A stretch of DNA of 64,000 nucleotides, taken from Ornithinimicrobium sp. F0845. GTDB taxonomy: Bacteria; Actinomycetota; Actinomycetes; Actinomycetales; Dermatophilaceae. The notes under the pieces are model-generated. The model searched no databases and was not told the DNA's origin. It saw only the letters and a list, made by a program, of their open reading frames with translations. The stretch lies in the NCBI RefSeq assembly GCF_023015765.1, contig NZ_JALKAL010000008.1, forward strand, positions 12,857 through 76,856, written 5' to 3'. Positions 1 through 64,000 of this stretch are shown one piece after another. Position 1 is the first letter of the stretch. The number at the start of each line of letters is the position of its first letter. A program made the translations under genes and the position numbers.

Positions 1-3000
1 CAGGATCTCTTCGGCGGTCGCGGCCGGCAGATGGCCCTGCTTGGTCAGCAGCAGCGGTGCCTGCTGCGAACCGGTCAGGGAGGACCCGGCCAACGCGTCG
101 GGGAAGTTGACGCCGGAGGCGATGTAGAGCACGTCGCCGTCGGTGCCGTACCCGGCCGTCAACGCGGCCGCGGTCTGGTACCGGTCGGCCCCGTAGACCC
201 GCTCGGTCGGGGCGATCGCGTTCAGCTCGGACAGCACGTCGTCGCTGACCGCGCCGGTGCCGCCGACGACCACGATGTTGCTCGCGCCCAGGTCGGTGAT
301 CACCGCGGCCGTGGCCTCCGGCAGGCTGCCCTGGCGGGTCAGGACCACCGGCACACCCTGGCTGCCGGCGGCCGAGGCCGCCGTCAGCGCGTCGGCCAGC
401 GCCAGGCCGGTGCCCATGTCGCCCTGACCGGTGGCCACGAAGACCGTGTCGACCGCGGTGTACTCGGCCGCGATCAGCGCGGCGGTCTCATACCGGTTCT
501 CACCGGCGATGCGGCGCACGTCGGCGCCGGTGGCGGCCAGGTCGGCCTCCACCTGCTCATCCACCGAGCCGGTGCCACCGACGATGATGATCTCGGCCGG
601 GGCCAGGGCCGCCAACGCGTCCCAGGTGGCGTTGGGGATGCGGTCGGCCTTGACCAGCAGGATCGGCGCCGGGTCACCCTCGGGCGTGGTGTCGGGGATG
701 AACTCCAACGCCCCGACCGCACCGGCCGCACCCGCAGCCAACGCATCGGCCCCGTCCGCAGACTCGGTCCCGTTAGCGATGTACACCGTGCCCACACCGT
801 CAGGGAACTGCGCCGCGATCTCACCCGCGGTGGCGTACCGGTCGGTGCCGTAGACCCGCTGCACCGTCGCCGGCTCCACCGGGGCATCGGCCACGGTCAA
901 CGTCACCGGCACGTCCACCACCGGGTTCGCCGGGTCGTTGGACTCCACGCACAGGTTGGCGGTGTAGTCACCCTCGGCCAGGCCCGTGGAGTCCAGCCCC
1001 ACGGTGACCGCCTGCGTCCCGTCCGGGGCGACGGTGCCGCTGGCCGGGTCCACGGTCAGCCACGGCACGTCCGTCGCCTCGCACGCCGACGGTGGCGGCG
1101 GGACGTCAGCCTCGTAGGAGAGGGTGTCGATGCCGATGTAGTTGGAGTTGTTCCCGAAGGGACCACCCTCGGGCACCCAGTAGTGGAACGCGATGCGGCC
1201 GGTGGTCTGGGCCTCCAGGCCCTCGATCGTCGCGGTGTACTCCGTCCACGCACCCGGATAACCCGTCGTGGTCAGGTCCGGGTTGACCGACACCAGCAGC
1301 GTGTCGAAGTCGCCCACACCCTCATAGCCGGTGCCCACGTCCGTGGAGTCACCGTTGGTGGACAAGCGCACCTCCAGCCGGTCCACGAAGTCGGCCGGGT
1401 TCGCGACGGTTCGTGTGTAGAACGACAGCTCCGCGCCGTTGACCAGGTCCAGCTCCGGGGTCATCAGCCAGTTGCTGATGTTGCCCGGACTTTCACCCGC
1501 GTTGTTGTAGTTCGCACCGACATATGCCTCCGGCGCCCCCTCGTGCGAGGGGAACACCTCGGCGGCGCTGCCCTGGAACCAGCTGGTCCCACCGACCGGC
1601 TCGCTGTTGTTCTGGATCGCCCAGCCGTCACCCGGGAGGTTGTTGATGTTGTCGAAGCCCTCGGTCAGCGTGGCCACCGTGGGCACCACGGCGGGCGCCA
1701 CGACCGCAGGTGCGCTCGGTCCGCTCGCGCTCTCGCCGGAGGCGTGCGAACGGTCCGCGCCCTGGGGGAGCACCAGTCCTGCCGCGGCGCCAGCCTCCTC
1801 GGCGATCGTGAACTCCAGGTCCTCCGTGCCGGTGTTGCCGACGGTCAGGGTGTGCTCGGTCGTCGTGTCCGGCTCCTGGCTGCCCTCGATCGAGGTCGGG
1901 TCCACCGTGATGGCCGGGCCCGGCACCGGCGGGTCCTCGCCGAAGATTAGTTGGTAGGCGTCGAGACGACCCTCGCCCCAGACGTTGTTGTCCGCGGCGG
2001 TCCCGCCGCACTGCAGGTCCTCGGTGTCGATGGCCGTGCCGTCGAGCAGGGCCCTGGTGGCGTCCACGTCACCGAGCGCCGTCGCGTCCTCCGACCAGAG
2101 CAGGGCGACCGCCCCGGACACGTGCGGCGCGGCCATCGAGGTGCCGCTGATGGTGCCGTAGGTGTCACCCGGGAAGGAGGAGCGGACGTTGCCACCCGGG
2201 GCGGCGATGTTGGGCTTGATCTCGCCGTCCTGGCCGGGACCGCGCGAGGAGAAGCCGCTGATGGCGTGGAAGGCGTCATAGCTGCCGACGGAGTAGGTCA
2301 GGGTCCGGCTGCCCGGCGACCCGGAGGTCGCGCAACCCGGGCCCGAGTTGCCGTTGGAGAAGACACTGAAGATCCCGGCCGCGTGCCAGGCCTCGATGAT
2401 GTCCTCCATGAACGGGTCGTTCGACGGGAACTCGGAGCCCCACGAGTTGTTGACCACGTTCGGCCGCATCGTCGGGTCGGGGTTGGCGCCGCCGACCTCG
2501 GTCGGGGCAAGCATCCACTCGCCCGCCGCGAACATCATCGCGTCGCTCAGGTCCGTGGAGGCGGCGATCCACTGAGCGCCGGGGGCGACTCCGATCTGGT
2601 TGCCGCCGCCGTCGTCGCCGACCATGGTGCCCATCGTGTGGGTGCCGTGGCCATCCCAGTCCCACGGGGCCGGCTCGTTGTCGGGGGTGCCGTCGAACCA
2701 GTTGTAGTCGTGGTCGGCGGTCGCGCCGTCCCATCCGCGGTACTGGTTGATCAGAGCCGGGTGGTCCCACTGCACGCCGCTGTCGATGTTGGCGACGACC
2801 ATGCCCTCACCGGTGACACCCTGCCCCCAGGCGTCGTCGGCGTTGATGTCCCGCACTCCCCACTCGACGGCGTTGAGGCTGTTGCCCGGCTCGGCCGGTT
2901 GGGTCACCGGTGCGTCGTAGTCGAAGGACGCGTAGATGCCCTCGACGCCAGGAGCTCGGGCGAGGTCGTTGACGACGCTCTCGCCAGCGCCCTCCACGAG

Positions 3001-3366
3001 GATGGCGTTGGTCGCCCAGTAGCTCTCGAAGCTCAGACCGTCGGCGTCAAGCTCAGCCCGCACGTCGGCCTGCGCGGCGTCTGCGGTGCTGGTCAGGGCG
3101 TCATAGACCGCGACGCCCCGGGCGTCCCAGTCGGTGATGGTGGTGAACTGGCTCATGTCCGGCCGTGCGTCAAAACGCACCCAGAACGTGGCCGTACCGT
3201 CGTCGGCCAGCTCGGTCAGCACCTGGTGCTCGATGTGTGCCGGCTCGGCAGTCCGATCATCCGAATCCTGCGCGGTGGCCGTCGCGGCGGTCAAGCCGGA
3301 GACGACGAGCGCCGCGCTGGCGATGCCGGCCAGTGCTGGCCGCCCGCCGTATGCAGAACGCCTCAT
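1..3366 (-). CDS. Secreted S8 (subtilisin) serine protease with cell wall-binding repeats, C-terminus cut by window edge
   Basis: This is an exported endopeptidase; 1,122 residues are visible and the frame is open at the left edge. It starts MRRSAYGG with a signal peptide ending near residue 33 (TAATATAQDS) and a prodomain to about residue 165. The catalytic triad is Asp195 (NIDSGVQWDHP), His240 (DGHGTHTMG) and Ser410 (SGTSMAAPH). A jelly-roll segment resembling choice-of-anchor J spans about 566-755, then a short Ig/BACON-like segment. From about 836 there are at least three cell wall-binding type 2 motifs (RVYGTDRYATA, RIAGENRYETA, RVYGADRYQTA), which in that family hold proteins on wall polymers. 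The ATG has GAGGGG 8 nt upstream. The role (wall-attached protease, substrate unknown) is inferred from domains. It is divergent from the kinase gene to its right. Confidence 0.93.
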   Translation of the reverse strand, partial: MRRSAYGGRPALAGIASAALVVSGLTAATATAQDSDDRTAEPAHIEHQVLTELADDGTATFWVRFDARPDMSQFTTITDWDARGVAVYDALTSTADAAQADVRAELDADGLSFESYWATNAILVEGAGESVVNDLARAPGVEGIYASFDYDAPVTQPAEPGNSLNAVEWGVRDINADDAWGQGVTGEGMVVANIDSGVQWDHPALINQYRGWDGATADHDYNWFDGTPDNEPAPWDWDGHGTHTMGTMVGDDGGGNQIGVAPGAQWIAASTDLSDAMMFAAGEWMLAPTEVGGANPDPTMRPNVVNNSWGSEFPSNDPFMEDIIEAWHAAGIFSVFSNGNSGPGCATSGSPGSRTLTYSVGSYDAFHAISGFSSRGPGQDGEIKPNIAAPGGNVRSSFPGDTYGTISGTSMAAPHVSGAVALLWSEDATALGDVDATRALLDGTAIDTEDLQCGGTAADNNVWGEGRLDAYQLIFGEDPPVPGPAITVDPTSIEGSQEPDTTTEHTLTVGNTGTEDLEFTIAEEAGAAAGLVLPQGADRSHASGESASGPSAPAVVAPAVVPTVATLTEGFDNINNLPGDGWAIQNNSEPVGGTSWFQGSAAEVFPSHEGAPEAYVGANYNNAGESPGNISNWLMTPELDLVNGAELSFYTRTVANPADFVDRLEVRLSTNGDSTDVGTGYEGVGDFDTLLVSVNPDLTTTGYPGAWTEYTATIEGLEAQTTGRIAFHYWVPEGGPFGNNSNYIGIDTLSYEADVPPPPSACEATDVPWLTVDPASGTVAPDGTQAVTVGLDSTGLAEGDYTANLCVESNDPANPVVDVPVTLTVADAPVEPATVQRVYGTDRYATAGEIAAQFPDGVGTVYIANGTESADGADALAAGAAGAVGALEFIPDTTPEGDPAPILLVKADRIPNATWDALAALAPAEIIIVGGTGSVDEQVEADLAATGADVRRIAGENRYETAALIAAEYTAVDTVFVATGQGDMGTGLALADALTAASAAGSQGVPVVLTRQGSLPEATAAVITDLGASNIVVVGGTGAVSDDVLSELNAIAPTERVYGADRYQTAAALTAGYGTDGDVLYIASGVNFPDALAGSSLTGSQQAPLLLTKQGHLPAATAEEIL

Positions 3367-3529
3367 TGCGTAAACCCCTCAATCCCAACGTGGTTGAATG
3401 AATCATCGGCGCCCGCCGTCAGTGGGTGTGTCGGCCTGCAGCCAATGCACTTGACAACCTAGGCAACCTTGGCGAGCCGTGGTGAGAACCTGGACAAATC
3501 GTTACCTTTGCCTGCAGGGGGTGCGGTCC

Positions 3530-4582
3530 ATGACGGACTCAGACCTGACCAGCTCGGCGGCTGTCGCCCGCCTGACCGCAGAGCATCCGGAGTGGTTCGA
3601 CGACGGCCGTGGAGTGCCGGTCGAGCCCTCGCCGGACGCGACCCTGATCGGCACCGGCGAGTCGTATGCCGCGTGGCTGGTCGTCTCGCGCGAGGCCCAG
3701 GACCTGCGCGATCCGGCCGGTCCCCGTGCCCTCGTCGTCCGGGTGCCACACCGTCCCGAGGAGCTGCCGCGGCCCATGGCCGAGGAGTTCGCGGCCCTGC
3801 TCGCCGCGCCCGACGGGATCGGCCCCCGACCCATCCACCTGGCCACGGCTGGCGACCCCCGCGGGACCGGACCTGGCAGCACGCCGGAGGGCACGGCATA
3901 CATGGTCGTGGAGCATGTGCGCGGCCAGGTGCGGCCGGCGTCGGCCTGGACCGACGACCTGCTGGCGGCCCACGCCCGACAGCTCGCGCGGCTGCACGCG
4001 GTGCGGTTCGGCGGCCACGGCGACGTCACCGCCACGGACAGACTCCAACCGACCCTGAGCATGACGGGGTCCGGTGAGGCCAACTGGCAGTGGTGGACCG
4101 AGCACCACCCGGAGCTGGCGTCGGCGGCGGACGTCGCCGGGCTGTGGCCGCGCGTGCAGCGGCTGTTCGCCGGGACCGAGCCGCACTTCGCGCGGCTCGA
4201 GGAGTTCGCGCTGGTCCACGGTGACCCGGCGGTGCCGAACATCCTGGTGTCGGGCGGGGTGCCGCGCTATGTCGACTGGGAGTGGGCCCACATCGGCGAC
4301 CCCGCGCGGGACCTGGCGTTCAGCGGCGGGGCGGTGTGGCTGGACCCCTGGTATCTGCGGCTCGGTCCCGACCGGCTGGAGCGGTTCGTCGCGGCCTACT
4401 GCGCCGCCGCCGGGCCGGGCGCCGATCCCGCGGCCCTCACCGCACGGTCCCGGGCGTGGCTGGTCAACGAGGTGTTCTTCGTGGCGCTGCACTTCCGCCG
4501 CCAGGCCGCGCGTGGCGAGGGGCGGGAGTATGCCGAGCGCGCCGCCACGCTGATCGCCCGCCTGAGCGCGGTGCTGGAGTAG
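3530..4582 (+). CDS. APH-family phosphotransferase (aminoglycoside/choline kinase-like)
   Basis: The 350-residue protein has the protein-kinase-like fold of the APH family. The Brenner motif VHGDPAVPN carries His230, the catalytic Asp232 and Asn237, and DWEWAHIGDP supplies the metal-binding Asp near 250. Members phosphorylate small hydroxyl compounds (aminoglycosides, macrolides, choline, homoserine, fructosamine), and nothing in the sequence or neighbours fixes the substrate. The start MTDSDLT was chosen because GCAGGGGG lies 8 nt upstream, although the frame is open 17 codons further 5'. A TACCTT box at 3504-3509 with TGGTGA 17 nt before it could be its promoter. The gene stands alone, divergent from the protease and convergent with xth. 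Confidence 0.85.
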   Translation: MTDSDLTSSAAVARLTAEHPEWFDDGRGVPVEPSPDATLIGTGESYAAWLVVSREAQDLRDPAGPRALVVRVPHRPEELPRPMAEEFAALLAAPDGIGPRPIHLATAGDPRGTGPGSTPEGTAYMVVEHVRGQVRPASAWTDDLLAAHARQLARLHAVRFGGHGDVTATDRLQPTLSMTGSGEANWQWWTEHHPELASAADVAGLWPRVQRLFAGTEPHFARLEEFALVHGDPAVPNILVSGGVPRYVDWEWAHIGDPARDLAFSGGAVWLDPWYLRLGPDRLERFVAAYCAAAGPGADPAALTARSRAWLVNEVFFVALHFRRQAARGEGREYAERAATLIARLSAVLE

Positions 4583-4646
4583 GCGTCCAAAGTTTGCGAT
4601 CCCAGTGGCCCTTCAAACCATCAAGACCGCACGCAGTCAGCGTCCG

Positions 4647-4695
4647 GTGGGGTTACTGCGTGGGATTGTGTCCACCCCAGGGACCAAAACCTCCC
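4647..4695. repeat. Degenerate copy of the palindromic intergenic element
   Basis: This stretch between the convergent kinase and xth genes aligns loosely with the three better copies near 27.3 and 34.2-34.4 kb. It shares GTGGGGTT, TGCGTGG and CAGGGACCAAAA in the same order. The match is partial and has been judged by eye. Confidence 0.4.
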
Positions 4696-4705
4696 CGAGA
4701 ATGGG

Positions 4706-5494
4706 TCAGGCCAGGTCGATGACGACGGGCGCGTGGTCGGAGGCGCCCTTGCCCTTGCGCTCCTCGCGGTCGATGAACGCGTGCGTGACCCGCTCCGCCA
4801 GCGCCGGTGAGCCGAGCGCGAAGTCGATGCGCATCCCGCGCCGTTTGGGGAAGGCCAGCCGGGTGTAGTCCCAGTAGGTGTAGACGCCGGGGCCCGGCGT
4901 GTGCTCGCGGGTCAGGTCAGTCAGCCCCGCGTCGAGGACGGCCCGGAACGCGGCCCGCTCAGGCTCCGAGACGTGGGTCTTGTTCTCGTAGTAGGCCATC
5001 GACCAGACGTCCTCGTCCAGCGGCGCGATGTTCCAGTCGCCCATCAGGACCAGCGCCTCCTCGGGTGCGGCGGCGAGCCGGCCCGCGGTGTACTCCGCCA
5101 GCCGTCCCAGCCAGTCCAGCTTGTAGGCCATGTGCGGGTCCTCCAGCGTCCGCCCGTTGGGGACGTAGAGCGAGACGACCCGGACGCCCTGGCACACGGC
5201 GGACAGCGCCCGCGCCTCGGGGTCCACGGGGTCGCCCCACCCCGGCATCCCGTCGAAGCCCGCCTCCACGTCCGCCAGACCGACCCGGGAGGCGATCGCC
5301 ACACCGTTCCACTGGCTGTGCCCGACGTGCGCCACCTCGTAGCCCGCTGACTCGAGCAGCAGGTAGGGGAACTGGTCGTCCCGGCACTTGGTCTCCTGGA
5401 TCGCGAGCACGTCGACGTCGTGCCGCTCCAGGAAGGCCATCACCCGGTCGATCCGGGCGCGGATGCTGTTGACGTTCCAGGTCGCGAGGCGCAT
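4706..5494 (-). CDS. xth: Exodeoxyribonuclease III (AP endonuclease)
   Basis: The 262-residue protein is a full-length member of the ExoIII/APE exonuclease-endonuclease-phosphatase family. It cleaves DNA 5' of abasic sites and removes 3' blocks in base-excision repair. Visible hallmarks are the N-terminal TWNVNSIR with metal-site Asn7, IQETKCRD with Glu34, MGDWNIAPLDEDVW (Asp and Asn of the active site), the DYTRLAFPKRRGMRIDF segment and the C-terminal GASDHAPV with the catalytic Asp-His pair. It ends convergently with the kinase gene, and the SDR gene lies 9 nt upstream on the same strand, so the two are probably co-transcribed. The length and all motifs are normal for the family. Confidence 0.96.
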   Translation of the reverse strand: MRLATWNVNSIRARIDRVMAFLERHDVDVLAIQETKCRDDQFPYLLLESAGYEVAHVGHSQWNGVAIASRVGLADVEAGFDGMPGWGDPVDPEARALSAVCQGVRVVSLYVPNGRTLEDPHMAYKLDWLGRLAEYTAGRLAAAPEEALVLMGDWNIAPLDEDVWSMAYYENKTHVSEPERAAFRAVLDAGLTDLTREHTPGPGVYTYWDYTRLAFPKRRGMRIDFALGSPALAERVTHAFIDREERKGKGASDHAPVVIDLA

Positions 5495-5503
5495 CCGCCC
5501 AGC

Positions 5504-6292
5504 CTAGGAGGCGCGTTCGCGGGCCGTGCGGCGGCGCTGGGCCAGCAGCCCGGAGACGCGCCGGACCGCGCCGCGCGGGACCACCTTCAGTCCGGTGGTG
5601 ACCGCCTTGTAGGTGAGTGACGGCACCGAGACGGCTCGTCCCGCATCGAGGTCCCGCAGCGCCCCGGTCACGACCTGGTCGGCAGTGAGCCACAGCGGAT
5701 CGGGCAGCGCGGACATGTTCATCAGGGCGCGGTCGTGGAACTCGGTGTGCACGAATCCGGGGCACACGGCCGTCGCCGTGACCCCGGTCCCCTGCAGCTC
5801 GACGGACAGGGCCTCGGTGAAGACGGTCACCCAGGACTTGATCGCCGAGTAGGTGCCCATCACCGCGAACGACGCCACGGAGGAGACGTTGAGTATGCCG
5901 CCACGCCCGCGGGTGCGCATGGCGCCGGCGGCCGCGTGGCTGAGGACGAGGACGGCGCGCACCATCACGTCCACGGCCCGCTCCTCGTCGGCCAGGTCTC
6001 CCCGGCTGAAGCTGCGCCTCAGGCCGAAGCCGGCGTTGTTGACCAGCAGGTCCACCGGGCGCTCGGCGTCCCGCAGCCGCTCGGCCACCCGCTCGGTCTG
6101 GTCCCGGTCGGCCAGGTCGGCGGGCAGGACCTCGGCCGTGACGGCATACTCCCGCCGCAGTTCCTCCGCGAGCTCCTCGAGGCGACCCTGGTCGCGGGCG
6201 ACCAGCACCAGGTCGTGCCCCCGGCGGGCCAGCTCGGTGGCGAAGGCGCGGCCGAGGCCGGCCGAGGCGCCTGTGACGAGTGCGGTTCCCAT
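5504..6292 (-). CDS. SDR-family NAD(P)-dependent oxidoreductase
   Basis: This 262-residue classical short-chain dehydrogenase has the cofactor motif TGASAGLG near the N-terminus, NNAGFG in the middle, and the catalytic Ser of NVSSVA followed by YSAIKSW (Tyr-x3-Lys). Its closest general likeness is the DltE/YqjQ-type subgroup of unknown substrate, with a basic C-terminal tail (RRVSGLLAQRRRTARERAS). The start MGTALVTG was chosen because a TAAGGT box sits 7 nt before the ATG with no Shine-Dalgarno sequence, which indicates a leaderless message; the longer reading frame upstream is not needed. It is divergent from pyrE with 46 nt between the start codons. The substrate is unknown. Confidence 0.88.
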   Translation of the reverse strand: MGTALVTGASAGLGRAFATELARRGHDLVLVARDQGRLEELAEELRREYAVTAEVLPADLADRDQTERVAERLRDAERPVDLLVNNAGFGLRRSFSRGDLADEERAVDVMVRAVLVLSHAAAGAMRTRGRGGILNVSSVASFAVMGTYSAIKSWVTVFTEALSVELQGTGVTATAVCPGFVHTEFHDRALMNMSALPDPLWLTADQVVTGALRDLDAGRAVSVPSLTYKAVTTGLKVVPRGAVRRVSGLLAQRRRTARERAS

Positions 6293-6299
6293 GTGCGCA

Positions 6300-6305
6300 A
6301 CCTTA
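6300..6305 (-). promoter_or_regulatory. -10 box of leaderless SDR promoter
   Basis: TAAGGT reads on the minus strand 7 nt before the ATG of the SDR gene. No Shine-Dalgarno sequence is present, so transcription probably begins at or next to the start codon. Confidence 0.5.
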
Positions 6306-6324
6306 GGTGAGGTGCGCGCCCCGG

Positions 6325-6330
6325 TAGGCT
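6325..6330 (+). promoter_or_regulatory. -10 box of leaderless pyrE promoter
   Basis: TAGGCT lies 8 nt before the GTG start of pyrE without any Shine-Dalgarno sequence. It is back to back with the SDR promoter, the two -10 boxes being about 20 nt apart, so the two promoters share one short control region. Confidence 0.55.
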
Positions 6331-6338
6331 GCGATCCC

Positions 6339-6884
6339 GTGACCGACGCGCGCGCCAGACTCCTTGACCTGATCCGCACCCTCGCCATCGTCCACGGGAG
6401 GGTGACGCTGAGCTCGGGGCGGGAGGCGGACTACTACGTGGACCTGCGCCGCATCACCCTCCACGGGGAGGCCGCCCCGCTGGTGGGACAGGTGATGAAC
6501 GACCTGGTCGCGGATCTGGAGTTCGACGCCGTCGGGGGTCTCACCATGGGTGCCGACCCCGTCGCGACCGCGATGCTGCACGCCCGGGCTGCGTCGGGTG
6601 GACGGCTCGACGCGTTCGTCGTGCGCAAGGAGGGCAAGGCGCACGGCCTGCAGCAGCGCATCGAGGGTCCCTCGATCGCCGGTCGGCGCGTGCTCGTCGT
6701 CGAGGACACCTCGACGACGGGTGGCTCTCCCGTGACGGCCGTCGAGGCCTGCCGGGACGCCGGTGCCGAGGTCGTCGCCGTGGCCGTGATCGCCGACCGG
6801 GCCAGCGGCGCCGAGGAGGTCATCCGGGAGCAGGGGCTGGACTACCGGGCGGCCTTCTCGATGGCCGACCTGGGCCTGGCCTGA
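6339..6884 (+). CDS. pyrE: Orotate phosphoribosyltransferase
   Basis: PyrE joins orotate to PRPP to give OMP in the fifth step of de novo pyrimidine synthesis. The 181-residue protein has the VVRKEGKAHGLQQRIEG catalytic loop with the conserved lysines and the PRPP-binding motif VLVVEDTSTTGGS. LSSGREADYYVDLRR near the N-terminus is the usual orotate-site region. The GTG start VTDARARLL was chosen from the TAGGCT box 8 nt upstream; the reading frame stays open far upstream, but that extension overlaps the SDR gene antisense and is low-complexity. The gene is monocistronic, with a strong hairpin about 40 nt after its stop. Confidence 0.95.
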   Translation: MTDARARLLDLIRTLAIVHGRVTLSSGREADYYVDLRRITLHGEAAPLVGQVMNDLVADLEFDAVGGLTMGADPVATAMLHARAASGGRLDAFVVRKEGKAHGLQQRIEGPSIAGRRVLVVEDTSTTGGSPVTAVEACRDAGAEVVAVAVIADRASGAEEVIREQGLDYRAAFSMADLGLA

Positions 6885-6926
6885 GCCTCCGGGCACGTGA
6901 CAAGATGACCAGCCCTGTGTAGAACC

Positions 6927-6952
6927 GTCGCACTCCTCGCGCGGGGTGCGAC
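6927..6952. terminator. Hairpin after pyrE (possible terminator)
   Basis: GTCGCACTCC and GGGGTGCGAC form a 10-bp stem with one G-T pair and a 6-nt loop. It stands between pyrE and the convergent yoeB. No T-run follows, as is common in actinobacteria, so termination is inferred. The rest of the 255-nt gap shows nothing recognisable. Confidence 0.5.
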
Positions 6953-7139
6953 GTCGACCTCAACCGCCGATGTGCGCGAGCCAACTAACGACACCAGCCA
7001 CACCCGCCACTCGGGTCACAGCCACGCGAGCACGTGCCCGAGAACTACCCCGCCGAGCGGCGGAGAGCGAGTATTTTCCGGACACGTGCCAGCCTGGTTG
7101 GGGCGCAAGCGGATCACCGGACATGCCGCGGATAGGTGC

Positions 7140-7397
7140 TCATCCGTAGTGGTAGCGGCAGGCTGCGACTCGGATTTCGGCGCCGGCGATCTTGTACACG
7201 AGTCGGTGCTCGTCGGTGATGCGGCGAGACCAGTAGCCTGCAAAGTCGTGTTTCAGTGCCTCAGGCTTGCCGATGCCCTCGTTACCGTTGTGCTTGATGT
7301 CCTTCAGGAGCAAGTTGATGCGTTTGAGCACCTTGCGGTCCTGCCCCTGCCACCAAAGGTAGTCCTCCCAGGCGTTCTCGTCCCAGACCAGCAGCAC
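7140..7397 (-). CDS. yoeB: YoeB-family toxin, ribosome-dependent mRNA interferase
   Basis: The 85-residue protein follows E. coli YoeB almost position for position. KPEALKH carries the catalytic Glu46, YWSRRITDEHRLVY carries Arg65, and the C-terminal CRYHYG carries His83 and Tyr84. YoeB cuts mRNA in the ribosomal A site and is neutralised by YefM. It follows the antitoxin gene by 4 nt, the usual antitoxin-then-toxin order. All active-site residues are present, so the toxin should be functional. Confidence 0.95.
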   Translation of the reverse strand: MLLVWDENAWEDYLWWQGQDRKVLKRINLLLKDIKHNGNEGIGKPEALKHDFAGYWSRRITDEHRLVYKIAGAEIRVAACRYHYG

Positions 7398-7401
7398 TCG
7401 G

Positions 7402-7659
7402 TCAGTCCGTCTCGACCAGCTCGTGCGATTGCCCCCGGCCAGCCTCTAGCCGCTGCATGGCGTCCAACAGCCGCCGGGCGTTGGCGGGTGAGCGCATGAG
7501 GTAGGCCGTCTCACGTAGCGACTCGTAGTCCGCCAGGGAGACGATGACGACTGGCTCGTGGCCGACGCGCGTGATGACGACCTCTTCACGGTCGTTGGTG
7601 ACGCCGTCCAGCACTTCTGCGTAACGTGCTCGTGACTCGGTGTAGCTCATAGTCTTCAT
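7402..7659 (-). CDS. yefM: YefM-family antitoxin (Phd/YefM)
   Basis: The 85-residue antitoxin has the N-terminal Phd/YefM DNA-binding fold (MSYTESRARYAEVLDGV, VVITRVGHEPVVIVSLADYESL) and an acidic, probably disordered toxin-binding tail (RGQSHELVETD). It represses its own promoter and wraps the YoeB active site. The start MKTMSYT is preferred because GGAGGG lies 5 nt upstream; the internal MSYT start would be 14 nt away. An overlapping ATG in another frame just upstream is probably not used. The operator directly abuts the Shine-Dalgarno sequence. Confidence 0.94.
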   Translation of the reverse strand: MKTMSYTESRARYAEVLDGVTNDREEVVITRVGHEPVVIVSLADYESLRETAYLMRSPANARRLLDAMQRLEAGRGQSHELVETD

Positions 7660-7669
7660 ACATACCCTC

Positions 7670-7688
7670 CTGTACAGAGAACTGTACG
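7670..7688. promoter_or_regulatory. YefM-YoeB operator with paired TGTACA cores
   Basis: The plus strand reads CTGTACAG followed by CTGTACG, so TGTACA (7671-7676) and TGTACG (7683-7688) sit 12 bp centre to centre. GTACAG-AGAA-CTGTAC is also a perfect inverted repeat. The E. coli yefM-yoeB operator is known for TGTACA cores in adjacent palindromes. Confidence 0.75.
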
Positions 7689-7766
7689 CCTGTCAGCGTG
7701 GGATGCCAAGAGGGTCCATGTCCGCCGCCGCAGGCAACGCACGCATCTGCCGCAGGTCGTGACTTG

Positions 7767-8321
7767 CTAACCGCGGGTGCTCTCCCGCCACGTCGTGGCT
7801 GTTTCCTCGTCGTAGTAGCGGCTGAACCCACAACCCCAGGCGATCGGTGAGTCCAACGGTGCACCTCCCCAGCGCGGCTCACCGCTCACGAGCAGCCGTG
7901 TGCCGACCTGGAAGGGTAGATCTGCCTCGGCCGTCCCTTCGGCGACGCCCTGGAGGTCCACCGTGACCTCATCTGCGTCACCACCCGCGAACCATTCGCG
8001 CACCTCGAACGTGATACCGGGCAGGTCGAGGTCACCCGAATCGGCCCGGTCCGAAACTGACGGACCCATCGCGATGACGACCCCATCGAAAGCGAAGTCA
8101 CGATCCTGCAGCGACTCGGGCGAGTACGACTCAACACAGGAGACCGCGCCGCCATCTGGCAAGGGGCCACCTGCCTCGCCCGAGCCGCCCTCGCTACTGC
8201 CAGGAGAAACAGTCGCTTCGTTCGCGGGTTGATCGCCTGCAGAGCTGTCCGAGTTGATGGCGCAGGCCGTCAGGATGAGGCCAAGACCGACAAGCGTCCC
8301 CGCCAGTGCGTGAGTGTGCAT
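7767..8321 (-). CDS. Small secreted lipoprotein of unknown function
   Basis: The 184-residue protein begins MHTHALAGTLVGLGLILTAC, a signal peptide with a lipobox (LTAC), so it should be lipid-anchored on the outer face of the membrane. A Ser/Gly/Glu-rich linker follows (about residues 22-55), then a compact domain with cysteines at CVESYS and at WGCGFSRYY near the C-terminus that could form a disulphide. The domain recalls small beta-barrel lipoproteins, but no family is recognised. Of two adjacent ATGs the second was chosen because GGAG lies 6 nt before it. It ends about 100 nt before the antitoxin start on the same strand and has no functional neighbour. Confidence 0.75.
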   Translation of the reverse strand: MHTHALAGTLVGLGLILTACAINSDSSAGDQPANEATVSPGSSEGGSGEAGGPLPDGGAVSCVESYSPESLQDRDFAFDGVVIAMGPSVSDRADSGDLDLPGITFEVREWFAGGDADEVTVDLQGVAEGTAEADLPFQVGTRLLVSGEPRWGGAPLDSPIAWGCGFSRYYDEETATTWRESTRG

Positions 8322-8424
8322 CATGTGCTCCAGGTTGACGACGGCTCTGGATGAGACGCCGGACACATCACCAGAGTTCCACAGTTCCGCGCATCCGGTT
8401 ATGCCGCCGAGCGGTCACATTTTT

Positions 8425-8457
8425 CAAGGCCCTCGCATCGGATGCGCAGGGCCCTTG
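8425..8457. other. Strong imperfect hairpin upstream of the VOC gene
   Basis: AAGGCCCTCGCATC pairs with GATGCGCAGGGCCCTT with two bulges around a very short loop. It lies between the divergent lipoprotein and VOC genes after a run of T. A second short inverted repeat (CCTTGG-N7-CCAAGG) is at 8496-8514, just before the VOC promoter. Function is unknown. Confidence 0.4.
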
Positions 8458-8527
8458 GCGTCCGGCCCGACTCGAACGCCTCGCACATCGGGTTTCCTTG
8501 GCCGCCAACCAAGGCTCGAGCCAGCAG

Positions 8528-8533
8528 TAGGCT
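8528..8533 (+). promoter_or_regulatory. -10 box of leaderless VOC-gene promoter
   Basis: TAGGCT lies 6 nt before the ATG and there is no Shine-Dalgarno sequence. Confidence 0.55.
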
Positions 8534-8539
8534 GCCAGC

Positions 8540-8938
8540 ATGTTGCCTGTATCTGGCATCGACCACGTCGTCATCGGCGTCTCCGACTGGACTATCTCTG
8601 CACGGTTTTATCAAGAGGTCGTCGGCGCGGAGGTCATCAACGTAGGCGCTGGACGGCTCGCGTTCCGAGTTGGCTCGACGCAACTGAACGTCCATGGTCC
8701 AGGAGTTGACCTCCGCTCCAACGTCGCGCGAGTTCCGGTCACGCCAGGAAATAGCGACCTCTGCTTCGCCTGGCTCGGAGGGATTGAGGAGGCGATCACC
8801 CATCTCGAAACCCACCGCGTTCCTGTGGAGACAGGACCAGTGACACGGGTAGGTGCTCGAGGTACTGGTACGAGCGTGTACTTCCGTGACCCTGACGGCA
8901 GCCTGCTGGAGTTCATCACCTACGACGCGCCTAGCTGA
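8540..8938 (+). CDS. VOC-family protein (glyoxalase/bleomycin-resistance fold)
   Basis: The 132-residue protein begins with the typical VOC opening GIDHVVIGVSDWTISARFYQEVVG and ends with VYFRDPDGSLLEFITY. The His of IDHV and the Glu of LLEF are usual metal ligands of the fold. Family members include glyoxalase I, dioxygenases and antibiotic-binding proteins, so the reaction cannot be named. MLPVSGID is set by the leaderless promoter. Codon use is less GC-biased than its neighbours (several AT-rich third positions), and the nearby lipoprotein and toxin-antitoxin genes share this, so the 7.1-8.9 kb block may have been acquired. Confidence 0.85.
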   Translation: MLPVSGIDHVVIGVSDWTISARFYQEVVGAEVINVGAGRLAFRVGSTQLNVHGPGVDLRSNVARVPVTPGNSDLCFAWLGGIEEAITHLETHRVPVETGPVTRVGARGTGTSVYFRDPDGSLLEFITYDAPS

Positions 8939-9064
8939 TAGGACATGTGGTGGGCCTCGCTTCGGTGAGGACACCGATCATGGCGATGATCTCGGGCCCC
9001 CCGACACCGCACTGCGCCCCGCCTCCGAGGGAGACGGGGCGCAGACTCTCGGCCGCGACGTGGG

Positions 9065-10543
9065 TCAGCGCTGCTTGCGATCCCAGTGCGCGAAGCCGGC
9101 GGCCTTGGCGGCCTCCTCGGTCTCGAACCACACCTCGGCCCTGGCCGCCTCGTAGGACGGTGACTCGGGCGTGTGGAAGAGCATCGACCCGGCGTTGCCC
9201 TTGATGGACCAGCCGGCGGGGCCGGACCCGTCCTCGGCGGGCTCGGCCGAGCCGGCACCGAACGGTCCCTGGGCGTAGTTCCCGGCGGCGGCACCGGCGT
9301 GGGCCTCGTCGTAGCCGTAGTCACCCGCGTCCGCCGCGGGTGCGGCGACCTCGGCCTCGGCGTAGCCCGTCTCCGCAGGTGCGGCCGGCTCGACGTAGGT
9401 CGTCTCGGTCGTCTCGGTGTACTCCACCTCGGTGACCGGCTCGGCGAAACCGGACTCCGTGGCGGCGGCGTCCTCCGTGCCGAAGTCGGCGGCCGTCTGG
9501 ACCGGCTCACCCTGACCCCAGGACGCGTCGTCGGAGGCGGCTCCGGCGGTGGTGGCGGCTCCAGCGGTGGCGTCTCCAGCAGTGTCGGCGGGGGTCTCAT
9601 CGCGGTCAGCCCAGGCTTCGGCGCCACCCCCGCCGGCCACGGCCCCGGCGACCGCGGCGGCGGCCGTGTCGCTGTCGGACGGCGCTGTGGTGTCGGTGTA
9701 GCCGGTGTCGGCCGCGGGCTGCTCGTACGTGTCAGCCGCCGGAGCCTCGTAGACCGTGTCGGCCTCGGCGGTCTCGCCGGTCGCCGTGTCGGTGTAGGTC
9801 GCGTCCTGCCCGTAGTCGCTGGCGTCAACCGGAGCTTCGCTCGCCCGTGTGTCGGCGGGAGTCTCCTGGTCCTGGGCGGCCCAGGCCGCGGCACCGCCAC
9901 CTGCGGCGGCTGCCCCAGCACCGGCCGCGGCATTGTCGGGGAGCACCGCCGTGTCGCCGGATCCGGGCTCGGTGGTCGACTCCTCGTAGACCGCGTCCGT
10001 CGTTGAGGTGTCGCCGGTCGCCGTGTCGGTGTAAGTCGCGTCCTGGTCGTAGGTCGCGTCCTGGTCGTAGGTGGTGTCCTGGGGCTGCGCGTCGTGGGTG
10101 GTGTCCTGCGGCTGCACGTCGTAGGTGGTGTCCTGCGGCTGCACGTCGTAGGTGGTGTCCTGGGGCTGCGCGTCGTAGGTGGTGTCCTGGGGCTGCGCGT
10201 CGTACGTGGTGGCCTGGTCGTAGGCCTCCGCCGGGTAACCACCCTGATCGGTCGCCGCCTCGGTCGGCGCGGGCTCGGCATAGGGATCGGGAGCGGCGTC
10301 GGCAGCCTGGTCGTAGGGACCGCTGGCGTAGGACTGTGCGTCGGACTGGTCAGCCACGGGGGTGGCCTCGAATCGGTCACCGGCGGCCTGCCCTGGCGGA
10401 GCCGCGCCCGCGCCCGGTTCTGTCAGGCCGGCGTCCCCGGTGTCCGAGCTGTCCACGGCCCCGCCCGGGCGACGCAGCAGCAGCCAGACCGCTGCGGCAA
10501 TCACCAGCAGCAGGAGTATCAGCCACACCCATTTCCATTCCAT
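9065..10543 (-). CDS. Membrane-anchored, repeat-rich protein with C-terminal sunset domain
   Basis: The 492-residue protein has one N-terminal transmembrane helix (WVWLILLLLVIAAAVWLLL), then about 400 residues of acidic low-complexity sequence rich in Ala, Thr, Asp, Tyr and Pro, and a compact C-terminal domain (GWSIKGNAGSMLFHTPESPSYEAARAEVWF). That domain matches the small sunset domain seen in actinobacterial ArfC-like proteins, where the usual call is channel accessory protein. The disordered part includes five to six copies of a 9-residue repeat (QPQDTTYDA type). MEWKWVW was chosen because GAGGA lies about 10 nt upstream and the hydrophobic helix follows directly. Its function is not established here; the length, mostly disorder, is unusual. 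Confidence 0.8.
   Translation of the reverse strand: MEWKWVWLILLLLVIAAAVWLLLRRPGGAVDSSDTGDAGLTEPGAGAAPPGQAAGDRFEATPVADQSDAQSYASGPYDQAADAAPDPYAEPAPTEAATDQGGYPAEAYDQATTYDAQPQDTTYDAQPQDTTYDVQPQDTTYDVQPQDTTHDAQPQDTTYDQDATYDQDATYTDTATGDTSTTDAVYEESTTEPGSGDTAVLPDNAAAGAGAAAAGGGAAAWAAQDQETPADTRASEAPVDASDYGQDATYTDTATGETAEADTVYEAPAADTYEQPAADTGYTDTTAPSDSDTAAAAVAGAVAGGGGAEAWADRDETPADTAGDATAGAATTAGAASDDASWGQGEPVQTAADFGTEDAAATESGFAEPVTEVEYTETTETTYVEPAAPAETGYAEAEVAAPAADAGDYGYDEAHAGAAAGNYAQGPFGAGSAEPAEDGSGPAGWSIKGNAGSMLFHTPESPSYEAARAEVWFETEEAAKAAGFAHWDRKQR
10064..10206. repeat. 27-bp coding tandem repeat
   Basis: Five to six units of about 27 bp, each close to GTCGTAGGTGGTGTCCTG plus GGGCTGCGC, encode the 9-residue repeat of the sunset-domain protein. 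Units differ at only a few bases, which suggests recent expansion. Confidence 0.85.
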
Positions 10544-10765
10544 GGTCACACCGTCCTCGCCGATCGAGGCCTGCGACGACGGGTGCCGCCGCTGTGGCCC
10601 AAGCACCCGGCCGAAGCCGCTCTGGTGCCCTTGCGTGTCAACCGTAGTGTGATTGTGCGTTCGGCTCCACGCGTGAACGCCTGCGACACTTGCGGTCGGA
10701 CTCTGGGACACACGATCACCGAGACACACGAGCACCGACACACACGATCACCACTGAGGAGACAG

Positions 10766-11407
10766 ATGAGCGACGAGGCGGAGCTCACGGGCGTCGCGGG
10801 CTGGGCCGTCGATCTGATGGAGACCCTCGGGGGCCCCGGCGCCGGCCTGGCGATCGCTGCGGAGAACCTCTTCCCGCCGATCCCGAGTGAGGTCATCCTG
10901 CCGCTGGCCGGGTTCACCGCGAGCCGGGGCTCGTTCACCATCGCCGAGGCGATCTTCTGGACGACCGCCGGCTCGGTGGTCGGCGCCTTCGTCCTCTACA
11001 CCCTCGGGGTGCTGCTCGGGCGCGACCGGCTCCGGGTGATCTGGGGCTGGCTGCCCCTGGTCAAGATGAGCGACCTGGACAAGACCGAGGCCTGGTTCGC
11101 CCGGCACGGCAAGAAGACCGTCCTGTTCGGGCGGTTCATCCCCATCTTCCGGAGCCTGATCTCGATCCCCGCGGGCATCGAGCGGATGCCGCCGCTCATC
11201 TTCGGCGTGCTCACCCTGGCCGGCAGCCTGGTGTGGAACACGATCTTCGTGATGGCCGGCTACCTGCTCGGGGAGAACTGGCACCGCGTCGAGCCGTATG
11301 CCGACTGGTTCCAGAAGGTCGTCATCGTCGCGGTCCTCGTGTTCATCTGCTGGTGGGTGGTCACCCGGGTGCGCCAGCTGCGCCGCGAGAAGAACGCGGG
11401 TGTCTGA
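10766..11407 (+). CDS. DedA-family membrane protein
   Basis: The 213-residue integral membrane protein belongs to the DedA/VTT superfamily. FPPIPSEVILPLAGF near residue 35 and the amphipathic GRFIPIFRSLISIPAGI near 130 are the conserved re-entrant motifs with their acidic and arginine residues. Family members are linked to undecaprenyl-phosphate and phospholipid transbilayer movement and to membrane homeostasis. GAGGAGACAG gives a good ribosome-binding site for this ATG. The stop overlaps the start of the methyltransferase gene by 8 nt, so the two are translated together. Confidence 0.92.
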   Translation: MSDEAELTGVAGWAVDLMETLGGPGAGLAIAAENLFPPIPSEVILPLAGFTASRGSFTIAEAIFWTTAGSVVGAFVLYTLGVLLGRDRLRVIWGWLPLVKMSDLDKTEAWFARHGKKTVLFGRFIPIFRSLISIPAGIERMPPLIFGVLTLAGSLVWNTIFVMAGYLLGENWHRVEPYADWFQKVVIVAVLVFICWWVVTRVRQLRREKNAGV

Positions 11408-12050
11408 GCCGACCGGGGTGGGCGTCGGCCCGTGGGAGGGGGACTGGCCCGTCAGCGCCGACGGCGATCTCCCCGACCACCTGGACCCGGACCTGCTGCG
11501 CGAGGGCGACCGCCGCAACGTCGTGGACGCCTACCGCTACTGGCGGCACGAGGCGATCGTGGCCGAGCTGGACACCCGGCGGCACGGCTTCCACGTGGCG
11601 GTGGAGAACTGGGGGCACGACTTCAACATCGGCTCGGTGATCCGCACCGCGAACGCCTTCAACGCCGCAGCCTTCCACATCGTCGGCAGGCGGCGCTGGA
11701 ACCGCCGCGGGGCCATGGTCACCGACCGCTACCAGCACGAGCACCACCATCCGGACATCCGGCACCTCCTCGAGTGGGCGGCCGCGCAGGACGACGGGCG
11801 CGGCATCCCGGTGCTGGGCCTGGACAACGTGCACGGGGCGGTGCCCCTGGAGACCTATGCCCTGCCGGAGCGGTGCGTCCTGCTGTTCGGGCAGGAGGGC
11901 CCGGGCCTGAGCTCGGAGGCCGTCGCCGGGTGTGACGCACTGCTGGAGATCCGGCAGTTCGGATCCACCCGCTCCATGAATGCTGGTGCGGCAGCGGCGA
12001 TCACGATGCACGCCTGGGTCCGCCGGCACGTCTTCGACCAGCACCCCTGA
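11400..12050 (+). CDS. SpoU/TrmH-family RNA 2'-O-methyltransferase
   Basis: The 216-residue protein has the three SpoU motifs. Motif 1 is ENWGHDFNIGSVIRTANAF with the Asn and Arg, motif 2 is LLFGQEGPGLS, and motif 3 is SMNAGAAAAITMHAW. These build the trefoil-knot site that binds S-adenosylmethionine, and the enzyme methylates a ribose 2'-OH in tRNA or rRNA; the target nucleotide is not deducible. The GTG start VSEPTGV overlaps the end of the DedA gene, and the open frame further upstream is only antisense-like extension. The gene precedes fba, a common Micrococcales order. Confidence 0.9.
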   Translation: MSEPTGVGVGPWEGDWPVSADGDLPDHLDPDLLREGDRRNVVDAYRYWRHEAIVAELDTRRHGFHVAVENWGHDFNIGSVIRTANAFNAAAFHIVGRRRWNRRGAMVTDRYQHEHHHPDIRHLLEWAAAQDDGRGIPVLGLDNVHGAVPLETYALPERCVLLFGQEGPGLSSEAVAGCDALLEIRQFGSTRSMNAGAAAAITMHAWVRRHVFDQHP

Positions 12051-12163
12051 GGCAGGCGTGATGCGCCCTGGTGCACGGCCCACGAGGACCCTGCTCCACG
12101 GCATACTCCGTGTGGAACGATGGGCAGCAGGACGCTCACCGCAGCTCATCGAGGAGAACCGCT

Positions 12164-13192
12164 ATGCCCATCGCGACCCCCGAGGTCTACGCCGACATGA
12201 TCGACCGGGCGCAGGCTGAGAACTTCGCCTACCCGGCCATCAACGTCACCTCCAGCCAGACGCTCAACGCCGCCATCAAGGGTTTCGCCGACGCCGGCAG
12301 CGACGGCATCATCCAGGTCTCGACCGGTGGGGCCGAGTACTTCTCCGGCCAGGCCGTCAAGGACATGGTGACCGGGTCGCTCGCGTTCAGCGCCTTCGCG
12401 CACGAGGTGGCCAAGAAGTATGACGTGAACATCGCGCTGCACACCGACCACTGCCCCAAGGACAAGCTCGACGGCTTCGTGCGGCCGCTGCTCGAGGCGT
12501 CGGTCGAGCGGGTGAAGCAGGGCGGGCTGCCCTACTTCCAGTCGCACATGTGGGACGGCTCCGCGACGCCGCTGGAGGAGAACCTGCAGATCGCGCAGGA
12601 GCTGCTCGAGCTGTGCACCCAGGCCCGCATCATCCTCGAGGTCGAGATCGGCGTCGTCGGGGGCGAGGAGGACGGCGTCGCCAACGAGATCAACGACCAG
12701 CTCTACACCACCCCGGACGACGCGATCGCCACGATCAAGGCGCTGGGTCCCCGCGAGGAGGGCCGCTACCTGACGGCCCTGACGTTCGGCAACGTGCACG
12801 GCGTCTACAAGCCCGGTGGGGTCAAGCTGCGCCCGGAGATCCTCAAGGCCGCGCAGGCGGCTGCCGCCAAGGAGCTCGGCCTGGAGGAGGGGGCGCTGCC
12901 CTTCGACCTGGTCTTCCACGGTGGCTCCGGCTCCAGCGCGCAGGAGATCTCCGACGCGGTCGACTACGGCGTGGTGAAGATGAACGTCGACACGGACACG
13001 CAGTACGCCTTCACCCGGCCGGTCGCCGGCTTCATGATGCGGAACTACGACGGCGTGCTCAAGGTCGACGGCGAGGTCGGCAACAAGAAGATGTATGACC
13101 CGCGCACCTGGGGCAAGGAGGCCGAGGCCAGCATGACGGCCCGGGTCGTCGAGGCCTGCGAGAACCTGCGCTCGGCGGGGACCTCCCGATGA
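12164..13192 (+). CDS. fba: Class II fructose-bisphosphate aldolase
   Basis: The 342-residue protein is a zinc-dependent class II aldolase of glycolysis and gluconeogenesis that cleaves fructose-1,6-bisphosphate to DHAP and glyceraldehyde-3-phosphate. LHTDHCPK contains the catalytic Asp and a zinc-ligand His, and further ligands lie in FGNVHGVYKPG and FHGGSGSS, the latter also holding the phosphate. MPIATPEVYADMIDRAQ is the usual start, with GAGGAG 7 nt upstream. It overlaps the DUF3151 gene by ATGA, so the two form an operon. Confidence 0.97.
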   Translation: MPIATPEVYADMIDRAQAENFAYPAINVTSSQTLNAAIKGFADAGSDGIIQVSTGGAEYFSGQAVKDMVTGSLAFSAFAHEVAKKYDVNIALHTDHCPKDKLDGFVRPLLEASVERVKQGGLPYFQSHMWDGSATPLEENLQIAQELLELCTQARIILEVEIGVVGGEEDGVANEINDQLYTTPDDAIATIKALGPREEGRYLTALTFGNVHGVYKPGGVKLRPEILKAAQAAAAKELGLEEGALPFDLVFHGGSGSSAQEISDAVDYGVVKMNVDTDTQYAFTRPVAGFMMRNYDGVLKVDGEVGNKKMYDPRTWGKEAEASMTARVVEACENLRSAGTSR

Positions 13193-13620
13193 CTCTCGGC
13201 AGCGGAGCCGTGATGGGCGACGGCAACCTGATGGGCATCCCGGAGACGCTCCTGCCCGAGGACGGTGCCGCGGCCCGCCTCGAGCAGGGCATCGACCCGC
13301 GCGAGGTGGCGACCGGCCAGCCGACCTCGAGCCTGGCCTGGGCCGTGCTGGCCGAGGACGCGCTGTCCGAGGGCGACGACATCGAGGCCTACGCGTTCGC
13401 GCGCACCGGCTACCACCGTGGGCTCGACGCGCTGCGCCGGTCCGGGTGGAAGGGCCAGGGGCCGATCCCGTGGAGCCACGAGCCCAACCGGGGCTTCCTC
13501 CGCGCGCTCGCTGCGCTGTCCCAGGCGGCCGGCCGGATCGGTGAGACCGACGAGGAGCGCCGCTGCGCGGACTTCCTGCGCGACTCGTCCGCAGAAGGCG
13601 CCCGGGAGCTCGGCCTCTAA
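13189..13620 (+). CDS. DUF3151 family protein
   Basis: This 143-residue protein belongs to an actinobacterial family of unknown function (DUF3151) found almost always directly after fba. Conserved segments seen here include IPETLLPED, SSLAWAVLAEDAL, AYAFARTGYHRGLDALRRSGWKG and PIPWSHEPNRGFLRALAAL. The fold looks helical and TPR-like. The ATG overlaps the fba stop by 4 nt. The fixed neighbourhood suggests a role tied to aldolase or central carbon metabolism, but that is inference. Confidence 0.9.
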   Translation: MTLGSGAVMGDGNLMGIPETLLPEDGAAARLEQGIDPREVATGQPTSSLAWAVLAEDALSEGDDIEAYAFARTGYHRGLDALRRSGWKGQGPIPWSHEPNRGFLRALAALSQAAGRIGETDEERRCADFLRDSSAEGARELGL

Positions 13621-13630
13621 CCAATTTTGA

Positions 13631-13704
13631 TAGTGGTTTTGCTGGTCCCCCACGTCTTTTCGTAGTGGTTTTGCAGGCGCCTCACGCATTTTCTAGCGGT
13701 TTTG
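13631..13704. repeat. Three-unit 31-32 nt tandem repeat (TAGYGGTTTTG)
   Basis: Units begin TAGTGGTTTTGC at 13631, TAGTGGTTTTGC at 13663 and TAGCGGTTTTG at 13694. On the minus strand each reads CAAAACC(A/G)CTA, then an AAAA run, then GTG(A/G)GG. The units are AT-rich against a very GC-rich background and start 10 nt after the DUF3151 stop codon. Confidence 0.8.
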
Positions 13705-13967
13705 TCGCCTCCACGGGGCGCTGGGTCTCGGGCCGGACGGCACGCGCGAGCTGGCGCGCTTGGTGCTGGCTCCAGTGCGACGTACGAGCGCGGCACTCCA
13801 GTGCGCACCCCGGGATATGGAGGCGGCCGGAGGCCCCGTCCGAAGACGGCGGCCCCGGCCGCTTCCCCCCTGTGAGTCAGGTCTCGCGTCCCCGTGCGGT
13901 GCGACCCAACGGGATAGATCTTGCCCCACAGAATCCTCGAAACCTGACATTTGCCTGCCACTGGCCT

Positions 13968-13973
13968 TAACCT
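13968..13973 (+). promoter_or_regulatory. -10 box of leaderless regulator promoter
   Basis: TAACCT lies 7 nt before the ATG of the TrmB/LuxR-type regulator, with CTGACA about 18 nt upstream of it and no Shine-Dalgarno sequence. Confidence 0.55.
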
Positions 13974-13980
13974 GCCATGC

Positions 13981-14994
13981 ATGAACCCTCAACGTTCTGC
14001 CCTCGACTTGGACGACGAGGCGCAGGTGCTCTACCGCCATCTCCTGCGTCGTGCTCCTGCCACGATCGAGGAGCACGCGGCCGAGCTGGGGTGGACGAGG
14101 ACCAAGGCCGCCCGGCGGTTGGCGGAGCTTGAGGCCATGCGGCTCATCCACCTGGCCGAGGGCGCGATCATCCAGCCGGAGGATCCCAGGATGGCCCTCG
14201 GGAGGCTCCTCGACTCGGAGGAGGCAGCCCTCACGACCCGGCGTCAGCAGCTCATCGACGTGCGGCACTCCCTCGAGACCTACGAGTCCGACTTCCGCCG
14301 GGGACAGCTGCTGTCCGGGCCGAGGGTCCCCCCGTGGGAGCGAGTGCCCGCCTCCGAGGTCCCCGCGGCCATCGAGCGACTCGCGCGCAGCTCGCAGGGG
14401 CCGGTGTGCCAGGTCGCCTCCACGCTGGGGCGCGGCCCGGGCCATCTCAAGGCGGTGAAGGAGCTGCGCGCCGAGATCCTGGCCAGCGGACGGGTGCAGC
14501 AGTCGGTCTTCCCGCTGTCCGTGCTCGAGGACGCGCACTGGCGAGAGTTCGCCGAGGCCAGGAGTGCGGCCGGGGAGCAGCAGCGCTATCTCGAGGACGT
14601 GCCGCTGGACTTCATCATCTTTGGCGACCAGGGCGTCCTCGTGGCCGACGAGGAAGAGCCGCACTTCCAGGCTCCCGACATGCTGCTCGTGCGGTCGGAG
14701 AACGTGCGCTCCATGTTCGTCGCGCTCTTCGCCGAGCTCTGGCGCCGGGCGGACCCGGTGCACGACGGGTCGGCCGCCGCGGCGGACGTCCGGGTGCTCG
14801 AACTCCTCGGCCTCGGCTTCAAGGACGAGGCCATCGCCCGGCACGTCGGCCTAGGACTGCGCACCGTGCGCCGCCGCATCGCCTCGCTGATGGAGGAGCA
14901 CGGCGTCGACACGCGCTTCCAGCTCGGCGTCGCGGTGTGCCGCCGCGGGCTGCTGGACGAGGAGGGCGCCCGCTGCGGTGAGGCGCGACACTAG
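13981..14994 (+). CDS. TrmB-like/LuxR-type transcriptional regulator (orphan)
   Basis: The 337-residue protein has an N-terminal winged helix (ALDLDDEAQVLYRHLLRR to AAELGWTRTKAARRLAEL) like TrmB/PadR readers, a middle domain of about 180 residues resembling the phospholipase-D-like sensor of such regulators, and a C-terminal LuxR-type helix-turn-helix (VLELLGLGFKDEAIARHVGLGLRTVRRRI). The ligand and targets are unknown. It is monocistronic with a leaderless promoter. A paralogue with the same three-part layout starts at 34852. Confidence 0.85.
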   Translation: MNPQRSALDLDDEAQVLYRHLLRRAPATIEEHAAELGWTRTKAARRLAELEAMRLIHLAEGAIIQPEDPRMALGRLLDSEEAALTTRRQQLIDVRHSLETYESDFRRGQLLSGPRVPPWERVPASEVPAAIERLARSSQGPVCQVASTLGRGPGHLKAVKELRAEILASGRVQQSVFPLSVLEDAHWREFAEARSAAGEQQRYLEDVPLDFIIFGDQGVLVADEEEPHFQAPDMLLVRSENVRSMFVALFAELWRRADPVHDGSAAAADVRVLELLGLGFKDEAIARHVGLGLRTVRRRIASLMEEHGVDTRFQLGVAVCRRGLLDEEGARCGEARH

Positions 14995-15017
14995 GGGCGC
15001 AGCGTACGTGCCGCCCT

Positions 15018-17150
15018 CTACGGGAGGACCTCCGGCCCGGCCACCGCCGGGTCGGCCCACGCGTCGAGGATCACGTGGTCGGCGAAGTGGTGCAGGGTCG
15101 CTCCGTGCGCCAGCAGCTGGCGCCACAGCTCAGCGTCGTCGGCGGCGGCGCCCGCACACGCCTCGGGCACCTCGGGCAGGGCGGCCCTCAGCACCGACTG
15201 GTTGTGCTCGCTCGGGCTCAGCCAGGCGGGTCCGGTCAGCGGCTCGGCACAGCCGACGTCCACCGTGATGGCGCCGTCCTCCCAGCCGATGGTCGTGCTG
15301 TGCCCGGGCCGGGGGTCACGGGCGTCGGAAACCCCGATGTCGTAGGCAGCTTCCTGGCCCGGCACCTCGACCAGTCCGGCCGCGAGATCCTCGACCTCGA
15401 CCGGTCGGACCATCTCGGCGTTCGGGGGTGCCTCGCCCTGTGGGGCCAGCGCCATGCCGACCGGCTCCAACTGGATGCCGTCGCCCAGCCGGGTGCTGAT
15501 CACCAGGATGTCGCCGTCGACGGCCAGATACGGCTCCCCGGTCAGCATCGCCGCCCAGTCCTCGGGGTATCGCGGGGAGACGCACGCGGCGCCAGGATCC
15601 GGGTTGTCGACGATCTCTGGCTCACCTGTTTGAGTCAGCACCCCGTCCTGAAGCCAGCCCCGGACCCGGACGTCGATGCCGCAGTCGCGGATGCGCCAGG
15701 TGGTGCCGTCGAAGGAGAGGCCGCGGTCTCCGATCGGATCCGCGCCCGCGTCCGGCGGGTCGGACTCTGTGGTCACGGGCAGCCAGCGCCTGCCCGTGGC
15801 CGCCTCCTCGGTCAGCGGGGTCAGCTCCCCGGTCGGCGCCCACTCGCCCTCGGACATCACCACCACGGTCGGCGTGCCAAGGACCAGGGGTATGTCGTCC
15901 CGATAGGTCGGCGTCTGGCCACCGGTCCCGTCGTCGGTCGGGTCCGCGGACTCCACGGGCGGGTCGCTGGTCGGAGCCGTGTCGTCGACCGGTGGCGGCG
16001 TGTCTGTGAGCATCGACTCGGGGATGGTGCCGCTGATGACCATGGTGTCATCGGTGAAGGCCACGGTCGGGTTGCTGCGCAGCAGAGCGAGGACGGCGGG
16101 AGAGGGCTCGGCGCTCGGCAGCGGTGCGTCACTGTCCGCCGCGCAGGCCACGAACGGTGCCGGCTCACCCACGAGGAGCACCCCGTCGGAGCGCAGCGAC
16201 GACTCCAGCTGCAGGGGGCAGGTGCCCGGATAGCCGAGGGCCTCGACGTCGCCGCCCTGTGCTGCGGCAGACGCCCCCGGACGGTCCTCCAGGCCGATCT
16301 CGCTGATGCTCTGCAGGGCTGTGGCGTCGCCGGTCCCGCTGGTCAGCAGCTGGACGTCCCGGCCGAGCGTGAGCGGGGTGACCCCGGTTTCGGATGGCAC
16401 GTCGGCCCACGCGAAGCCGGTCTCGTCGACCGGCCCGAGCGACATTGCCACGTAGACCCGGGGCTCGTCAGTGGTGCCGTCCAGGCCGCTGATGATGAGC
16501 GTCCCGCCGTCCATGCTCACCAGCGGCTGCCGGGTGATGATGGCGCTCCAGTGCGGCATGGCAGGGTCGGGCTCGACACAGTCTGGCCCGTCCGCCTGGG
16601 ACATCTCCCACTCGTCGGCCGAGAGCCGCCCGTCCACCGTGACGGTGCCGGAGGACCGGATGGTCTGGCAGTTGGCGATGGTGAGAATCACCTGCTCGTC
16701 CTCCACGACGAGGAGCTCCCCGTGCGGGCCGTCCCACGTGCCCTGCAGGTCCTCCAGCGTCGCGGGCCGGGACGATCCGCTCAGCTGCTCGGCGTGCTCG
16801 GCGTAGATGGACTCGAACCGCGCGAAGTACGGCTCGCCGCGACCGGCGTCGTCCACCTCGACCGTCGGTCCAGGAACTGTGTCGGACGTCCCGTCAGCCG
16901 GCGGTGGCGGACCGGCCTCGCCGCCCGCCAATCCCTGCGCCCAGACGATCCCGAGGATGCTGGCTGCGGCGGCTGCGGCACCCACGCCCCCGAACCACGC
17001 CCGGCCGCGGGTGCGCTGACGCCGTCCGGCCGACCACAACTGCTCGGCACTGAGGTGCGCGCCAGGGCGGGTGCCCCGAGCACCGGACCCCTGGGGGTCG
17101 TCATCGTCCAGCCCGAGGTCCAGCAGGTCACGGATCTCGTCGTCGCTCAT
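15018..17150 (-). CDS. Large membrane-anchored anti-sigma-like protein with repeated beta domains
   Basis: The 710-residue protein overlaps the preceding sigma-factor gene by ATGA, so it is translationally coupled to it. Residues 1-50 are cytoplasmic and acidic (MSDDEIRDLLDLGLDDDDP), followed by one transmembrane helix at about 52-75. The extracytoplasmic part contains four related segments (about 129-224, 307-371, 477-551 and 621-710), each with a G-x-W or strand start, a central Cys and a DG-x-(L/I)-(V/I)IS strand, separated by Pro/Thr-rich linkers. An anti-sigma or sensor role is inferred from the coupling and topology. No zinc anti-sigma (ZAS) motif is visible. Confidence 0.75.
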   Translation of the reverse strand: MSDDEIRDLLDLGLDDDDPQGSGARGTRPGAHLSAEQLWSAGRRQRTRGRAWFGGVGAAAAAASILGIVWAQGLAGGEAGPPPPADGTSDTVPGPTVEVDDAGRGEPYFARFESIYAEHAEQLSGSSRPATLEDLQGTWDGPHGELLVVEDEQVILTIANCQTIRSSGTVTVDGRLSADEWEMSQADGPDCVEPDPAMPHWSAIITRQPLVSMDGGTLIISGLDGTTDEPRVYVAMSLGPVDETGFAWADVPSETGVTPLTLGRDVQLLTSGTGDATALQSISEIGLEDRPGASAAAQGGDVEALGYPGTCPLQLESSLRSDGVLLVGEPAPFVACAADSDAPLPSAEPSPAVLALLRSNPTVAFTDDTMVISGTIPESMLTDTPPPVDDTAPTSDPPVESADPTDDGTGGQTPTYRDDIPLVLGTPTVVVMSEGEWAPTGELTPLTEEAATGRRWLPVTTESDPPDAGADPIGDRGLSFDGTTWRIRDCGIDVRVRGWLQDGVLTQTGEPEIVDNPDPGAACVSPRYPEDWAAMLTGEPYLAVDGDILVISTRLGDGIQLEPVGMALAPQGEAPPNAEMVRPVEVEDLAAGLVEVPGQEAAYDIGVSDARDPRPGHSTTIGWEDGAITVDVGCAEPLTGPAWLSPSEHNQSVLRAALPEVPEACAGAAADDAELWRQLLAHGATLHHFADHVILDAWADPAVAGPEVLP

Positions 17151-17677
17151 GGTGTCTCCTCCGATCCCACGAGGGCCTCGGCCGCCTCCGGGAGCAGCTC
17201 CCGGAGCCGCTTCAGCGCGGCGTGCGCCTGGCTCTTGACCGTGCCGTTGCTGACCTCGAGGGTCTGCGCGATCTGGGTCTCGGACAGGTCGTCGTAGTAG
17301 CGCAGGACCAGCACCGCGCGTTGCTTGTCGGTGAGCTCGGCCAGCGCCCGGCGCACGTCCAGGCCGGTCACCGCCCGGGCCGGATCGATCGGCTCCGTGC
17401 CGCCCAACGGCCGGGCCGACTCGGCGACCTCCCCGACCGGGACCTCGCGCCCGGTGCGGCGCCACCGCGAGACGTTGTCGTGGAACATGATCCGGCGCAC
17501 GTAGGCGTCAGGGCTGCCCTCGCCCACGCGCTCCCACCGCGCCGCCAGCTTGATCAGCGCGTCCTGCAGGAGGTCCTGGGCCGTGTGCGGGTCACCGGTG
17601 ATCAGCGTCGCCGAGCGCAGCAGGGCGCCGCGCCGTGCGTTGACGTAGGCGACGAAGGGCGCACCGGGATCGCTCAT
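17147..17677 (-). CDS. SigE-family ECF RNA polymerase sigma factor
   Basis: The 176-residue protein has region 2 (AYVNARRGALLRSATLITGDPHTAQDLLQDALIKLAARW) and region 4 (ALAELTDKQRAVLVLRYYDDLSETQIAQTLEVSNGTVKSQAHAALKRLREL). This is the SigE-family group abundant in actinobacteria. ATG MSDPGAP has GGAGG 5 nt upstream; a GTG two codons earlier overlaps that site. It precedes and overlaps the anti-sigma-like gene. A motif shared with the second sigma gene (CAACCATT and CGTTGG) lies 20-44 nt before the start codon, consistent with autoregulation. Confidence 0.92.
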   Translation of the reverse strand: MSDPGAPFVAYVNARRGALLRSATLITGDPHTAQDLLQDALIKLAARWERVGEGSPDAYVRRIMFHDNVSRWRRTGREVPVGEVAESARPLGGTEPIDPARAVTGLDVRRALAELTDKQRAVLVLRYYDDLSETQIAQTLEVSNGTVKSQAHAALKRLRELLPEAAEALVGSEETP

Positions 17678-17696
17678 GACCACCTCCTACCCCACC

Positions 17697-17721
17697 AACG
17701 CTCCCGGGACCGGCAATGGTT
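17697..17721 (-). promoter_or_regulatory. Candidate autoregulated ECF promoter (AACC-N17-CGTT)
   Basis: The minus strand reads CCAACCATT, and CGTTGG follows with 17 nt between AACC and CGTT. The other sigma operon has CAACCTTT and CGTTG with 16 nt between. The pattern resembles ECF -35/-10 elements; it is also an inverted repeat (CCAAC/GTTGG), so an operator is the alternative. Confidence 0.5.
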
Positions 17722-17799
17722 GGCGCCTGTCGGCATACTGCCCGATCACGGTGACAGATAACCTGACCCTGGACATTTCCCAACAGCGAGGTGGGCAGT

Positions 17800-19095
17800 A
17801 TGCCGGCAGTGGTCCTGGTTGGAGCCCAGTGGGGCGATGAGGGCAAGGGCAAGGCGACCGACCTGCTCGGCAGCAGCGTCGACTACGTCGTGAAGTTCAA
17901 CGGCGGCAACAACGCCGGCCACACGGTGGTCATCGGCGACCAGAAGTATGCGCTGCACCTGCTGCCCTCCGGCATCCTCAGCCCCGGGGTCGTGCCCGTC
18001 ATCGCCAACGGCGTGGTCATCGACATCAGTGTGCTCATCGAGGAGCTGGACGGGCTCGAGGCGCGCGGGGTGGACACCTCGCGGCTGCGGATCAGTGCGA
18101 ACGCCCACGTCATCCCGCCCTACAACCGGACGCTGGACAAGGTGACCGAGCGCTTCCTGGGCAGCCGCAAGCTCGGCACGACCGGCCGCGGCATCGGCCC
18201 GACCTACGCCGACAAGATGAACCGCGTCGGCATCCGGGTCCAGGATCTGTATGACGAGTCCATCCTCCGCCAGAAGGTCACCGCCGCGCTGGACACCAAG
18301 AACCAGCTGCTGGTCAAGATCTACAACCGGCGCGCGGTCGAGGTGGAGGAGGTGATGGAGGAGCTGCTGCGGCACGCGGAGCGGATCCGGCCGATGGTGT
18401 GCGACACCGCGCTGGAGCTCAACGAGGCGCTGGACGCCGGCAAGACCGTGCTCTTCGAGGCGGGCCAGGCGACGCTGCTGGACGTCGACCACGGGACCTA
18501 TCCGTTCGTGACCTCCTCCAACGCGACCTCTGGGGGTGCGTGCACCGGGTCGGGGGTCGCGCCGACCCGCATCGACAGCGTGATCGGCATCCTCAAGGCC
18601 TACACGAGCCGGGTCGGGGAGGGGCCGTTCCCGACCGAGCTGCACGACGACATGGGCGAGTTCCTGCGCAAGACGGGCGCGGAGTACGGCACGACCACCG
18701 GGCGTCCGCGCCGTTGTGGCTGGGTGGACGCCGTGATGGGGCGGTATGCGCAGCGGATCAACGGCGTCACCGACTTCGTCATCACCAAGCTGGACATCCT
18801 CACCGGTCTGGAGAAGGTGCCGGTGTGCGTGGCCTATGACGTGCAGGGTGTGCGGCACGACTCGATGCCGGTCAACCAGTCCGACTTCCACCACGCCACG
18901 CCGATCTATGAGGAGCTGCCCGGCTGGTGGGAGGACATCAGCCAGTGCCGCACCTTCGAGGAGCTGCCCGAGAACGCGCAGAACTACGTGCTGCGGCTGG
19001 AGGAGCTGATCGGGGCCAGGGTCTCGGCCATCGGCGTGGGCCCCGGGCGTGAGGAGACGATCCAGCGCTTCGACCTGCTGGCGCGTGAGCGCTAG
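17800..19095 (+). CDS. purA: Adenylosuccinate synthetase
   Basis: PurA condenses IMP with aspartate using GTP in the first committed step to AMP. The 431-residue protein is full length, with the GTP-binding loop [26 protein letters not shown] containing the catalytic His, [14 protein letters not shown] and the C-terminal [13 protein letters not shown]-specificity motif. [11 protein letters not shown] has AGGTGG 5 nt upstream; a GTG three codons earlier overlaps that site. It is monocistronic and divergent from the sigma operon. Other purine genes lie at 27.7-34.0 kb. Confidence 0.97.
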
Positions 19096-19127
19096 GAGCC
19101 GGCCGATCAGCTGCCTCCGGTAAACGC

Positions 19128-19159
19128 TTGACCTTGGACCTGGGTCCAAGGTCTACCGT
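19128..19159 (+). promoter_or_regulatory. MerR-type promoter with operator dyad
   Basis: A -35 TTGACC (19128-19133) and a -10 TACCGT (19154-19159) are separated by 20 nt, the long spacer typical of MerR-activated promoters. Inside the spacer lies a perfect 9-bp dyad (CCTTGGACC, 2 nt, GGTCCAAGG; 19132-19151). The merR ATG is 7 nt past the -10 box, so the message is leaderless and probably autoregulated. Confidence 0.8.
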
Positions 19160-19166
19160 CGGTGAC

Positions 19167-19601
19167 ATGGACATCACGACGGCGCCGCGCCTGCGCGTCG
19201 GCCAGCTCGCCAGGCAGGCCGGGGTGACGACGGACACCATCCGCTTCTACGAGCGCGAGGGGCTGCTGCCGGAGCCGGCACGGACTCCGTCCGGCTACCG
19301 CGACTATGGCCCCGAGGCCACGGACCGGCTCGCGTTCATCCAGGGCTGCCAGCGACTCGGCCTGCGTCTGTCGGACATCCGGCAGTTGCTCGGGATCCGG
19401 GACACCGGCGTGTGCCCGTGCGGCCACGCCGAGGAGCACCTACGCCGCCGGATCGCGGAGGTCGACGCCGAGCTCGAGCGGCTCAGCACGCTGCGCTCCG
19501 AGATGGCGGCCATGGCCCAGGCATTGCCCAGCGCCGACTGCCCCGCACCACCGGGCGCCACCTGGTGCCCGCCCGACTGCGAAGGAGGTGACTGCACATG
19601 A
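19167..19601 (+). CDS. MerR-family metal-responsive transcriptional regulator
   Basis: The 144-residue protein has the MerR DNA-binding domain (LRVGQLARQAGVTTDTIRFYEREGLL, PSGYRDYG) and a long dimerisation helix (about 88-120). Cysteines at 83 and 85 (GVCPCGH) begin that helix, and Cys125, Cys134, Cys138 and Cys143 crowd the tail. The Cys at the helix start is the hallmark of soft divalent-metal sensors (Hg, Cd, Zn, Pb) rather than Cu(I) types. The start follows the leaderless MerR-type promoter. Its stop overlaps, as ATGA, the start of a Cys-rich peptide gene, presumably its target. The exact metal is unknown. Confidence 0.9.
   Translation: MDITTAPRLRVGQLARQAGVTTDTIRFYEREGLLPEPARTPSGYRDYGPEATDRLAFIQGCQRLGLRLSDIRQLLGIRDTGVCPCGHAEEHLRRRIAEVDAELERLSTLRSEMAAMAQALPSADCPAPPGATWCPPDCEGGDCT
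19582..19591 (+). promoter_or_regulatory. Perfect extended Shine-Dalgarno sequence for the Cys-rich peptide
   Basis: AAGGAGGTGA, the full 10-nt complement of the 16S anti-SD tail, lies inside the end of merR, 6 nt before the peptide ATG. It decides the start and implies strong translation. Confidence 0.85.
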
Positions 19602-19681
19602 CTGACCCCACTTGCACCATGACCTGCGACTGCACGCAGTGCCCCGAGTGCCACGACTGCGCCGACTGCAGCTGCTGCTGA
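19598..19681 (+). CDS. 27-residue metallothionein-like cysteine-rich peptide
   Basis: The predicted 27-residue peptide (begins MTDPTCTMTCDC, ends ADCSCC) has nine cysteines at 6, 10, 12, 15, 18, 21, 24, 26 and 27 and one His at 19, with no aromatic residue. The C-x2-C run followed by C-x-C-C looks like a metal-thiolate cluster, the metallothionein principle. It matches no bacterial metallothionein that I know (SmtA/BmtA or MymT types are about twice as long and differently spaced). Its start overlaps the merR stop by ATGA, and a perfect Shine-Dalgarno sequence lies inside merR. I infer metal buffering or sequestration controlled by the upstream MerR protein. It is far shorter than the usual annotation cutoff. 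Confidence 0.75.
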   Translation: MTDPTCTMTCDCTQCPECHDCADCSCC

Positions 19682-19688
19682 GGGCTCC

Positions 19689-19717
19689 GCCGGGGCGGCC
19701 CGGACGGCTGCCCCGGC
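19689..19717 (+). terminator. GC-rich hairpin after the merR-peptide operon
   Basis: GCCGGGGC and GCCCCGGC form a perfect 8-bp stem with a 13-nt loop, starting 7 nt after the peptide stop. There is no T-run; terminator by position. Confidence 0.5.
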
Positions 19718-19764
19718 AGCGCGCAGCTGCCGCGACTGCGGTGGTGACTGTCGGTAAGGGGGTC

Positions 19765-19770
19765 TAGCGT
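19765..19770 (+). promoter_or_regulatory. -10 box of leaderless flavin-fold gene promoter
   Basis: TAGCGT lies 7 nt before ATG METPADPA. A GTG at 19769 with AAGGGGG 6 nt upstream is the rival start. Confidence 0.45.
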
Positions 19771-19777
19771 GCCGAAG

Positions 19778-20287
19778 ATGGAGACACCAGCAGATCCGGC
19801 CGCAGACCGGCCGGTCTTCCCCGAGGGCTACGGGATCCCCGAGACGGCGGAAGGCCAGCTCTCCTGGTCCGACGTCGAGCCGCGGCTGGTCGCCGCCAAG
19901 CACTACTGGGTCAACAGCGTCCGCCCCGACGGGACGCCGCACTCGGTGCCGCGCTGGGGAGTCTGGCTCGACGGCCGGTTCTGGTACGACGGTGCCCCGA
20001 CCACACGGCATACCCGCAACGTGGAGAAAAACCCCGCCGTGACCCTCACGCTGGAGAGCGGGACCGAGGTCGTCATTATCGAGGGTGAGTCAGTCGCGAC
20101 CCGGGCCGACGCGGACGGGCTCGGTGCCCGCCTGGCCGCGGCCTTCAGCAAGTACGAGGACAGCGGCTACGCGCCCGGTCCGGACTCGTGGTCCGGCGAG
20201 GACGGCGGCGGTCTGCGGGTCATCACCCCACGACGCGCGATGGCCTGGTTCGACTTCCCGAAGGACGCGACCCGCTTCAGGTTCTGA
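19778..20287 (+). CDS. Pyridoxamine 5'-phosphate oxidase-fold protein
   Basis: The 169-residue protein has the split-barrel flavin-binding fold. Key pieces are YWVNSVRPDGTPHSVPRWGVWLDGRFWYDG and TRHTRNVEKNPAVTLTLESGTEVVIIEGE, followed by a C-terminal stretch ending WFDFPKDATRFRF. Such proteins bind FMN, F420 or heme; in actinobacteria many are F420-dependent reductases, but the cofactor here is undetermined. The start was taken from the leaderless -10 box; a GTG three codons upstream is possible. Its TGA and the stop of the convergent response regulator abut as TGATCA with no space between the genes. Confidence 0.82.
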   Translation: METPADPAADRPVFPEGYGIPETAEGQLSWSDVEPRLVAAKHYWVNSVRPDGTPHSVPRWGVWLDGRFWYDGAPTTRHTRNVEKNPAVTLTLESGTEVVIIEGESVATRADADGLGARLAAAFSKYEDSGYAPGPDSWSGEDGGGLRVITPRRAMAWFDFPKDATRFRF

Positions 20288-20989
20288 TCAGCCTGGGGTT
20301 CTACCCGGCGGGACCAGGCCCGACTCGATGGCGAAGACCACGAGCTGGGCCCGGTCGCGGGCGTGCAGCTTGACCATCGCGCGGGACACGTGGGTGCGGA
20401 CGGTGTCCGGGCTGATGACGAGCAGCTCGGCGATCTCCTGGTTGGACCGGCCGGTGCCGACCCAGGCCACGAGCTCCCGCTCCCGGTCCGTGAGGTGGTG
20501 CAGCTCGGGGTGCACGCGGGTGGCGCGCGAGGTGGCACCGAAGTGCTCGATCACGCGCCGGGTCACCGAGGGCGCCAGGAGCGAGCCGCCGTCGGCCACC
20601 ACCCGGATCGCCTCGAGCAGGGCGGTCGGCTCGGCGTCCTTGAGCAGGAACCCGCTGGCGCCGAGCCGGAGGGCCTCGAAGACGTACTCGTCCAGCTCGA
20701 AGGTGGTCAGCACGACCACAGGCACGTCGCTCAGGTCGGGGTCGCCGGCCACCTCCTGGAGCAGGCCGAGGCCGTCGAGCACCGGCATCCGGATGTCGCA
20801 CAGCACGACGTCGGGCCGGGTGCGGCGGATCAGCGCGACGCCGGCCCGACCGTCCTCGGCCTCACCGACGACCTCCATGCCGTCCTCGGAGCCGATCAGG
20901 GTGGTGAGCCCGACGCGCACCAGCGCCTGGTCGTCGATGAGCGCGACCCGGATCATGGCGCGCTCGGTCTCCCCGCCAGCGTCACTCAC
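20288..20989 (-). CDS. NarL/FixJ-type response regulator
   Basis: The 233-residue regulator has a receiver domain with phospho-acceptor Asp65 (VVLCDIRMP), the acidic pair in ALIDDQ and the Lys of FLLKDAE, then a C-terminal LuxR-type helix-turn-helix (LTDRERELVAWVGTGRSNQEIAELLVISPDTVRTHVSRAMVKL). It pairs with the histidine kinase upstream, whose stop overlaps this GTG start by 4 nt (GTGA). The likely output is the divergent ABC exporter; an inverted repeat in the divergent region is a candidate binding site. Confidence 0.93.
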   Translation of the reverse strand: MSDAGGETERAMIRVALIDDQALVRVGLTTLIGSEDGMEVVGEAEDGRAGVALIRRTRPDVVLCDIRMPVLDGLGLLQEVAGDPDLSDVPVVVLTTFELDEYVFEALRLGASGFLLKDAEPTALLEAIRVVADGGSLLAPSVTRRVIEHFGATSRATRVHPELHHLTDRERELVAWVGTGRSNQEIAELLVISPDTVRTHVSRAMVKLHARDRAQLVVFAIESGLVPPGRTPG

Positions 20990-22167
20990 GAGGCTCCGGT
21001 CGGCAGCTCGGCGACCACCTCGAAGCCGCCGCCGGCGGCTGGCCCCGCGCGCAGGCTCCCGCCGTGCCGTGCCGCCCGCTCGCGCATCCCGGTCAGCCCC
21101 ATCCCCTCATGGTGCCCGGTCGCGCCGACGCCGTCATCCCGCACGACGAGCCGCACCAGGTCCTCAGTCAGGGCCAGCATCACCTCGGCATGCCGCGCGC
21201 GGGAGTGGCGCAGCATGTTGGTCAGCGCCTCCTGCGCGATGGCGTAGACCGCGGCACCCAGGTCCGCGGGCAGGTGCTCGACCGACCCGCTGACCTGCAG
21301 GTCGACCGCGATCCCGGCGGTGCGGATCCGCTCCGCCAGCCGGGGCAGGTCCTCGAGGCCGGAGCCGGGCCGGCGGGGCGCCACCTCGCCCGTGAGTCGG
21401 GAGACCTCCGTGCGCAGCGAGGCCAGGGACTCCCGGCTGGTGTCCCTGATCGCCTCCAACGCGGCACGCACCGCCGCCGAGTCGCGGTCCAGCACGTGCA
21501 GCGCGACACCGGACTGCATCGCGATCACGGCCAGCCCGTGGCCCACGCCGTCGTGGAGCTCCTGCGCGGTCCGCAGCTGCTCCTCGGTGGCGGCGTGGTG
21601 GACGCGCTCCTGTGCGGCCTGCCGGCGACTCCGGACCAGACCGGCCACCAGCCCCGCCGCCACCGCGGCCCCGCAGACCCCGGCGGACTGCCACACGACG
21701 CGGGCGGTGCTGCCGTCGACCTCGTGGAGAACCTCGCGGAGGACCAGCCCGACGACCACTGCCACCAGGGCGACCGCGATGCTGCGGGCCCACACCCGCA
21801 ACGGAGCGTGCCAGCCGGCGACGAACGAGCTCATCATGAGCACCAGGAAGACCGGCCCGTCGTGGAAGCCCAACCCCAGGTAGGTCGCCACCAGGAGCCC
21901 GGTCGCGACCAGCGTGCTCCCCGGGCGGACCCGTCCCAGCAGCTGGATCAGGGCGGCGGCGGCCACGATGAGGACGGCCGGCAGCAGGTCGCCGGTGAGC
22001 AGGTCGCCGAAGTCGCCGTCCCCGAAGGGCGGGCCCTCGGCGAACGGCGGGCCGTCCGGACCGAACCGCCCGCGACCCCACCCGCCGTCCGCGCCGGAGG
22101 AGAAGACGGTGCCGACCACCGCGAACACGGTGAGCGGCAGCACCCACAGCAGGTCCTTCATCCGCAT
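20986..22167 (-). CDS. NarL-type sensor histidine kinase
   Basis: The 393-residue kinase has several N-terminal transmembrane helices (about residues 5-25 and 65-180) flanking a Gly/Pro/Phe-rich outer loop (FGPDGPPFAEGPPFGDGDFGD), a HisKA_3 dimerisation domain with phospho-accepting His205 (QELHDGVGHGLAVIAMQ) and a HATPase domain (QEALTNMLRHS, RDDGVGA, GLTGMRERA). The start MRMKDLLW has AAGGGAG 7 nt upstream; a GTG seven codons earlier is weaker. It is co-translated with the response regulator. Kinases of this type next to ABC exporters usually respond to envelope stress or antibiotics, which is inference. Confidence 0.92.
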   Translation of the reverse strand: MRMKDLLWVLPLTVFAVVGTVFSSGADGGWGRGRFGPDGPPFAEGPPFGDGDFGDLLTGDLLPAVLIVAAAALIQLLGRVRPGSTLVATGLLVATYLGLGFHDGPVFLVLMMSSFVAGWHAPLRVWARSIAVALVAVVVGLVLREVLHEVDGSTARVVWQSAGVCGAAVAAGLVAGLVRSRRQAAQERVHHAATEEQLRTAQELHDGVGHGLAVIAMQSGVALHVLDRDSAAVRAALEAIRDTSRESLASLRTEVSRLTGEVAPRRPGSGLEDLPRLAERIRTAGIAVDLQVSGSVEHLPADLGAAVYAIAQEALTNMLRHSRARHAEVMLALTEDLVRLVVRDDGVGATGHHEGMGLTGMRERAARHGGSLRAGPAAGGGFEVVAELPTGAS

Positions 22168-22268
22168 GCGACGGCTCCCTTCCGGCACCTGGCGACCCGG
22201 AGCGGGACGCCTCCAGCGACTCTAGGGCGGCCACTCACCGGCGCGCGTCCGCTCAGGTGAGCACACGG

Positions 22269-22288
22269 CATACGCGATCCTGCGTATG
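22269..22288. promoter_or_regulatory. Inverted repeat in the divergent kinase/ABC promoter region
   Basis: CATACGC, a 6-nt spacer and GCGTATG form a perfect 7-bp dyad, extendable to 10 bp with one mismatch. It lies 58 nt before the ATPase start and 102 nt from the kinase start, a plausible response-regulator site. Confidence 0.55.
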
Positions 22289-22345
22289 TCGATCACTCAC
22301 CTCCGCGGACGACTTCACCCCGGCCGCGGCGCGAGTGTGGAGGGC

Positions 22346-23272
22346 ATGAACGAACTGGTTGTGCAGACGGCCGGCCTCACCAAGAGGTACGGCTCACGGC
22401 TCGCCGTCGACCGGGTGGATCTGACGGTGCGACGGGGCGAGGTGTATGGCTTCCTCGGCCCCAACGGTGCAGGGAAGACGACGACCCTGCGCATGCTGCT
22501 CGGGCTGGTCCGGCCGACGAGCGGCACCGCGACCGTGCTCGGAATGGCGGCGGGGTCGCCCGCGGTGACGGAGCGGGTGGGAGCGCTCGTGGAGGGGCCG
22601 GGGTTCATGCCCTACCTGTCCGGGCGCGACAACCTCGTGGTGCTGGCGCGCTACCGGAGGCTGCCCGTGTCGGTGGTCGACGAGGCGCTGGAGCGGGTCG
22701 AGCTGAGCGGGCGGGGCGGGGACGCGTTCCGGTCCTACTCCCTCGGTATGAAGCAGCGCCTCGGGGTGGCCGCCGCGCTGATGGGCGACCCGGAGCTGAT
22801 CGTCCTCGACGAGCCGACCAACGGGCTCGACCCGGCCGGGATGGCCGCGATGCGGGCGCTGGTCGTCGACCTGGCCCGGTCCGGGCAGACGGTGCTGCTC
22901 TCCTCCCACCTGCTGGCAGAGGTGCAGGAGATCTGTCACCGGGTGGGGGTCATCGCCGACGGGCGGCTGCTGCGCGAGTCGACGGTGACCGACCTGCTGG
23001 GCACCCCGCGCGTGCAGGTCCGGGCCGAGCCGGTCGAGGAGGCGCTCGCCATCGCGATGCGGCTGGCCGGCGACGACGGCGTGCAGGTGGACGGCGCCGA
23101 GCTCCTGGTCTCGCTCCCCGAGGAGCGGTCGGCCGAGCTCGTTCGTGCCCTGGTGGGGGCCGGCGTCGACGTGCACTCGGTGCACCCCAGCGACCGGTCC
23201 CTGGAGGACGTGTTCTTCGAGATGACCGCGGTCGGTGGCGGCCGCCCGATGAGTGAGGAGAAGGTGTCATGA
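22346..23272 (+). CDS. ABC transporter ATP-binding protein (drug/antibiotic exporter type)
   Basis: The 308-residue ATPase has Walker A GPNGAGKTTT (residues 38-47), the signature YSLGMKQRLG, Walker B LIVLDEPTNGLDP and the switch His of LLSSHLLAEVQ. Its C-terminal extension (about 220-308) resembles BcrA/CcmA-type exporters. It overlaps the permease gene by ATGA and is divergent from a two-component system. The start MNELVVQ fits the family, but GGAGGG is only 1 nt before the ATG; ATG at 22286 and GTG at 22337 in frame are alternatives. Confidence 0.92.
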   Translation: MNELVVQTAGLTKRYGSRLAVDRVDLTVRRGEVYGFLGPNGAGKTTTLRMLLGLVRPTSGTATVLGMAAGSPAVTERVGALVEGPGFMPYLSGRDNLVVLARYRRLPVSVVDEALERVELSGRGGDAFRSYSLGMKQRLGVAAALMGDPELIVLDEPTNGLDPAGMAAMRALVVDLARSGQTVLLSSHLLAEVQEICHRVGVIADGRLLRESTVTDLLGTPRVQVRAEPVEEALAIAMRLAGDDGVQVDGAELLVSLPEERSAELVRALVGAGVDVHSVHPSDRSLEDVFFEMTAVGGGRPMSEEKVS

Positions 23273-24120
23273 CGACGATCGTGGCGAGTGCCCGCGCGGA
23301 CCTGCTGCGGGTGCGGAAGTGGTCGGCGACCTGGGTGATCGGGGCCGCCTGGCTGGTGCTGATGGTGCTCTTCGGCTATGTCTTCAACTACGTGGCCTAT
23401 CGCTCCGGGAGCGGGAGCTTCGCGACCGAGGGCGTGGTGGGCGAGGCGCTGCTGCGCTCGGTCCTACCGGCCAACGTGCCGCAGACCATCACGGCCGGGA
23501 CGCCGATGTTCGGCGGCGCGCTGATGATGGTGCTGGGTGCGATGGTCGCTGCCAGCGGGTATGGCTGGGGCAGCTGGAAGACGATCCTGACCCAGGGTCC
23601 GTCGCGGTTCGCGGTCGCCGTGGGGTCGCTGCTCTCGCTGACCGCCGTCGTGGCCGTCACCGTGCTGGCCTCCGTGGTCATGGCGCTCGGGATCTCGACG
23701 TCCCTGGCCCTCGTGGAGGGGGTCGACGTGGTCCTGCCGTCCGCGGCCGACCTCGGTCAGGGCGTCGGCATCGCGTTCCTGGTGCTCCTGATGTGGGCGC
23801 TGTTCGGCTACCTGCTCGGCACCCTCCTGCGCGGCCCGGCACTGGCCGTGGGTCTGGGGCTGGTGTGGTCGCTGGTCGTGGAGAACCTTCTGCGCGGCGT
23901 CGGCAGCCTACTCGGCTGGGTGGAAACCCTGACCACCGTGCTGCCCGGCACCGCCGCGGGATCCCTGGTCGGCTCCCTCGGCGCGAGCGGCGGTCCGGAG
24001 GGTGCGCCCGGGGTCCTGACCGCCCTGTCCGGCACCCACGCGCTGGTCACCGTCCTGGCGTATGTCGTGCTGCTGCCCCTCCTCGCTGTGCTCGTCATCC
24101 GCCGCCGCGACCTCGCCTGA
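23269..24120 (+). CDS. ABC-2 type transporter permease
   Basis: The 283-residue protein has about six hydrophobic segments. The first is WSATWVIGAAWLVLMVLFGYVF and the last AYVVLLPLLAVLVI, followed by a basic end RRRDLA. The long first periplasmic loop (YRSGSGSFATEGVV) and the absence of other domains fit an ABC-2 permease that pairs with the preceding ATPase. The 4-nt overlap ensures coupled synthesis. The substrate is unknown; lantibiotic, bacitracin or other amphiphile export is the family expectation. Confidence 0.88.
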   Translation: MTTIVASARADLLRVRKWSATWVIGAAWLVLMVLFGYVFNYVAYRSGSGSFATEGVVGEALLRSVLPANVPQTITAGTPMFGGALMMVLGAMVAASGYGWGSWKTILTQGPSRFAVAVGSLLSLTAVVAVTVLASVVMALGISTSLALVEGVDVVLPSAADLGQGVGIAFLVLLMWALFGYLLGTLLRGPALAVGLGLVWSLVVENLLRGVGSLLGWVETLTTVLPGTAAGSLVGSLGASGGPEGAPGVLTALSGTHALVTVLAYVVLLPLLAVLVIRRRDLA

Positions 24121-24207
24121 CTCTGAGGATTTCCGTTACCGACTCACCCACGAGGCACACCGGGTGGGGTCGGGGGAGTGCGGGGTCGCCTCTGGTTGGG
24201 TGGGGAC

Positions 24208-25164
24208 ATGGAGATCATCGACGCGGCCGAGGTGCAGCGGGTGCTGGACCCGGCGGCCCTGGTGGAGGCACTGCGGGAGGCCTTTGCCGGGCCGGAGCGG
24301 GCCGTGGTGCCGGAGCGGGAGCACTACCCGATCGACGAGTCGCTGGAGGCCACGCTGCTGGTGATGCCGGCCTGGCAGGTCGGGGGCTTCCTCGGGGTCA
24401 AGGTCGTCGGTCACTTCCCGCAGAACAGGAGCCGGGGACTGCCCGGGCTCTACGGGTCCTACCTGCTCTCCAGCGCCACGACGGGGGAGCCGGTCGCGGT
24501 GCTGGACGGGACCGAGCTGACCCGCTGGCGCACCGCGGCCGCCAGCGCCCTGGCCGCGGGCTACCTGGCCCCAGCGACGGTCGGTGAGCACCTGCTGATC
24601 GGAGCCGGCAACGTCGCCTCGGCCGTGCCAGCCTGCTACGCCGCGGTCCGGGAGGTCGGCCTCACCCGGGTGTGGAGCCGCACGCCGGAGGGTGCCGCTC
24701 GCCTCGTCGAGCGGCTGCGCGCGGACGGCCGGGCCGCCGAGGTCGCGACCGACCTGGCCGAGGCCGTCCAGCGCGCCGACGTCATCACCGCCGCCACGTC
24801 CGCGACCAGTCCGCTGGTGCACGCCGCGCACGTCCGGCCCGGCACCCACGTGGACCTCATCGGCGCCTTCACCCCGGCGATGGTCGAGGCCGACGAGGCC
24901 CTGGTCACCTCGGCCAGCCTGTTCGTCGACGTGCCCGAGGCGCTGCGCGAGGCCGGTGACCTGACCGGCCCGCTGGCACGCGGCATACTGCAGGAGTCGG
25001 ACGTCCGGGGCACCCTGGCAGACCTCTGCGCGGGGCAGCGGCGGGGCCGCGGGGCACCCGAGGAGGTGACGGTCTTCAAGTCGGTCGGGACGGCCCTGGA
25101 GGACCTCGTCGCCGCCGGTCTCGTCTGGCGGGCGCGGACGGGCGCGGCCGCCGACCTACAGTGA
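24208..25164 (+). CDS. Ornithine cyclodeaminase/mu-crystallin family protein
   Basis: The 318-residue protein has the substrate-binding N-terminal part (VPEREHYPIDESLEATLLVMPAW, GVKVVGHFPQN) and a Rossmann NAD(P) site (LLIGAGNVASAV). DGTELTRWRTAAASALAAGYLAP is typical of the family. Members include ornithine cyclodeaminase, alanine dehydrogenase and ketimine reductase, and the reaction cannot be chosen from sequence alone. ATG MEIIDAAEV has a G-rich GGTGGGG just upstream. It is monocistronic between the exporter and a dehydrogenase gene. Confidence 0.85.
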   Translation: MEIIDAAEVQRVLDPAALVEALREAFAGPERAVVPEREHYPIDESLEATLLVMPAWQVGGFLGVKVVGHFPQNRSRGLPGLYGSYLLSSATTGEPVAVLDGTELTRWRTAAASALAAGYLAPATVGEHLLIGAGNVASAVPACYAAVREVGLTRVWSRTPEGAARLVERLRADGRAAEVATDLAEAVQRADVITAATSATSPLVHAAHVRPGTHVDLIGAFTPAMVEADEALVTSASLFVDVPEALREAGDLTGPLARGILQESDVRGTLADLCAGQRRGRGAPEEVTVFKSVGTALEDLVAAGLVWRARTGAAADLQ

Positions 25165-25395
25165 GGTCCCATGGGTGAGCACAACAGTGGGTGAGCAGAG
25201 CATCGGCGAGCGGTTCCACAACCTAGGTTCGAAGCAGTCGCCGCTACATGTGGTGACAAGACATAAATCGTGGGCCGTGCATGGTCTGACGGCACATGGA
25301 CTGCGGTTGGGTGCGGCACGGAGGATGCGGCCTGAGAGGTGCGCACGTCCCACGAGCAGGAGGGGCGCCGCGAGCCGTGACACGAGGAGCGAGGG

Positions 25396-26133
25396 ATGAC
25401 GATGAGGTCGGTACTGGTCACCGGGGCTGCCAGCGGGATCGGCGAGGCGATCGCGCGGCGCAGCGCCCGTGACGGCCACCGGGTGGTGGTCGCCGACGTC
25501 GACAAGCAGGGTGCCGACCGGGTCGCCGCGGAGATCGGCGGTGAGGCGTGGCACGTCGACCTGGCGGACACGGGCTCACTGGAAGGGCTGCGGCTGGAGT
25601 GCGACGTGCTGGTCAACAACGCCGGCATCCAACGGGTGGCCCCGGTCCACGAGCTGGATCCCGACGACTTCCGGCTGATCCACCGGCTCATGCTGGAGGC
25701 GCCCTTCCTGCTGGTCCGGGCCGCCCTGCCGCACATGTACGCCCAGGGCTGGGGGCGGGTCATCAACGTCTCCTCGGCGCACGGCCTGCGGGCCTCCGCG
25801 TTCAAGGTCGCCTACGTCTCGGCCAAGCACGGCCTGGAGGGCCTCTCGAAGGTGACCGCCCTGGAGGGTGCGCCGCACAGGGTGACCTCCAACTGCATCA
25901 ACCCCGCCTACGTCCGGACCCCCCTGGTGGAGAAGCAGATCGCCGACCAGGCCGCCACGCACGCGATCCCCGAGGACGAGGTGATCGAGAAGATCATGCT
26001 CACCCGGTCGGCGATCAAGCGGATGTGCGAGCCCGACGAGGTGGCGGCGCTCGCCGCCTTCCTGATCTCCGACGACGCGGGCATGGTCACCGGAACGTCC
26101 CACACGATGGACGGCGGCTGGACCGCCCAGTAG
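25396..26133 (+). CDS. 3-hydroxybutyrate dehydrogenase-like SDR
   Basis: The 245-residue SDR has TGAASGIGEAI, NNAGIQRVAPVHEL, the catalytic Ser (NVSSAHG) and YVSAKHG (Tyr-x3-Lys). SNCINPAYVRTPLVEKQIADQA and the DGGWTAQ terminus match D-3-hydroxybutyrate dehydrogenases, which interconvert 3-hydroxybutyrate and acetoacetate. A GAGGAG sequence lies 7 nt before the ATG. The 231-nt region upstream is less GC-rich than its surroundings and holds direct repeats (GTGGGTGAGCA) but no supportable gene. No PHB genes are adjacent, so the physiological role is open. Confidence 0.85.
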   Translation: MTMRSVLVTGAASGIGEAIARRSARDGHRVVVADVDKQGADRVAAEIGGEAWHVDLADTGSLEGLRLECDVLVNNAGIQRVAPVHELDPDDFRLIHRLMLEAPFLLVRAALPHMYAQGWGRVINVSSAHGLRASAFKVAYVSAKHGLEGLSKVTALEGAPHRVTSNCINPAYVRTPLVEKQIADQAATHAIPEDEVIEKIMLTRSAIKRMCEPDEVAALAAFLISDDAGMVTGTSHTMDGGWTAQ

Positions 26134-26154
26134 ATCGAGCGGACAGAGCTGCCC

Positions 26155-26553
26155 TCACGCGACGCAGAACTCGTTGCCCTCAGGATCCAGCATGACGACA
26201 TGGCCGAGGACCTGCTGACCCGCCTCGTCGGCATACAGTTCCTCCCGGACCTTCGTGGCCCCCGCCCCCATCAGCTCACGCACCTTGTCCCTGATCAGGC
26301 CTGCGCGAGCCACCCAGTCCCACGGCGGCTCGCCGGCCACCCGGATGTCGATGTGCACCCGGTTCTTGGCGGACTTCCCCTCCGGCACCCGGAGCCAGCC
26401 GATGGCCGGGCCGTTGCCGTCGGGATCGATGATCGAGGCGCCGTCCGGGTCGTCATAGCCCGGCTCGGCGACATACCCGAGCGCCGTGGCCCAGAAGTCC
26501 GCCAGGAGCTGGGGGTCGTGCGCGTCGCAGCCCAGGGTCCAGTGCATGCTCAT
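26155..26553 (-). CDS. VOC-family protein
   Basis: The 132-residue protein has the glyoxalase-like pattern of the actinobacterial group opening HWTLGCDAHDPQLLADFWATALGY and closing GHVVMLDPEGNEFCVA. The central NRVHIDIRVAG supplies the usual His. Many of these proteins are of unknown function. ATG MSMHWTL is the longest start; an ATG two codons in is possible. It is convergent with the dehydrogenase gene and divergent from the next VOC gene. Confidence 0.83.
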   Translation of the reverse strand: MSMHWTLGCDAHDPQLLADFWATALGYVAEPGYDDPDGASIIDPDGNGPAIGWLRVPEGKSAKNRVHIDIRVAGEPPWDWVARAGLIRDKVRELMGAGATKVREELYADEAGQQVLGHVVMLDPEGNEFCVA

Positions 26554-26713
26554 GCTCGGATGCTCGCACCAGACCCGGACGATGAGCGTCCTGAACTGAC
26601 GGCGGTGTCGCCCTCACGGGCCGTGACCCTGATCCTTCGAGCAGGCAGCGAGGGATCACCTCGGCCCCGGTGGCGTGACGACGGACCCGGCTGCGGACCG
26701 TCGCGGCCGGCGT

Positions 26714-26719
26714 TAGCGT
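26714..26719 (+). promoter_or_regulatory. -10 box of leaderless VOC-gene promoter
   Basis: TAGCGT lies 6 nt before the ATG, with no Shine-Dalgarno sequence. Confidence 0.55.
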
Positions 26720-26725
26720 GAAGGC

Positions 26726-27163
26726 ATGAGCGACTTTCGCGTGCGACCGAAGCTTGTCGTCGACGGGGCGGACCGGGCGATCGAGTTCTATCAGGAGGTG
26801 CTGGGGGCGACCCTGGTGAGCCGCTACGCGATGGGCGACGCCGTCGTCTTCGCGCAGTTGGAGCTGCCCAGCGGTGACGTGCTGCAGCTCAAGGACCCCG
26901 ACGATGTCGACAGGGGCCCGACCGAGGGCGGCGCCGGGGTGGTGATGGACATCGTGTGCGACGACCCTGACGCGCTCGTCGCCCGTGCCGTCGAGTTGGG
27001 TTCGGAGGTGCTCTTCCCGGTGGACGACCAGCCCTATGGGTCGCGGCAGGGGCGCATCCGTGACCCGTTCGGGCACCAGTGGATCGCCGGCACGGAGCTC
27101 ACCAAGACCGACGAGGAGGTCCAGGCTGCGCTCGACGAGTGGGCCGACGCGGGCGCGACGTAA
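26726..27163 (+). CDS. PhnB/YdcE-like VOC protein
   Basis: The 145-residue protein has the PhnB-type glyoxalase fold, seen in VRPKLVVDGADRAIEFYQEVLGA, VVFAQLELPSGDVLQLKDPDD and YGSRQGRIRDPFGHQWIAGTE. No catalytic function is assigned for most of this group. An acidic C-terminal tail (DEEVQAALDEWADAG) follows the domain. It uses a leaderless promoter and is convergent with purL across a 543-nt repeat-rich gap. Confidence 0.83.
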   Translation: MSDFRVRPKLVVDGADRAIEFYQEVLGATLVSRYAMGDAVVFAQLELPSGDVLQLKDPDDVDRGPTEGGAGVVMDIVCDDPDALVARAVELGSEVLFPVDDQPYGSRQGRIRDPFGHQWIAGTELTKTDEEVQAALDEWADAGAT

Positions 27164-27264
27164 GCCGCGTCCCCCACCTTGACCGGGCGCGTCGTGTTGC
27201 GGCCCTGGGGGACCCGGCGCGCCGCGCGCTCCTCCTGGCGCTCGGAGAAGTTCGGGGCCGTGCT

Positions 27265-27341
27265 GTGTGGAAAAAGTTCCAGTGTGTGGCTTTTGGCCCC
27301 CCTGGGGGACCAAAAGCCACACACGGGCACAAAGTCCACAC
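27265..27341. repeat. Palindromic intergenic element, copy 1
   Basis: The inner arms GTGTGTGGCTTTTGG (27282-27296) and its exact complement (27310-27324) extend with one mismatch through a CCCCC/GGGGG stem. The outer arms GTGTGGA and TCCACAC extend the hairpin to nearly 80 nt. Related copies are near 34.2 and 34.4 kb. Confidence 0.85.
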
Positions 27342-27492
27342 TCGGGACCACGGCCACACGTCGACGGGACTTAGGGCGCCCAGCGCCCGGTCACCCCTCG
27401 GGACCGCACACCGCGCGCCTGAGAGGTGGATGCTCGCCGCACCACGGCGCGCTCGGTGAGGCACGGTTCGTAACACCCTGCGCCGCCGGACG

Positions 27493-27529
27493 TCTTCGAG
27501 CGCCCTCGCGTTCATCGAGCCGACTGCAG
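27493..27529. repeat. 37-bp dispersed repeat, copy 1
   Basis: This 37-bp stretch (from TCTTCGAGCGCCCTCGCG to CCGACTGCAG) is identical to 43635-43671. Its CTTCGAGCGCC also pairs exactly with GGCGCTCGAAG at 27549-27559. Confidence 0.9.
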
Positions 27530-27533
27530 CCAG

Positions 27534-27613
27534 CCCGAGGATCACGGAGGCGCTCGAAGAAGCGTGGTGGGGCCCCGAGGATCACGAAGGCGCCCGAAGA
27601 ATGCTGGTGTGGC
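27534..27613. repeat. 40-bp tandem duplication
   Basis: Two adjacent 40-bp units starting CCCGAGGATCACG agree at 34 of 40 positions by eye. Each carries a GGCGC-CGAAGAA core complementary to part of the preceding 37-bp repeat. Confidence 0.8.
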
Positions 27614-27706
27614 CGCCGGCCGCAACACGACGCGCACGATGGGGCTGCCGGGTGCGACCGATGCGCTCCGTGGGGTGGATGCTCGCTGCGCGGCGTGCTT
27701 GGTCGG

Positions 27707-30700
27707 TCAGTCGACCCAGACCCGGGCGTTGCGGAACATCCGCAACCACGGGCTCGGTTCGTCCAGCGGGCCCGGCGTCCACGACAGCTGGGCGTTGCGC
27801 TGCACCCGCTCGGGGTGCGGCATCATCGCGGTGAACCGGCCATCGGGTGTCGTGACGGCGGTCAGCCCGCCGGCGGAGCCGTTGGGGTTGGCGGGATAGA
27901 CCTCGGTGGGCCGGCCGTGGTTGTCGACGTAACGCGCGGCGGCCAGCACCGCCTGCTCGTCCCCGCGGGCCGAGAAGTCCGCGCGGCCCTCTCCGTGGGC
28001 GACGGCGATCGGGATGCGTGAGCCCGCCATGTCGCGGAAGAAGACCGACGGGCTGTCGAGCACCTCCAGCAGACTCAGGCGCGCCTCATACTGCTCGCTG
28101 CGGTTGCGGGTGAAGCGCGGCCACGCCTCGGCGCCCGGGATGAGATCGGCCAGCGCGGCGAACATCTGGCAGCCGTTGCAGATGCCCAGCGCGAAGGTGT
28201 CCGGCCGGGCGAAGAAGGTGCCGAACGACTCGGTGAGCCGCTCGTTGAACAGCACGGAGCGGGCCCAGCCCTCCCCGGCCCCCAGGGTGTCGCCGTAGGA
28301 GAAGCCGCCGCACGCCACGAGGCCCGCCACGTCGGAGAGGTCGAAGCGGCCCGACTGCAGGTCCGTCATGTGCACGTCGAAGGTGTCGAAGCCGGCACGG
28401 TCGAAGGCGAAGGCCGTCTCGACATGGGAGTTCACGCCCTGCTCGCGCAGGATCGCCACGGCCGGCCGCGCCCCGCGGTTGAGGTACGGCGCGGTGACGT
28501 CCTCCGCCGGGTCGAAGCTGGTCTCCAGGTGCAGTCCCGGGTCGTCGTCGGCCCCGAAGGCGGCGTGCTCCTCGTTGGCGCACTCCGGGTTGTCCCGCAG
28601 CGTGTTGATGCGCCACGAGACCTCGTCCCAGGCCTGCGCCAGCTCGCGCACCGGCTCGTCCAGCGCGAGGCCGTCCCCACGCACGCGCACCCGGCGCTCG
28701 GTGGTGGCGCGCCCCAGGTCGTGGGTCAGATCACCCAGCCCGTGCGCGGCCAGCTCGGCGCGGGCGGCCTCGACGCGGTCGGCCGGCACCCCGAGCACCA
28801 CCCCGAGCTCCTCGGTGAACAGCGCCGCCACGGCGTCACCGTCCTCGACCGGGAGCGCGACGTCCACGCCGACGGCACCGGCAAAGGCCATCTCGCACAG
28901 CGTCGCCCACAGACCACCGTCGGAGCGGTCGTGGTAGGCGGTCAGCAGCCCCTGCTCGCGCAGCGCGGTGAGCGCACATCCCAGTGCGACCAGCCGGGAC
29001 GGGTCGTCCAGGTCGGGCACCTCACCGCCGAACTCACCGAGCACCTGCGCCAGCATCGAGCCGCCCAGCCGGTTGCGGCCGGCACCCAGGTCGACCAGCA
29101 GCAGCGCGGTGTCCGGCACCAGCTGCGGCGTGAGCGTGCCGGTGACGTCGGGCAGCGAGGCGAACGCCGAGACCACCAGCGAGACCGGCGAGATGACCTG
29201 CTTGGCCGAGCCGTCCTCACCGGTCCAGGTGCTGCGCATCGACATCGAGTCCTTGCCCACCGGCACCGAGATGCCCAGCGCCGGGCACAGCTCCATCGCG
29301 ACCGCGTGGACCGTGTCATAGAGCGCGGCGTCCTCACCCGGGGTCCCCGCCGAGGCCATCCAGTTGCACGACAGCTTCACGCCGCTGAGCGTGACGGGCG
29401 CGGCCAGCAGGTTGGTCAGCGCCTCACCGACCGCCATCCGCCCGGACGCGGGAGCGTCGACGGCGGCGAGCGGGGTGCGCTCGCCACTGGCCATCGCCTG
29501 TCCCGAAAGACCCACCAGGTCCGAGAGGGTCACCGCCACGTCGGCGACCGGCACCTGCCACGGGCCGACCATCTGGTCCCGGTGGCTCAGGCCCCCGACG
29601 GTGCGGTCGCCGATGGTGACCAGGAACCGCTTGGAGGCCACCGTGGGATGCCGCAGGACGGAGTATGCCGTCTGGCGCAGCACCGCGGGATCGTCCAGTC
29701 TGGTGCGGTCCAGGTCGTGCGAGGACCGGGTGAACCGCTGCACGTCACGGGTCATCTTCGGGGGTTTGCCGAGCAGGACCTCCATCGGCATGTCCACCGC
29801 CTGAGTGGTGGCGTCGCCGTCGTCGCCCAGGGTCAGCTGGCCGTCGTCCCGGGCCACACCGACGACGGCATAGGGGCACCGCTCCCGCTCGCAGAGCGCC
29901 GCGAAGGCCTCGAGCGACTCGGGGGCGATCGCCAGGACGTAGCGCTCCTGGCTCTCGTTGGACCAGATCTCCTTGGGGGCCAGGCCGGACTCCTCCAGCG
30001 GCACCGCGGACAGGTCGAAGCCCGCACCGAGGCCGGCGTCGTCGACGAGCTCGGGGAAGGCGTTGCTCAGCCCGCCGGCGCCCACGTCGTGGATCGCCAG
30101 GATCGGGTTGTCGCGGCCGAGCGCGGCGCAGTGGTTGATGACCTCCTGGGCGCGACGCTCCATCTCGGGGTTGCCCCGCTGCACCGAGTCGAAGTCCAGC
30201 TCCGCGGCGTTGGCGCCGGAAGCCATCGAGCTGGCGGCGCCGCCGCCCATGCCGATGCGCATCCCCGGACCGCCGATCTGCACGAGCAGGGTGCCGTCCG
30301 TGAAGCGGACCTTCTCGGTCTGGTCGGCGCTGATCTGGCCGAGGCCGCCGGCGCTCATGATCGGCTTGTGATAGCCGCGGCGCACGCCGTCGACGGTCTG
30401 CTCGTAGACCCGGAAGAACCCGCCGAGGGCCGGTCGGCCGAACTCGTTGTTGAACGCGGCCGCGCCGATCGGCCCCTCGATCATGATGTCGAGCGGCGAG
30501 GCGAGGTGGTCGGGTGTGCCGTAGGGGTCGGCCTCCCACGGCTCGTCGGTCCCGGGCAGGTGCAGGTTGGAGACGACGAAGCCGGTCAGCCCGGCCTTGG
30601 GCGCCGAGCCCCGCCCGGTCGCGCCCTCGTCGCGGATCTCGCCGCCGGCGCCGGTGGCCGCACCCGCGAAGGGGGAGATCGCGGTCGGGTGGTTGTGCGT

Positions 30701-31627
30701 CTCGACCTTCATCAGGACGTGGACGTCCTCCTCGCGGGCGGTGTAGCGGCTCGGGCCGCTCGCCCCCGCCTCGGGCAGCCACCGGGTGACCCGGCCGCCG
30801 ACCATCACCGAGGCGTTGTCCTTGTAGGCTACGACGGTGCCCTGGCCGGCGACCTCCTCGGTGTGCCGGATCATGCCGAACAGGCTGCGCGTCTGGGCCT
30901 GCCCGTCGATGACGAAGTCCGCGTTGAAGATCTTGTGCCGGCAGTGCTCGGAGTTGGCCTGGGCAAACATCGTGAGCTCGACGTCGGTGGGGTTGCGGCC
31001 GAGGCCGGTGAAGGCCTCGACGAGGTAGTCGATCTCGTCCTCGGCCAGCGCCAGCCCCCAGGCGCGGTCCGCCTCCACCAGGGCCTCGCGCCCACTGCCG
31101 AGCACATCGACGTGCTCCATCGGTGCTGCCGCCCGCTCGGTGAACAGCTCGGCCGCCAGGTCAGGGGTGGGCAGCGCGGTCTCGGTCATCCGGTCGTGGA
31201 GCAGCGCCGCGGCCGCGGCCCACTCCTCCTCGCTGAGCGGGTCCGGTCCGTCCAGCGCCAGGGTGTAGCTGACCGCCCGCTCCACCCGGTGAATCGCCAG
31301 GCCGCAGTTGCGCACGATGTCGGTGGCCTTGCTGGCCCATGGCGAGATGGTGCCCAGCCGCGGGGTGACGACCACGACGGCACGGCCCGACGCGGGGTCG
31401 CTGTCCTCCTGCGGGGCCGGCTCGCCGTAGGTGAGCAGCGACTCGAGCCTGTCGCTGGCGGCCTGGTCGAGGGCCTGGTCCGTGGCGACCCAGTGGGTGA
31501 AGACCGCGGTCACCTCGGTCACCCGCGGCACCGCCGCCTGCAGCCGCCGCAGCAGCGCGCGGGCCCGGAAGTCGGAGAGGGCGGCACCGCCGGGGAACGT
31601 GGTCAACGCGTGGTCGGGCGCGGCCAT
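27707..31627 (-). CDS. purL: Phosphoribosylformylglycinamidine synthase, long single-chain type
   Basis: The 1,306-residue enzyme makes FGAM from FGAR, ATP and glutamine, the fourth step of purine synthesis. It contains the N-terminal PurS-like domain ([14 protein letters not shown]), the linker and catalytic domains ([55 protein letters not shown]) and a C-terminal glutaminase with Cys1150 ([11 protein letters not shown]) and HGEGRADF. This is the single-chain architecture of proteobacteria and eukaryotes; many actinobacteria use separate PurS, PurQ and a shorter PurL. GAGGAG precedes the ATG. It is last in purD-purC-purL and 18 nt after purC. Confidence 0.96.
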
Positions 31628-31645
31628 GGGCAGGGTCTCCTCGGG

Positions 31646-32653
31646 TTACTGCTGGGCGGGGGATGACTGCTGGGCGGCCACGGTGAAGGTCGCCCCCGTG
31701 AGCGTCTCGTAGGCCTCGACGTAGCGGGCCCGGGTCAGGGCGACGACCTCGTCCGGCAGTGCCGGCGGCGGCTGCCCGCCCGCGCGGTCCCACCCGCTGT
31801 CGGCCGACAGCAGCCAGTCGCGCAGGACCTGCTTGTCGTAGGAGGTCTGCGGGCGCCCCGGCTCCCACTCGGAGGCCCGCCAGAACCGGCTGCTGTCGGG
31901 CGTGAGCACCTCGTCGGCTAGCACGATCTGCAGGTCGTCGGGGTCGACCGTGGCCCAGTCCACGTCCTCGTCGTCCGGGACGCCGAGGGAGACCGGATCC
32001 ACGCCATACTCCACCTTGGTGTCGGCGATCAGGATGCCGCGCTCGCTGGCGATCTCGTTGCCACGGGCCAGTATGCCGAGGGTCAGGTCACGCACGCGGG
32101 CCGCCAGGGCGGCGCCCAGCTCGTCCTCGACGTCCTCGAACGTCATCGGCTCGTCGTGCTGACCGGGGGGCGCCTTGGTGGTCGGGGTGAAGACCGGCTC
32201 CGGGAGCCGGGACCCGTCCTCCAGGCCCTCGGGGAGGGGGACGCCGCTGACGTGGCCCGTGGCGAGGTACTCGCTGAGGCCGCCCCCGGTGAGGTAGGCG
32301 CGGGCGATGCACTCGACGGGCAGCATCCGCAGCCGGCGCACCATGACGGCGCGGCCGGCCACCCGGTCCGGCACCGTGGTGTCGATGACGTGGTGCGGGA
32401 CCAGGTCCGCGAGCTGGTCGAACCACCAGAGGGAGAGCTGGGTGAGCACCGCGCCCTTGTCCGGGATCGGGGTGTCGATGACGTGGTCGAAGGCGGAGAT
32501 CCGGTCAGAGGCCACCAGGAGGAGTCGCGACTGGTCCACCAGGCCGGTGTCGGGCGAGATGGGCGCGAAGAGCTCGCGGACCTTGCCGGAGTAGACCGGC
32601 AGGTAGCCCGGCAGCTCTCCCGGGAGGCCCGCGGTGCTGTCCTGCTCGGTCAC
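31646..32653 (-). CDS. purC: Phosphoribosylaminoimidazole-succinocarboxamide synthase
   Basis: PurC adds aspartate to CAIR to form SAICAR. The 335-residue protein carries YSGKVRELF, LLVASDRISAFDHVIDTPIPDKG, ECIARAYLTGG, FTPTTKAPPGQHDEP and LIADTKVEYG, all classic for the longer form of the family. The start is the GTG of VTEQDSTAG; the open frame upstream is made of the 24-nt repeat between purD and purC and is not credible coding. It sits between purD (73 nt upstream) and purL. Confidence 0.94.
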   Translation of the reverse strand: MTEQDSTAGLPGELPGYLPVYSGKVRELFAPISPDTGLVDQSRLLLVASDRISAFDHVIDTPIPDKGAVLTQLSLWWFDQLADLVPHHVIDTTVPDRVAGRAVMVRRLRMLPVECIARAYLTGGGLSEYLATGHVSGVPLPEGLEDGSRLPEPVFTPTTKAPPGQHDEPMTFEDVEDELGAALAARVRDLTLGILARGNEIASERGILIADTKVEYGVDPVSLGVPDDEDVDWATVDPDDLQIVLADEVLTPDSSRFWRASEWEPGRPQTSYDKQVLRDWLLSADSGWDRAGGQPPPALPDEVVALTRARYVEAYETLTGATFTVAAQQSSPAQQ

Positions 32654-32659
32654 GAGGGC

Positions 32660-32730
32660 ACCGTGCCTGCTGCGTGTGTCGTGCCGACGTCTGCTGCGCG
32701 TGACGTGCCGACGCCGCCTGCGCGTGTCAT
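32660..32730. repeat. 24-nt triplicated repeat between purD and purC
   Basis: Two clear 24-nt units (GTGCCGACGTCTGCTGCGCG and onward; GTGCCGACGCCGCCTGCGCG and onward) and a shorter third fill the spacer. They are GC-rich and not obviously structured. Confidence 0.65.
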
Positions 32731-34046
32731 GCCAGCACCTTCCCGTCCGGTCCGGGCTCGATCGGGAGCGGGATGCGGATGTCGCCCTGCTCGGCGGCCC
32801 GGGCGATGTCCCCGCGGAACTGGGCGCCCTCGCAGTGGAGGCTGTGGACACCGGCGTAGGCGCGGGCCCGCGCCCGCGCCAGGTCGGGTCCGGTGCCGAC
32901 CACCGACAGGACCCGGCCGCCGGAGGCGATCACGCCCTCCGGGGTGTCCCGCGTGCCGGCGTGGAGGACCTGCACGTGATCCAGCGCCCCGCATTCCTCG
33001 AGTCCCGCGATGGCGGCACCGGTCACCGGAGCCTGCGGGTAGCCCTCGCACGCGAGGACCACGGCGACCGCGGCGTCGTCGTGCCAGCTCAGGTCGGGCA
33101 GCTCGGCCAGCCGACCGTTGGCGGCAGCGTCGAGCAGCTGACCCAGCGGGGTGCGCAGCCGGGCCAGCACGACCTGGGTCTCGGGGTCTCCGAAGCGGGC
33201 GTTGAACTCCACGACCCGCAGGCCGCGGGAGGTGAGGGCCAGCCCGACGTAGAGGACGCCGGCGAACGGCGTGCCCCGGCGGCGCATCTCGTCGACCGTC
33301 GGGCGGGCGATCCGGTCCAGCACCTGCTCGACGAGGTCGTCGGGTGCCCATGGCAGCGGGCTGTAGGCCCCCATCCCGCCGGTGTTGGGGCCGGTGTCGT
33401 TGTCGCCGATGCGCTTGAAGTCCTGGGCGGGGACCAGGGCCCGCACCTCGGTGCCGTCGCTGAGGCAGAACAGCGAGATCTCGGGCCCGTCGAGGAACTC
33501 CTCGACCACGACGCGCCCGTCCTCCTTGGCCAGGCAGGCCAGCCCGTGCGCGAGGGCCTCGTCGCGGTCCTGCGTCACCACGACACCCTTGCCGGCGGCC
33601 AGCCCGTCGTCCTTGACGACGTAGGGGGCGCCGGTGGAGTCCAGGGCGCTGACGATCTCGTCCTCGGTGGTGCAGATGTGGGCGAAGGCGGTCGGCACGC
33701 CGGCGGCGGCCATGACCTCCTTGGCGAAGGCCTTGCTGCCCTCCAGCTGCGCGGCCGCCGCGCTCGGGCCGAAGCAGGCGATCCCCCGCGCCCGGATCGC
33801 GTCGGCGACGCCGGCGACCAGCGGGGCCTCCGGGCCGATGACGACGAGGTCGGCACCGACCTGCTCGGCCAGCGCGGACATCGCGGCTGGGTCGGTGACG
33901 GGGCCGCAGTCGGGCAGACACTGCGCGACGAGGTCGATGCCGGGGTTGCCCGGTGCGGCCAGGACGGCATCGACGGTCGGGTCGGCAGCCAGTGCGCGGA
34001 CGATGGCGTGCTCGCGCGCGCCGGAGCCTATGACGAGAACCCTCAC
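32727..34046 (-). CDS. purD: Phosphoribosylamine-glycine ligase
   Basis: PurD joins phosphoribosylamine and glycine with ATP to give GAR. The 439-residue ATP-grasp enzyme shows MRVLVIGSGAREHAI, the ATP-grasp lysines (GSKAFAKEVM, YVVKDDGLAAGKGV), the PurD signature NTGGMGAYSPLP and the metal-binding NARFGDPETQ. The GTG start has a TAGTGT box 6 nt upstream and no Shine-Dalgarno sequence, so it is leaderless and heads the purD-purC-purL unit. Length and motifs are normal. Confidence 0.96.
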   Translation of the reverse strand: MRVLVIGSGAREHAIVRALAADPTVDAVLAAPGNPGIDLVAQCLPDCGPVTDPAAMSALAEQVGADLVVIGPEAPLVAGVADAIRARGIACFGPSAAAAQLEGSKAFAKEVMAAAGVPTAFAHICTTEDEIVSALDSTGAPYVVKDDGLAAGKGVVVTQDRDEALAHGLACLAKEDGRVVVEEFLDGPEISLFCLSDGTEVRALVPAQDFKRIGDNDTGPNTGGMGAYSPLPWAPDDLVEQVLDRIARPTVDEMRRRGTPFAGVLYVGLALTSRGLRVVEFNARFGDPETQVVLARLRTPLGQLLDAAANGRLAELPDLSWHDDAAVAVVLACEGYPQAPVTGAAIAGLEECGALDHVQVLHAGTRDTPEGVIASGGRVLSVVGTGPDLARARARAYAGVHSLHCEGAQFRGDIARAAEQGDIRIPLPIEPGPDGKVLA

Positions 34047-34052
34047 GGTAAG

Positions 34053-34058
34053 ACACTA
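34053..34058 (-). promoter_or_regulatory. -10 box of leaderless purD promoter
   Basis: TAGTGT on the minus strand lies 6 nt before the GTG start of purD, with no Shine-Dalgarno sequence. Confidence 0.6.
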
Positions 34059-34187
34059 AGCCAGGCACGGTCGAGATGGTGTCTCGGGGCCGGGTGATGC
34101 CTCCGCTCCATCGCACGCCGCCGCAACCAGACAGCTGCCACCCCCGGCGCTGCGCTACGCGGCGCCCGGGCACGTCCCGGCCCGCCG

Positions 34188-34267
34188 CGCGTGTGGGATT
34201 TGTTCCAGTGTGTGGCTTTTGAGCCCTATGGGGGACCAAATCCCACACGCGGGCACTTTTCCCACAC
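34188..34267. repeat. Palindromic intergenic element, copy 2
   Basis: CGCGTGTGGGATTTG (34188-34202) is exactly complementary to 34237-34251, and GTGTGGGA also pairs with TCCCACAC at 34260-34267. The middle carries the family core GTGTGGCTTTTGAGCCC and GGGGGACCAAA. Confidence 0.85.
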
Positions 34268-34327
34268 GGGAGTGGACCCGAGACGTGCACCCGTGGCGTG
34301 CAGTTCGCCCGCGACCTGAGGCGCAGC

Positions 34328-34406
34328 GCGTGTGGGGTTTGTTCCAGTGCGTGGCTTTTGAGCCCTCTGGGGGACCAAATCCCACGCGCTGGCTCTTTTC
34401 CCACAC
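34328..34406. repeat. Palindromic intergenic element, copy 3
   Basis: This is closely similar to copy 2, 140 nt away in the same orientation, including the shared right flank CCCACACGGGAGTGGACCC. The core reads GTGGCTTTTGAGCCC then GGGGGACCAAATCCCAC. Confidence 0.85.
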
Positions 34407-34600
34407 GGGAGTGGACCCGATGTGCGGACCCACGGTCGGGGTGCGGGTGGCTTGGGGGTGGGACGGCGCACCTGCGAGGGACCTACGGAGGCCCTCTCGT
34501 CCCCCGTGCCAGCCGTCGGGGTGATGGTGGTCGGGGTGATGGAGGTCCAGGTGGACGTGATGGAGGCACGGCATGCGTGCGACTGATGGGGGCGCGTGGT

Positions 34601-34638
34601 CCCACCTGGGAGGCAGGGGGGGTCATCTCCCAGGTGGG
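34601..34638. other. Perfect 12-bp inverted repeat hairpin
   Basis: CCCACCTGGGAG and CTCCCAGGTGGG are exact complements with a 14-nt loop. It lies about 210 nt upstream of the regulator gene. It could be a terminator, a leader structure or an operator. Confidence 0.6.
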
Positions 34639-34770
34639 CCACGCTGTGAGGCAGGGTCTGGTTGCTTCGGGGGGGAATAACAACCGACACTCACGATCCC
34701 CACTCCGGCTAGGCCGGTTCGCTAACTGTGGCACGTCCACTGACAGATGTCACGCCCAGCGATGACGGTT

Positions 34771-34776
34771 TATAGT
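34771..34776 (+). promoter_or_regulatory. Candidate -10 box for the second TrmB/LuxR regulator
   Basis: TATAGT stands 75 nt before the start. CCCTGACTGCG occurs twice between it and the gene (34805-34815 and 34833-34843), possibly binding sites for the regulator. Confidence 0.4.
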
Positions 34777-34851
34777 CAATGGCGGTAATCCGACACCCCG
34801 GTTTCCCTGACTGCGGGGGTTCCGGCCCGGCCCCCTGACTGCGAGAGAACG

Positions 34852-35847
34852 ATGGATCGACTCGATGACCTCACCGACCCGCAGTTCGAGGACTTCCTCT
34901 CCTCGCTCTACCTGACCATGCTCCGACTCGGGCGACCCACCCGCGGGGCCCTGGTCGAGTCGGGGCTGCATCCCGACGACGTCACCCGGGCCGCGATGTT
35001 CCTGGAGGGGCGGGGGCTGATCACGCGGCACAGTGAGGGCGTGTGGGACATCGTCCCGCCCGAGACCGCCATGCCCCGGCGGGCGGCGGAGCTGGAGGCG
35101 CGGGCCAGGTCCACCCGCAGCACCGCCAACGAGCTCGGGGCGCTCTGGCGGGCATCGCGCAACGACCCGGGGGAGCCCCACTACGCCGGCGTCGACATGC
35201 TGCGCTCTGTCGACCAGGTGGTCCTGGCGACATACTCCCTGACAGCCACGGCCGAGCACCACATCCGGGCGTTCATGGACGCCTCGCCGGCGGCGTTGCG
35301 GCTGCTGCTCGAGCAGGATCGACCGATCTCACGACCGAAGGTGCCCTCCTCAGCCATCAGCCTGGTGGTGGACGTCGCGCTCTTTGCGCACGACGGCCTG
35401 CTGGGCCGGTTGGAGGCGCTGGCCGGCTCCGGTCAGCGCATCGCGGTGGGTGACGGGCTCCCGTTCAGCGGGCTCGTGGTGGACGACAGCGCCGCCCTGG
35501 TGGACCTGTCCCGCCACGACGCGCGCGCCGACGGGTCCTTCGTGACGCGCCGTCCCGCACCGGTCGCGGCCCTGGGGGCGCTCTTCCAGTCGGCCTTCGA
35601 CCTGTCCACCCCGCTGGGGTCCACGTCCGCGCGCACTGTGGACGGCACGGACCAGCCACCGCTGCTGGAACGGGACCGGCGCGTCCTGAGTCTGCTCGCG
35701 ACCGGCGCGACGGACCAGCAGATCGCGCGGAGCCTGTCGGTCTCGACCCGCACCGTCGAGAGGCGGGTGGCGATCCTGATGCGCGGACTGGGCGCGGCCA
35801 CCCGCTTCCAGGCGGGCGTGCAGGCGGCCCGTCGGGACTGGATCTGA
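34852..35847 (+). CDS. TrmB-like/LuxR-type transcriptional regulator (orphan, paralogue)
   Basis: The 331-residue regulator repeats the plan of the one at 13981. It has an N-terminal winged helix (LYLTMLRLGRPTRGALVESGLHPDDVTRAAMFLEGRGLI), a middle sensor-like domain (VDMLRSVDQVVLATYSL to VVDDSAALVDLSR) and a C-terminal LuxR helix-turn-helix (VLSLLATGATDQQIARSLSVSTRTVERRVAILM). The ATG has GAGAG 4 nt upstream. No target gene is adjacent in operon; helD follows in the same direction after 221 nt. The ligand is unknown. Confidence 0.84.
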   Translation: MDRLDDLTDPQFEDFLSSLYLTMLRLGRPTRGALVESGLHPDDVTRAAMFLEGRGLITRHSEGVWDIVPPETAMPRRAAELEARARSTRSTANELGALWRASRNDPGEPHYAGVDMLRSVDQVVLATYSLTATAEHHIRAFMDASPAALRLLLEQDRPISRPKVPSSAISLVVDVALFAHDGLLGRLEALAGSGQRIAVGDGLPFSGLVVDDSAALVDLSRHDARADGSFVTRRPAPVAALGALFQSAFDLSTPLGSTSARTVDGTDQPPLLERDRRVLSLLATGATDQQIARSLSVSTRTVERRVAILMRGLGAATRFQAGVQAARRDWI

Positions 35848-36068
35848 GACGGGCCGGGGGACGCCCCACGCTGTAGATGCCGATCTCAGGCGGGGTGCAG
35901 CTGCTGACCGACCATGAGCCGTCGCCCCGACCCCGCGGCTGATGGAGTATGCCGACCGGTCCAGCCGGCGGGCACCATGATCCGGCGCCGGGACCGGTAG
36001 GCTAGTCCGACCCGTTGACGGAGCAACGCCCGTGACCGATGCCGTCGGGTGGAGGGGATGGAACCCAG

Positions 36069-38297
36069 GTGAGTGAAGCGGCCGAGGACGTCGTCGCACG
36101 TGAGATCGCCATCGAGCAGGAACACGTCGACCGGGTCTACACCGAGCTGGCCAAGGCCGTGGACCGCGCGCAGCTCGTGCACGCCGAGGGGATGTCGCGC
36201 GGCCAGACCGACCGTCGCGGCACCGGCGACCCCCGCGAGGAGGAGCTCGCCGGCCTGTTCGAGCGCGACGCGCTGGTCTACTCAGCCTCCCGCCGCACGG
36301 CGTCCCTGCAGAACCAGCACGAGGGCCTGGTCTTCGGGCGGCTCGACCTGGACCACGCGGCCGAGGGCGCACCGCAGGACCGGGAGGTCCGTTACATCGG
36401 CCGGCTCGGGGTGCGTGACGACGACTACGAGCCGCTGGTCATCGACTGGCGCGCACCGGCCGCGGCCCCGTTCTACCGCGCCACCCCCGTGGACCCGCAG
36501 GGGGTCCTGCGCCGCCGCGTGCTGCGCTGCCAGGGTGAGCTCGTCATCGGGGTCGAGGACGACCTCATGGTCGCCGAGGCGCCCGAGGACCTGGTCGTGG
36601 TCGGCGACGGCGCCCTCATCGCCGCGCTGACGCGCTCCCGCGGTCAGCGCATGCGAGACATCGTCGCGACGATCCAGCAGCACCAGGACGAGGCGATCCG
36701 GGCCACCGCCCGGGGGGTCACCGAGATCACCGGGGGACCGGGCACCGGCAAGACGGTGGTGGCGCTGCACCGCGCGGCCTACCTGCTCTACTCCGACCGA
36801 CGCCGCTTCGAGTCCGGCGGAGTCCTCGTCGTCGGGCCGTCCGCGGCCTACACCGCCTACATCGAGCGGGTGCTGCCCGGCCTCGGCGAGGACTCGGTCG
36901 TGCTGCGCTCGGTCGGTGACCTGGTGGGCGGCATCACGGCCACCCGGATCGACCCGCCCGAGGCCGCCGCACTCAAGGGGAGCCTGCGGATCCGTCAGGT
37001 GCTCACCCGCCTGGTCCGCGAGCCGATCCCGGGGACGCCGGAGCTGTTCCGTGCCTTCGTGGCCGGACACGCCGTCCGCCTGGAGAAGCCCGCCCTCAAC
37101 CGGGTCCGCAGGGCAGTGCTGCGGCACCACCAGCGCAACAACTCCTATGACATCGCGCTGCGCGAGCTCGGCGAGGCAGCGTGGGCCCAGGTCCGGGAGG
37201 GGGACCGCGAGGAGTTCCTCGACAAGTTCAGCGACTCCACCGACGTCGAGACCTTCCTGCGGGAGTGGTGGCGCCCGGTCGACCCCCGCGAGGTGCTGCT
37301 CTGGCTCACCGACACCGACCTGGCCCACCGCCTCGCGGGAGACGTCCTCGGTGCCGGGAGCTCCGACATACTCTCCGCGTCCCTGCAGACAGCCCTGGAG
37401 ACCGGCACGTGGTCGGTGGCCGACGTGGCCCTGATCGACGAGCTGGCCTCCCGCCTCGGCCCCATGGTCGACCTGCCGTCCGAGGAGCGCGGGTTCTACG
37501 AGATCGAGGAGCTGGACGACGCCTCGCAGTACGGCATGTCGGCCCTGCGGGTCGGCCTGGACCGGGACACCTCGGTCGCTCCGGGCCAGGAGTCCGGGGG
37601 TGCCGGGACGCGTGTGTCCAGCGACCCACGGGACCGCCTGATGGCCGGCCGCGTGACCCCCGCCGACGAGTATGCCCACGTGCTGGTCGACGAGGCGCAG
37701 GACCTGTCGCCCATGCAGTGGCGGATGCTGGGGCGGCGGGGCCGCTGGGCCTCCTGGACGGTCGTCGGCGACGCCGCGCAGAGCTCGTGGCCGGACCCGC
37801 AGGAGTCGCTCGCCGCCCGCGAGGAGGCCTTCGGCAGCTCGGTGCGGCGCGGGTTCCACATGGACACCAACTACCGCAACGCGCGGGAGATCTTCGAGTA
37901 TGCCGAGCGTCTGATCCGCCAGCACGTCCCCGATGCGGACATCCCGCAGGCGGTGCGCGAGACCGGGATCGAGCCGGTCGAGGTTGCTGTGCCCGCCGAG
38001 GGGTCGGCGGTGTCGGAGGCGGTCGAACGGGCCGTCGAGGACCTGGCCGACCAGGTCGGTGGCTCGATCGCCGTCATCGCGCCGCAGCGCTGGTGGGGGG
38101 ACCTGACCGGCGTGACGAGCCGCTACGACGGCCGGGTGGTGCTCATCGACCCGCTGTCGTCCAAGGGGCTGGAGTGGGACGCCACGGTGGTGGTCGACCC
38201 GGAGGCGATCATCGAGGAGTCCCCGGGCGGGCCGCGGGTGCTGTATGTCGTGCTGACCCGGGCTGCGCACCGGATGACCGTGCTGCAGGTGGGGTGA
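36069..38297 (+). CDS. helD: HelD-family RNA polymerase-recycling ATPase (SF1)
   Basis: The 742-residue protein is a UvrD/Rep-like superfamily 1 ATPase of the HelD group, which binds RNA polymerase and releases stalled or inhibitor-bound complexes. Visible parts are an N-terminal coiled coil (residues 1-40), the conserved YIGRLGVRDDDYEPLVIDWRAPAAAPFY segment, Walker A GGPGTGKTVVALH at about 222, Walker B HVLVDEAQDLSPMQ near 535 and motif V-VI residues DPLSSKGLEWDATVVVD and YVVLTRAAH. GTG VSEAAEDV has GGAGGGG upstream; ATG at 36039 is an alternative. Actinobacterial relatives affect rifamycin resistance, a property not provable here. Confidence 0.9.
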   Translation: MSEAAEDVVAREIAIEQEHVDRVYTELAKAVDRAQLVHAEGMSRGQTDRRGTGDPREEELAGLFERDALVYSASRRTASLQNQHEGLVFGRLDLDHAAEGAPQDREVRYIGRLGVRDDDYEPLVIDWRAPAAAPFYRATPVDPQGVLRRRVLRCQGELVIGVEDDLMVAEAPEDLVVVGDGALIAALTRSRGQRMRDIVATIQQHQDEAIRATARGVTEITGGPGTGKTVVALHRAAYLLYSDRRRFESGGVLVVGPSAAYTAYIERVLPGLGEDSVVLRSVGDLVGGITATRIDPPEAAALKGSLRIRQVLTRLVREPIPGTPELFRAFVAGHAVRLEKPALNRVRRAVLRHHQRNNSYDIALRELGEAAWAQVREGDREEFLDKFSDSTDVETFLREWWRPVDPREVLLWLTDTDLAHRLAGDVLGAGSSDILSASLQTALETGTWSVADVALIDELASRLGPMVDLPSEERGFYEIEELDDASQYGMSALRVGLDRDTSVAPGQESGGAGTRVSSDPRDRLMAGRVTPADEYAHVLVDEAQDLSPMQWRMLGRRGRWASWTVVGDAAQSSWPDPQESLAAREEAFGSSVRRGFHMDTNYRNAREIFEYAERLIRQHVPDADIPQAVRETGIEPVEVAVPAEGSAVSEAVERAVEDLADQVGGSIAVIAPQRWWGDLTGVTSRYDGRVVLIDPLSSKGLEWDATVVVDPEAIIEESPGGPRVLYVVLTRAAHRMTVLQVG

Positions 38298-38341
38298 TCC
38301 ACAGGCTGTGGGTGAGGGCGGTCGGCGTCGGGGGCGGCGAC

Positions 38342-38347
38342 TAGGGT
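38342..38347 (+). promoter_or_regulatory. -10 box of leaderless dnaX promoter
   Basis: TAGGGT lies 7 nt before the GTG start of dnaX, with no Shine-Dalgarno sequence. Confidence 0.55.
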
Positions 38348-38354
38348 CTTCTTC

Positions 38355-40796
38355 GTGAGCACCGCGCTGTACCGCCGCTACCGACCCGAGACCTTCGCCG
38401 ACGTCATCGGGCAGGAGCACGTGACCGGGCCGCTGATGCAGGCGCTGCGCTCCGGCCGGGTCAACCACGCCTACCTGTTCAGCGGGCCACGGGGGTGCGG
38501 CAAGACCACCAGCGCGCGCATCCTGGCGCGCTGCCTCAACTGCGAGCAGGGCCCGACGCCCGACCCGTGCGGGGAGTGCGAGTCGTGCGTGGCGCTGGCC
38601 CGCGGGGGCCCCGGGTCGGTCGACGTCATCGAGATCGACGCGGCGAGCCACGGCGGCGTGGACGACGCGCGCGACCTGCGCGAGCGGGCGGCGTTCGGGC
38701 CGGCGCAGTCGCGCTACAAGGTCTACATCATCGACGAGGCACACATGGTGACCTCGCACGGCTTCAACGCGCTGCTCAAGGTGGTCGAGGAGCCGCCGGA
38801 GCACGTGAAGTTCATCTTCGCGACGACCGAGCCGGACAAGGTGCTCTCCACCATCCGGTCACGGACCCACCACTACCCCTTCCACCTCGTGCCGCCGCAG
38901 CGGCTGGCCGGCTACCTCGAGGAGCTGTGCGCCGCGGAGGGCGTGACCCTGGAGCCAGGGGTGCTGTCCTTCGTGACGCGCGCCGGAGGCGGGTCGGTCC
39001 GTGACTCCCTGTCCGTCCTCGACCAGCTGATCTCCGGCGCCGACGACCGGGGCCTGACCTATGACGGGGCCGCGGCGCTGCTCGGGTTCACCGACGTCGA
39101 GCTGCTCGACTCCGTCGTGGATGCGGTCGCTGCCCAGGACGCGGCCGCGGTGTTCCGCCAGGTCGACCGGGTCATGGAGTCCGGCCACGACCCGCGCCGC
39201 TTCGTGGAGGACCTGCTCGAGCGCTACCGCGACCTCATCGTCGTCTCCGCCGTCGGCGACCGCGCGGGCGGGCTGCTCCGCGGCATGCCGGAGGACCAGG
39301 TCGAGCGGCTGCGCCAGCAGGCGTCGGTCTACGGCCCGAGCACCCTGACCCGGTGCGCCGACGTCGTCTCGCGGGGGCTCTCGGAGATGACCGGTGCGGT
39401 GTCCTACCGACTCCACCTTGAGTTGATCTGCGCCCGCCTGCTGCTGCCGTCGGCCGCCGGCGAGGAGGGGTATGCCGCGCGCCTGGACCGCATCGAGCGT
39501 CGGCTTGCCGCGGGCCCGGCCGCAGCCGAATCCGCCCCTGCGGCGCACCGCCCGGCTGCCGCGGCGTCGGCGCCTCCGGCTCAGGAGGCGCCTCCTGCTC
39601 AGCAGGTGCCTCCGGAAGCGGCTCCCGCTGCCCGGTCCCAGGACGGGCCTCCGGCAGGTGATCCCGGCGCACCCGCCCGGCCCGCGCCCTCGCCGCGGCA
39701 GGGTCGCCCGACCCAGCAGCCTCCTCCCACCCAGGAGGAGCCGCGCAGCGCCGGGGCTCCCGCTCCGGCGCCGCGGGAGCAGGCCGCGCCGACCGGAGGG
39801 CCGCAGGAGGTCCGGCGCGAGCAGCCGGTCGCCGAGCAGCCGGTCCCGGCGGAGGAGACGCAGCCACCGGAGCCGGCTGGTGCCCCCGGGTCGCTGGACA
39901 CCGACGCCGTGCGCCGCTCCTGGCCCGAGATCCTCGACAAGGTCAAGGAGATCCGGCGGGTCACCTGGACGCTGGTCTCCGTCAACAGCACGGTGCTGGA
40001 CTTCGACGGTCGGCGGGTGCTGCTCGGCCTGAGCAGCGAGGGCCTGGCGTCCACCTTCAACCAGGGGGTGCACGCCGAGGTCGTGCGGCAGGCCCTCATC
40101 GACGCGATCGGACTCGATGCCCGCGTCGAGGGCGGGGTGGCTCCCGGAGGCGGTGGGCCCGGCGGATCCGCCCCGCCGCCCTCGCGCGGTCCCGGCCCCG
40201 GCGTGAGTGCGCCGCCCCGCACGGGCGCTCCGCCCACCTCGACCACGCCGGACGAGCCGAGTGCGGCCGAGCAGCTCGGGGCCGTTGGCGGCCCCCGCGG
40301 TGGCAGCCAGAGCGGTCGGAACGCACCGGCGGGTGCGCCTCCAGCGCAGGAGTGGGCAGAGAGCGCTCGCGAGGCCCCGCCCACCTGGGCGACCGAGACA
40401 GTCCCGGACAACGCCGCGCCGCGGCCGACCCCGGCGGCGGAGACCGCCGACCCGCATCCGACGCCCGCACGGGGGAGCGCGGAGCCACACGCGAAACCTG
40501 ACCCGGGTGCCGCTGGGCAGAGCACCACCGCCGCCGGGCCGAGCCCGGGTCCCGCCGGGCCGAGCCCCACGCCCGCCGAGCCGAGCCCCACGCCCGGCCA
40601 GCCGAGCCCCACTCCCGCCGAGTCACGTTCCACGCCGGCTCCCGCGTCCGCCCCGAAGCCGGCCCCCCAGCCGGGTGGTGACGTCCCCCGCGACGACGAC
40701 GAGGACCTGGAGAGCTCCGGGGCCGTGGGACTGCCGGTGATCGAGAGCGTCCTCGGCGGTACCGTGATCGCTGTCGAGGACGACCCGACGCACTGA
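38355..40796 (+). CDS. dnaX: DNA polymerase III subunit gamma/tau
   Basis: DnaX is the clamp-loader ATPase of the replisome. The 813-residue protein has Walker A GPRGCGKT (44-51), a zinc site with Cys60, Cys63, Cys72, Cys75 and Cys78, Walker B YIIDEAHM near 126, the SRC-like FIFATTEPDKVL segment, and domain III to about 380. Residues of about 395-515 are a Pro/Ala/Gln-rich linker, 520-600 a tau-like folded domain (RRSWPEILDKVKEIRRVTWTLV), and about 600-790 a second disordered tail with PSPTPAE-type repeats. It is leaderless and followed 27 nt later by plsC. Confidence 0.95.
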   Translation: MSTALYRRYRPETFADVIGQEHVTGPLMQALRSGRVNHAYLFSGPRGCGKTTSARILARCLNCEQGPTPDPCGECESCVALARGGPGSVDVIEIDAASHGGVDDARDLRERAAFGPAQSRYKVYIIDEAHMVTSHGFNALLKVVEEPPEHVKFIFATTEPDKVLSTIRSRTHHYPFHLVPPQRLAGYLEELCAAEGVTLEPGVLSFVTRAGGGSVRDSLSVLDQLISGADDRGLTYDGAAALLGFTDVELLDSVVDAVAAQDAAAVFRQVDRVMESGHDPRRFVEDLLERYRDLIVVSAVGDRAGGLLRGMPEDQVERLRQQASVYGPSTLTRCADVVSRGLSEMTGAVSYRLHLELICARLLLPSAAGEEGYAARLDRIERRLAAGPAAAESAPAAHRPAAAASAPPAQEAPPAQQVPPEAAPAARSQDGPPAGDPGAPARPAPSPRQGRPTQQPPPTQEEPRSAGAPAPAPREQAAPTGGPQEVRREQPVAEQPVPAEETQPPEPAGAPGSLDTDAVRRSWPEILDKVKEIRRVTWTLVSVNSTVLDFDGRRVLLGLSSEGLASTFNQGVHAEVVRQALIDAIGLDARVEGGVAPGGGGPGGSAPPPSRGPGPGVSAPPRTGAPPTSTTPDEPSAAEQLGAVGGPRGGSQSGRNAPAGAPPAQEWAESAREAPPTWATETVPDNAAPRPTPAAETADPHPTPARGSAEPHAKPDPGAAGQSTTAAGPSPGPAGPSPTPAEPSPTPGQPSPTPAESRSTPAPASAPKPAPQPGGDVPRDDDEDLESSGAVGLPVIESVLGGTVIAVEDDPTH

Positions 40797-40823
40797 CCGG
40801 TTCGAGCGCCCGCTGGAGGCCAC

Positions 40824-41501
40824 ATGCTCTATCGCGCACTTCGCGTTGTGGTGCGGCCGACCGCGCTCGCGATCTACCGACCCGAGGTGATCGGCACCGA
40901 GAACGTGCCCTCCGACGGCGCGGTCATCCTGGCGAGCAACCACCTGTCGTTCGCCGACAGCCTGGTCATCCCGTTGACCGCTCCGCGGCAGGTGTCCTTC
41001 CTGGCCAAGGACGACTACTGGACCGGCAAGGGCGTCAAGGGGCTGATCAGCCGGAACTTCTTCACCGCGATCGGCAGCATCCCCGTCAACCGCGAAGACA
41101 CCCGCGCGGCGCAGCTGTCCCTCGACCTGGCGCTGACACACCTGCAGGAGGGGGGCGCGTTCGGGATCTATCCCGAGGGCACCCGTTCCCGGGACGGGCG
41201 CCTCTACCGCGGCCGCACCGGCGTCGCCTGGCTGGCGCTGACCGCCGGGTGCCCCGTGGTGCCGGTGGCCCTCACCGGCACGGACAAGCTGCAGCCCGTC
41301 GGCTCGCGGATCCCCAGGGTCGTCAGGTTCCGCGTGGAGTTCGGCGAGCCGATCGACTTCACGGGGCGGTTCGAGGGCGTCCCGGCAGGACGTGCCCGCC
41401 GGGAGGCGACCGACGAGATCATGGCGGCGATCCACGCGATGTCCGGCCAGGAGCTCGCCGGGAAGTACAACGAGCGCGCCCCCGAGCAGCCCACCGCATG
41501 A
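40824..41501 (+). CDS. plsC: 1-acyl-sn-glycerol-3-phosphate acyltransferase
   Basis: The 225-residue membrane-associated enzyme has the acyltransferase motifs NHLSFADS (His-x4-Asp), the conserved Arg in [22 protein letters not shown] for glycerol-phosphate binding, and VPVALTGTD. It adds the second acyl chain to make phosphatidic acid. GGAGG lies 4 nt upstream of the ATG. The stop overlaps the HAD gene start (ATGA). Placement after dnaX hints at an operon without functional linkage. Confidence 0.9.
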
Positions 41502-41581
41502 CCGGAGCACCCGACCGCATGACCGGAGCGCCCGACCGCATCACCGGAGCGCCCGGCCGCAAGACCGCCGCGCCCCAACAC
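41498..41581. repeat. 21-bp coding tandem repeat duplicating the start codon
   Basis: Four units of 21 bp, the first ATGACCGGAGCACCCGACCG, encode the repeated heptapeptide at the start of the HAD protein. Units 1 and 2 begin with ATG, unit 3 with ATC and unit 4 with AAG. Confidence 0.85.
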
Positions 41582-42208
41582 CCAGTGGTGCTGTTCGACT
41601 TCGACGGCACCCTGGCCGACACCATCCCGCTGATCGTCGCGTCGTTCCAGCACACCGTCAGCCACCACCTCGGCGTGGAGGTCGGCGAGCAGGAGGCCCG
41701 CTCCTGGATCGGCCGCACGCTGATCGACACCTTCTCCGAGCGTTATCCCGGGCAGGCCGAGGCCATGGTCCAGACCTACCGGGACTGGAACCTGGCCCAC
41801 CACGACGAGCTGATCCGTGCCGTGGACGGCATCCCCGAGGTCCTCGACGGACTCGAGGCAGCCGGATCCCGCATCGCCGTGGTCTCCTCCAAGTTCGGCG
41901 CAACCGTGCGCCGTGGCCTGGCCGCCGTAGGGCTGGACCACGACTTCGCGGCCGTCATCGGCCTGGAGGCCACGGACCGTCACAAGCCGCACCCGGACCC
42001 GCTGCTCCACGCCGCGGCGACGCTGGGCGTCGAGCCGACCGACTGCGCCTACGTGGGCGAAGCCGTCGTGGACATCCTGGCCGCGCGGGCCGCCGGGATG
42101 CGCGCCGTCGGGGTCACCTGGGGTGCCGGCGCACCGGGTGACCTGACGGCTGCCCGGCCCTCGGCCGTGGCCGACACGGCAGGTGAGCTGCTCGGCATAC
42201 TCACCTGA
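41498..42208 (+). CDS. HAD-superfamily phosphatase (Gph/PpaX-like)
   Basis: The 236-residue protein has HAD motif [10 protein letters not shown], motif II Ser in VVSSKFG, motif III Lys in [10 protein letters not shown] and motif [17 protein letters not shown]. The cap helices resemble phosphoglycolate phosphatase/PpaX, and the substrate is uncertain. The N-terminus is unusual: a 7-residue repeat (MTGAPDR type) occurs about four times, and the second copy also starts with ATG, so initiation may occur at 41498 or 41519. The first ATG overlaps the plsC stop by 4 nt, which favours it. Confidence 0.87.
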
Positions 42209-42250
42209 GGATGGTGACGCACGGAAGGTGACGTGCTCGGCATACTCACC
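42190..42250. repeat. 16-bp direct repeat around the HAD gene stop
   Basis: GCTCGGCATACTCACC occurs at 42190-42205 (gene end) and at 42235-42250 (intergenic). Each copy follows GGTGA and can fold as GGTGA/TCACC, so the 3' end of the gene appears partly duplicated. Confidence 0.7.
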
Positions 42251-42287
42251 GACGGGTGCGCCTGGCGGGATTCCCAGCCGGAGCGCC

Positions 42288-42293
42288 TAGAGT
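42288..42293 (+). promoter_or_regulatory. -10 box of leaderless recR promoter
   Basis: TAGAGT lies 9 nt before the GTG start of recR, slightly longer than in the other cases, with no Shine-Dalgarno sequence. Confidence 0.45.
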
Positions 42294-42302
42294 CAGGTCA
42301 CT

Positions 42303-42902
42303 GTGTATGAAGGTGTGGTCCAGGACCTGATCGACGAGCTCGGCCGGCTTCCCGGCATCGGGCCCAAGAGCGCGCAACGGATCGCGTTCCACCTGCTGGC
42401 GGCCGACCCCGACGACGTCACCCGGCTCGTCGCGGCGCTGACCGAGGTGAAGGACAAGGTGCGCTTCTGTGAGCTCTGCGGCAACGTCGCCGAGTCCGAG
42501 CGCTGCCGCATCTGCGCCGACCCGCGCCGCGACCAGACGTTGATCTGCGTGGTCGAGGAGCCCAAGGACGTGGTCGCCATCGAGCGCACCCGCGAGTTCC
42601 GCGGGCTCTATCACGTGCTCGGGGGAGCCCTCAGCCCGATGGACGGGATCGGCCCGGGTGACCTGCGGATCCGCGAGCTGATGACGCGCCTGACCGACGG
42701 CACGGTCACCGAGGTGATCATCGCCACCGACCCCAACCTGGAGGGCGAGGCGACCGCCGCGTTCCTGGCCCGGACGCTGGTGACCCTGGGGCTGCGGGTC
42801 AGCCGGCTCGCCTCCGGTCTGCCGGTGGGCGGGGACCTGGAGTATGCCGACGAAGTCACCCTGGGCAGGGCGTTCGAAGGGCGTAGGCTGATCGAGGCGT
42901 GA
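42303..42902 (+). CDS. recR: Recombination mediator RecR
   Basis: RecR works with RecO (and RecF) to load RecA on gapped DNA. The 199-residue protein has the helix-hairpin-helix region [17 protein letters not shown], a zinc finger with Cys56, Cys59, Cys68 and Cys71 and a Toprim domain ([30 protein letters not shown]). The C-terminus ends GRRLIEA, as usual. [12 protein letters not shown] is the start. In the actinobacterial pattern it follows dnaX in the same direction and precedes a DUF5063 gene. Confidence 0.96.
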
Positions 42903-42931
42903 CCCGCTGACAGCGCATCCGGGGAGGCGTG

Positions 42932-43525
42932 ATGAGTGAGTCGATGGATCGACAGCTGACCGAGCTCGCGGCGGAGACCGCACGGGAGGCCAGCACCTTC
43001 CTCATCACGCTGCGCGAGCTCGCCTCCGGAGGTCAGCCCGACACCGCCCTGCCGCTGCTCCTGCTGGCCAGCACCCAGCTGCACGCGGTAGGCGCCCGGT
43101 TGGGGGCGATGGTCGACGTGGTGCCCCGCGAGCAGTTCGAGGCCGACACCGGTCCCGATGCCAACCTCGAGGGGGTCCGCAACGGCCTGCACGACCTGCT
43201 CGCCGGGGTGGATGAGTATGTCGAGGTCGAGGACCCCGTCCTGTCGGGCGAGGTGGTCCGCGGCCTGGTCTCCGACGACCTGACGCAGGTGGCCTCGGAC
43301 CTGGCCCACGGGCTGCACCACTACGAGGCCGGTCGCTGCCAGGAGGCCCTCTGGTGGTGGCAGTTCAGCTATCTGTCGACCTGGGGGGAGCGGCTCGCCG
43401 CCGCCATCCGGGTCCTGCACAGCCTGCTGGCGCACGTCCGACTCGACGCGGACGAGGAGACCGTCATGGAGGCCGAGATGGCGGCGCTGCACGCCGAGCC
43501 GGAGCCCGAGCCCGACCCGGCCTGA
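42932..43525 (+). CDS. DUF5063 family protein
   Basis: The 197-residue acidic protein belongs to an actinobacterial family of unknown function found after recR. Conserved stretches include LLLLASTQLHAVGARLGAMVDVVP, VSDDLTQVASDLAHGLHHYEAG and ALWWWQFSYLSTWGERLAAAIRVLHSLLAHVRLD. The C-terminal tail is Glu/Pro-rich (HAEPEPEPDPA). GGGGAGG lies 4 nt before ATG MSESMDRQ. No enzyme motif is visible. Confidence 0.85.
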   Translation: MSESMDRQLTELAAETAREASTFLITLRELASGGQPDTALPLLLLASTQLHAVGARLGAMVDVVPREQFEADTGPDANLEGVRNGLHDLLAGVDEYVEVEDPVLSGEVVRGLVSDDLTQVASDLAHGLHHYEAGRCQEALWWWQFSYLSTWGERLAAAIRVLHSLLAHVRLDADEETVMEAEMAALHAEPEPEPDPA

Positions 43526-43634
43526 CCCCCTCCGCGAGCGAGCCCCGTGGGAACGGCAGTGCTGTGCCGCCCCGCTTCACGCTCGGATGCACTCACTGGC
43601 CCCAGCTGTCCTCTACCGGTCGCATCTGGCCACC

Positions 43635-43671
43635 TCTTCGAGCGCCCTCGCGTTCATCGAGCCGACTGCAG
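43635..43671. repeat. 37-bp dispersed repeat, copy 2
   Basis: This is identical to 27493-27529. Here the right end runs into a perfect 16-bp palindrome (GCCGACTGCAGTCGGC, 43661-43676). It sits in the 248-nt gap before the epimerase-like gene. Confidence 0.9.
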
Positions 43672-43719
43672 TCGGCGTGAAGAACACCGGGGATGAGAGC
43701 GGTGCTCTTGCATTTGCTC

Positions 43720-43739
43720 TTGAGTGGCGTCATACTCAA
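43720..43739. promoter_or_regulatory. Inverted repeat TTGAGT-N8-ACTCAA upstream of the NAD-binding gene
   Basis: A perfect 6-bp dyad in an AT-rich stretch stands 34 nt before the start codon. TGCTCTTG is also directly repeated just upstream. Position suggests an operator; no regulator gene is adjacent. Confidence 0.5.
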
Positions 43740-43773
43740 ATGAGAGAGCAGTGCTCACGAAATAGAGGACATG

Positions 43774-44706
43774 ATGGGCAAGCACGTCATCTTCGGTGCC
43801 GGACCGGTGGGGAGCGCGCTCGCGCGGCTCCTGGTGGATCGCGGTGAGAGCGTGCGGGTCGTGACCCGCAGCGGGTCGGGGCTCGCCGGGACCGAGCCGG
43901 TCGCCGCCGATGCTTCCGACGCCGACCGCGTGCTCGCGGTCACCGAGGGGGCCGAGGTGATCTACAACTGCGTGAACCCGGCCTATCACCGCTGGGCCAC
44001 GGACTGGCCGCCGATCGCCAGCGCGCTGCTCGGCGCGGCGGAGCGGCACGGGGCGGTGCTCGCGACGACGAGCAATCTCTATGGGTATGGCGAGGTGTCC
44101 GCACCGATGACCGAGGCCACCCCGCTCGCGGCCACCGGGACCAAGGGCCGGGTGCGCGCGGCGATGTGGGCCGAGGCCGTGGCCGCGCACGAGGCGGGCC
44201 GGGTGCGTGCCTTCGAGGTGCGGGGCAGCGACTACCTCGGCGGCAGCTCGCTGCTCGGCATGATGACGCCACGGCTCGCGAAGCGGGCGACCGCGTGGTC
44301 ACCGGCGCCGCTGGACGTTCTGCGCACCTGGACCGACGTGCGTGACGTCGCGGCCCTGCTCGCCACGGGTGCCGGCGACGAGCGCGCCTGGGGTCGGGCG
44401 TGGCACGTGCCCAGCGCCGAGCCCCTCACCCTGCGTCAGCTGACCGCCGTGGCGGCCGAGCAGCTCGGCGTGCCGCACCGGGTCCGCGAGGTGCCGTGGC
44501 CGGTCCTGTGGACCGGTGGGCTCGTGGTGCCGACGCTGCGCGAGCTGCGTGAGACACGCCACCAGTTCACCCGGCCCTTCATCCTGGACTCGGATGCCGC
44601 GCAGCAGACCTTCGGGCTCGTCCCGCGGTCGGTCACAGACTCGGTGGCCTTCGACCTGGCGCAGCATGACGTGGCTCGCGAGGTGCAGGCCACGGCTGCG
44701 GGCTGA
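43774..44706 (+). CDS. NAD(P)-dependent epimerase/dehydratase-like protein
   Basis: The 310-residue extended-SDR-like protein opens MGKHVIFGAGPVGSALARLLVDRG, a Rossmann dinucleotide motif, and contains NCVNPAYHRWATDWPP, TTSNLYGYG, VRGSDYLGG and TWTDVRDVAALLATGAG. The catalytic Tyr-x3-Lys of true epimerases is not obvious, so it may be a reductase or regulatory NmrA-like protein. Two ATGs are adjacent; the second is spaced better (4 nt) from AGAGGA. A dyad upstream suggests regulation. Confidence 0.82.
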   Translation: MGKHVIFGAGPVGSALARLLVDRGESVRVVTRSGSGLAGTEPVAADASDADRVLAVTEGAEVIYNCVNPAYHRWATDWPPIASALLGAAERHGAVLATTSNLYGYGEVSAPMTEATPLAATGTKGRVRAAMWAEAVAAHEAGRVRAFEVRGSDYLGGSSLLGMMTPRLAKRATAWSPAPLDVLRTWTDVRDVAALLATGAGDERAWGRAWHVPSAEPLTLRQLTAVAAEQLGVPHRVREVPWPVLWTGGLVVPTLRELRETRHQFTRPFILDSDAAQQTFGLVPRSVTDSVAFDLAQHDVAREVQATAAG

Positions 44707-44773
44707 GGAGCAGTCCGCCAGCCTCCCGTCTCATCGGTCGGGAACGTGGAGAGGATCTCCTCCCCGTCGTGGC

Positions 44774-46183
44774 TCAGTCCGACGGTGAGGCGGTGGGCAG
44801 CGCACCCTGCTGGTGGGTGCGAGCCGTCAGCAGCGCACGGCCCAGCAGGATCACAGCCAGGGCGATGCCGGCCAGGGTGGTCCACAGCCCCGGCGCGATG
44901 AAGACCAGGACCATGGCGACCAGCGTCGGGACCAGGTAGACGAAGGCCTGCACGACGTAGCCGCCGAAGCTCGGCATGGTCACACCCGCGCTGTCGGCCA
45001 CGGCCTTGACCATAAAGTTGGGGCCGTTGCCGATGTAGGTGATCGCGCCGCAGAACACGGCACCCAGGCTGATCGCCACGAGATAGGGCTCATAGACCCC
45101 GGCGACCGCTGGTTCACCGCCGAGCTCGCGGGCCATCTCGAAGAACGTCACGTAGGTCGGGGCGTTGTCCAGCACCGAGGAGAGGCCACCGGTGAAGATG
45201 AAGAAGGTCACCTCGTTGAGTGGGAGGCTCGGCGCCAGCTGGGACAGGTACTTCAGGGCAGGGATCATCGTCAGGAAGATGCCGATGAAGATGGCCGCCA
45301 CCTCCAGGATCGGTCCCCAGGTGAACTTGTTGTCCTCGAAGCGAGCCACCTTGTCGCCGGTGAAGTAGGAGATGGCGGCCGCACCGAGGATGATGACCTC
45401 GCGCCAGGGGATCCAGTCCCCGAGGCTGGCGGTGCCGGTCTCGACGGCGTGCAGGTCGAGCGAGGGGGCGAGGGCGACGGCGGCGACGATGGCTGCCAGG
45501 TAGATGAAGTTCACCTTGCCCTTGACGCCCAGCTTGGTGACGGTGGTCCGGTCCAGGGTCAGGTCCTCGGGCCGCTCCTTGGCGTGGTACCGGCGGTCCA
45601 GCGCGTAGTAGGTCGCCAGCAGCAGGAGGTTGACGAACAGCCACATCGGCCACAGGGTGAAGGTCCACGTGAACGGGACGCCGCGAAGCATGCCCAGGAA
45701 GAGCGGTGGGTCACCCAGCGGGGTGAGCAGTCCGCCGCAGTTGGCCACGATGAAGATCGTGAACACGACGGTGTGGACGCGGAACTTGCGCTCGGCGTTG
45801 GTGTTCAACAGCGGTCGGATGAGCAACATCGCCGCGCCCGTGGTGCCGATGAAGGAGGCGATGAGGCCGCCGAAGGCCAGGAAGAGGGTGTTGTTGCGCG
45901 GTGTCGCCTCGATGTCCCCCTTGAGGAAGATGCCGCCGGAGACGACGAAGAGGCCGAGCAGCAGGGTGATGAACTGGGCGTACTCAAAGAGCGCGTGCAC
46001 GACGGCGCTGGTGTCCCCGCCGAGGATGAACCACAGCGCCACCGGCACGCCCAGGACGAGCGCGACCAGCAGCTGGACGCGCTGCTTCTCCCACCAGTGT
46101 GCGGTGGCTGGGATGAGAGGGGCCAACGCGATGGTGCCGAGCATCGCGGCGAACGGCAGGACGCTCCACCACTGGACTTCCAT
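44774..46183 (-). CDS. NhaD-like Na+/H+ antiporter (ion transporter superfamily)
   Basis: The 469-residue protein has 11-13 hydrophobic segments. Hallmarks are LAFGGLIASFIGTTGAAMLLIRPLL, IVANCGGLLTPLGDPPLFLGMLRGVPF and FIFTGGLSSVLDNAPTYVTFFEMA, the typical paired re-entrant motifs of the NhaD/ArsB-type ion transporter superfamily, plus ITYIGNGPNFMVKAVAD. It probably exchanges sodium for protons; citrate or arsenite transport is less likely. GGAGGGG precedes ATG MEVQWWSV. It is convergent with the epimerase-like gene and divergent from a two-component kinase. Confidence 0.88.
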   Translation of the reverse strand: MEVQWWSVLPFAAMLGTIALAPLIPATAHWWEKQRVQLLVALVLGVPVALWFILGGDTSAVVHALFEYAQFITLLLGLFVVSGGIFLKGDIEATPRNNTLFLAFGGLIASFIGTTGAAMLLIRPLLNTNAERKFRVHTVVFTIFIVANCGGLLTPLGDPPLFLGMLRGVPFTWTFTLWPMWLFVNLLLLATYYALDRRYHAKERPEDLTLDRTTVTKLGVKGKVNFIYLAAIVAAVALAPSLDLHAVETGTASLGDWIPWREVIILGAAAISYFTGDKVARFEDNKFTWGPILEVAAIFIGIFLTMIPALKYLSQLAPSLPLNEVTFFIFTGGLSSVLDNAPTYVTFFEMARELGGEPAVAGVYEPYLVAISLGAVFCGAITYIGNGPNFMVKAVADSAGVTMPSFGGYVVQAFVYLVPTLVAMVLVFIAPGLWTTLAGIALAVILLGRALLTARTHQQGALPTASPSD

Positions 46184-46335
46184 GTCCCCTCCGAATCTTC
46201 GGTCATGAGGTTGAGGTCACCCTATGACCCTCCCGCACGTCACGTGGGTCGTGTCTGACCAGGGCCGGAGGCGGGACCGCCGTAGGGATGAGGGGTCACC
46301 ATCCCAGGACGGTGCTGCGCACGACGCCGCCTGAT

Positions 46336-46341
46336 TACGCT
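46336..46341 (+). promoter_or_regulatory. -10 box of leaderless kinase promoter
   Basis: TACGCT lies 7 nt before the ATG of the sensor kinase, with no Shine-Dalgarno sequence. Confidence 0.45.
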
Positions 46342-46348
46342 TCCGATC

Positions 46349-48337
46349 ATGCAGAGTCTGTCGATCCGGGCCTCGTGGTGGCTGACCGCCGCGAGCTATG
46401 TCTGGGTCTGGGGGGTCCTGTCGGTGGCCTGGCCGTCGCAGCCGCTGCGCTGCTTCGGCCTGGCACTGTGCTTTGGGGTCATCGCGTGGGTCACCACCCA
46501 GCACCCGCTACCCGGGGTCCTGCTCACGACCGCTGCGCTGTCCGCGCTCGGCGTGATGGGCGTGGCGCCGCAGGATGCCACGATCGCCGGCATCGGGGCC
46601 GCGACCCCGGCGCTGTTGGGCCCGCTGTCCGTGGCGGGGCTCGTCGTGGGGTATCGGACACCGGTGCTGTGGGGTGTCTGGGCGGTGCCCTTCATGCTGA
46701 CGGTCACGGCATACTTCGGGCGCTGGGAGCTGCCGAGCCTGGTCTTCGGGATGCCGTTGCTGATGGTGCCGTGGTGGTTCAGCGCACAGGTGCGCTCCCG
46801 TGACGTGAGGCGCCGACAGGCCGCCGCGGACGCGGCGCGGCTCTCGCTCGTGGACCCGACCCTGCGGGCCCAGGTGGCGGCGGAGGCCGAGCGCGAGGAG
46901 GTGGCATCGGCCGCCTTCGACGCGGTCGGTGAGTTCGTGCAGCACATGACGCGCACGGCGCAGGACAGCCGGGAGGGTCTCGAGATCGACGCGATCGGGT
47001 CGATCCACCATGACGGGGAGCAGGCCACCGGCCGACTGCGGGCGCTCGTCGAGGTGTTGCGGGACGATGACTCGCCGGCACCCCATGACCCGGGGTCGGG
47101 GCAGGGCACCACGCCCCCTGAGTCCACCACGTGGGGGTGGCGCCGGGTCGCGCAGGACATCTGGCCCTCGCTCTGGCTGCTGGCGGTCGTCGCACTGGCC
47201 CCCCTGACCTGGCAGGCCCTCGGGGGCGTGGAGAGGGCGGTGCTGCCTCCGGCCCGCTTCGTCGTGCTGGCGATCGTCCCGCTCGGGGTCGCGCTGGCCC
47301 TGCGGAACCGGCTCCCGATCACTGCCCAGTTGACGGCCGCAGCGATCCTGGTGGTGGTGAACCTGACGGGGACCATCGACGTGGCTCGCGACGCGATCTG
47401 GCTGGCCGTCATCGGCGTGGGGCTCTCCTGGTCGGCGGGCCGCTCGGGCGACCGGCTGACGACCGCGGCATGGCTCGTCTTCAGTGTCGCCACCTGGTCG
47501 TTGGTCTGGGCGGACACCCGGGACTACCTGTGGATCCAGATCAGTCTGCACGTCCTGCCCTACGGGGTGGCGGCCGTCTGGGCGGGGCACCACGCGGCGG
47601 AGATCGAGCACCGCGCGCGGGCGTTGAGCCGTCAGGCGGAGATCGAGACGGCCGAGCAGGCCGCGGTCTCACGGGAGCGCCTGAACCTGGCCCGCGAGCT
47701 GCACGACGCGGCCAGCCACGCGGTCGGCACCATGATGATGCAGGCCAATGCGGCCCGTGTGCTGCGCACCCGCGACCCCGAGGCGGCCCGGGCGGCCCTC
47801 GACGCGATCGCCGACATCGGCCGGGAGTCGGCCCGGGAGCTGCACGCCCTCAGGTCGTCGGCGCCCCCGGCTCCCCGCACGCTCACCGAGGCCGCGACCG
47901 GCGCCGACGGGCGGGTCGACGTCGCCGAGGCCGTCGCCCCGCTGGTCACCGGCGCCCGCCGGGGAGGCGCACACGTCAGCACGACGCTCGACCTCCGGGC
48001 GGACCCGTCCCCGTTGGACGTGGTGCTGCTGCTGCGCGTGGTCCGGGAGGGTCTGGCCAACGCGGTGCGCCACGCGCCCGGCAGCGAGGTGACGCTGGAG
48101 GTGACCGTCAGCCCGACACGGATCGACGTCACGGTCAGCAACAGCCCGCCGCGCCAGGATCCGGGGCAGGATGTCCGCGTGACCTCCTCCATCGGGCTGG
48201 GCCTCGGGCTGCGCGGACTCCAGGAGCTACTCACCGAGCGCGGTGGCAGCCTGACGACCAGCGCCGAGGGCGACACCTACGCGCTGCGAGCCAGCTTCCC
48301 GGCATACTCCCCCGCCGACCCGGTGGTCATCCCATGA
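46349..48337 (+). CDS. NarL-type sensor histidine kinase with duplicated, degenerate N-terminal module
   Basis: The 662-residue protein reads as two kinase-like halves. The first has about five membrane helices (to about 150) and a helical segment at 183-243 (EEVASAAFDAVGEFVQHM to RLRALVEVLRDD) that resembles a HisKA_3 dimerisation helix but has AAFD where ELHD is expected, and no ATPase domain. The second has more membrane helices (about 270-405), an active HisKA_3 with His452 (ARELHDAASHAVGTMMMQ) and a HATPase domain (VREGLANAVRHAPG, GLGLGLRGLQELL). It overlaps the response regulator gene by ATGA. The signal sensed is unknown. Confidence 0.88.
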   Translation: MQSLSIRASWWLTAASYVWVWGVLSVAWPSQPLRCFGLALCFGVIAWVTTQHPLPGVLLTTAALSALGVMGVAPQDATIAGIGAATPALLGPLSVAGLVVGYRTPVLWGVWAVPFMLTVTAYFGRWELPSLVFGMPLLMVPWWFSAQVRSRDVRRRQAAADAARLSLVDPTLRAQVAAEAEREEVASAAFDAVGEFVQHMTRTAQDSREGLEIDAIGSIHHDGEQATGRLRALVEVLRDDDSPAPHDPGSGQGTTPPESTTWGWRRVAQDIWPSLWLLAVVALAPLTWQALGGVERAVLPPARFVVLAIVPLGVALALRNRLPITAQLTAAAILVVVNLTGTIDVARDAIWLAVIGVGLSWSAGRSGDRLTTAAWLVFSVATWSLVWADTRDYLWIQISLHVLPYGVAAVWAGHHAAEIEHRARALSRQAEIETAEQAAVSRERLNLARELHDAASHAVGTMMMQANAARVLRTRDPEAARAALDAIADIGRESARELHALRSSAPPAPRTLTEAATGADGRVDVAEAVAPLVTGARRGGAHVSTTLDLRADPSPLDVVLLLRVVREGLANAVRHAPGSEVTLEVTVSPTRIDVTVSNSPPRQDPGQDVRVTSSIGLGLGLRGLQELLTERGGSLTTSAEGDTYALRASFPAYSPADPVVIP

Positions 48338-48990
48338 TCCGCATCGTGCTCGCCGACGACCAGGCGCTCCTGCGGGCCGGCCTCCGATCGGTCCTGTCGG
48401 CCGAGGACGACTTCGCCGTCGTGGGGGAGGCCTCGGACGGCGCCCAGGCCGCACGCATGGCGCAGGCCCTCGACGCGGACATCGTGCTCATGGACATCCA
48501 GATGCCCACGGTGGACGGCATCGAGGGGGTGCGCCGCATCGTGTCCGGGGGCGTGCGAGCCAAGGTCCTCATGCTGACCATGTTCGACCTCGACGAGTAC
48601 CTCTACGGCGCGCTCCGCGCCGGGGCCGCCGGGTTCCTGCTCAAGTCGGCACAGCCCGAGGAGATCGTGCGGGCGGTGCGCGACGTCCACGAGGGAGAAC
48701 TGCTGTTCTCCCCAGAGGTCACCCGGCGGCTGGTCGAGGCCTACGTGCGGACTCCTCCCCCCAGCGACGGGGTGCCCCAGGCGCTCGAGTCACTGACCGA
48801 GCGTGAGCTCGACGTCGTGGCCGGCATCGCGCGCGGCCTGTCCAACGCCGAGATCGGCGGGGAGCTCTTCCTGGGTGAGACGACGGTCAAGGCGCACGTC
48901 AGCCACATCCTCGGCAAGCTCGCGCTCCGCGACCGGGTGCAGGTCGTCGTCCTGGCCTACGAGTCCGGCTTCGTGGGGCGCCAGGGCTAG
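48334..48990 (+). CDS. NarL/FixJ-type response regulator
   Basis: The 218-residue regulator has a receiver domain with Asp54 (IVLMDIQMP), the acidic pair of LADDQ and Lys of FLLKSAQ, plus a LuxR-type helix-turn-helix (LTERELDVVAGIARGLSNAEIGGELFLGETTVKAHVSHIL). It is the cognate partner of the preceding kinase, joined by a 4-nt overlap. Its targets are not evident nearby. Confidence 0.93.
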   Translation: MIRIVLADDQALLRAGLRSVLSAEDDFAVVGEASDGAQAARMAQALDADIVLMDIQMPTVDGIEGVRRIVSGGVRAKVLMLTMFDLDEYLYGALRAGAAGFLLKSAQPEEIVRAVRDVHEGELLFSPEVTRRLVEAYVRTPPPSDGVPQALESLTERELDVVAGIARGLSNAEIGGELFLGETTVKAHVSHILGKLALRDRVQVVVLAYESGFVGRQG

Positions 48991-49038
48991 GCACCGGCCG
49001 GGCGAGCGCCGTCCTCGCCGGTGCCTGAGACTGAGGCG

Positions 49039-50151
49039 ATGAGGACGGTCGGAGTGGAGGAGGAGATGCTCCTCGTGGACATGCAGGACGGGCGTGCCCA
49101 GTCGGTGCAGGGGCAGCTGGTGCTGCGCTCGGCCCTGCAGGACCCGGGGATGGCGCCCGCGGTGGTCGAGGGCGCGCTGGAGGGTGAGCTGCAGCGGGAG
49201 CAGGTGGAGACCCAGACGGCACCCTCGCGGGACCTGGCCGAGCTGGAGGAGCAGGTGCGCTACTGGCGGGGCGAGGCCGCCGAGGCGGCGCGGGCCGCGC
49301 ACTGCCGCGTCGCGGCCATCGCCACCTCCCCGCTCCCGTCCGGGCCGTCCCCCGCCGCCGGGGAACGCTATGCCTGGATCCGGGAGCACTATCAGCTCCT
49401 CGCCCGGCAGCACCTCAGCTGCGGGTTGCACGTGCACGTCGCCATCGACTCCGACGAGGAGGGTGTCGGCGTGGTGGACCGGGTGCGGGTCTGGCTCCCG
49501 GTGCTGCTGGCCCTCAGCGCCAACTCGCCCTTCGCCCACGGCGAGGACGCCGGCTTCCAGAGCTGGCGCAACCAGATGATGACCCGCTGGCCGTCCAGCG
49601 GGCCCACCGATCTCTTCGGGTCGCCGGAGGTCTACCACGCCCTGGTGCAGGACATGACGGCCACCGGGGTGCTCCTGGACAAGGGCATGATCTACTCCGA
49701 CGCGCGCCTCTCGCACCACTACCCGACCGTGGAGCTGCGCACCGCCGACGTCTGCACACGGGTGGAGGACACCGTGCTGATCGCCGCGCTCTCGCGCGCG
49801 CTGGTCGAGACGGCCGCCGCCAAGTGGGCCGCCGGCACGCCCGCCCCGCAGGTGCCCTCGACCTTGATCCGCCTGGCGAGCTTCCAGGCCAGCCGTCACG
49901 GGCTGAAGGAGGACCTGCTGGATCCCCTGACCTCGCGCCCCCGCCCGGCGTGGGAGGTGGTGGACGACCTCCTCGTCTGGGTGCGACCCGCCCTGGAGTC
50001 CGCGGGCGACCTGCCGCGGGTCGAGTCGGCGCTGGGGGTGATCCGCCAGGACGGGACCGGTGCCGACCTGCAGCGCCTCACGCTGGAGCGCACCGGGCAG
50101 CTGGTCGACGTCGTGGCGCAGGCGGTGCGGGTCACCGCCGGCCAGGAGTAG
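49039..50151 (+). CDS. YbdK-type carboxylate-amine ligase (GCS2 family)
   Basis: The 370-residue protein is a glutamate-cysteine ligase family 2 enzyme of the YbdK type. It shows MRTVGVEEEMLLVD (metal-binding Glu cluster), CGLHVHVAIDSDEEGV, LLALSANSPFAHGEDAGFQSWRNQMM and the final ELRTADVCTRVEDTVLIAALSRALVE. Homologues have weak glutamate-cysteine ligase activity, so the true substrate is unclear. MRTVGVEEE matches the family start; a GTG six codons upstream is possible. It stands between the two-component system and a sigma-factor operon. Confidence 0.87.
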   Translation: MRTVGVEEEMLLVDMQDGRAQSVQGQLVLRSALQDPGMAPAVVEGALEGELQREQVETQTAPSRDLAELEEQVRYWRGEAAEAARAAHCRVAAIATSPLPSGPSPAAGERYAWIREHYQLLARQHLSCGLHVHVAIDSDEEGVGVVDRVRVWLPVLLALSANSPFAHGEDAGFQSWRNQMMTRWPSSGPTDLFGSPEVYHALVQDMTATGVLLDKGMIYSDARLSHHYPTVELRTADVCTRVEDTVLIAALSRALVETAAAKWAAGTPAPQVPSTLIRLASFQASRHGLKEDLLDPLTSRPRPAWEVVDDLLVWVRPALESAGDLPRVESALGVIRQDGTGADLQRLTLERTGQLVDVVAQAVRVTAGQE

Positions 50152-50189
50152 CCCGTCAGCTGACGTGGGCGAGCGCCGAGAGCCCACTC

Positions 50190-50213
50190 AACCTTTCGCC
50201 ACCCCGTCCCGTT
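50190..50213 (+). promoter_or_regulatory. Candidate autoregulated ECF promoter (AACC-N16-CGTT)
   Basis: CAACCTTT and CGTTGAG with 16 nt between AACC and CGTT match the arrangement upstream of the other SigE-family gene. CTCAAC/GTTGAG is also a perfect 6-bp dyad. Confidence 0.5.
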
Positions 50214-50219
50214 GAGAGG

Positions 50220-50248
50220 ATGGGTCCGGCCGTCCGGGACGGACCCAT
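50220..50248 (+). other. Leader hairpin of the sigma operon
   Basis: ATGGGTCCG and CGGACCCAT form a perfect 9-bp stem with an 11-nt loop, between the putative promoter and the Shine-Dalgarno GAGGTGAG. It would lie in the 5' leader. Confidence 0.5.
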
Positions 50249-50263
50249 GAGGACCGAGGTGAG

Positions 50264-50770
50264 ATGAAGAAGGCGCACGAGGAGGAGTTCACGGACTTCG
50301 TCCGTGGCGTCTCCCCCCGCCTGCTCACCTCGGCGTGGATGCTCAGCGGCGACCCGCACGTCGCCGAGGAGCTCGTGCAGGAGGCCCTGGCCCGGGTCTA
50401 TGCCAACTGGCGGCGGACCCGGGGAGACAACCCGACGGCCTACGCCCGGCGGGTCCTGGTCAACCTCCACACCGACCGATGGCGCAAGGGTCGCCGGGAG
50501 ACACTCACCGACAGCGTCCCGGAGTCGGCGCTGCGCGCCGCCCCCGGGCCGGAGCATCGCGTGGACCTGGCCCTCGACCTGGCCAGCGCCCTGCAGGGGC
50601 TCCCGCGCCGCGAGCGTCAGTGCGTGGTGCTGCGGCACTACCTCGACGTGTCCGAGAAGGACGCCGCGGCCACGCTCGGCGTCTCGACCGGCACGGTCAA
50701 GAGCTCAACGTCCCGCGGGCTGGCCGCACTGCGCGCCGCCCTCACCGAAGGGGAACCAAGCCATGTCTGA
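50264..50770 (+). CDS. SigE-family ECF RNA polymerase sigma factor
   Basis: The 168-residue protein has region 2 (FVRGVSPRLLTSAWMLSGDPHVAEELVQEALARVYANW) and region 4 (LQGLPRRERQCVVLRHYLDVSEKDAAATLGVSTGTVKSSTSRGLAALR). GAGGTGAG immediately precedes the ATG. The gene overlaps the following membrane protein by 8 nt, the same layout as the sigma pair at 15.0-17.7 kb. Confidence 0.92.
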   Translation: MKKAHEEEFTDFVRGVSPRLLTSAWMLSGDPHVAEELVQEALARVYANWRRTRGDNPTAYARRVLVNLHTDRWRKGRRETLTDSVPESALRAAPGPEHRVDLALDLASALQGLPRRERQCVVLRHYLDVSEKDAAATLGVSTGTVKSSTSRGLAALRAALTEGEPSHV

Positions 50771-52259
50771 CCAACTCGACAACTCCGCTGAGCCGGAGCA
50801 GTGGGCGCCCGTGGACCTGCTCGAACGGGCTGACCAGCTGTCACCGCAGATGTCCCTCGATCCAGGTGCGGTCCTGGCCGCGGGGCGCCAGAAGGTGCGC
50901 CGCCGCCGGGCGCTCGCGGGGGGCGTCGGAGCGCTGGCTCTGGCCGGGGCCGTGGGTCTGGGCGGCGTGCTGGACCCGTTCACCACCGACGCCCCGATGG
51001 TCCCTGCCGCGGTCGACTGGGCGCAGGGACTCTCCGTCGAGGTGCTGGACAACCAGCCGCACCCCAGCGAGGTCGGCCGGACCCACTGGCAGGGGGAGCT
51101 GCGCAGCGGCGAGGGCGATGCCCGTCCCGATCTGGTCGTCACCAAGGACGGTGTGCAGCTGGACCCGATCCAGGCGGAGGACGGACCGGGGGACGTGCTG
51201 GTCTACCGGTCGGGCACCCTGGTCGTCGCAGTCTGGGCCTCACCGGCCGGCAGCACCGGTGAGCGGCCCCTGTGGAACCCCGGGTCGGAGTGGGGCCAGG
51301 GTGGTGACTTCATGGTCGACGGCGCGCGACTCTGGTATGCCAGCACCGAGTTCGTCGAGAGTGCCGACCCAGGACTCCAGGAGCTCTACTGGTTCAGCGA
51401 GGACGCGGGACACGCGGCCAGCGGCGCACCCGTGGAGAGCACCGTGCTCACCGCGGGGGACACGCGCGCTGTCGTCATGATCGACGAGGCGCGGGGCGTC
51501 TGGGGCACCAGTGCCCGAGCCACCACCATCGACGGCAACGTGCACATCGGCGACCTGGTGTCCGGCGCCGGCACGACCGGGTGGCTGTCGGGCCCGGTCG
51601 TCCCTCCCCCGAACGGTGGTCCCGCCCCGGAGCCCGCCGACGTCGTGCCCACCACGATCGCGGTCCTGCCCCCGGGGGCCACCCTGACCCCGAGCGACTC
51701 CGCCACGACCGAGGTGGTCCAGGGAAGGATCGGGTCCCACACCGTGGTGCTGGCCAGTGACCCCACGCTGACTGGGTCCGTGCCGCAGATCGAGTATGCC
51801 GTGGGAGACCAGACCTACAACCTCCAGTCCTTCATGGAGTCCGGTGCGCGCACCCTGGAGGTGGGTGACGTGAGCGTCCAGCTCAGCGGCACCCCGGACG
51901 GACTGCAGCTCTTCGTCGCACCCGGACGCTCCACCGTCCTGCCCAACGACGCGCTCGAGGAGGGCGGTGCCGTCCTCACCGCCGTCGCGGGCGGCCGGCT
52001 GCTGGTGGTGCCGGGCTGGGAGCCCGCCGATCTCGACGACGTGCAGGTGCAGGTGACCGGCGACCCCGACGGCTGGGTCTCACCTGAGGGTGCCTACGCC
52101 GGGCAACTCTTCGACGGCACCCCGTTCGTCGCCCTCGCCCTCGACGAGGGCGTGCTCGCCGAGGGCGAGACGGTGCAGGCCGTCGGTGTCGCCGGGGGTG
52201 ACACGGTCGCCCCGCACGACCTTGAGGAGGGGGTGCACCTCAGCGCCCTGACGCCGTAG
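50763..52259 (+). CDS. Membrane-anchored anti-sigma-like protein
   Basis: The 498-residue protein has a cytoplasmic N-terminus (MSDQLDNSAEPEQWAPVDLLERADQLSPQM, GAVLAAGRQKVRRRR), one transmembrane helix at about 52-72 (ALAGGVGALALAGAVGLGGVL) and a large outer part rich in beta-strand motifs with a Pro-rich linker near 285. No cysteines or zinc motif are seen in the cytoplasmic part. Coupling to the sigma gene by an 8-nt overlap suggests it controls that factor; the outer domain is unrecognised. It differs in sequence from the partner of the first sigma factor. Confidence 0.75.
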   Translation: MSDQLDNSAEPEQWAPVDLLERADQLSPQMSLDPGAVLAAGRQKVRRRRALAGGVGALALAGAVGLGGVLDPFTTDAPMVPAAVDWAQGLSVEVLDNQPHPSEVGRTHWQGELRSGEGDARPDLVVTKDGVQLDPIQAEDGPGDVLVYRSGTLVVAVWASPAGSTGERPLWNPGSEWGQGGDFMVDGARLWYASTEFVESADPGLQELYWFSEDAGHAASGAPVESTVLTAGDTRAVVMIDEARGVWGTSARATTIDGNVHIGDLVSGAGTTGWLSGPVVPPPNGGPAPEPADVVPTTIAVLPPGATLTPSDSATTEVVQGRIGSHTVVLASDPTLTGSVPQIEYAVGDQTYNLQSFMESGARTLEVGDVSVQLSGTPDGLQLFVAPGRSTVLPNDALEEGGAVLTAVAGGRLLVVPGWEPADLDDVQVQVTGDPDGWVSPEGAYAGQLFDGTPFVALALDEGVLAEGETVQAVGVAGGDTVAPHDLEEGVHLSALTP

Positions 52260-52400
52260 AACGCGGGTGAACCACCCCGGCGTGCACGCCCCGGGAGGAC
52301 CCCAGCGCGCGGCATTATACGAATGGCCCTAGCCGTCGACACCCCGACCACCCTAGGATGGTGGGTAAGCAATGAGTGCGCGGACGGCAAGGGACATGCC

Positions 52401-54431
52401 ATGGCGACGTATTCAATTGAACAAATCTTCCAGGTGGCCCTGGATGCCGGATTCACTCCGAGCCAGGCCGCGACGTGGACGGCGATTGCGCTGGCCGAGT
52501 CCGGCGGCCGGGTCGACGCGGTCAACGACCAGGGCGAGGACTCCCGGGGGCTGTGGCAGGTCAATATCGACCCGGGCGTCCGCACCAACGAGTGGGGCAA
52601 CCTCGCGGACCCGCGGGTCAACGCGCAGGCCGCCTACGAGATCTCTCGTGGCGGGATCGACATGCGGCCGTGGACCACGACGCACGACAGCAACCGGGGG
52701 ACCGCGCACGACTACCGGACCTACCTGGATGACGTCGAGGCGGCCGTGGGGGTGCCGGGCAATTGGTCCGGGGTGTCGGGCTATAACGCTCCGGCCCCCA
52801 CCGGTCCGTGGCCCGAGCCGGAGGTGGCTCCGGGGTTCTTCGCCCAGCGGACCACAGCAGCGCAGCACGTCCAGCAGGACGCGACGACGGCCTGGATGAC
52901 GGGCGCCCGGCAGACCGACACCGACGGCGACGGCCTCATCGACGCGCTCGAGGTGGCGGCCGGCTCCGACCCGACCGTCGCGGACACCGACGGGGACGGG
53001 CTGAGCGACGCGATCGAGGTCGGGGTGCTCGGCAGCGACCCGACCTCGGTCGACACCGACGGGGACGGGCTCTCGGACGCCTATGAGTACCTGCAGGGCA
53101 CCGACCCGACCCGCTCGGACACCGATGCCGACGGCCTCACCGACGCGGCCGAGCTCCGGTACGGCACCGACCCCCTGCAGCAGGACGCCGGCGAGGGCGT
53201 CCACGCTCCGGAGGTGCCCGTCGGGCAACTGCCCGGTATGTCGACGCCCGGTATGCCGACGCCTGGCATGCCGACTCCCGGTATGCCGCCGGGTGGGGTC
53301 GTCCTGCCCGCGCCCCCCACCCAGTTCTCGGGTGGCGGGCCGGACGTGGTCCGGGTGACCTACCACCCCGCCGGAGGCGACACCGGCGCCTCGACCCTGG
53401 CGGCGACCAACGGCGGCACGACCTGGGCGGCCCCCTCCACCGCCGTCGACGGCTTCGTGGATGCCGCACTGGACCAGTTCGGCGACCCCTACGTCTTCGG
53501 GACTGACGCTGAAGGGCCCGACCCCGAGCAGTTCGACTGCTCCAAGCTCACCCAGTGGGCCGCCGAGCAGGTGGGTGTCGAGATCCCCCGCACCTCGCAG
53601 GGGCAGTACCTCGACCTCAAGTCCCAGTCCGCAACGATCTCGGTGGAGGAGGCGCTGCACACCAAGGGTGCCCTGTTGTTCTACTTCCCCTACGAGCCGA
53701 CCGGCGGACCCCGGCCACCCGGCGCCCACGTGGCGATCAGCCTGGGCGACGGGCGCACCGTGGAGACGACCCCGGGCACGGGCGTGGCCGTCATGGATGC
53801 CGGTGACCGGTTCACCCACGCCGGGATCGTCCCCGGGCTCAGCGACACGGCGGCCCTGCCCGCCGCCGGGGCCTTCCTCCCACCCGTCGCGCAGCCGGTG
53901 GAGCCGGCCGGGGCGGGATACGACCTCATCGACGCCGGGCTCCCGCCCGACCAGTCACGGGACTCGGACGGGGACGGCCTGACCGACGCGTTCGAGGCGC
54001 TCGCCGGCACCGACCCGATGTCGGCCGACACCGACGGCGACGGCCTCAGCGACGGCTACGAGGCGATGGTCTCCAAGACCGACCCGCTCAGCGCCGACAC
54101 CGACGGCGACGGTGTCTCGGACGCCCAGGAGCTGATGGACGGGACCGACCCGGGCACGCTGCCGGGGATCGCCGGTGTCGTGGGCCGGGGCGAGTTCGCC
54201 GAGAACATCCGGGACGGCTTCGTCGACAGCGACGGCGACGGGCTCTCCGACACCTTCGAGATCCGCACCGGACTGGACCCCACCTCGGCGGACACCGACG
54301 GAGACGGGCTCTCCGACGCCTGGGAGGTGGCGACGGGCAGCAACCCACTGCTCGCCGACTCGGACGGTGACGGGCTCACCGACGGGTTTGAGCAGACCGC
54401 CGAGGTCAGCGATCCGGACTGGTCACCATGA
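52401..54431 (+). CDS. Two-domain peptidoglycan hydrolase with TSP3 calcium repeats (injection-system associated)
   Basis: The 676-residue protein begins with a lysozyme-like lytic transglycosylase domain (residues 1-150; [12 protein letters not shown] with Glu33, SRGLWQVN). Then come four thrombospondin type 3 repeats (173-261, D-x-D-x-D-G-L motifs), a PGMPT-type linker (about 277-297), an NlpC/P60 domain with Cys380 (FDCSKLTQW) and His443 (GAHVAIS), and six more TSP3-like motifs (521-670). It has no signal peptide. It overlaps the regulator gene by ATGA and faces the injection-system operon, so delivery by or during release of that apparatus is inferred. AAGGGA precedes this ATG; an in-frame ATG at 52323 is less likely. 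Confidence 0.85.
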
Positions 54432-57322
54432 TGCCGGCGTCCGTGGGGGCGGACGCGGTGACCGTGCCGTTCAAGACCCAGCCCCCCAAGCCCGTCGGCC
54501 TGGCCCGGGCCAGGCTGGAGGACGTCCTCCTTGGTCCTGACGCCACCGGGACGGCGCTGGTCGTCGCGCCGCCGGGTGCGGGCAAGACCACCCTGCTCGG
54601 CAGGGTGGCGGCAACCTCCGGAGCCGCCGCGTGGTACACCGCGGCGGTCGAGGACCACGCGGAGTCCGCGCTCGTCCGCTACCTGACGCGCGCCCTCCTG
54701 GGCGAGGACGCACCTCCTCTCCCACCGGACGCGGGCATCGACGCACTGCTCGCGGCCCTGGGCGACGGGCCGGCCACCGGCGGACAGCTGCTGGTGATCG
54801 ACGACGTGCACGAGATCGCCGGCACGGCGGCCGAGGACGCCCTCGAGCGCTTCCTGCTGCTGCGTCCCGGGTCCGTGCGGGTGCTCCTCGGGGCGCGTCG
54901 ACCGCCGTCGTTCAACACGACCCGCATGCTGGCCTCCGGCGACCTGGTCGAGCTGTCGGGGGACGACCTGCGGTTCCGTTCCTGGGAGGTCGAGGACCTG
55001 TTCCGCAACGTCTACGGCGAGCCGCTCAGCCCCGAGACCGCGGCCCTGTTGTGCCGCCGCGTCGGTGGTCTCGCGGCGGCCCTCCAGCTCTTCCACCTCT
55101 CCGTCCGGAGCCTGACCCACGTCGAGCGGGAGGCCGAGGTGGTCCGTCTGAACGGCCGGTCACGACTGATCCGGTCCTACCTGACCCGGACGGTGCTCGA
55201 CGGACTCACGACCGAGCGCCGCCAGTTCCTGCTCCGGACCTCCCCGCTGGGCATCCTGGACGGCGCGCTGTGCGACGCGCTCCTCGACCGGGCCGACAGC
55301 GGGTTGGTGTTGCGTGGCCTGGAGTCCGACCAGATGTTCACGACGAGCCCCGACGAGGGCCTGACCTACCGCTACCACCAGGTGCTCCGGGACCACCTCG
55401 AGGTGGTCCTTGAGGACGAGCTGCCGGTCACGGAGGTGACCGCGCTGCACGCGGGTGCCGCACGGCTGCTGGAGAGGGCTGGCCACCACAGCGAGGCACT
55501 CCGCGCCTACAAGCGGGCCGGTGACTGGGGCGCGGCCGCGCGGCTGGTCCGCGAGCGCGTCGGCGTTGCGGACCCGGACGTCGGGGCCTTGAGCACGGGT
55601 GACCTGCGCCCCGCGGAGCAGAACGACCCCTGGCTGGCCGTGGCCCGCATCCGCCGGCTGCTGCGGCAGGGGTCGATCGACGACGCGCTGCTCTCCCTCC
55701 GCCTGGTCGAGGCCGCGGCCGACGACCCCGATCTGGCCGACTACTGCGCGCACGAACGGCTCAAGGCCTCAGCGTGGCTGGGCAACCGTGCCACGACGGT
55801 GGACGTCGCGAGCACGCCGTTGGGTGCGGTGCGCGCCCTGACCCGCACCCTGCAACCTGCCGGTCTCCCGGTCGATGAGGACCGCGAGTGGGGCCTGGTC
55901 TCGACCGTCGGGCACCTGCTGGCCGGTCGGCTGGTCGAGGCCCGGCTCGAGCTCGATCGCGTCTATCCGACCTTCATGGAGGGGACCTGGCCCAGGCTGG
56001 CCGCTGGGATGCTCGGCACCCTGCTGGAGGTGGGCACCCCCCTGCAGCGGGGGCAGTGCTGCGCGACCCTGGAGAACCTCAGCCTGGCCGCCGATGTCGA
56101 GGGGTATCCGTGGCTGGCGCGGGTGGCGCAGGGGCTGCAGGCGTGCCTGGTGCTGGAGACTGCTGGACAGTCCTGGCGGATCGACGCCTGCCGCAGCGCC
56201 ATCAGCGCCTGCCAGCGGGACGGCGATGCCTGGGGCGAGCTGCTGGTCCGGGCCCTCACCAGCGTGGCGCTGGCCCGGCAGGGGGAGCATGCCGAGGCTC
56301 GCCTCCACCTGGACCATGCGGCGGCGACCGCCGTGGCCCTCGATGCGCCGGTGCTTGAGCTGTGGGTGCGGGCGCTCACCCTCGCGGTGACGGCGGCGGC
56401 CGAGGACGCGCCCGCGCTGCCGCTCGACCGCACGGTGACCGGGCTGGCGCGGCAGGTGGGGCTCGAGGACGTCACCGCACTCCTGGCCATGTGCCGGGTC
56501 GCCGTGCACCGCAACACCGCCCACCCCGTGGCGACCGGGACGATGCGGTCCGGGCAGCAGTGGGTGAAGTGCCTGGGCGGCTTCCGGCTGCACCACGGCA
56601 CCGACATCGATCTGCAGCCGCTGCGGCCCCGGGCCCGCCTGGTGCTGATGCTGCTGGCCATGGAACACGGCACCGACGTGCACCGGGAGCGGCTGATTGA
56701 CAGCCTGTGGCCCGGTGCGCAGCTCGCCACCGGCACTCACCGGCTGCAGGTCGCCGTGTCCAGCATCCGGCGGCTCCTGGAGGACCACGGCGTGCCGGCG
56801 ACGGCCGTCCAGCGGCACGGCGACGCCTACCGGCTGGAGCTGCCGGGTGCCCGCCTCGACGTGCACCTGCTCGAGGAGGGCATCGCTGCTCTCGTGCGGG
56901 CCACGCGTGATGCTGACCCGGTGCCGATGGCCGACCGCGCGGCCGAGCTCCTGCAGCTGTATCAGGGGGACCTGCTGCCCGAGGTCGGGGCGGCCGACTG
57001 GGTGGTGGACGAGCGGGACCGGCTGCGGCACGGCGTGGCGAGCGCCCTGGCCTCGTCGGCGGCCGCCTGCCTGGATCAGGGACGGCCGGATCTCGGGTTG
57101 TGGCAGGCCCGTCGCGTGGTGCAGCTCGACCCCCTGCGGGACACCGCCTGGCTGGTGCTGGCCCGCATCCAGCAGCAGCTGGGCGACCACAGTGCGGCGC
57201 AGGTGACGCTCGCCGAGCACGCCCGGGTCCGCGACCTGGTCAACGTGCGGGTGCTGGACCCCACCGCGATGTCGCCTCCTAGGACCTCAGCTCGACCTGC
57301 CGCAGCACGTGCGCGGGCGTGA
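54428..57322 (+). CDS. STAND ATPase - BTAD (SARP-like) transcriptional regulator
   Basis: The 964-residue protein has an N-terminal MalT-like ATPase (Walker [14 protein letters not shown] about 45-57, Walker [10 protein letters not shown] near 121), a helical middle of TPR-like repeats (about 330-690), a C-terminal winged helix ([44 protein letters not shown]) and a BTAD domain (about 800-945). Large regulators of this kind are found beside contractile injection systems in Streptomyces. The start overlaps the hydrolase stop by ATGA. Its 3' end overlaps the convergent tail-protein gene by 44 bp. It probably controls this locus. Confidence 0.87.
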
Positions 57323-57818
57323 CCGCCGCGACGACGGCCTCGACCCGTTCGCTGTCCAGCGGGTCCCCGGTGCTGGCGGCACCCACCCGCACCGTGACCG
57401 AGGGCACCGGGTCGCCCGGCAGCGGCGCATGCGGGTCCGTGGACCAGGTGGACCCGCCGGACTCCTCGATGTCGGCGGTGGCGCCGAAGAGCGCCTCCAG
57501 GGACAGCTGGACGCCCAGAGGGGTGCCGAGCCACCCCTGCAGGTCCACCGCGGACTGGAGCAGCTCGCGCTGGCGCTCGACCGGCATCTGTGCCTGGAGC
57601 GCCATGCCGACCCACCTGGCCAGCCAGGGCACCAGGTCGTCCGGTGCCGTCGCCAGGTCGAGGTAGGCAGGCAGGTTGTCGAGGGTGCCGATCACCGGGG
57701 CCAGGACCTCGTCGAGCCCGGCGCAGAGGGCCTGGGCGAAGAGGTCCTCGGCATAGAGCCCGGGGAGCGTGTCGCCCAGGGGGTGGGGGGTGGCCAGGCC
57801 GGGGACGGTGCCGCGCAT
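57279..57818 (-). CDS. Phage tail protein I-like baseplate protein
   Basis: The 179-residue protein matches the tail protein I family of contractile systems, as seen in LPGLYAEDLFAQALCAGLDEVLAPVIGTLDNLPAYLDLATAPDDLVPWLARWVGM, LLQSAVDLQGWLGTPLGVQLSLEALFG and a C-terminal [21 protein letters not shown]. In phage P2-like baseplates this protein joins J at the wedge periphery. Its ATG overlaps the baseplate J stop (TGATG). It is the last gene of the operon within this window. Confidence 0.88.
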   Translation of the reverse strand: MRGTVPGLATPHPLGDTLPGLYAEDLFAQALCAGLDEVLAPVIGTLDNLPAYLDLATAPDDLVPWLARWVGMALQAQMPVERQRELLQSAVDLQGWLGTPLGVQLSLEALFGATADIEESGGSTWSTDPHAPLPGDPVPSVTVRVGAASTGDPLDSERVEAVVAAVTPAHVLRQVELRS

Positions 57819-59767
57819 CAGCGCACCCGGACCTGGTGCTCGTAGGAGTACACGAGCGAGGTGGGGCCGAGCTCGACCCGCTGCACCGGCTTGTCCCGCC
57901 GGCCGGTGCCCGGCTCGGCGGGGAACAACGACACGGTGATCTCCTCGGACATGTCCACCCCGGGGACGTGGGCCAGCGTCGCGTGCAGCTCGTGGGCCTG
58001 GACATGGCGGCCGAATGGCCAACCGGTGCCGGCGGGGCCGCCGTGGAGTGGATGGAAGTGCTGGTAAAGCGCTCGCAGGACGGCCTCACGCACCTCCTGC
58101 GGGTCGTGCTGCGGCAGGGCCGTCACGCTGACGACCGCGGTCACCCACACGTAGTCCGGTGGGCTGACCAGGATCCGGGTCCCGATGAGCCGCCGCTTGT
58201 CCAGGCTCTCGCTGATGCGCTCGAGCATCGCCTGCGGCGGATCGAGCTCGGCCCGCTCGACGCGGCCGACGAGGTCGCTGGAGACATGCGGGACGATGAG
58301 GAGCCGGACTCCGCCTGCCTCCTCCGGCGTGTGGCTGGTCACGCACTCCACCCGTGCGACATCCGGCGCGACCTCGAGGGTGAGCTCCACGAAGTCCTCG
58401 GCCGTCACCGCCCGTCCGCGTGAGCGAAGCAGCATCGGACCCCGGACCTTGGCGTCCTCCAGGGTCTCCGGGTCCGCCCCGCCGACCGCGGCCGACCGGT
58501 TCTCCACCCGGCCGACGTAGGGCACGCTCGACTTCAGCACCCGGATCTGGCCGGAGGCCACGTTGCCCCGGCGGCCCCCGCCGCACCGGTAGCCCAGGAT
58601 CCGCACGGCCGCACCGCGGGGCGGGACCGCGCCGTAGTAGCGCAGCCCGCCGTCGGCCTGCCGGACGGCCGGGCCGAACTGGATCTCCCCCGCATACGCG
58701 TCGAGGCGGAAGTGCCGGTCGTCGGGCTCGGAGGCCGCGAAGTGGGCGACCTGCTCCCACCGCTCCGCGCCGGAGTCGGTGATCACCTCGAGCACCACGG
58801 GGTCGTCGGCCGGCAGCACCGGGCGCCGGTTGAGCATCATCCGTTGGCCGGGGGTGCCGTCGGAGCGACCCAGGTCCTCCTGACCGATGACCTCGGCGTG
58901 CAGGAAGCCGGTGGTGCCGCCCACGGTCATCGCCTCGATGCCCATGACCCGGGGGGAGGCGGTGTAGGTCGGCTGGTCCGGCTCGGCCTCCACGAGCCGG
59001 CAACGCAGCCAGCCCGCCCGGTGCCGGGCGATCACCGACGCCTGGTGGTTGTCGGGCACGTGCAGCACGATGTCACCCGGCCGGTTCAGACCGCCGGTGC
59101 CGTCGCTGTCCACCTGGCAGGGGACCCACTCGCTGCCCTGCCACGCCTCCCACACCAACGGCGGCCGCCGCGGGTCGACCCCGACACCGGCCACGGTGCA
59201 GTCCATCCGCAGCAGGACGGCGCACGAGGGCACCGCGTCGGAGAGCCCCACGAGCAGCTCGTCGCCGACCTCCGGGGTGCGGGAGAAGGCGGCGAAGCCC
59301 TGGTCGCTGTCCAGCGTGCGAGTCGTCTCCGAGGGGTTCTTGTCCAGCGGCCGCACGGCCGAGTGCGCGAACGAGCACGGCAGGATCTCCAGGTCCTGCA
59401 GGGTGGTGAAGACCAACGCCTCCTGCAGGTCGGTGCGTGGTGTCGCCACCTGCGATCCGCCCCGCACCAGCACCGTCTGTGGCTGCGGCGCCGACAGCCA
59501 GAAGGTCACCGCACCCCGTGCCGCGGCCGCCGACCGGAGCTCGACACCGATCATCTCCAGGAACTTCACATAGTTGCGGTCCGGCACCCGGTTGAGCCGG
59601 TAGATCAGCTGGTCGACCATCTGGGCGAACGCCTCGATGAGGGTCACCCCCGGGTCGGACACGTTGTGGTCGGTCCACTCGGGGCAGCGCTGCTGGACCA
59701 GTCGCTTGGCGTCGTCGACCAGCTGCTGGAAGCGACGGTCGTCCAGGTCAGGGGCTGGGAGTGCCAC
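57818..59767 (-). CDS. Baseplate J-like assembly protein
   Basis: The 649-residue protein belongs to the putative baseplate assembly (gpJ-like) family of injection systems. Near the N-terminus are RCPEWTDHNVSDPGVTLIEAFAQMVDQLIYRLNRVPDRNYVKFLEMIGVELRSAAAARGAVTFWLS, the typical wedge-protein opening, and VTAEDFVELTLEVAPDVARVECV lies later. It forms the baseplate wedges around the spike. The GTG start has GAGGTGG 6 nt upstream. It lies between gp25 and tail protein I; only one such wedge gene is seen, although some systems have two. Confidence 0.9.
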   Translation of the reverse strand: MALPAPDLDDRRFQQLVDDAKRLVQQRCPEWTDHNVSDPGVTLIEAFAQMVDQLIYRLNRVPDRNYVKFLEMIGVELRSAAAARGAVTFWLSAPQPQTVLVRGGSQVATPRTDLQEALVFTTLQDLEILPCSFAHSAVRPLDKNPSETTRTLDSDQGFAAFSRTPEVGDELLVGLSDAVPSCAVLLRMDCTVAGVGVDPRRPPLVWEAWQGSEWVPCQVDSDGTGGLNRPGDIVLHVPDNHQASVIARHRAGWLRCRLVEAEPDQPTYTASPRVMGIEAMTVGGTTGFLHAEVIGQEDLGRSDGTPGQRMMLNRRPVLPADDPVVLEVITDSGAERWEQVAHFAASEPDDRHFRLDAYAGEIQFGPAVRQADGGLRYYGAVPPRGAAVRILGYRCGGGRRGNVASGQIRVLKSSVPYVGRVENRSAAVGGADPETLEDAKVRGPMLLRSRGRAVTAEDFVELTLEVAPDVARVECVTSHTPEEAGGVRLLIVPHVSSDLVGRVERAELDPPQAMLERISESLDKRRLIGTRILVSPPDYVWVTAVVSVTALPQHDPQEVREAVLRALYQHFHPLHGGPAGTGWPFGRHVQAHELHATLAHVPGVDMSEEITVSLFPAEPGTGRRDKPVQRVELGPTSLVYSYEHQVRVR

Positions 59768-59783
59768 GGGTCACCACCTCTTC

Positions 59784-60221
59784 CTACTCGGGCACGTCGG
59801 GGGTGTCAGGGATCACGTAGAACGGGAAGACCAGGTTGCGGGGGTCGTTGTCACCGCGCAGCGTGTAGCTGATGTCGACATACAGGGTGCCCTCGGCGTG
59901 GGCGTCGAAGCTGACGCCGACGTCCAGCAGGTCCACCCGCGGCTCCCAGCGCTCGATCGCCTCCCGCACGTCCTGGGACACTCGCCCGGCCGTGGTGGAG
60001 TTCGCCGGCCCGAAGACGTGCTCGTGGATCCGGCAGCCGAACTCCGGGCGCATCGGCCGCTCACCGGGCGCGGTGCCCAGGATCAGCCGCAACGACTCCT
60101 GGATCTCCCGCTCCCGGGTGACCAGCGCCACCCGGCCGGTGGGGTCCACCCCCAGCGGGAACGCCCAGCCGGCACCGACGAAGTCGATCCCGCCGTCGAG
60201 GTGACCAGTCATCGTGCTCAT
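59784..60221 (-). CDS. gp25/GPW family baseplate protein
   Basis: The 145-residue protein is the gp25-like wedge component. It contains WAFPLGVDPTGRVALVTREREIQESLRLILGTAPGERPMRPEFGCRIHEHVFGP, including the conserved EFG and E-x-x-R motifs, and RVSQDVREAIERWEPRVDLLDV. gp25 sits at the sheath-baseplate junction. The start overlaps the PAAR stop by ATGA. Confidence 0.93.
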   Translation of the reverse strand: MSTMTGHLDGGIDFVGAGWAFPLGVDPTGRVALVTREREIQESLRLILGTAPGERPMRPEFGCRIHEHVFGPANSTTAGRVSQDVREAIERWEPRVDLLDVGVSFDAHAEGTLYVDISYTLRGDNDPRNLVFPFYVIPDTPDVPE

Positions 60222-60499
60222 CCTCCGATCAGCACCGTCGGGAGGCCCATGACGATGGGCGCTCCGCACGCGGACATGTCGCCCATGCGGGCCGCCGGCA
60301 GGCCGCCGATCAGCACCGTCGGGCAGCCGGGCGGGATGATCACGGTGGGCGGGTGCGGGGTCGGCCCCGGGAAGGAGCAGATGTGCTGGGTGCCGACGGT
60401 CGCCGCGGGCTGGCCGCCGATCAGGACGGTGGACACACCGGGCGGACCGATCACGCCGGGGTGCCCCGTGGGGTCACCCACCCGGGCTGCTGCGGGCAC
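60218..60499 (-). CDS. PAAR-domain spike-tip protein
   Basis: The 93-residue protein is a PAAR repeat protein with ARVGDPTGHPG, GVSTVLIGGQPAATVGTQHICSFPG, GCPTVLIGGLPAARMGDMSACGAPIV and a final GLPTVLIGG. The His and Cys residues match the zinc-binding set at the tip of injection spikes. GTG VPAAARVGD is the start. It lies between the VgrG-like spike gene and gp25. Confidence 0.94.
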   Translation of the reverse strand: MPAAARVGDPTGHPGVIGPPGVSTVLIGGQPAATVGTQHICSFPGPTPHPPTVIIPPGCPTVLIGGLPAARMGDMSACGAPIVMGLPTVLIGG

Positions 60500-60568
60500 G
60501 TCTCCCGCCTCCTTCAGTATGTCGTGAGCGCGGGTGCTCCGTGCTCGTGGGCTGGTGCGTGGGTCGGG

Positions 60569-62383
60569 TCAGTTGATGCGGACAAGGGCTCCGGAGATGG
60601 CGCAGGTGGCACCTCCCTTGACCTCGGTCTGGGTGCTGCCCTCGAGCTTGGCGGTGAGCCCGGTGAGGTTCAGCTGGGTCTGGGCCTTGACCGTCACGCT
60701 GCCCCCGCTGCTGCTGAGGTCGACCCCGTTCTGACCGGCGATGGTGATCTTGCCGCCCTTGAGGTCCAGGTTGCTGGTGGCCGCGTCGACCACGATGCCC
60801 TGGCTGCCCTCGATCAGCACGGTGCCGTCGCTGTGCATGGTGATCTTGGTGCCGGCGGCATCGAGCGTGAGCATGAGCTTGTCGTCCGCGGTCTGGATGG
60901 TGACCCCGTCGGCCTGGCCCTTCTGGTCGAGCAGGTCGATGTGGTGGCCCAGCCGCGACACCATGGAGCGCCGGTTGACGGCGCCGCTGTTGCCGTCGAC
61001 CAACTCCGGTCCCTTGGCGGGGAGCTTGTCCACGCCGTTGTAGAGCCCGCCGAGCACATACGGTCTCCGGACGTCACCGAGCTCGAAGTCGACGAGGACC
61101 TCGTCACCCACCTCCGGCATCACCAGCCACCCCCGGTCCAGGCCGGCCCCGGCGTGGACCGTCCGCGCCCAGGGCGAGACGTAGGTTTCGTCCAACCACG
61201 GCATCTTGACCCGGACCCGTCCCATCTTCTCGGGGTCCTTGACATCGGTGACCTGCCCGATGACCGGACCGCGCGGGCCGGCGGGAGCCGCGCCGGAGGC
61301 TGCGAGCCCGAGCATCGTTCGGTCGTTCCGGCCGGACACGGTGAAGGTCGTGACATAGCCGGAGGTGGCGTCGAACCGGTGCCGGGTGGAGGTGACGGTG
61401 TACTTGCCGTCGAAGGGTTCGCCCAGGCCCGCCAGGGTGACGGCGCAGTTGGCGGCGAGCTCCGGGTTGCCCAGGACCACGCCCTCGACCGCTGCGAAGC
61501 TCCCGGCGACCTCCTTGGCCAGCGACCTGGCCGCGCCGGCCACCTCGGCCTGGACTCCGAACGGCACGTCGGTGGACACGTACGTCTTGTTGCCGAAGAT
61601 CCCGGCGAGCTTCGTGGCGTCCACGTCCGGCAGGTCCACGGTGTCGGTCTTCGCGGGTTCGGTGGCGGTCAGGGCCTTCTTGGTCTTCACGTCCCAGCCG
61701 CGGACCTCGACCTCCTTGACCTGCTGGGCGGAGGTGATCACCGTCCGCACGCGCAGCAGCTCGTGTCCGAGCCGGAGCGCGAGCGGCACGCGGCGGCCCG
61801 GACCGCCGGGCGCGGGAGCCGAGGAGGCTTCCTCGGGCAGACCCAGGTGCACCTTGCCCTCTCGGACCCACAGGTCCATGCCCTCCTCGCGGGCCAGCGC
61901 CTCGAGGAACTCCCAGTCCGTCTGCCCGCACTGGGAGACCTGCTCGTACACGGTCTTGGTGGCCTGGAGCCGCCCGACCTTGAGCTTGGCGCGATTCACC
62001 ACGGTGGCGACGATGTCGGACGCGGTCATCTGGGTGTAGGCGGCAGTGCTCCGGCCGTGGAACAGCCGGTGGGCCGGGTCGTAGCCGCGGATGACGGTGA
62101 ACGTGCCGGCCGAGTCGAACTCGGCCTCGATCGCGGTCACCTCGCCGACCATCAGCAGCGTCGGGGACTGGCCCTCCACGGTCTGCACGGAGATCGTGAC
62201 CTCGGCGCCGATCGCGGCGCCGCTCTTCTTCACGACGGTGCGGCCGACGTCGCGGAACCGGAGGGTGAACATGTCGGGCAACCGCTGGCTGTCGTCGACG
62301 TAGGCCTCGGTGAGCAGCCCGGCGATGTCCTGGGGCAGGGCCCCACCGTTGACCTGGATCTGGCAGGTGCTGCTGATCGGCAT
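60569..62383 (-). CDS. VgrG-like spike protein (gpD/gp5 fusion)
   Basis: The 604-residue protein has an N-terminal phage-late-control D/VgrG base (TCQIQVNGGAL, FTLRFRD, RGYDPAHRLFHGR, DWEFLEALAREEGMDLWVREGKVHLG), an OB-fold (IGQVTDVKDPEKMGRVRVKMPWLDETYVSPWARTVHAGAG, PEVGDEVLVDFELGDVRRPYVLGGLYNG) and a C-terminal beta-prism of repeats (GVTIQTADDKLMLTLDAAGTKITMHSDGTV) that forms the spike needle. It pairs with the PAAR tip. ATG MPISSTCQ starts 2 nt after the stop of the LysM protein. No toxic extension domain is fused. Confidence 0.93.
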   Translation of the reverse strand: MPISSTCQIQVNGGALPQDIAGLLTEAYVDDSQRLPDMFTLRFRDVGRTVVKKSGAAIGAEVTISVQTVEGQSPTLLMVGEVTAIEAEFDSAGTFTVIRGYDPAHRLFHGRSTAAYTQMTASDIVATVVNRAKLKVGRLQATKTVYEQVSQCGQTDWEFLEALAREEGMDLWVREGKVHLGLPEEASSAPAPGGPGRRVPLALRLGHELLRVRTVITSAQQVKEVEVRGWDVKTKKALTATEPAKTDTVDLPDVDATKLAGIFGNKTYVSTDVPFGVQAEVAGAARSLAKEVAGSFAAVEGVVLGNPELAANCAVTLAGLGEPFDGKYTVTSTRHRFDATSGYVTTFTVSGRNDRTMLGLAASGAAPAGPRGPVIGQVTDVKDPEKMGRVRVKMPWLDETYVSPWARTVHAGAGLDRGWLVMPEVGDEVLVDFELGDVRRPYVLGGLYNGVDKLPAKGPELVDGNSGAVNRRSMVSRLGHHIDLLDQKGQADGVTIQTADDKLMLTLDAAGTKITMHSDGTVLIEGSQGIVVDAATSNLDLKGGKITIAGQNGVDLSSSGGSVTVKAQTQLNLTGLTAKLEGSTQTEVKGGATCAISGALVRIN

Positions 62384-62385
62384 GG

Positions 62386-63183
62386 TCAACTCACCCCCAG
62401 CTCGGCGGGGGTCGGCAGCAGCAGCCGGGTTCCGCTGCGCACCCGCAGGGGGTCGTCGATGCCGTTGAACGCGGCCAGGGGACGCCACATCGTGGGGTCG
62501 CCGTACTCGGCGTAGGCCACCGACGCGAGGCTGTCGCCGTCGACCAGCTGGTGGGCGCGCCGGACCGACCGCCCCCCGGACGTCGGGTTCTGCCGCCACT
62601 TCGCGACGGGCATCTCCTCCAGGGCGACCTGGCAGAGGGCCCGGATCGGGGTGCCGGTGGAGCTGAACAGGGTGTACTTCGCATTCACCGAGGTGATGAA
62701 CGCCGCGAAACTGGTGACCTCGCCCCAGTGCAGAGCGACCAGCGGCGGGGAGGGCTTCTCCTTGCCGGAGCTCTTCTCGGTCGGGGTGCAGCAGGCGAAC
62801 AGTGTCTCCACGGTGGTGACCACGCTGGAGTCGTGGGTCGCCGTCGCGTCCAGGAACATCTCCAGGGTCATCTTGCACGGCTCGGCGCCGGTGAACTGTG
62901 GCGGCCCCGCCTTCTCCGCACCGGTGGCCGGCTTGCGCTCCCACTTGGCGGCCTTCTGGATGGTCAGTTCCTTGGGGTTGAACTGGAAGGTGATCTCGGC
63001 CAGCTTTGTGCCGACCTTGGCGGTGGTCCCGTCCGAGGCGGGCTGCAGCTCGTAGATGATCAGCTTGGCCCGCTCCAACTGGGCGCGCGACTCTCCGGTG
63101 GCCATCTTCTTGTCGGCCGGGACCGGCGGGACGAGCGGTGCCTTCCCTGCCGCGGACACGACCAGTGCCATCGCTGAGGACAT
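62386..63183 (-). CDS. Injection-system tube-cap protein with LysM domain
   Basis: The 265-residue protein has an N-terminal contractile-injection tube domain (KLAEITFQFNPKELTIQKAAKWERKPA, GPPQFTGAEPCKMTLEMFLDA) and a C-terminal LysM-like domain (RAHQLVDGDSLASVAYAEYGDPTMWRPLAAFNGIDDPLRVRSGTRLLLP). It links the tube to the spike in extracellular and Streptomyces-type systems. The start may be ATG at 63183 (GGAGGG 10 nt upstream) or GTG at 63192, which overlaps the tube gene stop by 4 nt. Confidence 0.9.
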   Translation of the reverse strand: MSSAMALVVSAAGKAPLVPPVPADKKMATGESRAQLERAKLIIYELQPASDGTTAKVGTKLAEITFQFNPKELTIQKAAKWERKPATGAEKAGPPQFTGAEPCKMTLEMFLDATATHDSSVVTTVETLFACCTPTEKSSGKEKPSPPLVALHWGEVTSFAAFITSVNAKYTLFSSTGTPIRALCQVALEEMPVAKWRQNPTSGGRSVRRAHQLVDGDSLASVAYAEYGDPTMWRPLAAFNGIDDPLRVRSGTRLLLPTPAELGVS

Positions 63184-63188
63184 GGTGC

Positions 63189-63620
63189 TCACGCCCTCCC
63201 GACGGTGAAGCCGTGGTGGGCCAGCTCGATGGTCTCGGTGGCCGCCTTGGGCGAGTCCGCGGACAGGCTGGGCCCGGTCCACCGGACCGGGATGACCCCC
63301 TGCAGGGTCCACGTGGTGACGACCTTGCTCTCGGCGGTGAGCGCCCGGATCGTGGCGCCCACCGGCTCGGTCTTCTGGATGATGTTGTTGATCCAGTTCA
63401 CGACCTTGTCGGTGTCCTGGCAGATCGGCCGGGACAGTTTGATGTTGGAGTACTTCACCCGGGTGGGCAGCTGCCACACGAAGCCGTTGTTGCCGCCCTC
63501 CTCGCGCTGCTCCATCACCAGCTCCATGCCCAGCCCGTCACAGCTGATGAAGGCGCCGAGGTCGTCGCCGCCGACCTGCACGCTCCAGCACGTGGTCACC
63601 GTGAGCAGCTGCTCCGTCAT
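63189..63620 (-). CDS. Inner tube protein (T4 gp19-like)
   Basis: The 143-residue protein is the tail-tube/Hcp-like component, with LGAFISCDGLGMELVMEQREEGGNNGFVWQLPTRVKYSNIKLSRPICQDTDKVVNWINNIIQ and the C-terminal WTGPSLSADSPKAATETIELAHHGF. This is the second type of tube subunit usually found directly before the LysM protein; the major tube and sheath genes should be further right. It lies 10 nt after the gene at the window edge. Confidence 0.92.
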   Translation of the reverse strand: MTEQLLTVTTCWSVQVGGDDLGAFISCDGLGMELVMEQREEGGNNGFVWQLPTRVKYSNIKLSRPICQDTDKVVNWINNIIQKTEPVGATIRALTAESKVVTTWTLQGVIPVRWTGPSLSADSPKAATETIELAHHGFTVGRA

Positions 63621-63630
63621 GTCCTCATCC

Positions 63631-63996
63631 TCACCGTCGCAGGTTGACCATCAGGCCGGACCGTTCCCGGTCCAGCCACAGCTCGGTCTTCAGTCGGGCA
63701 GTCAGCGGCTCGTAGAGCCGCTCGACCAGTGCGTCCAGGGCCCGGCCGGACGGCAGGCTCTCCTCGGGGTCGGCCGGCGCCCGGCTGGGTGTCTCTCCCG
63801 ACTCCGTGGTGGCGGAGGACTCCGTGACGTCGTCCGCGCGGATCTGCTGCGCGGACGAGCGCTGCAACTGGACCTCGGTGAAGCCGGAGGACGCGGGCCC
63901 CGGGTCCTGCGGGCTGGCCGCCTGGGTCGGGTCGGGCGCGGGCGTCGGTCCAACGCCGTGGTCGTATGCCGTGCGCTGGAGCGGGAGGTGCGCCAT
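63631..63996 (-). CDS. Small conserved injection-system protein, N-terminus uncertain
   Basis: The 121-residue protein has a Pro/Ser/Ala-rich disordered first half and a helical conserved end (GRALDALVERLYEPLTARLKTELWLDRERSGLMVNLRR). Similar short proteins precede the tube gene in actinobacterial contractile injection clusters; their role is not known to me. The ATG is 5 nt from the window edge, so the true start and ribosome-binding site could lie outside. Confidence 0.7.
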   Translation of the reverse strand: MAHLPLQRTAYDHGVGPTPAPDPTQAASPQDPGPASSGFTEVQLQRSSAQQIRADDVTESSATTESGETPSRAPADPEESLPSGRALDALVERLYEPLTARLKTELWLDRERSGLMVNLRR

Positions 63997-64000
63997 CCGG

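Follow-up and report, generated by a model that had tools for sequence, protein, structure and literature searches.

Promoters of the MerR family are defined by a spacer of 19-20 nt that holds the operator dyad, and the metal-sensing regulators of this family carry a ligand cysteine at the start of the dimer helix together with a cysteine pair in a C-terminal metal loop. Among metallothioneins, one domain of the animal protein forms an M3S9 cluster, SmtA is about 56 amino acids long, and MymT, which is about 53 amino acids long and under the control of RicR, is longer than the peptides described here; to our knowledge, MymT is not linked to a MerR regulator. Schmidt et al. (2010), cited in PMC4531530, reportedly surveyed actinobacterial metallothioneins in silico, and that survey could include some of these peptides. 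In PMC7387436, the cyanobacterial SmtB/SmtA system is presented as a metal sensor gene and a metallothionein gene on either side of the operator-promoter, with SmtB acting as a divergently transcribed repressor, and MymT of Mycobacterium as an actinobacterial cysteine-rich metal-binding protein with a role in copper. PMC12193353, a review of bacterial metallothioneins and sensor families, assigns SmtB to the ArsR-SmtB class, and PMC4531530 mentions a possible metallothionein of Frankia. Short and formerly unannotated cysteine-rich frames, associated with leaderless mRNAs, are described for mycobacteria, which also belong to the Actinomycetota, in PMC4633059, where they are proposed to be leaders upstream of other genes. 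At the level of titles and abstract openings, no pairing of a MerR regulator with a metallothionein in bacteria was found in the open-licence literature.

The locus described here lies in the window, the whole stretch of 64,000 nt that was analysed from the 4.2-Mb genome of Ornithinimicrobium sp. F0845, and its features are collected in Table 1. In contrast to SmtB/SmtA, a MerR-type sensor gene precedes a much shorter peptide gene on the same strand, and whereas the mycobacterial frames lie upstream of other genes, the frame in this case lies at the end of merR. The two genes overlap, the ATG of the peptide gene (19598) sharing the sequence ATGA with the merR stop codon, and the nine cysteines of the encoded peptide occupy positions 6, 10, 12, 15, 18, 21, 24, 26 and 27. 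The promoter, dyad, merR gene, Shine-Dalgarno sequence, ATG overlap, 27-codon frame and cysteine positions of a preliminary description of this DNA were all recovered in their places; a further feature, absent from that description, is that the merR start codon lies 7 nt past the -10 element. The hairpin that follows the peptide stop codon is a possible operon end. The locus is likely to be an autoregulated two-gene metal-stress operon, in which a MerR sensor is paired with an ultra-short, metallothionein-like peptide as the main output.

Table 1. Position and composition of the elements of the merR-peptide locus in the window.
Feature	Position	Strand	Details	Basis
MerR-type promoter	19128-19159	+	-35 TTGACC 19128-19133; 20-nt spacer 19134-19153; -10 TACCGT 19154-19159	Read from sequence
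Operator dyad	19131-19152		ACCTTGGA-CCTGGG-TCCAAGGT (N6 centre); inside spacer	Sequence; conserved in relatives
merR, 144 aa	19167-19601	+	ATG at 19167; stop TGA 19599-19601	
Shine-Dalgarno sequence, perfect	19582-19591	+	AAGGAGGTGA; within the merR 3' end	
Cys-rich peptide gene, 27 aa	19598-19681	+	MTDPTCTMTCDCTQCPECHDCADCSCC; coordinates include the stop codon	Counterparts in relatives
GC-rich hairpin	19682-19722	+	Immediately after the peptide stop; 80-nt fold -47.0 kcal/mol; without U-run	

The identity of the regulator was studied by profile comparison. The window MerR scored 69.8 bits against PF13411 (cut-off 21.6) and 58.5 bits against PF09278 (cut-off 25.4), and the Pfam domains above cut-off were MerR_1, MerR and MerR-DNA-bind; by its HTH and MerR-DNA-bind domains, the protein belongs to the MerR family. 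A CPC motif (C83 and C85) stands at the start of the dimer helix, and the tail contains C125-x8-C134. The profile matches among solved structures comprised 4ua1 (a MerR-type regulatory protein), CadR, a further MerR-family chain, mercuric MerR and CueR. The C85 residue aligns with the cysteine at the dimer-helix start of 4ua1, 6jgf (CadR) and 5gpe, an equivalence by which the window MerR would be of the metalloregulator type, and C125 and C134 fall outside the aligned region of the five structure chains shown. The distance from C85 to C125 is 40 residues here, against 35 residues between the equivalent cysteines of classical metal-sensing MerR proteins. The first seven homologs share C83, C85, C125 and C134 without exception, and in the larger collection described below the cysteine that follows the tail tryptophan is missing from six of the 76 peptide-bearing rows. 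The window MerR thus has in common with CadR, ZntR and MerR the same domains, the C85-equivalent cysteine and a dyad within a 20-nt spacer. It differs from them in scoring below the NCBIfam equivalog cut-offs, namely for MerR (Hg; 94.4 against 150.85 bits), CadR/PbrR (93.1 against 151.45), ZntR (78.7 against 167.95) and, in addition, CueR (77.6 against 147.4), and in that its output would be a peptide instead of an exporter or reductase.

The occurrence of the peptide was examined in a scan of one genome per species, selected on MerR patterns alone, from which the best 80 of the 114 relatives identified were taken. With the addition of the window and L041, and after removal of the duplicates L038, L039 and L040, 82 merR loci were obtained. 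A cysteine-rich frame was present at the merR end in 76 of the 82; it was found in 74 of the best 80 relatives and was absent from the other six (L078, L080, L087, L091, L118 and L120). According to the tree labels, the peptide-bearing loci belong to 14 named families of Actinomycetota, together with one Rhodococcus plasmid (L122), where the peptide is followed by a hairpin, as judged by eye, and no gene is listed at that place in a plasmid gene table that is incomplete. The first seven homologs, window included, carried the frame without exception (7/7), and L040 contains a cysteine-rich frame that lacks an ATG.

The distribution is patchy. A close MerR homolog was present in six of 186 genomes of the same family (E 1e-35) and in two of 396 genomes of the order sample (E 1e-40), the Ornithinimicrobium genome itself being counted in both cases. 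Within a sample of 394 genomes of the class, the peptide was located behind each of the six top MerR matches (E 1.9e-56 or better), five of which repeat genomes or sequences from the sets above and one of which (L140) is new, and no peptide was located behind ten weaker matches (E 1.4e-40 to 9.1e-36, at most 50% identity). Likewise, of 34 loci from other MerR subfamilies (L002-L008 and L011-L037; many of them only distant relatives), 32 were located, and no peptide was seen at any of these. The Ornithinimicrobium genome also contains two further MerR genes a short distance apart (G000:C4:121911-122782; L002 and L004) that are 44-45% identical to the query, and a cysteine peptide was not found there.

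The 76 peptides are 12-34 residues long and contain 5-10 cysteines, which make up 34% of the residues after the methionine, and their median net charge is -5. Traits typical of metallothioneins are widespread among them, with CC in 72, CxC in 68 and CxxC in 52 of the 76, and aromatic residues in just nine. Start codons were picked by a score that favours a good Shine-Dalgarno sequence, and on this basis ATG was assigned in 55 cases, GTG in 19 and CTG in two; the start precedes the merR end in 51 of 76 loci. A Shine-Dalgarno match of at least 7 nt is present in 73 of 76 loci and a spacing of 8-9 nt in 63, starts having been partly chosen by this very element. Searches of Pfam and NCBIfam returned no match for the window peptide or for eight of the other 75, with little power for queries this short.

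The coding status of the frame was further studied using a strict test that demanded 12-40 amino acids, at least five cysteines, at least 20% cysteine, an ATG, GTG or TTG start and a Shine-Dalgarno sequence at 3-13 nt. This combination was present at 75 of the 82 merR ends, at none of 304 ends of other called genes in the same loci and at none of 889 other sites with a Shine-Dalgarno sequence and start codon in those loci, the gene caller behind the controls being a simple one that sometimes calls the strand opposite a gene. The frame noticed at the end of merR is therefore beyond chance. A codon test was then based on pairwise alignment within 16 groups of closely related peptides, 53 of the 76 in total, and gave a pooled pS of 0.306, a pN of 0.120 and a pN/pS of 0.39. 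Of 886 positions with a cysteine in at least one of the two rows compared, 855 retain it in both, 78 of them via a synonymous change. Note that pairwise pooling counts shared changes repeatedly and that Glycomyces provides 550 of the 855 kept cysteines. The ratio was at least 0.76 in three of the 16 groups (short Glycomyces, 0.97; Virgisporangium, 2.36; Thermocrispum, 0.76), each with few sites. A lack of conservation of the frame or its cysteines beside the same merR, which would speak against the preliminary description, was thus not observed. Chance or composition as the source of the frame was rejected on the two controls and the codon test.

The promoter was compared across 79 peptide-bearing rows (76 loci and three duplicates), each site being the best match to a template. 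All 79 carry, upstream of merR and in the direction of merR, 19-25 of the 25 scored letters; the spacer is 20 nt in every row, and the TTGA of the -35 element and the A and last T of the -10 element are invariant. The template was not found in six peptide-less rows (scores 11-17). In 73 of the 76 loci, 6-8 nt separate the -10 element from the first in-frame start codon of merR; at this distance, transcription would start on that codon or immediately beside it, and the merR mRNA is probably leaderless.

Further targets of the regulator were sought by an operator search that allowed up to three mismatches, in 23 peptide-bearing genomes (G141 and G556 show the same place) and four peptide-less ones. 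The Ornithinimicrobium genome contains a single exact operator, the other two matches being its reverse reading and one site elsewhere with three mismatches. The operator of merR itself was found in 23 of 23 peptide-bearing genomes, and 17 of these have no further site. The remaining six have extra operator-like sites: one each in G000 and G557 and two in G564, all with three mismatches, one each in G017 and G562 with two mismatches, and one exact site in G559. The G562 site lies ahead of another MerR gene, whose product has a long C-terminal domain (L134, G562:C16), and the G559 site (L129, G559:C1:933661-933688) adjoins a frame that resembles, by eye, the C-terminal domain of that same MerR. 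Since both sites lie beside other MerR sequences, other MerRs may share the operator. An intact regulator gene was not seen behind the exact operator at L129, which looks like a remnant.

No other neighbour or operator is constant at these loci. In 49 of 76 loci the next called gene is oriented against the peptide gene, in 26, the window among them, it shares its strand, and one locus has no such gene. Downstream genes differ between loci, and the most frequent family among them occurs in that position in the 14 Glycomyces loci alone, on the opposite strand. The 60 nt after the peptide fold with a mean of -31.7 kcal/mol (n = 76), compared with -22.4 kcal/mol for 380 random segments of 60 nt and -23.9 kcal/mol for 310 segments after other genes, and -30 kcal/mol is reached in 38 of the 76 loci; this folding suggests that the unit ends after the peptide. 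In the window, a PNPOx-type gene on the same strand starts at 19769, 87 nt after the peptide. This gene is probably outside the unit, since a PNPOx relative lies upstream of merR in L042 and L065. The variable or opposite downstream genes, the stronger folding and the single operator in 17 of 23 genomes agree with the original view of the pair as self-contained. Arsenic-type genes, of either the LMWPc type, which we take to be arsenate-reductase-like, or the SBF type, presumably ACR3-like, were assigned from cluster representatives in the flanks of 10 of 76 loci from several families (L044, L047, L054, L057, L058, L059, L060, L061, L075 and L109). In the Geodermatophilaceae loci L062, L073, L092, L095, L097 and L113, the upstream flank contains a gene for an FAD/NAD(P)-type oxidoreductase in the opposite orientation, and the oxidoreductases of L062 and L092 end in a cysteine-containing tail.

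The relatives without the peptide were also considered. In G565, G566 and G567, an operator match with two mismatches precedes a gene for a P-type ATPase-like protein (L130, L132 and L133) that is kilobases away from the peptide-less merR or, in G567, on another contig; these sites do not adjoin that merR, so their control by its product is something we infer. A second operator site in G566 precedes an unrelated gene beside another MerR (L131), and further sites were recorded in G568, at G564:C27 and at G567:C117. The plasmids L123 (Mycobacteroides) and L124 (Streptomyces) each have an annotated cation P-type ATPase gene transcribed divergently from merR, and the operator lies in the interval that separates the two. 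Two of the five ATPases (L130 and L123) were compared with NCBIfam, and both passed the heavy-metal and cadmium-subfamily cut-offs, that of L123 passing the copper-subfamily cut-off as well. The ATPases point to metals of the Zn/Cd/Pb type.

In a tree of the regulators, the rows without the peptide, eight in number when L123 and L124 are added to the six of the 82, form two nested clades of five and three, L118 and L123 being identical at the alignment length used. The peptide label changes three times on this tree, as expected from one gain and two losses, the deep forks being weak because few columns serve many rows. The tail of the regulator differs between the two sets: among the 82 rows, the peptide-less ones have W-R (five) or W-K (one) there, and the peptide-bearing ones have W-C (70), W-L (five) or W-Y (one). 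Saccharothrix deserti carries both kinds of MerR of this subfamily in one genome, peptide-bearing (L114) and peptide-less (L120). At two loci, L041 (G186) and L099, the peptide is fused in frame to the C terminus of MerR. Both fusions retain the internal Shine-Dalgarno sequence and ATG, by which these loci may yield a free peptide besides the fused form.

Other interpretations of these data were weighed. The peptide could be a portion of the sensor that has become separate from it, a metal donor or off-switch by which metal is handed to or taken from the cysteine tail of MerR, and not a bulk buffer. The in-frame fusions argue for this, as does the absence of the peptide from exactly the six of 82 rows with a W-R or W-K tail, with W-C in 70 of 76 peptide-bearing rows. 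However, the five W-L rows and the W-Y row retain the peptide, a free peptide is possible from the internal start of both fusions, and peptide length and sequence are more variable than expected for a docking partner; on balance this reading is considered unlikely. Another possibility is that the operon answers arsenite or antimonite, with the peptide as a thiol sink for As(III) or Sb(III). The LMWPc- or SBF-type genes near 10 loci from several families would be consistent with it, but 66 of 76 loci have no such gene in the flank examined and the like operators of the peptide-less relatives precede heavy-metal P-type ATPases, and we regard it as quite improbable. The sensing of a soft metal is kept in the operon reading, but the soft divalent metals named in the preliminary description are not established, with arsenic-type genes near some loci and yet heavy-metal ATPases behind the operators of peptide-less relatives.

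There are two further interpretations. In one, the frame is a cysteine-sensing leader, and translation through its run of cysteines controls the following gene. Such leaders are proposed for mycobacteria in PMC4633059, and a same-strand gene does follow in 26 of 76 loci, including the PNPOx-type gene in the window. This idea is nevertheless disfavoured by the gene neighbourhoods, in which the next gene is variable, is opposite in 49 of 76 loci and is nowhere a constant co-directional partner; the folding after the peptide also suggests the end of a unit, and the frame goes with a single subfamily of MerR. It is given hardly any credence. In the other, the frame is non-coding and arises incidentally, either from a conserved RNA element or from sequence composition where merR ends. 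The genome is GC-rich and TGC is dominant, accounting for 509 of 548 cysteine codons, which speaks for such an origin. Against it stand the empty controls (0/304 and 0/889), the retention of cysteine, in part through synonymous changes, with the low pN/pS, and the conservation of the Shine-Dalgarno sequence and start in loci whose peptides vary widely in length and sequence, and this explanation too is very improbable.

For the two-gene operon, the simplest mechanism that can be proposed is one in which translation of the peptide, the leaderless start, metal binding, induction and feedback are all predicted from sequence. MerR would bind its own promoter at the dyad, within a spacer that at 20 nt is over-long, and a soft metal bound at C85, perhaps together with C83, C125 and C134, would realign the promoter in the manner of known MerR activators and switch on both merR and the peptide gene. 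The sensor would probably be read from a leaderless mRNA and the peptide from a near-perfect Shine-Dalgarno sequence, an arrangement from which the peptide is expected to be in excess of the sensor. The peptide, acidic and one-third cysteine, would then act as an ultra-short metallothionein that holds metal as a thiolate cluster, and the nine cysteines of the window peptide would suit an M3S9 cluster. By lowering the free metal, the peptide would return MerR to its off state.

Taking the relatives together, we lean towards a broader reading, held with some reserve, in which the pair is a stand-alone and previously undescribed sensor-chelator module. The conserved target of MerR would be its own operon, and the output would be metallothioneins of 12-34 amino acids across the Actinomycetota; two daughter lineages would have lost the peptide and have an operator of the same type before a heavy-metal exporter, and two other lineages would have fused peptide and sensor. 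The loss of the peptide, together with an operator of this type before an exporter, would mean that sequestration was swapped for export under one sensor. If this is correct, some of the smallest metallothioneins would have gone unrecognised across the Actinomycetota, and a MerR regulator would control a metallothionein in a compact, self-regulating metal sensor-buffer. The lineages in question would then represent a natural experiment in the exchange of export and sequestration.
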